Below are positions 1-33,102 of a DNA stretch of 33,102 bases, piece by piece. The stretch lies in the NCBI GenBank assembly GCA_003987775.1, contig RXJD01000051.1:1-33102 (forward strand), read 5' to 3'. The notes beneath the pieces were generated by a model. The model had not been told where the DNA came from, did no database searches, and saw only the letters and a program-made list of their open reading frames with translations. The stretch's first letter is position 1, and each line of letters starts with the position of its first letter. The position numbers and the translations under genes were made by a program. This stretch comes from Mycobacterium sp. (GTDB lineage Bacteria > Actinomycetota > Actinomycetes > Mycobacteriales > Mycobacteriaceae).

Positions 1-102
1 GGGGGTGGTGAGTGCGTCAAAGCTCAACGCGCACAGCCGGTCCTGCACCTCCTCGGACGCGTCGAAGACCTCCACGATCTCCTCACGCGTGCTCGATGAC
101 AT
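1..102 (-). CDS. 13E12-repeat/DUF222-type protein, N-terminal fragment
   Basis: Only the first 34 codons lie in the window; the gene runs off the left edge. It starts at an ATG whose complement is at 100-102. The protein begins MSSSTREEIVEVFDA and continues with DRLCALSFDALTTP. That opening resembles the N-terminus of the mycobacterial REP13E12/DUF222 family, whose members usually carry a C-terminal HNH nuclease domain. This is recognition from memory of the family, and the diagnostic domain is outside the window. The gene is divergent from the nitroreductase gene to its right. DUF222 proteins are multicopy and often sit at variable places in mycobacterial genomes, so this edge may mark a rearrangement-prone spot. 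Confidence 0.6.
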   Translation of the reverse strand, partial: MSSSTREEIVEVFDASEEVQDRLCALSFDALTTP

Positions 103-216
103 ACCCGGATCCTACGAAGGACCACCGACAACACAGGACCGGCGATTTCGGGCAAGATCAAGCGGCACAGAATATTTCGCTCACTTCGAGGCGTTGATGA
201 CACAGGACATGCCCCC

Positions 217-236
217 CGGATGACCAAGGTCCCTAC
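217..236 (+). promoter_or_regulatory. candidate DosR box upstream of Acg-type nitroreductase
   Basis: The 20-mer has the core GACCAAGGTCCC and matches the DosR consensus (TTSGGGACTWWAGTCCCSAA) at about 12 of 20 positions. The right half-site GTCCC is perfect. It lies 33 bp before the GTG start of the nitroreductase, whose relatives in M. tuberculosis are DosR-induced. The site was called by eye, and no transcription start could be assigned. Confidence 0.5.
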
Positions 237-269
237 CAATCCCCCGGCGGCAACCGTAACGTCCCTGCC

Positions 270-1265
270 GTGGACATCGAGACCGTCAAGAGCGCAGTCT
301 TGCTGGCCTGTCGGGCGCCGTCCATCCACAACAGTCAACCGTGGCATTGGGTCGTCGAGCACGACGCCGTCCACCTGTTCGCCGATCGCACCCGAACCGT
401 TCGTGCCACAGACCATTCCGGGCGCAGTGCCCTGATGAGCTGTGGCGCGACGCTGCACCACCTCGAGGTTGCGATGGCGGCGGCCGGCTGGCGCGCCACC
501 ATCACCCGCTTCCCGGACCCGAACGACTCCCGGCACCTGGCCACCCTGCGATTCCGTCCGATCGACCTCGTCACCTCGGCACACCGCAACCGGGCCGAAG
601 CGATCCTGCAGCGCTACACCGATCGGCTGCCTTTCGACCGCCCGATGTACTGGGACCATTTCGAGCCGGTGCTGCGCGACGCCCTCGACGACGAGGTAGC
701 CACCCTCCACGTTCTCGCCGACGAGCAGCGCCTCAGACTGGTCGAAGCATCGCAGCTGAGCGAGGAACTGCGTCGTGACGACGCGTCGTACCATGCCGAA
801 CTCGATTGGTGGACATCGCCGTTCGCGCTGTCCGAGGGCATGCCGCCATCCGCGTTGGCGTCCGACACCGAGCGGCTGCGGGTGGACGTCGCCCGGGAGT
901 TCCCGATCCGCGGCCACCAGGAGCGCCGCCCCGGCATAGCCACCGACTGGTCGAAGATCCTGGTGTTGTCGACACCCGCCGACACAAAAGCCGATGTGCT
1001 GCGCTGCGGCGAAGTACTCTCTACCGTGCTACTCGAATGCACCATGGCCGGAATGGCGACCTGCACATTGACGCACCTGATCGAATCAAGCGAGAGCCGC
1101 GAGATCGTGCGGGACCTGATCGGCCGGCGCGGCGAACCCCAGGTCTTGATCCGCGTCGGTATCACCCCGGCGATGGAACCCCTCCCAGCTCCGACACCTC
1201 GCCGGCCACTGCATGCCGTCCTCGAAATCCGCCCCACGCCCCCAGCCGAAAGGATGAGCCAATGA
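270..1265 (+). CDS. Acg-family putative nitroreductase (Rv3127-like)
   Basis: The product is 331 residues and starts at GTG 270 (MDIETVKSAVL). Near the N-terminus it has APSIHNSQPWHW, the signature of mycobacterial Acg-type nitroreductase-like flavoproteins (Rv2032, Rv3127, Rv3131). A C-terminal region ending in a P-x-PTPRRPL motif is shared with the second copy at 3670. In M. tuberculosis these proteins belong to the DosR regulon. Their enzymatic role is unsettled; Acg has been reported to bind FMN and may sequester flavin rather than reduce nitro compounds. The stop codon overlaps the next start (ATGA), so it is cotranscribed with the pyridoxamine-oxidase-like gene. A DosR-like palindrome lies just upstream. 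Synteny and sequence both favour the Rv3127 group over Rv3131, which has its own orthologue in this window. Confidence 0.85.
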   Translation: MDIETVKSAVLLACRAPSIHNSQPWHWVVEHDAVHLFADRTRTVRATDHSGRSALMSCGATLHHLEVAMAAAGWRATITRFPDPNDSRHLATLRFRPIDLVTSAHRNRAEAILQRYTDRLPFDRPMYWDHFEPVLRDALDDEVATLHVLADEQRLRLVEASQLSEELRRDDASYHAELDWWTSPFALSEGMPPSALASDTERLRVDVAREFPIRGHQERRPGIATDWSKILVLSTPADTKADVLRCGEVLSTVLLECTMAGMATCTLTHLIESSESREIVRDLIGRRGEPQVLIRVGITPAMEPLPAPTPRRPLHAVLEIRPTPPAERMSQ

Positions 1266-1690
1266 GCATTGAGCCGATCACCGTCCTGTCCGAAAGCGAG
1301 AGTTGGGATCTGCTCGGCACCGCCTCGCTCGGCCGGTTGGTGACCAACTTCGGCGGCGAACCGGAGATCTTCCCGGTCAACTTCGTCGTGCAGGACCGGA
1401 CCGTGTTGTTCCGGACAGCCGAAGGCACCAAATTGTTCTCGGCGGTCGGGCATCGCACGGTGATCTTCGAGGCCGACGACCACAACGTCGCCGAGGGCTG
1501 GAGTGTGATCGTGCGCGGCCGGGCCCGGCTGTTGAAGACCGACGCCGACATTCAGCAGGCCGATAAGGCCGGGCTGTATCCGTGGGTGGCGACGGCCAAG
1601 CCCAATTTCGTGCGCATCACACCGAACGACATCACCGGCCGCCGCTTCGTGTTCGGTCCCGAGCCGGACCACAACGAGACCGTCGCATAA
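1262..1690 (+). CDS. pyridoxamine 5'-phosphate oxidase-like flavin protein (Rv3129-like)
   Basis: The product is 142 residues beginning MSIEPITVLSESESWDLL. The pattern LLGTASLGRLVT, then PVNFVVQDRTVLFRTAEGTK, then a valine-rich strand and RGRARLL is typical of the split-barrel FMN/F420-binding family (Pyridox_oxase/DUF385-type). The ATG overlaps the preceding stop by four bases, so translation is probably coupled. In M. tuberculosis the small DosR-regulated protein Rv3129, of the same fold, sits at this place. Physiological substrate and cofactor (FMN or F420) cannot be read from the sequence. It ends four bases from the convergent truncated haemoglobin gene. Confidence 0.8.
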   Translation: MSIEPITVLSESESWDLLGTASLGRLVTNFGGEPEIFPVNFVVQDRTVLFRTAEGTKLFSAVGHRTVIFEADDHNVAEGWSVIVRGRARLLKTDADIQQADKAGLYPWVATAKPNFVRITPNDITGRRFVFGPEPDHNETVA

Positions 1691-1694
1691 AGCC

Positions 1695-2108
1695 TCAGCG
1701 GGCGAGTAGCGCGTCGAGCTCTCGAGCGTCAAACCCGTTCAACCGGCGGTGCATCGACCAGGCAATCCTGGCCGCCTGCAGCTTGGCGTGCTCGGCGACC
1801 GGCCCGTAGTAGAGCTCGTCCACCGCCTCGTTCCACAGATTAAGCCAGCGCACAAAGTGGTTCGCGGCCAACGGAGTTCGGCTGTGCAGGTCCCGGTGCA
1901 CCCTCAGTGCGTTACCGCGGTAGCGTCCGGCGCGGAAGAGTGTGGTCTCCCAGAAGTCGCACATCGTCGGGATGTGCCCGTCCAGCCCGGCGGCCCGCAA
2001 CTCCGTGAACACGTCGTACAAAGTCTCGTCGTGCAATGCCGTCCCGTAGAAGCGGCGCAGCAAGGTCTCCACGTCGGCACGGTCGGTGAGATCCGGTGCG
2101 CCCGCCAT
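1695..2108 (-). CDS. group III truncated haemoglobin
   Basis: The product is 137 residues. Compared from memory with Campylobacter Ctb it keeps a RRFYG segment with B10 Tyr21, E7 His45 and the following TMCDFW (CD1 Phe), proximal F8 His71 in LRVHRDL, and G8 Trp88 in VRWLNLW. The Gly-Gly motifs of group I and II truncated globins are absent, which fits group III. Such globins bind O2 and NO; Ctb moderates O2 and affects the nitrosative stress response. The ATG shares one base with the stop of the WS/DGAT gene (TGATG), so it is translated from the tgs1 transcript and would be DosR-controlled if tgs1 is. I do not recall a group III globin at this locus in M. tuberculosis, which has GlbN and GlbO of groups I and II. 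Confidence 0.85.
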   Translation of the reverse strand: MAGAPDLTDRADVETLLRRFYGTALHDETLYDVFTELRAAGLDGHIPTMCDFWETTLFRAGRYRGNALRVHRDLHSRTPLAANHFVRWLNLWNEAVDELYYGPVAEHAKLQAARIAWSMHRRLNGFDARELDALLAR

Positions 2109-3493
2109 CAGACCACCAGCGACAGCGGCCCACGGGTCGGAGGGTTCCTGCGTCGCTTGCTGATTTTGACCAATCGCGCGACGGCGGCCTCGATGCCGCG
2201 GGCCAGTTGGTCGACGTCGGTGACCACGTCGTAATCGGTGAGAATCCCGAAGAAGAGTTCGCCGGCGTAGCTGAGCATCGCCACGCCGGTGCGCAGGTCC
2301 ATCGCCAGCGGTGGAACCGGGTACAACCCGGTGACCTGCCGGCCCATGATCCGCAGCGGGCGGCGCGGACCTGGCACGTTGGTCGCCACTGTCACCACGC
2401 CGCGTTGCGGCAGGCGCATCAGCAGCCCGACGGTCCATGCGCTCAGCGCAAACGGGATGCGGTTCGTCAACGCCACGAACATATTTCCCGCCTGCCGCTG
2501 ACCGCTCGACTTCGCCCGGCCCAGACGGTCGTGCACCGTTCTCAGCCGTTCGACCGGACTGTCCTCGTCCACAGGCAGATTCGGCAGCATCAACGACACC
2601 CGATTGTCTGTCTCACCGGCCGCGCCGGCCGACCGAACCGACACTGGGACCAGGGTCCGCAGCGAACCGCGCAGCGGCTTGAGCCCGCGCTCGACCATGA
2701 CGTTGCGATAGCTCTCGGTAATGGCTGCCAGCGCAACATCATTGATCGTGACATCGAACGTCGAGGCGATCAGTTCGATGTCGCTCATGGACACCCGCGC
2801 CCCGCCGTACCGGCGCTGGTCGCTGAGTGGACCGTTCAGTGACGACGCGGACGGGATCAGCAGCCCGGCGGCGATCTCGCCGGCACCCTGGACGGCGCGG
2901 GCGATTCCGGCAGTCAGGGCAGCCGAGGCTTGCGCCACACCGCCGAACAGAGACGACCGTTGTGCGGGACTGGCTTTCGCAACTTTCCGCGGTGCACGAG
3001 CCTTACCGTGCGACACACTGCCGACACCGTCGTCACACAGCCCGGCGAGGATATGCGTGGCGGCGATTCCGTCGGCCATGCAGTGGTGCAGCTTGGTCAG
3101 CATCGCCCAGCGATCGTCGGCAAGCCCCTCGATGACCCACACCTCCCACAGCGGCCGATCCCGGTCCAAGCGCCGTGCCATCACGTCGGCGATCAACCCG
3201 AACAGTTCCCGGTCGTCACCCGGATGCGGCAGGGCGGCCCGCCGAACGTGCCGCCGGATATCGAACCCGGGATCGTCCACCCACTCCGGCGCACCAAGAT
3301 CGAGGGGATGCAGCCGCAACCGCTGCCCGAACCGCGGGCAGCCGCGGATCCGTTGTGCGAAGACCGAGATCAGCGCATCCTGCTCCGGAGCCGGCCCTTC
3401 GATGACCGCCAGGCCCCCGATGGCCAGGCTGACACGCCGATCGGCATCCTCTGCCTTGAGAAACCCGGCGTCCAGCGTCGTCAGGTGGTCCAT
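2108..3493 (-). CDS. tgs1: WS/DGAT triacylglycerol synthase (Tgs1-like)
   Basis: The product is 461 residues, close to the length of M. tuberculosis Tgs1 (Rv3130c). It opens MDHLTTLDAGFL and has the acyltransferase active-site motif HHxxxDG at residues 136-142 (HHCMADG, catalytic His137). It also has PLWEVWVIEGL, NDVALAAITESYR and the C-terminal PLAMDLRTGVAMLSYAGELF typical of the family. The enzyme joins acyl-CoA to diacylglycerol, making the storage lipid that accumulates in hypoxic or NO-treated mycobacteria. It is the first gene of a minus-strand pair with the truncated haemoglobin. It diverges from the Rv3131-like gene, with DosR-like palindromes in the shared promoter region. Confidence 0.92.
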   Translation of the reverse strand: MDHLTTLDAGFLKAEDADRRVSLAIGGLAVIEGPAPEQDALISVFAQRIRGCPRFGQRLRLHPLDLGAPEWVDDPGFDIRRHVRRAALPHPGDDRELFGLIADVMARRLDRDRPLWEVWVIEGLADDRWAMLTKLHHCMADGIAATHILAGLCDDGVGSVSHGKARAPRKVAKASPAQRSSLFGGVAQASAALTAGIARAVQGAGEIAAGLLIPSASSLNGPLSDQRRYGGARVSMSDIELIASTFDVTINDVALAAITESYRNVMVERGLKPLRGSLRTLVPVSVRSAGAAGETDNRVSLMLPNLPVDEDSPVERLRTVHDRLGRAKSSGQRQAGNMFVALTNRIPFALSAWTVGLLMRLPQRGVVTVATNVPGPRRPLRIMGRQVTGLYPVPPLAMDLRTGVAMLSYAGELFFGILTDYDVVTDVDQLARGIEAAVARLVKISKRRRNPPTRGPLSLVV

Positions 3494-3558
3494 GGATCAG
3501 CACCCTCCCAAGTATGTGCAACTGTCAGTTTCACTATCCGCCTTCGGCGGCGTCCGGA

Positions 3559-3578
3559 GCAGGGCCAAAGGTCCCACG
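3559..3578. promoter_or_regulatory. candidate DosR box between tgs1 and Rv3131-like gene
   Basis: The core GGGCCAAAGGTCCC matches the DosR consensus core at 11 of 14 positions, and both GGG and CCC arms are intact. It lies 65 bp upstream of the tgs1 start and 91 bp upstream of the Rv3131-like ATG, so it could serve both divergent genes as at the M. tuberculosis locus. A weaker match, AGGGCTTCGGCCTC at 3584-3597, follows one and a half turns later and may be a secondary site. Confidence 0.6.
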
Positions 3579-3669
3579 CCAGTAGGGCTTCGGCCTCTGC
3601 CGCAGGTCGCGGCGCACCGACGATGCTGATTGCGTGACCACAGTCATGGACAGGAAGGGCTCGGCCCCG

Positions 3670-7025
<3,356 letters not shown>

Positions 7026-7033
7026 GGCATCAC

Positions 7034-7038
7034 TCCTG
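7034..7038 (-). promoter_or_regulatory. ribosome binding site deciding the TTG start of dosR
   Basis: On the minus strand AGGAG stands eight bases before TTG 7025. No in-frame ATG or GTG lies nearby, so this spacing supports TTG initiation. A three-codon reading frame (ATG CCT TGG, then TAA) starts between the site and the TTG but has only two bases of spacing. Confidence 0.6.
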
Positions 7039-7050
7039 ATCTCGCCATTA

Positions 7051-7842
7051 CTACAGATTGCCGCTTCGCACCGTCAGCACCGAGGAGCCCGCGTTGTACA
7101 CGCTGCGCACCTGCGCGGCGTGCGCGTCGGTGACGAATAGCTGACCTGGCCCCTCGTTGTCAGCCATGTAGCGGCCACCGTGTCCCCGCACGATCGCCGA
7201 CTCCACCCGCACATCGGGATACAAGCGTGTCCACCGGGTCAGCCTGCGGTCCAATTGCGCTTTCGCCAAGCGGTTTCCGTCACCCGCCTGCGCATGGGTC
7301 TCCTGCACGGAAACGGCGCGCAGTGGGACGCCACGCAGGCGAGCCTCCTGGAAGGCATGGCGCAACACGGCGCCGTTGTCCGCTTCCGCGACCACTCGCC
7401 TGATCGTCGGGACAGTGGTGCCGTCGGGCGACCGGTGGATCACCGCGACGGGACACAGCGAGGATCCGGCCAGCGCGCCGGCAACGGATCCCTGACCGCT
7501 GTGCGCGTGATTGCGCCCGATCGAGCCGACACAGATCATCGACGCCGACCGGGACTCCTGCATCAGTTTGGTGAGGGGCCGGCCCCAGAGGATCTCGGTG
7601 TCGACCACGACCTCTTTGCCGGTCGCCTTGATCGCCTGCTGGGCGTCGAACAACGCCGCGCGCGCGGCTGCCTGGTGCCCGGCGATTCCGCCTGAGACTG
7701 GCGGCGATTCGATGACGTAGACCAGTCGCAGCGGAACGTCTCGGGTGACCGCTTCATCAATTGCCCACAGCGCAGCGTGCAGAGCCGCCCTCGAACCGTC
7801 GATACCCACGACGACTGCGGGACCTGAGTCGCGGCTGCTCAT
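7051..7842 (-). CDS. universal stress protein, tandem USP domains (Rv3134c-like)
   Basis: The product is 263 residues with two USP domains (about 8-140 and 150-263). The first has a VVVGIDGS start and a nucleotide-binding glycine motif in [18 protein letters not shown]. The second is more degenerate. Rv3134c of M. tuberculosis (268 residues) is the first gene of the dosRS operon and is DosR-induced; its biochemical role is not settled. A strong AAGGAGAG lies about five bases before the ATG. Two DosR-like boxes lie 65-105 bp upstream, consistent with autoregulation of USP-dosR-dosS. It is divergent from the nitric oxide reductase operon. Confidence 0.92.
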
Positions 7843-7906
7843 CGCGGTCTCTCCTTAACTCGAACGGTCGGCCAACCCGAACGCTATTGACCACTCGCCG
7901 GCCGCC

Positions 7907-7947
7907 CAAGAGGCGTTGGTCCCCGGATCGGTGGCTTAGGTCCCTAG
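7907..7947. promoter_or_regulatory. tandem DosR-box pair between USP-dosRS and norB
   Basis: Two overlap-free 20-mers start at 7907 and 7928, exactly 21 bp apart. The second, with core GTGGCTTAGGTCCC, matches the DosR consensus at about 14 of 20 positions; the first, with core GAGGCGTTGGTCCC, at about 11 of 20. The pair is 65 bp upstream of the USP start and about 120 bp upstream of norB, so it can autoregulate USP-dosRS and possibly act on norB. No experimental start site is known here. Confidence 0.6.
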
Positions 7948-8067
7948 AGCGAAGGGTTTCGCGCGAACTCTTGCCACCGCGGCACGCCGCGAATTTGATG
8001 GGTCTGGGCGCCCTGACGCTCGGGTGCCCGGGCAGAAGTTCGGTCGCCTACCCGGGGGTTCCTAGTC

Positions 8068-10362
8068 ATGGCCGTCCAAGAGACATCGCCACATTCCGCC
8101 CAGCCGACGTCTCAGCCCCTGGTGGGCAAAGGGTGGGTCCAGGGCGTGGCGCTGGTGCTGATCTTCGGCTTTCTGGTGATGGGCATCCTGGCCTACCGGA
8201 CCTACACGGCGGCGATGCCGATGCCGGACAAGGTGGTCACCGAATCCGGCCAGGTGCTGTTCACCGGTGCAGACATCACCGCCGGCCAGGAACTGTTCCA
8301 GGCCCGCGGCCTGATGCAGTACGGATCGGTGCTCGGCCACGGTGCCTACCTGGGGCCCGACTACACCGCCGACTACCTGCGGATGGCGACAGACGATGTC
8401 ACCGACCAGTTTCGCGCCGCGGGTGTGGCGGACCCGCACAGTCAGGTGGTCAGCGAGTTCCGCACCAACCGCTACCGTGCCGACACGAAAACGCTGGTGT
8501 TCACCGACCGTCAGGCCGCCGCCTTCGACCGCATCCAGAGCCACTATGCGGCCTACTTCGGCGAGAACTCCACCAAGTACGGACTGCTGCCCCGGCTGAT
8601 CACCGACAAGGCCCAGATCCGGCGCCTGACGGCGTTCTTCGCCTGGACCGCGTGGGCGGCGGCCGCCGAACGGCCCGGCCACAAGTACACCTACACCAAC
8701 AACTGGCCGGCCGAACAACGCGTCGACAACGGTCCGACCGCAGCGGTGATCGTGTGGTCCGCGCTGTCGCTCATCGCGTTGCTGGGCGGCATCGGGGTCA
8801 TGTTCGCGATCTACGGACGCTGGAGCCAGAAGGTCGGCTGGCACGGCGCCGAAACGTCCACTCTGGCGTTCCGCCAGCCTGGCGAAGTGAGCCTGACGCC
8901 GGCACAGCGGGCCACCATCTGGTTCTTCGCCGTGGTGTCGGTGCTCTTCCTGGCTCAATCGTTGCTGGGCGCGGCGGCCGAGCACTATCGGGCTGACCTG
9001 TCCACGTTCTTCGGGCTGGACCTGGCCCGGCTGCTTCCCTACAACCTCGCCCGCACCTGGCATCTGCAGCTGGCCCTGTTCTGGACCGCGGCGGCGTTTC
9101 TGGCCGGTGGCATCTTCCTGGTGCCCTTCATCGCCCGCCGGGAGCCCAAACGCCAGGCGCTGCTGGCGTACGTGTTGCTCGGAGCGGTCGCGCTGGTGGT
9201 GTTCGGCTCACTGACCTGTGAGGCGCTGTCCATCTACGGCGTCATTCCCAGTGGCGGTCTGTTCTCTCAGCAGTGGGAATACCTGGACCTGCCGCGGCTG
9301 TGGCAGATCCTGCTCGTCGTCGGGTTGTTCGTCTGGATCGCGATCATCTGGCGCGGTATCCGCGCCCGGCTCAAGACCGAATCGAAGATGAACATGCCGT
9401 GGCTGTTCTTCTTCTCCGGCTTGGCGATTCCGATGTTCTACGCTGTCGGACTGCTCGCGAGCAGCGACACCCACTTCACTGTCGCCGACTTCTGGCGGTT
9501 CTGGGTGGTCCACCTGTGGGTCGAGGACTTTCTGGAACTGTTCACCACCGTGATGGTGGCCTACATCTTCGTGTTGCTGGGGGTGGTACGGGAGCGAATT
9601 GCGCTGGGCGTCATCTTCCTTGACGTCATCCTGTACTCCGCCGGCGGCGTCATCGGCACCATGCACCACCTGTACTTCTCCGGGACACCGGTGGAACACA
9701 TGGCGCTGGGTGCGTTCTTCTCGGCAGCCGAGGTGATTCCGCTGACCTTCCTCACCGTCGAGGCGTGGGCCTTCCTGCAGCTCGGCGCCCGCCAGCAGTC
9801 CGGGGACGCGAATCCGTTTCCGCACCGCTGGGCGGTGATGTTCCTGGTGGCGGTCGGGTTCTGGAACTTCCTGGGGGCCGGCATATTCGGCTTCCTGATC
9901 AACCTCCCAATGGTGTCGTACTACCAGATCGGCACCGCGCTGACGGCCAATCACGGGCATGCCGCGATGATGGGCGTCTACGGCATGCTCGCCGTCGGTC
10001 TGGCGATGTTCGCGTTCCGCTACGTCATCCCCGCCGACAAGTGGCCCGAGCGGCTGGCCCGAACGTCGTTCTGGTGCATGAACATCGGTCTGGCCTGGAT
10101 GGTATTCGTCACGCTGTTGCCGCTGGGGGTGCTGCAGCTCTACCACTCGGTCGGCGACGGCTATTTCGAGGCGCGATCACTGGGCTACATCACCAAACCC
10201 GGCAACGCGGTTCTGGAATGGCTCCGGCTGCCGGGAGACGTGATCCTGATCGTCGGCGGGGTACTGCCGTTCGTCTGGATCGCATGGACCGCGTTACGCA
10301 ACTTCCGCTCCGGCACGACGGTCGATGAGTTACCCGAGCGCCCGTTGTACAGCGAGACATGA
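8068..10362 (+). CDS. norB: quinol-type nitric oxide reductase (qNOR), single subunit
   Basis: The product is 764 residues, the usual length of fused quinol-dependent NO reductases (haem-copper oxidase superfamily). The N-terminal part has one membrane helix (about 25-45) and a large extracytoplasmic domain resembling NorC without a CxxCH haem site. It is followed by about 12 more helices. Metal ligands are visible: His332 in TWHLQ (low-spin haem b), His482 with Glu486 in HLWVE and His533-His534 in MHHLYFSG (FeB), and His629/His631 in NHGHA (haems b3 and b). It reduces 2 NO to N2O in the cytoplasmic membrane using quinol. It heads an operon with ATGA overlap to the next gene and diverges from the NO-responsive dosRS operon. 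I do not recall it at this locus in M. tuberculosis, so it is probably an inserted or lost block. The ribosome site is weak. Confidence 0.94.
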   Translation: MAVQETSPHSAQPTSQPLVGKGWVQGVALVLIFGFLVMGILAYRTYTAAMPMPDKVVTESGQVLFTGADITAGQELFQARGLMQYGSVLGHGAYLGPDYTADYLRMATDDVTDQFRAAGVADPHSQVVSEFRTNRYRADTKTLVFTDRQAAAFDRIQSHYAAYFGENSTKYGLLPRLITDKAQIRRLTAFFAWTAWAAAAERPGHKYTYTNNWPAEQRVDNGPTAAVIVWSALSLIALLGGIGVMFAIYGRWSQKVGWHGAETSTLAFRQPGEVSLTPAQRATIWFFAVVSVLFLAQSLLGAAAEHYRADLSTFFGLDLARLLPYNLARTWHLQLALFWTAAAFLAGGIFLVPFIARREPKRQALLAYVLLGAVALVVFGSLTCEALSIYGVIPSGGLFSQQWEYLDLPRLWQILLVVGLFVWIAIIWRGIRARLKTESKMNMPWLFFFSGLAIPMFYAVGLLASSDTHFTVADFWRFWVVHLWVEDFLELFTTVMVAYIFVLLGVVRERIALGVIFLDVILYSAGGVIGTMHHLYFSGTPVEHMALGAFFSAAEVIPLTFLTVEAWAFLQLGARQQSGDANPFPHRWAVMFLVAVGFWNFLGAGIFGFLINLPMVSYYQIGTALTANHGHAAMMGVYGMLAVGLAMFAFRYVIPADKWPERLARTSFWCMNIGLAWMVFVTLLPLGVLQLYHSVGDGYFEARSLGYITKPGNAVLEWLRLPGDVILIVGGVLPFVWIAWTALRNFRSGTTVDELPERPLYSET

Positions 10363-10985
10363 CACCGCCCGCCACGGCGGTCTGGCTGATCGCCGGCTAC
10401 TCGCTAATGCTGCTCGCCGTCGGGTGGTGCTTCGACGCCATGGCACGACACGCCTCGGCGCGCGCCGCGGCCTGGCGGACCGGCCGGTTCAGCTACCGCC
10501 CCGACCACGATGCCTGGGTGTGTCCGCAGGATCAGTGGCTGTGGCCGACGTCGTTCGACCCTAAGCACCGGGTGATGCGGTACCGCGCGCTGCCGGTCGT
10601 ATGCAACAGCTGCCCCGTCAAGGCCACCTGCACCACCTCGGATCACGGCCGGGAGATCAGCCGCGAGGTCGATCCCTGGCCACATTCGGAAGCGGGACGC
10701 TTCCACCGCGGGATCGGTTGCAGCGTAGCGGGATTCGGCATCGTGCTGCCCACGGCGACATTGATCGCCAACCACTCGCTGTCGGAGGTGCTGGTCTTGA
10801 CCGGCACCGTCACCGTCGTGCTGACGCTCGGGCTGCCCCTGGCCCGCCACCTGTGGAACACCCCGGCCAATGCGCCGGACCACCTGCCCCACCGCACCGC
10901 CATCGAGGACGAGGTAGCCGCCGCGATCGATCGCTACTCCACCCACTGGGGCGGCAGCTGGAAACCCAAGGAGGACCGGACATGA
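10359..10985 (+). CDS. four-cysteine membrane protein, unknown function
   Basis: The product is 208 residues, with no function recognised. There is one N-terminal membrane helix (about 6-24), then a soluble segment with Cys55, Cys82-x2-Cys85-x5-Cys91 and Cys121, then two hydrophobic segments (about 122-160) and a hydrophilic tail. The CPQD and CNSCPVKATCTTSD pattern looks like a zinc ribbon or iron-sulfur site. Similar cysteine spacing occurs near the C-terminus of IS1182-type transposases, but no transposase catalytic region is present. It overlaps norB by four bases and the slipin gene by four bases, so it is made with the NO reductase. Inference: a metal-binding partner or electron/NO-responsive accessory in the membrane. 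A strong AAGGAGG at its 3' end serves the slipin gene. Confidence 0.75.
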   Translation: MTPPATAVWLIAGYSLMLLAVGWCFDAMARHASARAAAWRTGRFSYRPDHDAWVCPQDQWLWPTSFDPKHRVMRYRALPVVCNSCPVKATCTTSDHGREISREVDPWPHSEAGRFHRGIGCSVAGFGIVLPTATLIANHSLSEVLVLTGTVTVVLTLGLPLARHLWNTPANAPDHLPHRTAIEDEVAAAIDRYSTHWGGSWKPKEDRT

Positions 10986-11779
10986 CCGGACTGGCAGTGG
11001 GCTTGAGCGCCCTCGTGATCGTAATACTGGTTGTGGCGGCCGCGGCCTCGCTGGCGGTGCTGCGCGAGTACGAACGGGGCGTGGTGTTCCGGATGGGACA
11101 TGTGCGGCACCTGTACCAGCCGGGATTACGTTTCTTGATTCCGTTGGTGGACAAGATGGTTCGTGTTGACCAACGACTGGTGACGCTGACCATCCCACCC
11201 CAGGAGGTGATCACCCGGGACAACGTACCGGCCCGGGTGAACGCGGTGGTGATGTTCACGGTCACCGAGCCGCTGAAAGCGATCCTGGCCGTCGAGAATT
11301 ATGCGGTGGCCACCTCGCAGATCGCCCAGACCACGCTGCGATCGCTACTGGGCCGCGCCGATCTGGACACGCTGCTCGCACACCGCGAGGACCTCAACAG
11401 CGACCTGCGCACCATCATCGAGAAGATGACCGAGCCGTGGGGGGTGCAGGTGCGGGTCGTCGAGATCAAGGACGTCGAGATCCCGGAGTCGATGCAGCGG
11501 GCGATGGCGCGGGAAGCCGAAGCCGAACGGGAACGCCGCGCCAAGGTGATCAACGCGCGCGGGGAACTGCAGGCGTCCGAGGAGTTGCGCGAAGCCGCCG
11601 AAACCCTGTCCAAGAGTCCAGCCTCGCTGCAATTACGTTATCTGCAAACGTTGTTGGAGCTGGGCGCCGACCAGAACTCGACGGTGGTGTTCCCGTTGCC
11701 CGTCGACATCATCACGCCGTTCCTGCGTGACCCGGACACCGTGCGGACCGTGCTGGACCGGGTCAACCATCGCGGGTGA
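10982..11779 (+). CDS. SPFH/stomatin-like protein (slipin)
   Basis: The product is 265 residues, starting MTGLAVGLSALVIVIL with one N-terminal membrane helix (about 5-26). The SPFH core shows LREYERGVVFRMG, GLRFLIPLVDKMVRVD, VNAVVMFTV and TLRSLLGRADLDTLL. A charged coiled-coil-like stretch REAEAERERRAKVINARGE and a C-terminal LRYLQTLLEL segment follow. These are hallmarks of bacterial slipins, which oligomerise at the membrane and support membrane complexes or proteases. The usual partner NfeD is absent. It is the last gene of the norB operon (ATGA overlap, AAGGAGG upstream), suggesting a scaffold or quality-control role for the NO reductase; that link is inference. Confidence 0.88.
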   Translation: MTGLAVGLSALVIVILVVAAAASLAVLREYERGVVFRMGHVRHLYQPGLRFLIPLVDKMVRVDQRLVTLTIPPQEVITRDNVPARVNAVVMFTVTEPLKAILAVENYAVATSQIAQTTLRSLLGRADLDTLLAHREDLNSDLRTIIEKMTEPWGVQVRVVEIKDVEIPESMQRAMAREAEAERERRAKVINARGELQASEELREAAETLSKSPASLQLRYLQTLLELGADQNSTVVFPLPVDIITPFLRDPDTVRTVLDRVNHRG

Positions 11780-11965
11780 CCGACACCATTTGTTCACCCT
11801 GAACGCACCGTAAATTCATCGAATCCGACGCGCTTCGCCCGCCGGCCTTGCCAGGTTTGATTGCACGCCCCGGGCTGCCGAAAAACAGCCGGCTGAGGCA
11901 AATGCTGTTCGGCCGCGCCACTTATCTGGTAGTGCATGCGTACGACATTAAGGAGAACTGTGACA
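11780..11965 (+). promoter_or_regulatory. intergenic region before the PPE pair, with small inverted repeats
   Basis: The gap is 186 bp. Just after the slipin stop lies the inverted repeat GTTCA-CCC-TGAAC (11792-11804). Further on is the ten-base palindrome CAGCCGGCTG (11886-11895), whose left half can also pair with GGCTG at 11874-11878 across an A-rich loop. Either could be a terminator-like hairpin for the norB operon or a regulator site. AAGGAG at 11950-11955 is the ribosome site of the PPE gene. Confidence 0.3.
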
Positions 11966-13090
11966 ATGGATTACGCCTTTCTGCCGCCGGAGGTCAACTC
12001 GGCGAGGATGTACACCGGACCCGGTTCGAGTTCGTTCCTGACCGCCGCAGGCAGCTGGGACGCGCTGGCCGCGGAGCTTGTCACCACCGCAGCGGGTTAC
12101 GACGAGGTGCTGACCGGCCTGGCCACCTGGCAATGGAGCGGTCCCGCATCGCAGGCCATGACGGCCGCTGCCGCCCACTATGCCGGTTGGCTGCAGGCCA
12201 CCGCCGAACAGACCAAGCAGACCGCGGCGCAGGCGCGGGCTGCCGGGGCGGCCTTCGAGCAGGCCTACGCGATGACGGTGCCGCCGGCGGCCGTCGCCGC
12301 CAACCGCATTCAGCTCGCGTCCCTGGTCGCGACGAATCTGCTGGGCCAGAACACCGCCGCGATCGCGGCCGCGGAGGCGCAGTACGCCGACTTCTGGGCT
12401 CAGGACGCCGCCGCCATGTATGGCTACGCCGCGTCGTCGCAATCGGCGACGCAGCTGCTGCCGCAGTTCTCCTCCCCCGCACAGACCGCCAGCCAGAGCG
12501 GCCTGTCCGCCCAGCAGGCCGCGGTCAGTCAGGCCAACGCCAGCGCAGCCGCGTCAGATCCGGTGTCGCAGTTCGTCGATGCGGCGACCCAGTCGTTGCA
12601 GTCGCTGGGCGGGTCGATCATCCCGGACGATCTGACCGCTTTGGATGTCATCGCAGCGGTCGGCACGTCGATCAACTCCACGTACTACATGGAGGCGTTC
12701 GCGGCCGGGGTCATCGGCGCCGAGAACAATCTCGGGGTGCTGCCCAAGGCGGGTGCGGCGCTGGCGACCGACGTAGCCCCCGCAGCGTCCAGCCTGACCG
12801 GCGCGCCCCCGCTGGGCGCGGGTCTGGGTACCGTCACCGCGACCCTGAGCCGGGCCGGCACGATCGGGCAGATGTCGGTGCCCGCGAGCTGGGCCGCACC
12901 GTCGATCAGCCGGTTCTCCGCCCTGGAGCCGGCGGGGTTCACGGTGATTCCCGGAACCGAGGACGCGGTGGTGTCCGGGTACCCCGGCTATCCCGGACTG
13001 CCGGCCGGGACGTCGGCGCGAGGCGCCGGATCCCCGCCGCGCTACGGCGCCCGGCTAACGGTGATGGCCCGCCCGCCGGCCGCTGGATGA
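11966..13090 (+). CDS. PPE family protein, SVP subgroup (PPE51-like)
   Basis: The product is 374 residues. It starts [16 protein letters not shown], with the PPE motif at 7-9. The roughly 180-residue helical PPE domain has the WxG-type turn QWSGPAS near residue 57 and [18 protein letters not shown]. The SVPASW motif near residue 304 places it in the PPE-SVP subgroup, and the end [10 protein letters not shown] is very close to M. tuberculosis PPE51 as I recall it. ATG 11966 is ten bases after AAGGAG; GTG 11960 is only four bases away. PPE-SVP proteins are ESX-5 substrates in the cell envelope. PPE51 has been linked to uptake of small nutrients such as glycerol and sugars. No PE gene is adjacent. 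The stop overlaps the next PPE start (ATGA). Confidence 0.88.
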
Positions 13091-14127
13091 CCGATTTCGC
13101 TTGGCTGCCGCCGGAGGTGAACTCCGCGCGGATGTACAGCGGCCCCGGATCGGGGTCGTTAATGGCGGCCGCCGAAAGCTGGGACTCCCTGGCCGCGGAG
13201 CTGGAAACCACGGCCCAGAGTTGCCAATCGGTGCTGTCCACCCTGACCGCATTGCACTGGCACGGGCCGGCGTCGGCGGCCATGACAGCGGCCGCCGCCC
13301 CGTACCTCGGCTGGTTGGAGGCCACCTCCGGGCAGGCGCGGCAGACGGCCATGCAGGCCCGGGCGGCGGCGGCCGCCTACGAGTTGGCACATGCGATGAC
13401 GGTGCCCCCGCCGGTGGTCGCGGCCAACCGCGTCCAGCTGGCGTCGCTGATCGCGACGAATTTCTTCGGCCAGAACACCGCGGCGATCGCAGCCACCGAG
13501 GCGCAGTACGCCGAATACTGGGCGCAGGATGCCGCCGCGATGTACGGCTACCAAGCAGGCTCGACCGCGGCATCGGAGCTCACGCCGTTCACCTCGCCGC
13601 AGCGGGCCACCGCGGCCTCCCAAGACTCCTCCGGCGACCTGTCACTGCGGGCGCTGTACACCGCACTCGACCCGTCGTCGCTGTTCTACCTCGATGTCAC
13701 CGTGTTCGACGAGATCCGCGTCGTGGGCACCACGATCGGTTCCGTCACCAAAATCGATCTGACCGCGTGCGGAGTCATCGGGGCCGAGAACAACCTGGGC
13801 ATCCTGCCCACGGTGGCCACGCGATCAGCGGTGGCGCCGGTGCCGTCGAACCTCGGAGCCGGTTCGGGACTGGGCCGGGTGACCGCGACACTGTCGCGCG
13901 CCACTATGGTCGGGTCGTTGTCGGTGCCGCCGAGCTGGGCCACGGAATCCGGTGGCTCGATCAAAGTGGCGCCGGCGCGGGCACTGCCGAATTTCTCCGC
14001 CGAACCGGCCGGCACCGGTCTGGGTTTGCCCGGCGTGCCCGGAATGAAAGCGTCCCGGCCGTCGATCGTCGTGCCGCGCTACGGCCGCCGGCTGCGGGTG
14101 ATGTGGCCCTCGCCCGCTGTCGGCTGA
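13087..14127 (+). CDS. PPE family protein, SVP subgroup
   Basis: The product is 346 residues, starting [17 protein letters not shown]. It has PPE at 8-10, a HWHGPAS turn near 58-60, [20 protein letters not shown], and an SVPPSW motif near residue 278. The C-terminus [15 protein letters not shown] parallels the preceding PPE, so the pair arose by tandem duplication and divergence. The segment between the PPE domain and the SVP motif is about 25 residues shorter than in the first copy. It is translationally coupled to the first PPE by ATGA. The position corresponds to the PPE50/PPE51 pair of M. tuberculosis; which copy matches PPE50 cannot be settled by eye. Confidence 0.88.
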
Positions 14128-14131
14128 GGCC

Positions 14132-14488
14132 TCACCCGTCCAGCGGTTCGGGCGGCGCGGGCGACTCGGGCGGCGCGAAGTTCCAATTGTCCGGATTGTT
14201 GGGCGAATACACGACGGGGAACTGCTGACCCGTAACCGGCCACTGGCCGGCGGTGACGATCATGCGGCGGTAGACCGCGTGCTCGTTGACGGTGGGTCCG
14301 TTGATGACGCCGGAAATGGTGACGAACTGCTCGCCGGCCTCGGCACTATCGACTTCCCGCGAGCTGACTCCGGTGACCAGCAATGTGCCGCTGGCCAGGG
14401 CGCCGCGCGGGCCGGGACGGATGAACCGGGGCGCCAGAAACACCACCAGCACCGCCACCAGCAGGAGCAGCACCATGAATTCCCACAT
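14132..14488 (-). CDS. small membrane-anchored protein, DUF3592-like
   Basis: The product is 118 residues starting [17 protein letters not shown]. It has a strong N-terminal membrane helix followed by a soluble beta-rich domain. The end has [14 protein letters not shown], reminiscent of DUF3592-type proteins, where a Y-x-P-x-x-P segment closes the domain. No enzyme motif is seen. It lies between a PPE gene (convergent, four-base gap) and hisN (divergent, 23-base gap). The start is uncertain because no clear ribosome site precedes ATG 14488; ATG 14476 is an alternative. Codon use and the sensible membrane topology support it as a real gene rather than a shadow. Confidence 0.6.
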
Positions 14489-14511
14489 CTGGCCATGGTA
14501 GGACTGCTGGC

Positions 14512-15303
14512 GTGACGCATGCCGATGATCTGCAGTTCGCCCTGACGCTGGCGGACCGCGCGGACGACGTGACGCGCGCCCGGTTCGGTGCACTGGACCT
14601 GCGCATCGACACCAAGCCCGACCTCACGCCGGTGACCGACGCCGATCGCGACGTGGAGTCGCAACTGCGCCAGGCGATCGCGGCCGGACGGCCGGACGAC
14701 AGCGTGCTCGGCGAGGAGTTCGGCGGAACCACCACCTGGAACGGGCGGCAGTGGATCATCGATCCGATCGACGGCACAAAGAATTTCGTGCGCGGAGTGC
14801 CGGTGTGGGCGAGCCTGGTCGCGCTGCTGGAGGACGGCGTCCCCGTCGTCGGAGTGGTGAGCGCACCCGCGCTGCAACGACGGTGGTGGGCGGCGCGCGG
14901 ACAGGGGGCGTTCGCGTCGGTCGCCGGGGCAACGCCGCGCCGGATCTCGGTTTCAGCTGTGGCAGAACTGAATTCGGCGAGCCTGTCGTTTTCCAGCTTG
15001 ACCGGCTGGGCGCAGCTCGGGCTGCGCGAGCAATTCATCGACCTGACCGATGCCGTCTGGCGGGTGCGGGCCTACGGTGACTTCCTGTCCTACTGCCTGC
15101 TCGCCGAGGGTGCGGTGGACATCGCCACCGAACCCGAGGTCTCGGTCTGGGACCTGGCCGCGCTCGACGTCCTCGTGCACGAGGCAGGCGGGCGCTTCAC
15201 CAGCCTGGACGGCACCGCCGGACCGCACGGCGGCAGCGCCGTGGCGACCAACGGCCTGCTGCATGAACAGGTCCTCGATCGCCTGCGCCCCGCTGTGAAC
15301 TAG
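14512..15303 (+). CDS. hisN: histidinol-phosphatase, inositol monophosphatase family (Rv3137-like)
   Basis: The product is 263 residues, starting at GTG 14512 ([17 protein letters not shown]). The IMPase metal site is intact: [16 protein letters not shown] with Asp84 and Asp87, and VWDLAALDV near the C-terminus. It is almost superimposable on M. tuberculosis Rv3137, assigned as the histidinol-phosphate phosphatase of histidine synthesis. It therefore dephosphorylates L-histidinol phosphate with Mg2+ in the cytoplasm. The gene is separate from the his operon. TAGGA about nine bases upstream supports the GTG start. In M. tuberculosis pflA follows, as I recall; here fadE24 follows directly. Confidence 0.88.
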
Positions 15304-15318
15304 CTAACACGTGCCATC

Positions 15319-15340
15319 TATCTTACTCCGGAGTAAGATA
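15319..15340. promoter_or_regulatory. perfect 22-bp palindrome, operator candidate for fadE24-fadE23
   Basis: The half-site TATCTTACTCC is followed at once by its exact reverse complement, 39 bp before the fadE24 ATG. Such perfect palindromes are typical of TetR-family operators at acyl-CoA dehydrogenase genes. The sequence differs from the operator candidates near either tetR gene in this window, so the cognate regulator may be elsewhere. Confidence 0.7.
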
Positions 15341-15378
15341 CGGTCATACGCATCGCCCCACCGACAGAGGCTGCTGAT

Positions 15379-16770
15379 ATGACCGACACACTTCCTGTTT
15401 CCGGCACCCGCTCCAAGAAGCGCCGTGACCCCCAGACGACCATCGGGATGAAACCGCACAAGCGCACCGGCGTCGACATCGCCATCGCGTTGCTGACACC
15501 GCTGGTCGGCCAGGAGTTCCTGGACAAGTACAAGCTGCGCGACCCGCTGAACCGGACGCTGCGCTACGGCACCAAACAGGTGTTCTCCACCACCGCCGCC
15601 GCCAGCCGCCAGTTCAAGCGGGTGCAGAGCCTGCGCGGCACGCCGACCCGACTCAAGTCGAGCGGCAAGAACTACTTCGACCTCACACCGGACGACGACC
15701 AGAAGATGATCGTCGAAACCGTCGAGGAATTCGCCGCGGAGATCCTGCGCCCGGCCGCCCACGACGCCGACGAGGCGACGACCTATCCGCCCGGCCTGAT
15801 CGCCAAGGCCGCGGAACTGGGCATCACCGCGATCAATATCCCGGAAGACTTCGACGGCATCGCCGAGCACCGCTCCGCGGTGACCAACGTGCTGGTGGCC
15901 GAGGCTCTTGCCTACGGCGACATGGGCCAGGCGCTGCCCATCCTGGCGCCCGGGGGCGTAGCGTCCGCCCTGACCCACTGGGGCAGTGCCGACCAGCAGG
16001 CGACCTACCTGCGTGAGTTCGCGGGCGAGAGCGTCCCGCAGGCGTGCGTGGCCATCGCCGAGCCTCATCCGCTGTTCGACCCGACGCGGCTGCGGACTAC
16101 CGCGGTACGCACCCCGTCCGGCTACCGCCTGGACGGCGTGAAGTCGCTGGTGCCGGCCGCGGCCGACGCCGAACTGTTCATCGTCGCCGCACAGTTCAAC
16201 GGCAAACCGGCGCTGTTCATCGTCGAGTCCTCCGCCAAGGGCCTCACCGTCAAGGCCGACCCCAGCATGGGCATCCGCGCGGCGGCGTTGGGACAGGTTG
16301 AGCTGAACGGTGTTTCGGTGCCGCTGCACGCCCGGCTGGGTGAAGACGCGGCGACGGACGAGGACTATTCCGAGGCGATCGCACTATCGCGGCTGGGCTG
16401 GGCGGCGCTGGCGGTGGGCACCTCGCACGCGGTGCTCGACTACGTCGTGCCCTACGTCAAGGAACGCGAAGCCTTCGGCGAGCCGATCGCGCGTCGGCAG
16501 GCCGTCGCATTCATGTGCGCCAACATCGCAATCGAACTCGACGGGCTGCGGCTGATCACCTGGCGCGGGGCATCGCGCGCCGAGCAGGGCCTGCCGTTCG
16601 CCCGGGAAGCGGCGCTGGCCAAGCGATTTGCGTCCGACAAGGGCATGCAGATCGGGCTGGACGGCGTGCAACTGCTCGGCGGCCACGGATTCACCAAGGA
16701 GCACCCGGTAGAGCGCTGGTACCGCGATCTGCGGGCCATCGGCGTCGCCGAAGGCGTCCTGGTCATCTAA
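15379..16770 (+). CDS. fadE24: acyl-CoA dehydrogenase FadE24
   Basis: The product is 463 residues. A basic N-terminal extension (about 1-95, including RSKKRRDPQTTIGMKPHKRTG) precedes the acyl-CoA dehydrogenase fold. The N-domain holds GITAINIPEDFDG. The C-domain has YVKEREAFGEPIARRQAVAF and LLGGHGFTKEHPVERWYRD, ending GVAEGVLVI, where Glu458 is at the place of the usual catalytic base. It would oxidise an acyl-CoA with FAD. Next to fadE23 it may form a heteromeric dehydrogenase, as adjacent dissimilar mycobacterial FadE pairs often do. A perfect palindrome lies 39 bp upstream. In M. tuberculosis the orthologues Rv3139-Rv3140 are known as isoniazid-induced; their substrate is unknown. Confidence 0.9.
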   Translation: MTDTLPVSGTRSKKRRDPQTTIGMKPHKRTGVDIAIALLTPLVGQEFLDKYKLRDPLNRTLRYGTKQVFSTTAAASRQFKRVQSLRGTPTRLKSSGKNYFDLTPDDDQKMIVETVEEFAAEILRPAAHDADEATTYPPGLIAKAAELGITAINIPEDFDGIAEHRSAVTNVLVAEALAYGDMGQALPILAPGGVASALTHWGSADQQATYLREFAGESVPQACVAIAEPHPLFDPTRLRTTAVRTPSGYRLDGVKSLVPAAADAELFIVAAQFNGKPALFIVESSAKGLTVKADPSMGIRAAALGQVELNGVSVPLHARLGEDAATDEDYSEAIALSRLGWAALAVGTSHAVLDYVVPYVKEREAFGEPIARRQAVAFMCANIAIELDGLRLITWRGASRAEQGLPFAREAALAKRFASDKGMQIGLDGVQLLGGHGFTKEHPVERWYRDLRAIGVAEGVLVI

Positions 16771-16800
16771 CTCGTATTCTTCAACGGCGAAAGAGTAATC

Positions 16801-18003
16801 ATGGCAATCAATCTCGAGCTACCCGGCAAGCTGCAGGCGGTAGTCACCAAGACCCATCAGGGCGTTGCCGAGTTGGTACGGCCCATCGCGCGCAAGTACG
16901 ACCTGAGAGAGCACGCCTACCCGGTCGAACTCGACACGCTGATCAACCTTTTCGAGGGCGCGTCGGAGTCGTTCAGCTTCGCCGGTGCCGGCGAGCTGCG
17001 TGGCAGCGACAAGAAGGACGACAACCACAACGGCGCCAACATGGCTGCCCTCGTGCAGACGCTCGAAGCCAGTTGGGGTGACGTGGCGATGATGCTGTCC
17101 ATCCCCTACCAGGGCTTGGGCAACGCCGCCATCTCCGCGGTGGCCACCGAAGAGCAGCTCGAGCGCCTGGGCAAGGTGTGGGCCGCCATGGCGATCACCG
17201 AACCCGGCTTCGGCTCCGACTCGGCGGCGGTGTCCACCACCGCCAAGCTGGACGGCGACGAGTACGTCATCAACGGCGAAAAGATCTACGTCACAGCCGG
17301 TTCGCGTGCCACCCACATCGTGGTGTGGGCGACGCTGGACAAGTCCAAGGGCCGCGCGGCGATCAAATCGTTCATCGTGCCGCGCGAACACCCCGGGGTC
17401 ACCGTCGAACGCCTCGAACACAAGCTCGGCATCAAGGGGTCGGATACCGCTGCTATCCGGTTCGATAACGCGCGCATCCCGAAGGAGAATCTGCTCGGCA
17501 ACCCGGAAATCGAGGTAGGCAAAGGCTTCTCGGGTGTCATGGAGACCTTCGACAACACCCGGCCGATCGTCGCCGCCATGGCCGTCGGCATCGGGCGCGC
17601 CGCACTGGAGGAGATCCGCCGGATCCTCACCGACGCCGGAGTCGAGATCGACTACGACCGGCCCGCGCATGTACAGAGCGCCGCTGCCGCGGAGTTCCTG
17701 CGGATGGAATCGGACTGGGAGGCCGCCTATCTGTTGTCGCTGCGTGCGGCGTGGCAGGCCGACAACAGCATTCCGAACTCCAAAGAAGCGTCGATGAGCA
17801 AGGCCAAGGCCGGCCGGATGGCCAGCGACGTCACCCTGAAGACGGTCGAATTGGCCGGCACCACCGGATATTCCGAGCAGATGCTGCTGGAGAAGTGGGG
17901 CCGCGACTCCAAGATCCTGGACATCTTCGAAGGCACGCAGCAGATTCAGCAACTGGTGGTGGCCCGCCGGCTGCTGGGCCTGTCGTCGGCCGAACTCAAG
18001 TGA
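16801..18003 (+). CDS. fadE23: acyl-CoA dehydrogenase FadE23
   Basis: The product is 400 residues, starting at ATG 16801, 30 bp after fadE24. It has the FAD/acyl-CoA signature WAAMAITEPGFGSDSA, GEKIYVTAG in the beta domain, and the C-terminal KILDIFEGTQQIQQL with catalytic Glu377. It is expected to be cotranscribed with fadE24 and to share one complex. Compared with FadE24 it has the more canonical active site, fitting the catalytic plus partner division seen in heteromeric mycobacterial dehydrogenases (inference). Its stop overlaps the end of the convergent tetR gene by eight bases. A fadE23-fadB4 adjacency is interrupted here by two minus-strand genes. Confidence 0.9.
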   Translation: MAINLELPGKLQAVVTKTHQGVAELVRPIARKYDLREHAYPVELDTLINLFEGASESFSFAGAGELRGSDKKDDNHNGANMAALVQTLEASWGDVAMMLSIPYQGLGNAAISAVATEEQLERLGKVWAAMAITEPGFGSDSAAVSTTAKLDGDEYVINGEKIYVTAGSRATHIVVWATLDKSKGRAAIKSFIVPREHPGVTVERLEHKLGIKGSDTAAIRFDNARIPKENLLGNPEIEVGKGFSGVMETFDNTRPIVAAMAVGIGRAALEEIRRILTDAGVEIDYDRPAHVQSAAAAEFLRMESDWEAAYLLSLRAAWQADNSIPNSKEASMSKAKAGRMASDVTLKTVELAGTTGYSEQMLLEKWGRDSKILDIFEGTQQIQQLVVARRLLGLSSAELK

Positions 18004-18616
18004 GCTGGCGGGCGAGCTCGTAGATGGCCCGCCCGTGCAACTCGAACAGCGCGATCAGGTCGACCGCGTCGCCGCCGAGTTCTTTGGCGACGAACAGTCC
18101 GTCCGCACCGGCCATCGCGTACGTCGCCAGCTGATGCACGTTTGCCTCGCTGAGCTGCGGCATGGTCGTGCGAAAGTTGTTCTTGAGCTGGTCGAATGCG
18201 CGTGCCCGGACCTGGATGAACATCGTCTTGGCGCGGGGCTCGGCAGGCCGGCGCTCAAGGGCGAGCATCAGCCCAAGCCGCAGGAAGTCCGGCGCCTCCA
18301 GTAGCGCCTTGGCGGTCTGCTCGGTCAGTCCCCGAATCAACTCCCGGGGATTCGCCGTCGGTGTCGGTTCCGAGAGGTTCCACGCGGTCAGCCAGGTGCC
18401 GAAGCTGCGCTCGATGACCGCGGCGATCAGGTCGTCTTTGTCCTTGAAGTGCCAATAGATCGAGCTGGCCGGCAACCCGCACTTCGCGCTGACCAGCCCA
18501 ATGCTGGTGCCTTCGTAACCGCGTTCGGCCGCGATCTCGGTCGCCGCATCCAGAATCCGGGTGCGTGACAGTTCGCCGTCGGCCCGGCGCTTGCGCTCAG
18601 TCTTCTTGGCGGCCAT
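17996..18616 (-). CDS. TetR family transcriptional regulator
   Basis: The product is 206 residues. A basic N-terminus (MAAKKTERKRRADGELSR) leads to a TetR helix-turn-helix (about 17-63): ILDAATEIAAERGYEGTSIG, then CGLPASSIYWHFKDKDDL. The C-terminal ligand domain is about 75-206. GGGGGAG precedes the ATG by about four bases. A near-perfect palindrome at 18651-18672 stands 35 bp upstream, so the protein is probably autoregulated. Targets are unknown: candidates are the upstream aldo/keto reductase and the convergent fadE pair, though the fadE24 palindrome is of a different sequence. I do not recall it at this site in M. tuberculosis. Confidence 0.88.
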   Translation of the reverse strand: MAAKKTERKRRADGELSRTRILDAATEIAAERGYEGTSIGLVSAKCGLPASSIYWHFKDKDDLIAAVIERSFGTWLTAWNLSEPTPTANPRELIRGLTEQTAKALLEAPDFLRLGLMLALERRPAEPRAKTMFIQVRARAFDQLKNNFRTTMPQLSEANVHQLATYAMAGADGLFVAKELGGDAVDLIALFELHGRAIYELARQLT

Positions 18617-18650
18617 GTGACTCCCCCTGACTCCGGAACTCCCGCAAGAT

Positions 18651-18672
18651 TACCGTAGCGATCACTACGGTA
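18651..18672. promoter_or_regulatory. palindromic operator candidate of the tetR gene
   Basis: The arms TACCGTAG and CTACGGTA are exact reverse complements around a six-base centre with GATC; 20 of 22 positions are symmetric. It is 35 bp upstream of the tetR start, the typical place of a TetR autorepressor site overlapping the promoter. Confidence 0.65.
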
Positions 18673-18704
18673 CAACCGACGGGGGAACCGCCCGGCTGAC
18701 CACC

Positions 18705-18770
18705 TTCGCCGAACGTGAACTGACGGTGAGATTTTCGCGATTTTTTCGCACTGAGTTCACGCTCGGCGAA
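18705..18770. repeat. long inverted repeat (17-base arms, 32-base loop) after the aldo/keto reductase
   Basis: The left arm TTCGCCGAACGTGAACT (18705-18721) pairs with AGTTCACGCTCGGCGAA (18754-18770) with one mismatch. The loop holds two T-rich CGC-flanked segments, of which GCGATTTTTTCGC is a small hairpin itself. It begins eight bases after the aldo/keto reductase stop and could end that transcript before the tetR promoter. The sequence type resembles dispersed mycobacterial intergenic hairpins; a genome-wide count is needed. Confidence 0.7.
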
Positions 18771-18777
18771 CGGGGGG

Positions 18778-19632
18778 CTAAGCCACCGCGTCGAGCCGGG
18801 CCCGGAGTTCGTCGTCGAGTTGGATGTCTCTGACGGCCAGGTTCTCTTCCAGGTGGGCGACCGACGACGTGCCGGGAATCAGCAGCACATTGGGCGCCAC
18901 ACCCAAAGTCCAGGCCAGCGCGACCTGAGCCGGTGTGTACCCCAGTCGCTCCGCGGCACTGCGCACCAGTTCGTGGCCCAGGACCGGGTTCGACGGGGAG
19001 AAGGCCGAACCGAGCGGGAAGAACGGCACGAAGGCTATCCCGCGTTTTGTACATTCCTCCAGCACCGGAGCCGAAGACCGGTCGACGAGATTGAAAGCGT
19101 TTTGAACACAGGCGATCTCGGTTCGCTCCAGCGCGTGCAGCAGATGCCGGTGGGTGATCTCGCTGAGCCCGATGCCGCCGATCAGTCCCTCGTCGCGGGC
19201 GGCGATCATCATCGACAGTTGTTCGTCGAAGAGCTCGTCGGGCTCGTTGCTGTCCATCAGCCGAAGGTTCACCACCGCAAGCTGATCGACCCCCAGTGTC
19301 CGCAGATTGGCTTCCAGGTCGCGGCGCAGATCGGCAGGATCGGTCAACGGCAGCCAGGCCCCTTTCTCGTCGCGGCGCCCGCCGACTTTGCTCACCAGGG
19401 CCAGGTTTTCCGGATAGGGATGCAGCGCCTCCCGGATCAGTTCGTTGGCGACGTCCGGCCCGTAGAACTGGGCGGTGTCGATGTGGTCGACACCGAGTTC
19501 CACGGCCCTGCGCAGCACGGCCAGTGCGCCGTCACGATCACGCGGGGGGCCGAGCACTCCGGGACCGGGAAGTTGCATCGCTCCGAAGCCGACCCGGGCC
19601 ACCGAAAAACGAGCAAGTGGGAATGAATCCAT
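18778..19632 (-). CDS. aldo/keto reductase family oxidoreductase
   Basis: The product is 284 residues, starting MDSFPLARFSVARVGFG. The TIM-barrel AKR fold has Asp52 and Tyr57 in HIDTAQFYG and Lys82 in VSKVGG. The usual catalytic His is replaced by Asn122 in AVVNLRLMD, as in the YdbC-like subgroup. The C-terminus has LIPGTSSVAHLEENLA for NADP(H) binding. It would reduce a carbonyl compound with NADPH; the substrate is unknown. I chose the ATG at 19632 because the fold starts there; upstream codons in frame look non-coding. It is on the minus strand upstream of tetR, so the two may be functionally linked. Confidence 0.88.
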   Translation of the reverse strand: MDSFPLARFSVARVGFGAMQLPGPGVLGPPRDRDGALAVLRRAVELGVDHIDTAQFYGPDVANELIREALHPYPENLALVSKVGGRRDEKGAWLPLTDPADLRRDLEANLRTLGVDQLAVVNLRLMDSNEPDELFDEQLSMMIAARDEGLIGGIGLSEITHRHLLHALERTEIACVQNAFNLVDRSSAPVLEECTKRGIAFVPFFPLGSAFSPSNPVLGHELVRSAAERLGYTPAQVALAWTLGVAPNVLLIPGTSSVAHLEENLAVRDIQLDDELRARLDAVA

Positions 19633-19634
19633 AA

Positions 19635-19772
19635 CTGAGGCTAGCGTCGGACCACTTGGAGAAATTCCCCGCGCTGGTGGCGCAATCAAAGGACGTGGTC
19701 GGCGCACTCGACCAGGTACGCGCCGGGGACTTCACCGGACGGGCAGTCGTGCGGGTTGCGGGCGGGTTCTAG
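19635..19772 (+). pseudogene. possible C-terminal relic of an oxidoreductase gene
   Basis: An open frame of 45 codons without a good start ends at TAG 19770-19772, just before fadB4. Its end, GALDQVRAGDFTGRAVVRV, reads like the C-terminus of a medium-chain dehydrogenase/reductase, a family whose members often end in a GKAVV-type strand. The preceding part of such a gene is missing; instead the aldo/keto reductase begins immediately on the other strand. This suggests a deletion or insertion scar. It is a weak call based on short similarity by eye. Confidence 0.35.
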
Positions 19773-19793
19773 CCCGGAAGTAGGGTGATCGGC

Positions 19794-20762
19794 ATGCGCG
19801 CAGCACGGGTGACTCGGCTTGATGGTCCGGACGCTATTGAGGTGACAGACATCGACGAACCCACCGGCGACGGTGTGGTGGTCGACGTGCACGCCGCCGG
19901 AGTGGCCTTCCCTGATGCCTTGCTCACCCGCGGGCTGTACCAGTACCGGCCGGACCCGCCGTTCACGCTGGGCGCCGAGATCGCCGGGGTGGTGCGCTCG
20001 GCACCGGAGGGCGCGCACGTGCAGCCCGGCGACCGGGTGCTCGGTCTGACGATGCTGACCGGCGGCATGGCCGAGGTCGCGCTGCTGGCGCCCGACCGGC
20101 TGTTCAAGCTGCCCGACAACCTCAGCTTCGAGGCCGGCGCGGGGGTGCTGTTCAACGACTTGACGGTGTACTTCTCGCTGGCCGTCCGCGGCCGTTTGCA
20201 AGCCGGCGAGACGGTACTGGTGCACGGCGCGGCGGGCGGCATCGGCACCTCTGCGCTGCGACTGGCGCCGGCGCTCGGCGCATCGAAGGTGATCGCGGTG
20301 GTCAGCTCCGAGGAGAAGGGCCGCATCGCCACGGCCGCCGGTGCCACCGACGTGGTGCTGGCGGACGGGTTCAAGGACGCGGTCAAGGAACTGACCGGGG
20401 GCCGTGGCGTCGACATCGTGGTGGACCCCGTCGGCGGTGACCGTTTCACCGACTCGCTGCGCTCGCTGGCGCCGGCCGGCCGTCTGCTGGTGATCGGCTT
20501 CACCGGTGGAGAGATCCCGACCGTCAAGGTCAACCGGTTGCTGCTCAACAACATTGACGTGGTCGGCGTGGGCTGGGGCGCCTGGGCCGGCCGCCACCCC
20601 GGCGCGCTCGAAGAGCAGTGGGCGGCGCTGGAAGAGCTGTTCACGTCGGGCAAGCTGAGCGCCCCCGAGCCCGAAGTGTTCCCGCTGGATGAAGCGGCAG
20701 CCGCCGTCGCGTCGCTGGAAAACCGCAGCGCCAAAGGCAAAGTCGTGTTGCGGGTGCGCTAG
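19794..20762 (+). CDS. fadB4: NADPH:quinone reductase-like medium-chain oxidoreductase FadB4
   Basis: The product is 322 residues (M. tuberculosis FadB4, Rv3141, has 323). I chose ATG 19794 (MRAARVTRLDGPDAIEV) with AGGG about eight bases upstream; GTG 19785 is in frame but too close to the ribosome site. The fold is zinc-free quinone oxidoreductase. It has AGVAFPDALLTRGLYQYRP and VPFE-type LSFEAGAGVLFNDLTVY, the nucleotide-binding VHGAAGGIGTSALRLA, and the C-terminal GKVVLRVR. It reduces quinones or enoyl-type double bonds with NADPH. Despite its name it is not a 3-hydroxyacyl-CoA dehydrogenase. It belongs with fadE24-fadE23 by synteny. Confidence 0.88.
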   Translation: MRAARVTRLDGPDAIEVTDIDEPTGDGVVVDVHAAGVAFPDALLTRGLYQYRPDPPFTLGAEIAGVVRSAPEGAHVQPGDRVLGLTMLTGGMAEVALLAPDRLFKLPDNLSFEAGAGVLFNDLTVYFSLAVRGRLQAGETVLVHGAAGGIGTSALRLAPALGASKVIAVVSSEEKGRIATAAGATDVVLADGFKDAVKELTGGRGVDIVVDPVGGDRFTDSLRSLAPAGRLLVIGFTGGEIPTVKVNRLLLNNIDVVGVGWGAWAGRHPGALEEQWAALEELFTSGKLSAPEPEVFPLDEAAAAVASLENRSAKGKVVLRVR

Positions 20763-20810
20763 CGCATCGAGCACGGTGTGACTTCGGGACTTGCCCGGCA
20801 GCAAAACAAA

Positions 20811-20830
20811 AAGTAATGTCACTTTTACTT
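20811..20830. promoter_or_regulatory. inverted-repeat operator candidate of the catabolic operon
   Basis: The arms AAGTAA and TTACTT enclose eight bases (TGTCACTT) in an otherwise AT-rich stretch, 28 bp before the first ATG of the operon. This is a plausible site for the TetR regulator encoded inside the operon. CGGAG at 20846-20850 is the ribosome site of the first gene. Confidence 0.5.
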
Positions 20831-20858
20831 ATAGCTGTCGACCATCCGGAGCCGCTTC

Positions 20859-21968
20859 ATGGAATCGTTCGTCCACCTGCGTAAGGGCAGGACACCGCAC
20901 CGCGTGCACGCCGACCTCGACGGCCTCAAGGACGACGAAATGGGTCGCGGCGGGTTCGCCGGACGCACCGCCAACATCTACCGTCGCCACGACCCCACCG
21001 CCTACCGCGCGGTGGGCCCGCTGCGCCCGATCGATGTGCTGGCCGACCAGCTCAAGCCCAGTGACGCCACCGATGCCAACGGCGGACCGCTGGTGATGTT
21101 CACCAATCCCGACTGCCGGGTGCTGCTGAGCCGGCGCCACGACGAGATGCCCTTCTACACCCGGCACATTGACGGCGACCTGCTGTGCTTCGTACACAAC
21201 GGCGCCGGCCTGCTGGAAACGGAGTTCGGGCCGCTGCGCTACCGGCAGGGCGACTGGATCTATCTTCCGAAAGCCACCACGTGGCGCCAAATACCAGATA
21301 CCGAAACCACATTGCTGATGATCGAGGCCACCGACGAGTTCCGGGTCCCCCCGCCCGGGACACTCGGACGGCACTTCCCCTTCGATCCGGCACAGGCGGT
21401 CATCCCCGAGCCGGCACCGATCGACGACGACGGCCGCGACGAGTATGAGGTCCGGCTGATTCATCGGGAATCGGGCGATGCTGGGTCGACCACTATCCTT
21501 TATTACCAACACAATCCGATCGACGTCGAAGGCTGGCGCGGGGACAACTTCGCGTTCACCTTCAACATCGCCGACTACAACGTGATCACCTCCAACAGTG
21601 TGCATCTGCCCCCGACAGTGCATCTCTTCATGCAGGCAACCGGCGTCTACGTGATGAACTTCCTGCCCAAACCGGCCGAGGGCGTACCCGGCACCGAGCG
21701 CACCCCGTGGTATCACCGCAACGTCGACTACGACGAGATCGCGTTCTTCCACGGCGGATCGCTCTACGGCATACCGATGCCCCCGGGCCTGATATCCCAT
21801 GCGCCGCAGGGGGTTCACCACGGCGCACCGGAGAAGGCGCGGGAACGCGCCCGGCGCAAGTTCGATGAGTATTCCAGCGTCGACTGGCAGGTGATCGCCA
21901 TCGACACCCGGCGCCGGCTCACACCGTCGGCCGAGGTGCTGGCGCACGACCTGGGGCAGCACTCATGA
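20859..21968 (+). CDS. homogentisate 1,2-dioxygenase-like cupin
   Basis: The product is 369 residues, shorter than canonical homogentisate dioxygenases (about 430-445). The first cupin half has HIDGDLLCFVHNGAG, then FGPLRYRQGDWIYLPKATTW. The second half has probable iron ligands His286 and Glu293 in WYHRNVDYDEIAFFHGG and a histidine in SHAPQGVHHG. The fold implies Fe(II)-dependent cleavage of an aromatic ring or a related oxygenation. No maleylacetoacetate isomerase or fumarylacetoacetase gene follows, so a role in tyrosine degradation is not supported and the substrate is unknown. It is the first gene of a tightly packed operon, and its stop overlaps the hydrolase start (ATGA). Confidence 0.82.
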   Translation: MESFVHLRKGRTPHRVHADLDGLKDDEMGRGGFAGRTANIYRRHDPTAYRAVGPLRPIDVLADQLKPSDATDANGGPLVMFTNPDCRVLLSRRHDEMPFYTRHIDGDLLCFVHNGAGLLETEFGPLRYRQGDWIYLPKATTWRQIPDTETTLLMIEATDEFRVPPPGTLGRHFPFDPAQAVIPEPAPIDDDGRDEYEVRLIHRESGDAGSTTILYYQHNPIDVEGWRGDNFAFTFNIADYNVITSNSVHLPPTVHLFMQATGVYVMNFLPKPAEGVPGTERTPWYHRNVDYDEIAFFHGGSLYGIPMPPGLISHAPQGVHHGAPEKARERARRKFDEYSSVDWQVIAIDTRRRLTPSAEVLAHDLGQHS

Positions 21969-23134
21969 AACACGAGTACGAGCGGATCCCCTATCTTGTT
22001 GCGTTCCAGAACAATTCCGGCGTGCGTGACGTCTACGGCGGTCTTGCCGAGATCACCGTGCTGGAAAGCTATCTACTCAAGCCCAAGGACAAGCCGTCGG
22101 ACACCGTGCTGGTGTTCATGCATCCGATCGGCGGCGGCGCCTACCTGCCGATGATCAATGCGCTGGCCCGCGCCGGGCATCATGTCATCTACTGCAACAG
22201 CCGATTCCGCGGCACCGATTCGTCGTTGCTGATGGAGAAGGTGGTCGAGGACCTCGGCGAATGCATCAAGGACGCCAAGAACCGGTTGGGCTACCGCAAG
22301 GTGGTGCTGGCCGGCTGGAGCGGCGGCGGCTCGCTCTCGGTGTTCTACCAGCAGCAGGCCCAGCACGCGACCATCACGTCCAGCCCGTCCGGCGACGGGC
22401 CTGACCTGACCCAGCTCGAGCTGCCGCCCGCCGACGGCATCATGCTGCTGGCCGCGCACATCAGCCGGCACGGCACCCTGACCGAGTGGCTGGACGCCTC
22501 CATTCTCGACGAATCCGATCCCACCAGGCGTGATCCCGAGCTGGACATCTACAACCCGGACAACCCCAACCAACCGCCCTATAGCGAGGAGTTCCTCACC
22601 CGCTACCGCCAAGCGCAGATCGACCGCAACCGGCGGATCACCGCGTGGGTCCGCGACAAGCTGGCCGAATTGAAAGCGGCCGGACGACCGGATGACGAGT
22701 TCTGCTTCGTCGTGCACGGAACCATGGCCGACCCGCGCTGGCTGGACCCCACGGTCGACCCGAACGAGCGCACACCGGGCACCTGCTACCTGGGCGATCC
22801 CCAGGTGGTGAACATGAGCCCGGTCGGCCTGGCCCGCTTCTCGACGCTGCGCGGCTGGCTGTCGCAGTGGAGCTATGACGAGGCCCGGGGCGACGGCGTA
22901 GCGTGCGGGAAGGATCTCGCGATCCCGGCCCTGGTGATCGGTAACCTGGGCGACGACGCATGCACACCCAGCCACACCCGGCGGCTCTATGAGGCAATCG
23001 GGCACCCGGACAAGGAGATGCACGAAATTCCCGGCGCCACACACTATTACGCGGGTCCCGACCAGCGAGACAAGTTGCGGCAGGCGGTCGACATCGTCAC
23101 CGACTGGCTGACGCGGCACGGGTTCGCTGAATGA
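21965..23134 (+). CDS. alpha/beta hydrolase
   Basis: The product is 389 residues. The nucleophile elbow is AGWSGGGS with Ser119. An oxyanion-type segment FMHPIGGGAYLPM precedes it. Asp330 or Asp331 in GNLGDDACTP and His360 in PGATHYYAG complete the triad. The insert between about 140 and 300 is a large cap. Next to a ring-cleavage-type dioxygenase it may hydrolyse the cleavage product, an ester or a lactone; the last would yield a hydroxy acid for the kinase genes downstream. This is inference from context. It overlaps both neighbours by four bases. Confidence 0.85.
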   Translation: MKHEYERIPYLVAFQNNSGVRDVYGGLAEITVLESYLLKPKDKPSDTVLVFMHPIGGGAYLPMINALARAGHHVIYCNSRFRGTDSSLLMEKVVEDLGECIKDAKNRLGYRKVVLAGWSGGGSLSVFYQQQAQHATITSSPSGDGPDLTQLELPPADGIMLLAAHISRHGTLTEWLDASILDESDPTRRDPELDIYNPDNPNQPPYSEEFLTRYRQAQIDRNRRITAWVRDKLAELKAAGRPDDEFCFVVHGTMADPRWLDPTVDPNERTPGTCYLGDPQVVNMSPVGLARFSTLRGWLSQWSYDEARGDGVACGKDLAIPALVIGNLGDDACTPSHTRRLYEAIGHPDKEMHEIPGATHYYAGPDQRDKLRQAVDIVTDWLTRHGFAE

Positions 23135-24330
23135 CGGGTGCGCTGGACGGCATCAGGGTGCTCGAACTCGGCACGCTGATCGCCGGGCCGTTCGTCGGCC
23201 GCCTGCTCGGAGACATGGGCGCCGACGTCATCAAGGTCGAACCACCCGGCGCCCCGGATCCGTTGCGGACCTGGGGTCAGGCCGAGGTAGACGGCCACCA
23301 CGTGTTCTGGACGGTGCACGCCCGCAATAAGAGGGCCGTCACGCTCGACCTGCGCAAGCCGCGCGGACGCGAGCTGTTTCTGGAGCTCGTCGAGAAATCC
23401 GACATCGTGGTGGAGAACTTCCGGCCCGGCACCCTGGAGAAGTGGAACCTGGGCTACGACGTGCTCAGCGAACGCAATCCGGGCATCATCCTGGTCCGGG
23501 TCTCGGGCTACGGACAGACCGGGCCGGACGCACACAAGGCCGGCTATGCGTCGGTCGCCGAGGCGGCCAGCGGCCTGCGGCACCTCAACGGCTTCCCCGG
23601 TGGCCCGCCACCGCGGCTCGCGTTGTCGCTGGGCGACACCCTGGCCGGCATGTTCGGAGCGCAGGGCGCCCTTGCTGCCCTGTACCGCCGCAGTGTCACC
23701 GGACACGGTCAGGTGGTGGACGTCGCGCTGACCGAATCCTGTTTAGCGGTACAAGAATCCACCATCCCCGATTACGACGTCGGCGGCGTGGTGCGGGGGC
23801 CGTCGGGCACCCGCCTGGAAGGCATCGCTCCGTCGAACATCTACCAGAGCGCCGACGGCTCGTGGGTGGTGATCGCCGCCAACCAGGACACCGTGTTCGC
23901 CCGGTTGTGCAAGGCGATGGAGCGTCCGGAACTGGTCACCGACGACCGCTTCGCCAACCACGGCGCGCGCGGCCGGAACCAGGACGAGCTGGACGCGATC
24001 ATCGGCGCCTGGGCCGCCCAGCGCCGGCCCGCCGAGATCATCGAAACACTCTCGGCCGCAGGCGTGATCGCCGGCCCGATCAACACCGTCGCCGAGGTGG
24101 TCAACGACCCGCAGCTGCGAGCCCGCGACATGTTGGTGCCCCACCACGACGAACGGCTGGGCCGCGACGTCCTCGGTCCGGGCATCGTGCCGGTGCTGTC
24201 GGAATCTCCGGGCAGCGTACGCAATGCCGGGCCGGCCCGACCTGGCCAGCACAACGACGACGTCTACACCGGGCTGCTGGGCAAGACGGCTGACGACATC
24301 GCCGAGTTGGTGGCCGAGGAGGTGCTGTGA
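23131..24330 (+). CDS. family III CoA-transferase (CaiB/BaiF)
   Basis: The product is 399 residues. The N-terminus has VLELGTLIAGPFVGRLLGDMGADVIKVEPPG in register with the family, then NKRAVTLDLRKP and VVENFRPGTLEKW. The catalytic Asp169 lies in SLGDTLAGMFG, the same number as in formyl-CoA transferases. It moves CoA between a donor acyl-CoA and a carboxylic acid without ATP. In this operon it would activate the acid released upstream before the lyase, kinase and dehydrogenase steps. It overlaps the hydrolase gene (ATGA) and the lyase gene (GTGA). The acid and CoA donor cannot be predicted. Confidence 0.9.
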   Translation: MTGALDGIRVLELGTLIAGPFVGRLLGDMGADVIKVEPPGAPDPLRTWGQAEVDGHHVFWTVHARNKRAVTLDLRKPRGRELFLELVEKSDIVVENFRPGTLEKWNLGYDVLSERNPGIILVRVSGYGQTGPDAHKAGYASVAEAASGLRHLNGFPGGPPPRLALSLGDTLAGMFGAQGALAALYRRSVTGHGQVVDVALTESCLAVQESTIPDYDVGGVVRGPSGTRLEGIAPSNIYQSADGSWVVIAANQDTVFARLCKAMERPELVTDDRFANHGARGRNQDELDAIIGAWAAQRRPAEIIETLSAAGVIAGPINTVAEVVNDPQLRARDMLVPHHDERLGRDVLGPGIVPVLSESPGSVRNAGPARPGQHNDDVYTGLLGKTADDIAELVAEEVL

Positions 24331-25223
24331 ACTCCCACGTCGACATCCGCGAGGTCGCGCTGCGCGACGGATTGCAGATCGAGAAGCCGATCCCGTTGTC
24401 GGCCAAACTGGAACTGCTGGCCGCGGTGGCCGCCACCGGGGTGCGCGAGGTCGAAGCCACCGCGTTCGTGTCGCCGTCGAAGGTGCCGTCGATGGCCGAT
24501 GCCGCGGAGTTGGCCGCCGAACTGCACAACTACCCCGACATCGACTTCTCCGCGCTGGTGGCCAGCCCGAACGGGGCCAGGCGCGCGATCGCCGCGGGGC
24601 TGCGATCCATCGAGTACGTGGTCGCGGCCTCCGATGCGTTCAGCCAGGCCAACGTCGGACGGTCCAGCGCCGAGGCGACCCGCCAGATCAGCGAAATCGT
24701 CGCCATTGCACACGACGCCGGCGCGTCCGTCGAGGTGATCGTCGCCACCGCGTGGGACTGCCCGTTCGACGGGTCCACTGCGCCACAACGGGTGCTCGAC
24801 ATCGCCGTCGCGGCACGCGAGCAGGGTGCGGACCGGTTCTGCATCGCCGACACCATCGGCACCGCCACCCCGGGGCGGGTGAGTTCGCTGATCGCGCAAC
24901 TCCATCCGGTGATCGGTGAGCTGCCGCTGGGGGGACACTTCCACAACACCCGCGGCGCCGGGCTGGCAAGTGCCTACGCCGCCGTCGCGGCCGGTGTCAC
25001 CCGCCTGGACGCTTCGGTCGGCGGCTTGGGCGGCTGCCCGTTCGCGCCGGGTGCGACCGGCAACATCGCCACCGAGGACCTGGTGTACCTGCTGACCGAC
25101 AGCGGATTCGAGGTCGACGTCGATCTGCCGGCGGCGATCGCCGCCGCGCAGGTCGCCAGAACCGCTGTCGGCCACGACCTCCCGAGCGCCCTGCTGCGCG
25201 CGGGAGACCGGATGCGCACCTGA
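24327..25223 (+). CDS. hydroxymethylglutaryl-CoA lyase family protein
   Basis: The product is 298 residues, starting at GTG 24327 (MNSHVDIREVALRDGLQIE). DRE-TIM barrel lyase features are present: metal Asp in LRDGLQ, HFHNTRG metal histidines, and the signature GGLGGCPFAPGATGN with Cys237 followed by IATEDLVYLL. The fold cleaves 3-hydroxy-3-methylglutaryl-CoA or related 3-hydroxy-acyl-CoAs into acetyl-CoA plus a keto compound. Other HMG-CoA-forming genes for leucine degradation are missing nearby, so the true substrate may be a different branched 3-hydroxyacyl-CoA. Translationally coupled to the CoA-transferase (GTGA) and to tetR (TGATG). Confidence 0.88.
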   Translation: MNSHVDIREVALRDGLQIEKPIPLSAKLELLAAVAATGVREVEATAFVSPSKVPSMADAAELAAELHNYPDIDFSALVASPNGARRAIAAGLRSIEYVVAASDAFSQANVGRSSAEATRQISEIVAIAHDAGASVEVIVATAWDCPFDGSTAPQRVLDIAVAAREQGADRFCIADTIGTATPGRVSSLIAQLHPVIGELPLGGHFHNTRGAGLASAYAAVAAGVTRLDASVGGLGGCPFAPGATGNIATEDLVYLLTDSGFEVDVDLPAAIAAAQVARTAVGHDLPSALLRAGDRMRT

Positions 25224-25834
25224 TGCCGGCCGAGGTGCTCAGCGCCAAGGGCCAGCAGACCCGCCAGTCCATCGAACAGGCTGCGCGGAAGTTGTTCGCC
25301 GAGAGAGGTTTTCACGGCACCACCCTGGCCGACATCACTTCGGCGGCGGGAAAATCGTCAGCGGTGTTCTACCGCTACTTCACCGACAAAGAAGATCTGC
25401 TGGCCGCGCTGGCGGAGTCGTTTTTGCATGACGTGGTCGAGCCGTCCGGGTTGCGGGTTCACCTACCGGAATCTCCCGACGACGACGCGTTCTTCACCTC
25501 GGTGGTCACCGGCTACTGGAGCATGTTCAAACAGAACATCGGCATCATGATCGCGGTGGCACAGCTGGCCGCCACGCAGCAGCGTTTCGCCGACGTTCAG
25601 AACGAGTTCCGGCGATTCGGGATGGATATCGTCGCGGCCTCGGTGCGCCGCGCGCAGGAACAGGGTTACGCCACCGAGCTGAATCCAGAGCATACGGCGG
25701 CGGCCATCGCGCTGCTGTTCGAGAACTTCACCACCGTGTTCGTCGGAAAGCCGGACCTGGGGGTGACGATCACCGACGACGAGGCCATCGCCCTGCTGTC
25801 GCGAATATGGAAGAAGACGTTGTACGGCGCCTGA
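25223..25834 (+). CDS. TetR family regulator within the catabolic operon
   Basis: The product is 203 residues. The HTH region (about 12-58) reads QTRQSIEQAARKLFAERGF, then LADITSAAGKSSAVFYRYF. The ligand domain follows. Its ATG shares one base with the lyase stop, so it is made from the operon mRNA. It most likely controls the operon through the inverted repeat at 20811-20830, with a CoA thioester or pathway intermediate as inducer (inference). The site could also lie in the short gap at 25835-25854, but I see no palindrome there. Confidence 0.88.
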   Translation: MPAEVLSAKGQQTRQSIEQAARKLFAERGFHGTTLADITSAAGKSSAVFYRYFTDKEDLLAALAESFLHDVVEPSGLRVHLPESPDDDAFFTSVVTGYWSMFKQNIGIMIAVAQLAATQQRFADVQNEFRRFGMDIVAASVRRAQEQGYATELNPEHTAAAIALLFENFTTVFVGKPDLGVTITDDEAIALLSRIWKKTLYGA

Positions 25835-25854
25835 CGACCTAAGGAGAGATCAAC

Positions 25855-27093
25855 GTGGATTTCAGCCTCCCCGAACACCTTCCGGGCTTGCTCGCCGAGA
25901 TGGACGAGTTCATCGAGACGGAGATCAAGCCGCTGGAACGGGAGAACATCCAGTACTTCGACCACCGCCGCGAAAATGCCCGCACGGATTGGGACAACGG
26001 CGGCATCCCGCGCCGGGAGTGGGAGGACCTGCTCGGTGAGATGCGCAGGCGTGCCGACAAGGCGGGCTGGCTGCGGTACGGGCTGCCCGCGCAGTTCGGT
26101 GGGCGCGACGGCACCAATATCGACATGGCCGTCATCCGGGAGCACCTGGCGCACAAGGGACTCGGCCTGCACAACGACCTGCAGGACGAATCGTCGATCG
26201 TCGGCAACTTCCCGCAGGTCATCATGATGGACCGGTTCGGCACCGACGCGCAGAAACAGGAGTGGACCGAGGCGCTGATCACCGGCGAACGGTCGATGGC
26301 GTTCGGGCTGACCGAGCCCAAGCACGGCTCGGATGCCACCTGGCTGGAAACCACCGCCGTCCGCGACGGTGACGGCTGGGTGATCAACGGCGCCAAGCGA
26401 TTCAACACCGGCGTGCATCGCGCCACCCACGACCTGGTGTTCGCCCGCACCTCCGGTGAACCCGGCCAGGCGCGCGGCATCACGGCGTTTCTGGTGCCGT
26501 GCGACTCCCCCGGTTTCACCATCCCGTACTACTGGTGGACGTTCAACATGCCCACCGATCACGCCGAGGTGGAACTCAAGGACGTCCGGGTGCCCGACGA
26601 CGCGATACTCGGTGAGCTGGACCGCGGCCTGGAGGTAGGCCAGACCTTCCTGCACGAGAACAGGATTCGTCAGGCCGCCAGTAGCCTCGGCGCCGCTCAG
26701 TACTGCATCGACCGCGCCGTGGCCTACGCCGGGGAACGCCACGTCTTCGGCAAACCGCTGGCGGTCAACCAGGCGGTGCAGTGGCCGCTGGTCGAATTGC
26801 AGACCGAGGCGCAGATGGTGCGCCTGTTGGTGTATTACGCCGCAACGCAATTGGACCAGAACCACCACATGGAGGTCTCGGACAAGGTGTCGATGGCCAA
26901 CTACCGGGCCAACCGTCTGGTGTGCGACGCCGCCGACCGCGCGATGCAGGTGCTCGGCGGTATCGGGTACAGCCGCCACGAGCAACTCGAACACATCTAC
27001 CGCCACCACCGGCGCTACCGGATCACCGAGGGCGCAGAGGAGATTCAGATTCGCCGGGTTGCCCAGCGGCTCTTCAAGTTCGGCAAGAAGTGA
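25855..27093 (+). CDS. acyl-CoA dehydrogenase family protein
   Basis: The product is 412 residues, starting at GTG 25855 (MDFSLPEHLPGLLAEMDEF) with AAGGAGAG eight bases upstream. It has FGLTEPKHGSDATWLETTA in the FAD/substrate region, GERHVFGKPLAVNQAVQWPL, VLGGIGYSRHEQLEHIYR, and RITEGAEEIQ with Glu392 as the probable base. It is followed directly by an APH-like kinase gene (GTGA overlap) and a DUF6285 gene. That arrangement is found in levulinate-type 4-hydroxyacid operons and, as a fusion, in mammalian ACAD10/11. In those systems the dehydrogenase-fold enzyme acts on the 4-phosphoacyl-CoA. Assignment to that reaction here is inference. Confidence 0.88.
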   Translation: MDFSLPEHLPGLLAEMDEFIETEIKPLERENIQYFDHRRENARTDWDNGGIPRREWEDLLGEMRRRADKAGWLRYGLPAQFGGRDGTNIDMAVIREHLAHKGLGLHNDLQDESSIVGNFPQVIMMDRFGTDAQKQEWTEALITGERSMAFGLTEPKHGSDATWLETTAVRDGDGWVINGAKRFNTGVHRATHDLVFARTSGEPGQARGITAFLVPCDSPGFTIPYYWWTFNMPTDHAEVELKDVRVPDDAILGELDRGLEVGQTFLHENRIRQAASSLGAAQYCIDRAVAYAGERHVFGKPLAVNQAVQWPLVELQTEAQMVRLLVYYAATQLDQNHHMEVSDKVSMANYRANRLVCDAADRAMQVLGGIGYSRHEQLEHIYRHHRRYRITEGAEEIQIRRVAQRLFKFGKK

Positions 27094-28043
27094 CGCTGTC
27101 CGACAGCTTGACCGCCCTGCTGACGCCGGTGCTGGGCGAGGGCGTGGCCATCGACAACCTGCGGGTGCTCACCGGCGGTGCCAGCCGCACCACCTGGGCG
27201 TTCGACGCGGTCACCGGCGGCGATCGCCGGCCACTGATCCTGCGCACCGGGCCCCCCGACGACATCCACGCCGGGATGGAGCTGGAAGCCCGGGTTCAGG
27301 CGGCCGCGGCAGCCGCGGGCGCGCCGGTGCCACACGTGCTGATCGCGGACAATTCGCTTGCAACACTGGGCAACCCGTTTCTGATCTGCGAGGAGATCAA
27401 GGGCGAGACCATCGTCCGGCGGATCTTCCGCCAACTCGACGACCCGCCGCGGCTGCTGCGGCAGTGCGCCCAGGCCCTCGCCGCCATCCATCGCGCCGAT
27501 GCCGGCGACCCCGATCTGGCACACGAGGACCCCGTCGAGCACTCCCGCCAACAGCTCGACGACATGGGCGACACCACAGCCACTTTCGAATGGACGATCC
27601 GCTGGCTGACCAGCCACCGGCCGGCGCCATCGCCCACGGTGCTGGTGCATGGTGATTTCCGGATGGGAAACCTGATCGTCGACGGCTCCGACCTGGCCGC
27701 CGTGCTCGACTGGGAACTGGTGCACGTCGGCGAGCGCTACGAGGATCTGGCCTGGTTCTGCGTGCGCGCCTGGCGGTTCGGCGCCCCAGCCAGTCGCGCC
27801 GCGGGCGGGCTGGGCAGCATCGAGAGCTTCCTGCGCTTCTATGAGGAGGCCGGCGGGACGACCGTCGACCGGACCGCGTTCCACTGGTGGCTGGTGCTGG
27901 CCACGTTGCGCTGGGGGGTCATCTGCCGTTATCAGGCGGAACGCCACCTGTCCGGCCAGACCCGCTCGGTGGAACTGGCGACGATCGGGCGCCGGGTGTG
28001 CGAGAACGAGTGGGATCTGCTTGACCTGTTGGAGGATTCATGA
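27090..28043 (+). CDS. APH-like phosphotransferase, putative 4-hydroxyacyl-CoA kinase (LvaA-like)
   Basis: The product is 317 residues. GTG 27090 overlaps the dehydrogenase stop (GTGA), giving MTLSDSLTALLTPVLG. The N-lobe has NLRVLTGGASRTTWAF and LILRTGPP. The catalytic loop is VHGDFRMGN with Asp189 and Asn194, and the metal-binding motif is LDWELVHVG with Asp207. Aminoglycoside-kinase-like enzymes of this kind paired with an acyl-CoA dehydrogenase include LvaA of Pseudomonas and the kinase domain of ACAD10/11, which phosphorylate 4-hydroxyacyl-CoAs. Antibiotic resistance is unlikely in this context. The following DUF6285 gene, fused by ATGA, would be its partner. Confidence 0.82.
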   Translation: MTLSDSLTALLTPVLGEGVAIDNLRVLTGGASRTTWAFDAVTGGDRRPLILRTGPPDDIHAGMELEARVQAAAAAAGAPVPHVLIADNSLATLGNPFLICEEIKGETIVRRIFRQLDDPPRLLRQCAQALAAIHRADAGDPDLAHEDPVEHSRQQLDDMGDTTATFEWTIRWLTSHRPAPSPTVLVHGDFRMGNLIVDGSDLAAVLDWELVHVGERYEDLAWFCVRAWRFGAPASRAAGGLGSIESFLRFYEEAGGTTVDRTAFHWWLVLATLRWGVICRYQAERHLSGQTRSVELATIGRRVCENEWDLLDLLEDS

Positions 28044-28396
28044 ACCTGCACGGCCGGCCGACCGCGGCCGAACTCGTCGCCGCCGTCGCCGAATTTCTGG
28101 AACGCGACGTCCGGGACGCCACCGCCGGGCAGGTCAACTCGCACATCAATTTCCAGGCCCGGGTGGCGGCCAACGCGCTGCGCATGGTCGAGCGGGAACT
28201 GCAGAACCCGGGCGCATCCGACGTGGAAGCGGCACTGGCCGGGCTGGGATTTGCCGATGAAGCCGGGCTCGCCGCCGCCATCCGGGCCGGTGATCTGGAC
28301 GGCCGCGACGGCGACGTGGTCGCCTGCCTGCGCACGCTGGTGAGCCACCGGCTTGCTGCCGCCCATCCCGGATACGACAAGGAGCCGCAGTCATGA
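28040..28396 (+). CDS. DUF6285 small protein, probable kinase partner
   Basis: The product is 118 residues: MNLHGRPTAAELVAAVAEFL, then HINFQARVAANALRMVEREL. This alpha-helical pattern matches what I know as DUF6285, small proteins found beside APH-like kinase and acyl-CoA dehydrogenase genes. In the levulinate operon a small protein (LvaB) is needed together with LvaA for 4-hydroxyacyl-CoA phosphorylation. By position this is its counterpart, though identity of the families is inferred. It overlaps both neighbours by four bases, which suggests fixed stoichiometry. There is no signal peptide or membrane segment. Confidence 0.75.
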   Translation: MNLHGRPTAAELVAAVAEFLERDVRDATAGQVNSHINFQARVAANALRMVERELQNPGASDVEAALAGLGFADEAGLAAAIRAGDLDGRDGDVVACLRTLVSHRLAAAHPGYDKEPQS

Positions 28397-28788
28397 CCGT
28401 CAATGAGCTCGCAGACCGCCTGTTTTCCGCCATCGAGAACGGCGATCGAGCCACCGTCGCTTCGATGTGGAGCGAGAACGTCGCCGTCTGGCGCACCGAC
28501 GGCCGCCGCGACGCCACCACATGCGATGACAAGCCGCGGGCGTTGCGCGTCATCGACTGGTTCCTCTCGACCACCGCATCGCGCGGCTACCAGATCCTGG
28601 ATCGCCAGGTCTTCGAGAACGGATTCGTCCAGCAGCATGTGTTGCACGCCACCGGTCACGGCGGCCAATCGATCGCGATGCGGGTTTGCATCGTGATCAA
28701 GGTGGACACAGAAGGACTTATCGACCGAATCGACGAGTACTTCGACCCCGCGGAACTCGCGCCCCTACAAGTGAGGGACCCACGATGA
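28393..28788 (+). CDS. NTF2/SnoaL-like protein
   Basis: The product is 131 residues: MTVNELADRLFSAIENGDRATVASMWSENVAVWR, in the family's cone-shaped alpha+beta order, closing with IDRIDEYFDPAEL. SnoaL-like proteins are isomerases, hydratases or binding proteins for small hydrophobic ligands. No catalytic dyad can be assigned. It is coupled to DUF6285 and YceI by ATGA overlaps, so it belongs to the same pathway. A role as isomerase/hydratase for a pathway intermediate is a guess. Confidence 0.75.
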   Translation: MTVNELADRLFSAIENGDRATVASMWSENVAVWRTDGRRDATTCDDKPRALRVIDWFLSTTASRGYQILDRQVFENGFVQQHVLHATGHGGQSIAMRVCIVIKVDTEGLIDRIDEYFDPAELAPLQVRDPR

Positions 28789-29327
28789 CCACCCTGGAAA
28801 CGCTGCTCAGCGACCCGGAAACCGTCGGACCCTGGGCTCTGGTGCCCGACCGCTCGGCGGTCACCTTCAAGATCCGCAACATGTGGGGGCTGATGCCCGT
28901 CAAAGGTTCGTTCACCCAGTTCAGCGGCGAAGGACGGCTGACTCAGGGCGGCGCGGTATCGGGCCGGATCGACATCGAGGTGGCCTCGCTGGACAGCGGG
29001 ATCGGGCGCCGCGACAAGCACCTGCTGTCGGCCGACTTCTTCGATGCCGAGCGCTTCGCCACGATCAGCGTCGTCGTCAATGCGCTGCAACCGGGCACCG
29101 GGAAATCCGCCGACCTACGCACCCACTTCACCATCAAGGGCATCACCGAACCGGTGTCGCTGCCGGTGACGATCACCGAACTCGACGACGGCTCGGTACA
29201 AATCTCGGGCCGTTCGCAGATCGACCGATCCCGGTTCGACCTGGGGTGGAACAAACTCGGGGTGATGTCCAATGCGGTCACGGTGTCCGCTGAGGCAGTC
29301 TTCGTGCGGTCGGTCGGCGGCGCGTGA
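28785..29327 (+). CDS. YceI family protein
   Basis: The product is 180 residues. I chose ATG 28785 (MTTLETLLSDPETVGPWALV), which overlaps the preceding stop (ATGA). The YceI lipocalin-like barrel is recognisable from WALVPDRSAVTFKIRNMWG, IDVEVASLDSGIGRRDKHL with FFDAERFATISV, and FDLGWNKLGVMSNAVTVSAE. No signal peptide is present, so it is cytoplasmic. Family members bind isoprenoid or amphiphilic lipids. In this operon it may carry a hydrophobic substrate. It is the last gene of the operon before an Rv3143-like gene 15 bp away. Confidence 0.82.
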   Translation: MTTLETLLSDPETVGPWALVPDRSAVTFKIRNMWGLMPVKGSFTQFSGEGRLTQGGAVSGRIDIEVASLDSGIGRRDKHLLSADFFDAERFATISVVVNALQPGTGKSADLRTHFTIKGITEPVSLPVTITELDDGSVQISGRSQIDRSRFDLGWNKLGVMSNAVTVSAEAVFVRSVGGA

Positions 29328-29342
29328 ATTAACATCGCACCC

Positions 29343-29741
29343 GTGCCCGACACCACCCCACTGCGCGTCCTCGTTTACAGCGACAACGTCCACACCCGCG
29401 AACAGGTGAAGCAGGCCCTGGGCAAACGGCTGCACCCGGACCTGCCCGAATTGAGCTACGTCGAGGTCGCCACCGGCCCGATGGTGATCCGCACGATGGA
29501 CGAGGGCGGTATCGATCTGGCCATCCTCGATGGAGAGGCGGCGCCTACCGGCGGCATGGGCATTGCCAAGCAACTCAAGGACGAGTTGTCGTCCTGCCCG
29601 CCGATTTTGGTCTTGACCGGGCGCCCCGACGATGCGTGGCTTGCCAGCTGGTCGCGTGCCGAGGCGGCAGTGCCCCATCCGCTCGACCCGATCGTGCTGG
29701 GCCGGACGGCGCTGAGCCTGTTACGCGCCCCCGCGCACTAG
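29343..29741 (+). CDS. stand-alone receiver-domain protein (Rv3143-like)
   Basis: The product is 132 residues, starting at GTG 29343. It is a single CheY-like receiver: LRVLVYSDN, the phospho-acceptor region LAILDGEAAPTGGMG, and LVLTGRPDD. There is no output domain. The normal Lys of the receiver active site is not clear, with PHPLDP in its place, so phosphorylation may be atypical. M. tuberculosis Rv3143 (133 residues) lies at the same place beside PPE52 and the nuo operon. Its partner kinase is unknown. It is only 15 bp from yceI and five bases from the convergent PPE gene. Confidence 0.85.
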   Translation: MPDTTPLRVLVYSDNVHTREQVKQALGKRLHPDLPELSYVEVATGPMVIRTMDEGGIDLAILDGEAAPTGGMGIAKQLKDELSSCPPILVLTGRPDDAWLASWSRAEAAVPHPLDPIVLGRTALSLLRAPAH

Positions 29742-29746
29742 GCACC

Positions 29747-31027
29747 CTAGGCGCCGGGGATCCGGATCCTCGCTTCTTCTTCCTCTTCCTCGGCCTGCGG
29801 ACGGAATTCTCCGGGCGCAATTTCCGGCCTCAATCTGGCGACTGATTCCTCGGCGACTGCGTCCGATGCGCGGAATCCCGACGCCGGAATGCTCGATGCA
29901 CCCCGTGTCTGCGCGGCCGGCTTCGCTTCGCCGGGGGCTGCCGCCGCCGCGGCATCGGGGGCCGCGGTGGGCAGCACACTCATGGCCGGCACTTCTGCCT
30001 CCGGTGCTTCCACACCCTCGGCCGCGACGTCGGCTTCCTCGGTGGCCTCTTGGGCTGCGAGGGCCTCTTCGTCTTCCTTCTCCTGCGCTTTGGCGGGCAT
30101 CGGCATCGACGGGCCGTCGCCGAGCAGGCCGGAACTCCGGGTCATTGCGCCCATGGGCATCGGCATCGGCATCATGCCGAAGCCCCCGACGCCCGGGCTG
30201 GCCACACCGGGATTAGCGCTGGTGGCGGCCGCGCTACCGACGTCGGTTCCGGCCGCGGTGCCACCGGCGTAGGCACCCGCGTCGCCGCCGGTGTAACTGG
30301 CCGGCGCGAGCCCAGTGTCTGCGCTACCTACACCGCCTCCACCACCACCGCCGCCGGCGGCGGCAGCGCCTTCGGCACCAGTAGGCGGCGCACCTGCTCC
30401 GCCGGCACTGCCCCCGGCGGCCGCAGCGGCGCCGCCACCACCGGTACCCCCGCCGCCGGCCGCTCCACTCAGACCGCTGGCGATGCCTCCGGCGAGCGCC
30501 GGGAAGCTCTGCAGCACCGACTGCCACGGCACCACCTGCGCGGCGGCGGCCGCCGCGCCGGCGTAGTAGCTCGCCATCGCGCTGACGTCCTGGGCCCACA
30601 TCTCTTCGTAGATGCTTTCGGCCAGTGCGATCGCCGGGGCGTTCTGGCCGAACAGGTTGCTCATGATCAACTGCACGAACGCATTGCGGTTGGCGTCCAC
30701 CGCACCGGGATGGATGGTTGCCGCCTGCGCCGCCTCAAAGGCGCTGACCACCGCCAGCGCCTGCCCGGCCGCACCCTGAGATTGCGCCGCGGCCGCGGCC
30801 AGCCAGCCTGCATAGGGCGCTGCCGCAGCCGCCATGGCTGCCGACGCCGCTCCCTGCCACGCCTGGCCTGCCAGGTTCGAGATGACCGAGCCGAACGATT
30901 GGGCTGCGGTGCTCAACTCGGCTGCCAACCCGTCCCAGGCTGCCGCCGCCTGCAACATCGGTGCGCTGCCGGCTCCGAGGAACATCCGCAACGAGTTGAT
31001 CTCCGGTGGCAGCGTAAAGAAACTCAC
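29747..31027 (-). CDS. PPE family protein (PPE52-like) with acidic tail
   Basis: The product is 426 residues. I chose GTG 31027 ([16 protein letters not shown]), with GGAGG about ten bases upstream; upstream in-frame codons lack PPE character. The PPE domain (1-180) has [12 protein letters not shown] and [15 protein letters not shown]. It is followed by a Gly/Ala-rich stretch, a [13 protein letters not shown] segment and a C-terminus with two acidic patches, the last a run of glutamates before ARIRIPGA. It is close to PPE52 (Rv3144c) by start, order and the MPMPM segment. Probably an ESX-secreted envelope protein; function unknown. Divergent from the PE_PGRS gene across a region with DosR-like boxes. 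Confidence 0.85.
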
Positions 31028-31346
31028 AGACCCCGTCCTCCCAGATCGGCCATCGGCATCCCGGCGCTGACCTCGCAAAAGCGTGCAGCGACCCAGCTCA
31101 ACAGTAACAACAAGCGCTCCGCACGTCTGGCCGTCGCGCAGATCAATCGAATTTTCCGCGACCTCATCCCAGACAGCTTTCGGCGAGCCGCGTAGGGACT
31201 AACGGCGCCGACCGAGGGACTTCTGGCCCTAACGACGATTCGGTGCGCAACGAACCATCGGAGAACGTCATTCTCTCGATACCCCACCGGGTGTAGCAGT
31301 TGATGGCTAACGGGCAGCAGTGAATTCGGGCGCAGGGGGTTTGACG
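31028..31346. promoter_or_regulatory. 319-bp divergent promoter region of PPE52-like and PE_PGRS genes
   Basis: No gene is evident. It holds the PPE ribosome site (GGAGG near 31038), an AT-richer stretch (31141-31160) and a tandem DosR-box pair (31192-31232). GCAGGGGG is the ribosome site of the PE_PGRS start. No rRNA, tRNA or mobile element is seen. Confidence 0.6.
31192..31232. promoter_or_regulatory. tandem DosR-box pair upstream of PE_PGRS
   Basis: Two 20-mers start at 31192 (core GGGACTAACGGCGC, about 14 of 20 consensus matches) and 31213 (core GGGACTTCTGGCCC followed by TAA, about 13 of 20). They are 21 bp apart, the same spacing as the pair upstream of USP-dosRS. They lie 115 bp before the PE_PGRS start and 165 bp from the PPE52-like start. 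Called by eye. Confidence 0.6.
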
Positions 31347-33102
31347 ATGTCGATGGTCAGCGTTTCGCCGGAGGTGGTGTCGCAGGCGGCGTTGGATGTG
31401 GCGCGGATCGGGTCGGATGTCAGTGCGGGTAGTGCGGCGGCTGTGCTGCCGACGACGCAGGTAGTGGCGGCGGCCGGTGATGAGGTGTCGGCGGCGATTG
31501 CGGCGTTGTTCGGCACTCATGCCCGGGAGTATCAGGCGCTGGCTGCGCAGGCGGCGCGTTATCAGGACCAGTTCGTGGCGGCGTTGAGTTCGGCGGCGGC
31601 GGAGTATGCCGGGGCGGAGGTCAGTGCGGCGGCATGGCTGCAGGGTTCAGCGGCGGCAGTGGCGGCCTCGCCGGTGGCTGGGGTGTTTCAGCTGTTGGTG
31701 TACGGGCCCACCCACACGGTGAGTCAGTGGTGGATCAACAGTGTGTTCGGGCAGGTGCTGGACCCGATCCTCAATTTCCCGACCGATCTGTTGTTGGGCC
31801 GGGATCTGATCGGTAACGGCGCCGCGGGTACGGCGGCCAACCCGACCGGGGGTGCCGGCGGGTTGTGGTTCGGCGATGGCGGGGCGGGTTACAGCCCGAC
31901 CGGCAGCACCCCGCTGGCCGGTGGGGCCGGTGGGGCGGCCGGATTGATCGGCACCGGCGGCGCCGGAGGTGCGGGGGTCGCCGGCGGGGCCGGGGGCACC
32001 GGCGGCGCCGGGGGCTGGTTTATGGGCAATGGCGGTGCCGGTGGGGCCGGGGGGACGGCGGTCACTCTGGGCGGGGTCGGGGGTATCGGCGGGGCCGGCG
32101 GTCAGGCGTATGTGTTCGGCGACGGCGGTCTCGGTGGGGTCGGTGGTGCGGGCCTGAGCGGCACGGCCGGGCACCACGGGGTCAACCCCGGTGACTGGGG
32201 CACCAACGGCGGCCCCGCCGGCAACGGTGGGATGGGCGGGGCCGGAGGCCGGGGCGGGGTCATCGTCGGTGACGGCGGGTCCGGCGGCCTCGGTGGGGCC
32301 GGCGGTGCCGGTGGGGCCGGCGGCAGTGGCGTGACCGGCACGTCCGGGATCGCCGGGATCGACGCTGGGGCCGGCGGGACGGGCGGCTCGGGGGGTAACG
32401 GGGGTGCCGGCGGTGACGGGGCCATGGGTGGGGCCGGCGGGGCCGGCGGGTTGTTCGGTCAGACCGGGACGGCCGGCAACGGCGGGGCCGGCGGGGCCGG
32501 CGGGGCGGCCGGACTGCCCGGCGGTGGGGGCGCCGGAGCCGCCGGCACCGCCGGCTTCATCAACGGCGGGGCCGGCGGCAACGGCGGCAATCCGGGTGCG
32601 GCCGGAGGCGGCGGGCATGGTGGGGCGGCCGGCGGCGCGGGCGCGGTCGCCGGCGCCGACGGCGGGTCCGGGCTAGTGGTGCTCAGCAGCGGGTCCGGCG
32701 GCGCGGGTGGAGCCGGATTCAGCGCGCTCACCCCGGGCGTCAACGGCGGCGCGGGCGGGGCCGGCGGTAATGGGGGTTCGGTCGGCAATGGCGGCGCTGG
32801 GGGCGCCGGCGGCAACGGCGCCGCCGGCGCCTCCGGCCCTGGCGGGCTCAACCCGGGTGACTCCGGCTCCCCCGGTATCGCCGGCGGAGCCGGCGGGCAC
32901 GGCGGCTCCGGCGGTCTGGGCGGGGTCATCTCCGGTAACGGCGGCGCCGGCGGGACCGGTGGAGTCGGCGGGGCCGGCGGCAACGGCGGCGACGGCCTCA
33001 GCGGGGCAGCCGGCATCGCCGGGGTCAACAACGGCGCCGGCCAAAGCGGCGGATCGGGCGGCAGCGGCGGGGCCGGCGGGGCCGGGGGCACCGGCGGCGA
33101 CG
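31347..33102 (+). CDS. PE_PGRS family protein, 5' part
   Basis: An open frame of 585 codons from ATG 31347 to the window edge, with no stop. The PE domain (about 1-100) reads [20 protein letters not shown], with Pro8-Glu9 and [21 protein letters not shown] linker (about 105-165) has the GRPLI-type motif as GRDLIGNGA. The PGRS region follows from about residue 168, with hundreds of GGAGG/NGG units broken by short unique inserts ([23 protein letters not shown]). These proteins are exported to the envelope by ESX-5. The antisense strand is also open, a side effect of the GC-rich codon pattern. I do not recall a PE_PGRS between PPE52 and nuoA in M. tuberculosis. A tandem DosR-box pair lies upstream. 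Confidence 0.93.
31848..33102 (+). repeat. PGRS repeat region (GGC-rich, Gly-Gly-x)
   Basis: Imperfect tandem units such as GGCGGGGCCGGCGG coding Gly-Gly-Ala and Gly-Gly-Asn, within the PE_PGRS gene. The units are irregular and interrupted, so no fixed period is reported. The region continues past the window edge. Such tracts vary between strains and are error-prone in assemblies. Confidence 0.85.

Follow-up and report, generated by a model that had tools for sequence, protein, structure and literature searches.

The question raised by this locus is which compound is degraded by an operon that opens with a homogentisate-dioxygenase-like gene and also encodes a CoA-transferase, a lyase and a kinase. 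The window, by which we mean the whole stretch of 33,102 nucleotides analysed here, carries ten co-directional genes at positions 20859-29327 of the forward strand, and as read from the sequence neighbouring genes overlap by 1 or 4 bases at eight of the nine junctions. The overlap is 1 base between the HMG-CoA-lyase-like (HMGL) and TetR genes and 4 bases at the cupin/hydrolase, hydrolase/CaiB, CaiB/HMGL, dehydrogenase/kinase, kinase/DUF6285, DUF6285/SnoaL and SnoaL/YceI junctions, and the sole intergenic gap, of 20 bases, lies between the TetR and dehydrogenase genes. The initial annotation had described a nine-gene catabolic operon plus YceI with overlaps at nearly every junction, a reading that is upheld here, and its gene identities agree with the Pfam and NCBIfam names, with the SnoaL match falling just under the cut-off and the homogentisate match being weak. 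The reading that we favor, with a probability of about one half, is that the operon is catabolic and under TetR control, and that its substrate is an aromatic compound of the hydroquinone type (2,5-dihydroxy) but not homogentisate. The set combines enzymes of known kinds in a new arrangement, and no described pathway with this combination was found in the titles and abstract openings of the literature searched, in agreement with the initial annotation, which knew of none. The conserved gene order, the operator-like palindrome, the retained iron ligands, the pairing of cupin and hydrolase and the modularity were established by comparison, whereas every step of the chemistry, the binding of TetR, cotranscription and the substrate are inferred.

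The operon is a near-fixture of Mycobacterium, carried by most of the sampled genomes (a cupin match was obtained in 175 of 198), and provides a testable way into what environmental mycobacteria eat. Gene order and operator were counted in the best 80 of 330 confirmed loci. At none of these 80 loci is a detected marker out of order, inserted genes being outside this count. The genes from the cupin through DUF6285 were seen in 74 of the 80, and for the remaining six less than 7.6 kb of sequence was available past the cupin.

Upstream of the cupin lies a palindrome of 16 bp, AAAGTAATGTCACTTT (20810-20825, within a conserved block at about 20804 to 20832), which is proposed as the TetR site. It has one exact match in the whole 7.29-Mb genome, and among the best 80 of 330 loci it recurs with at most one mismatch in 78, at 39-73 bp before the cupin, and with at most two mismatches in all 80. 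Mean column identity in these 80 loci is 0.97 for the palindrome versus 0.37-0.42 for its flanks, and a search across their 1.56 Mb for a second site with at most one mismatch found none. A conserved CTTG on the forward strand (20790-20793), the centre of CCTTGTG in many relatives, is a possible -35 element. Among the same best 80 of 330 loci, 72 have a CTTG that begins at a position from -40 to -14 relative to the operator, and the columns at -20 to -17 are 89-95% conserved. With up to two mismatches allowed, the palindrome was not found in the other genera examined or, within the genus, in four of 12 other loci (L055, L059-L061); in three damaged loci, L299, L301 and L306, it was not found with up to three. 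Its presence in all 80 loci, together with the unique exact match in the genome, suggests that the operon is one TetR-controlled unit, and the operon's own regulator (25223-25834, 203 aa; TetR_N 59.8 bits) would be the protein that binds it.

The cupin (20859-21968, 369 aa) belongs, as judged from its profile matches and its PDB relatives 3zds and 1ey2, to the homogentisate-dioxygenase superfamily, with a weak HgmA_N match (21.0 bits, cut-off 20.2) and 39.3 bits to the TIGR01015 equivalog (cut-off 510.75). The latter cut-off does not discriminate, since four actinobacterial relatives near genes for 4-hydroxyphenylpyruvate dioxygenase (HPPD) or fumarylacetoacetase (FAH) also fall below it, at 56-76 bits. 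The predicted Fe(II) ligands H286, E293 and H321, corresponding to human His335, Glu341 and His371, are invariant in 20 aligned cupins, as is H249, which aligns with the 3zds histidine that by deduced numbering matches His292. In the alignment to 3zds the Glu region is off by one residue, and likewise in the HPPD-linked relatives, where DE replaces E. In homogentisate 1,2-dioxygenase, His292 contacts the ring hydroxyl and His365 is a second-shell residue (PMC6337169). The His365 position, which precedes the third iron ligand by six residues, is occupied by Ala or Phe in all nine hydrolase-linked cupins, which also have a loop shortened by one to three residues and have lost its arginine; the second-shell His and the loop arginine are both kept in all 18 comparison proteins, that of locus L213 included. 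All nine carry a His one residue earlier, which might substitute for the second-shell His. Two predicted structure models, built on shallow alignments of close relatives, were unusably poor (mean pLDDT 40.2 and 56.0).

The cupin is paired with the alpha/beta hydrolase (21965-23134, 389 aa; Hydrolase_4 36.2 bits) in all 20 near loci (L051-L070), among which there is one broken hydrolase frame and one case of a gene inserted between the two. Residues S119, D330 and H360, the putative catalytic triad, are invariant in 26 aligned sequences, all of which, the window's included, are at least 80% identical to that of the window. The chemistry is not fixed by the family, because its members occur in many unrelated catabolic contexts. 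In locus L213, a hydrolase of the same family and a 3-oxoacid CoA-transferase adjoin, independently, a homogentisate dioxygenase of a separate lineage. The hydrolase there takes the FAH position; an FAH-like gene is carried by 11 of the 12 loci in this lineage, and both of those scored pass the NCBIfam fumarylacetoacetase cut-off. Enzyme replacement would be neatly exemplified by an alpha/beta hydrolase that stands in for fumarylacetoacetase in both lineages.

Downstream, the class III (CaiB-type) CoA-transferase (23131-24330, 399 aa; CoA_transf_3 416 bits) and the HMG-CoA-lyase-like enzyme (24327-25223, 298 aa) belong to the families of SUGCT and HMG-CoA lyase. Third among the PDB relatives of the former is succinate-hydroxymethylglutarate CoA-transferase 9br7; the operon's enzyme remains below the NCBIfam succinate-glutarate equivalog cut-off (NF052585, 250.1 bits, cut-off 750), and its acid substrate is therefore not fixed. 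The lyase scores as an HMG-CoA lyase (NF004283, 276.2 bits, cut-off 246) and has the cysteine loop GGCPxA, GLGGCPFAPGATGN, in alignment with 6nds. A lyase-like gene also adjoins a CoA-transferase in stand-alone pairs in Skermanella, Nitratireductor and M. avium pP7a, where the transferase is named CaiB/BaiF in the M. avium record only. These pairs, unlike the operon, stand without ring-cleavage genes beside carboxylate transporters (TctABC in Skermanella and Nitratireductor) or other genes.

The acyl-CoA dehydrogenase (25855-27093, 412 aa; Acyl-CoA_dh_1 148.6 bits) is followed by an APH-fold kinase (27090-28043, 317 aa; APH 119.9 bits) and a DUF6285 protein (28040-28396, 118 aa; PF19802 78.2 bits, the single match in the host genome). 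An APH-fold kinase adjoining an acyl-CoA dehydrogenase is likewise found in levulinate lvaABCDE, in which LvaB is presumably the DUF6285 partner, and in mammalian ACAD10/ACAD11. However, ACAD11 (8v3u) ranks 33rd among the PDB matches of the dehydrogenase, scoring 123.5 bits where the best match reaches 162.9, and TEGAEEIQ of the dehydrogenase aligns to YEGTSEVQ, whose Glu we take to be the usual catalytic base of acyl-CoA dehydrogenases, so that Glu, not Asp, stands at the usual catalytic position. The LvaC/ACAD10/11 subgroup is characterised by a catalytic Asp and 56-62% identity (PMC12440821 and PMC11342911). Judged from the ACAD11 ranking and the Glu, both in comparison with PDB entries, the dehydrogenase lies outside this subgroup, and the breakdown of 4-hydroxyacyl-CoA put forward in the initial annotation is for that reason unproven. 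Levulinate, also suggested there, is an unlikely candidate because the operon contains no LvaD/LvaE-type gene; the levulinate/4-hydroxyvalerate reading was rejected on both grounds. The kinase matches 3dxp with 50.5 bits and, weakly, residues 63-257 of the ACAD11 entry 8v3v (30.5 bits). Of 20 loci from the phylum, 12 have a kinase next to DUF6285 and one more, L264, has the two fused into a single protein. A search of plasmids for DUF6285 gave one weak match, and the word DUF6285 occurred in no paper found in the literature search. That APH-type kinases recur together with DUF6285, in one case as a fusion, and with a dehydrogenase that is not of the ACAD10/11 type suggests that acyl-CoA chemistry assisted by phosphorylation comes in a second kind.

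In the proposed scheme, the Fe(II) cupin would open a hydroquinone-type ring and the alpha/beta hydrolase would cut the ring-cleavage product, taking the place held by fumarylacetoacetase in tyrosine catabolism. A (hydroxy)dicarboxylate among the products would then receive CoA through the CaiB enzyme, and cleavage by the HMGL-like lyase would release acetyl-CoA together with a ketone or keto acid. Phosphorylation of a hydroxyacyl-CoA may be the task of the kinase-DUF6285 pair, with the acyl-CoA dehydrogenase handling the same compound, and TetR may sense the substrate or an upper-path intermediate. The order of oxidative opening, hydrolysis and CoA loading outlined in the initial annotation is supported as a sensible one. 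A more specific proposal, which we put forward tentatively and with some doubt, is that this is a central aromatic route of mycobacteria, undescribed in the literature searched, in which a neofunctionalised cupin acts on a hydroquinone that carries substituents, such as the head group of a quinone with methyl or prenyl groups, and opens its ring, and an alpha/beta hydrolase replaces fumarylacetoacetase. The branched acids so formed would be degraded by transfer of CoA, by cleavage of the HMGL type and by a unit of kinase, DUF6285 and dehydrogenase whose chemistry is unlike that of LvaC/ACAD11. The prenylquinone idea derives from just two sources, structural reasoning and the neighbouring YceI-like gene (28785-29327, 180 aa; YceI 114.1 bits), YceI proteins being isoprenoid binders. 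This gene and that for the SnoaL-like protein (28393-28788, 131 aa; SnoaL_2 26.1 bits, just below the cut-off of 27) are considered accessory, and neither was found at every locus.

On comparison of its relatives the operon is modular, a property that the initial annotation had overlooked. Three relatives without cupin, hydrolase and TetR still carry the CoA-transferase, HMGL, dehydrogenase, kinase and DUF6285 genes, and omega for the lower genes is low, at 0.04-0.23, between two such genomes. The argument for selection drawn from these values depends on the loss in G686 and G651 predating their split, as it likely did; their deletion scars are alike, not identical. The kinase is also missing from seven of 20 cupin-less Mycobacterium genomes, and the kinase module is often missing at the cupin locus of non-mycobacterial relatives. 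Retention of the lower genes in relatives that have lost those for ring cleavage means that the operon does not have to act as a single, strictly linear route. Because the upper and lower modules are separable, lying 187 kb apart in G038, they may even serve different substrates. One could go further and suppose that two or three unrelated catabolic units, for ring cleavage and for hydroxyacyl-CoA handling, share a promoter without sharing a metabolite, as the distance in G038, the retention of just the dehydrogenase-kinase-DUF6285-SnoaL-YceI segment in G085 and the kinase-dehydrogenase pairs without cupin in G059, G244, G162, G141, G707 and G675 would allow; the operon's one gap moreover coincides with the TetR/dehydrogenase border. 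We find this unlikely, given that the gene order is fixed across the genus and that there is one conserved palindrome for the whole set.

It is about equally improbable that the cupin is a plain homogentisate dioxygenase, supplied with homogentisate from hydroxyphenylacetates and served by the alpha/beta hydrolase in lieu of fumarylacetoacetase. The homogentisate pathway (HmgA-FAH(-SCOT)) and the operon share the dioxygenase superfamily, a hydrolase after the dioxygenase and a CoA-transferase downstream, and the hydrolase sits in the FAH position in L213. Cupin relatives elsewhere in the phylum, at about 34-43% identity, also have an HPPD and/or FAA_hydrolase-superfamily gene nearby at 14 of 19 non-hydrolase loci, where 3 of 10 HPPD and 3 of 11 FAA_hydrolase genes were profile-checked, all positive for HPPD or the superfamily (overall, all four HPPD genes checked pass the cut-off). 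The latter genes are named superfamily members only, because in the HPPD-linked lineage all three belong to the FAA_hydrolase superfamily and none passes the fumarylacetoacetase cut-off. The operon differs, however, in having an alpha/beta hydrolase instead of FAH, CaiB and HMGL instead of SCOT, and an added kinase module. Homogentisate breakdown yields fumarate or maleate and acetoacetate, and requires neither a kinase nor HMGL. The initial annotation had stated that the tyrosine-pathway partners are absent, which stands for HPPD (best match in the host genome 34.8 bits, cut-off 277) and for FAH, not found in the operon by Pfam profiles, but not for the FAA_hydrolase superfamily, with genes at seven other places in the genome, none on the operon's contig. 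A true tyrosine pathway is weakened by the sub-threshold HPPD score together with the lost second-shell His of the cupin, and the change at this site and in the loop arginine in all hydrolase-linked cupins speaks against homogentisate itself. The altered neighbours of the metal site, relative to HPPD- and FAH-linked relatives, and the breadth of the hydrolase family could instead mean that the cupin acts on another substrate without cleaving a ring, for example a beta-diketone, and the hydrolase on an ester or lactone. We hold this to be the least probable of the readings, as the iron triad is complete, H249 (the equivalent of His292) is retained and phenol-monooxygenase-like genes lie near the cupin in relatives. 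The ring-cleaving role assumed in our preferred reading, a hydroquinone-type substrate other than homogentisate, is consistent with these neighbours. Among the three genes that precede the cupin there is an HsaA-like one in L057, L059-L061 and L063 and an HpaB-like one in L069; in L064/L065 an HsaA-like gene is nearby on the other strand. Both kinds score below their equivalog cut-offs. For the L069 gene, HpaB monooxygenases are nearest in NCBIfam and the two best PDB matches are CoA dehydratase/isomerase-type entries, and this gene was also weighed as a candidate 4-hydroxybutyryl-CoA dehydratase.

The genome that carries the window comprises 7.29 Mb, with the window as its contig C34, and ten co-directional genes run from position 20859 to 29327. 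Their products were recognized with Pfam and NCBIfam models as a cupin with a weak homogentisate dioxygenase match, an alpha/beta hydrolase, a class III CoA-transferase (CaiB), an HMG-CoA-lyase-like enzyme (HMGL), a TetR regulator, an acyl-CoA dehydrogenase, an APH-fold kinase, a DUF6285 protein and YceI, while a SnoaL-like protein scored just under the cut-off. Eight of the nine junctions overlap, and the sole gap, of 20 bases, separates the TetR and dehydrogenase genes. A same-strand response-regulator-like gene, named by eye (29343-29741), starts 15 bases past YceI and may be cotranscribed with the operon. The flanks contain two fadE-type genes (15379 and 16801), a quinone-oxidoreductase-like gene (19785), the response-regulator-like gene and a PPE gene, with nuo genes in relatives, an arrangement that we take to be the counterpart of the fadE24-fadE23-fadB4 ... 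Rv3143-PPE52-nuo region in M. tuberculosis.

In the best-supported reading, for which we infer both chemistry and substrate, the cupin and hydrolase would form an upper unit for ring cleavage and hydrolysis with its own TetR sensor, and would feed a lower CoA-dependent unit (CaiB, HMGL, dehydrogenase, kinase and DUF6285) that would also be useful alone. Searches of the accessible part of the open-licence literature found no description of the operon. A cupin match (E <= 0.001) was obtained in 175 of 198 genomes of the genus, six of them with a fragmentary- or split-looking gene, and close homologues, at 64-100% identity and counting the window, in 40 of 251 family-wide genomes, 20 of which belong to the same genus. 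Among the best 80 of 330 confirmed loci, the closest cupins (91-92%) were those of two Mycobacterium gordonae strains and one Mycobacterium MAG. The order cupin-hydrolase-CaiB-HMGL-TetR-dehydrogenase-kinase-DUF6285 was unbroken among the markers found in these 80 loci; DUF6285 was reached in 74, the remaining six having less than 7.6 kb past the cupin, and all eleven markers, up to the response regulator, were present in 57, with SnoaL and YceI absent from some. This set overlaps with a second set of loci (e.g., L051 and L146 lie on contigs of equal length), and the counts are not independent.

The operon is modular. We searched for the kinase in 20 of the 23 cupin-less genomes of the genus and in the six with a fragmentary cupin. 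It was present in all six of the latter and, at 64-81% identity, in nine of the 20 (in G708 with stops); four had only a relative of 37-38%, and seven had no kinase at E <= 1e-25. Nine loci (five cupin-less, four fragmentary) were mapped, together with those of genomes G707 and G675. Three genomes (G686, G651 and G721) have kept CaiB, HMGL, dehydrogenase, kinase and DUF6285 without cupin, hydrolase and TetR; in G772 the cupin is absent and the hydrolase truncated, the cupin of G683 is a 48-residue stub, and G085 has just the five genes at the end of the operon. Two loci (L298, L300) still have the palindrome along with remnants of the start of the cupin, and a third (L301) seems to have kept a hydrolase remnant. 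The lower genes of G686 and G651 differ with omega values of 0.04-0.23 and synonymous differences of 0.17-0.39. Their deletion scars are similar, not identical, which suggests that the loss preceded their split; if so, selection still acts on the lower part in the absence of the upper. In G085 (L306), the stretch from the quinone-oxidoreductase-like gene to the dehydrogenase, which has lost the genes from cupin to TetR, is filled by a long inverted repeat (about 23 bases per arm, judged by eye) that may be a terminator-like hairpin or a small insert.

Forty-nine bases 5' of the cupin is the palindrome AAAGTAATGTCACTTT, with a single exact match in the host genome. With up to two mismatches it occurs at two additional places, and the reversed control pattern gave six matches per strand. 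Among the best 80 of 330 confirmed loci, the palindrome was found with at most one mismatch in 78, located 39-73 bases 5' of the cupin, and with at most two in all 80; column identity was 0.97 within it versus about 0.37-0.42 outside, and CTTG preceded it in 72. No second site with at most one mismatch was found across the 1.56 Mb of these 80 loci. Two loci (L062, L305) have an insertion between HMGL and TetR with a second copy, which has two mismatches, about 100 bases before TetR; these copies read alike and may stem from one event. Allowing two mismatches, the palindrome was not found in four of 12 same-genus loci of the second set (L055, L059-L061), nor in loci of other genera.

Residues H286, E293 and H321 of the cupin are invariant in 20 aligned sequences and match the iron ligands of its PDB relative 3zds, except that the Glu region is shifted by one residue. 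Cupin relatives of about 34-43% elsewhere in the phylum have a gene for 4-hydroxyphenylpyruvate dioxygenase (HPPD) and/or an FAA_hydrolase-superfamily member nearby in 14 of 19 non-hydrolase loci; the HPPD genes checked were above their cut-off, and the hydrolases checked were superfamily members below the fumarylacetoacetase (FAH) cut-off. A third cupin lineage (about 30-38%) has an FAH-like gene alongside in 11 of 12 loci examined, and both of the two scored passed the fumarylacetoacetase cut-off. No HPPD over the cut-off was found in the host genome. The hydrolase-linked cupins form one tree group (support 100/99); the cupin of L088 has a long branch, and the program flags its placement as unsure. 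All 18 other cupins have a loop arginine and, six residues ahead of the third iron ligand, a second-shell histidine; all nine hydrolase-linked cupins lack both, and their loop is shorter by at least one residue. The histidine is named His365 in a published study, where it hydrogen-bonds to the iron-binding Glu (PMC6337169). The simplest reading is that the cupin has changed its substrate.

The hydrolase has Ser 119, Asp 330 and His 360 invariant among 26 aligned close relatives. Its family is common on plasmids (best matches about 47-52% identity) and occurs in varied settings, so family membership does not reveal its substrate. At L213 (genome G238, 3910-7840), a homogentisate-dioxygenase-type cupin of the FAH-linked lineage stands ahead of a hydrolase with 40% identity to that of the window, and a fused 3-oxoacid CoA-transferase comes next. 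This is a second, independent pairing of such a cupin with this hydrolase family, and the hydrolase occupies the position that FAH has in other loci.

The genes upstream of the cupin favor, as source compound, a phenol that is converted to a hydroquinone by hydroxylation. At five loci (L057, L059-L061, L063), an HsaA-like monooxygenase gene is found no more than three genes 5' of the cupin, and an HpaB-like gene lies two genes 5' at L069. The HsaA-like gene has a relative (71%) on another contig of the host, adjoining a TetR gene (L121, contig C70, 9292-10981); at other mycobacterial loci, the cupin is preceded by relatives of this TetR and flavin monooxygenase pair (monooxygenase about 68-73%, TetR about 58%).

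In the lower unit, the nearest solved relatives of CaiB include succinate-hydroxymethylglutarate CoA-transferase (PDB), and the lyase is over the HMG-CoA-lyase subfamily cut-off with its cysteine loop kept. In Skermanella and Nitratireductor, TctABC transporters adjoin a CoA transferase gene paired with one for an HMG-CoA-lyase-like protein, and such a pair occurs without TctABC on the M. avium plasmid pP7a. The dehydrogenase does not fit the published criteria for the LvaC/ACAD10/11 type. Dehydrogenases 64-66% identical to it are paired with related kinases in six genomes (G059, G244, G162, G141, G707 and G675); the pair adjoins a DUF6285 gene in both G244, where that gene is above the cut-off, and G707, where it scores 24.8 bits against the required 28.1. 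Among 20 phylum loci drawn from 39 genomes with a DUF6285 match, the kinase adjoins DUF6285 in 12, and no kinase was recognized in seven with a gene caller trained on mycobacterial genes. The two are fused in one locus (L264, genome G038, 6524-7972), as an open frame of 482 residues. Plasmid pP7a also carries relatives of the cupin (46%) and hydrolase (52%), which, like the adjacent CaiB-HMGL pair, lie at separate places (L115, L316, L320), with several cytochrome P450 genes nearby.
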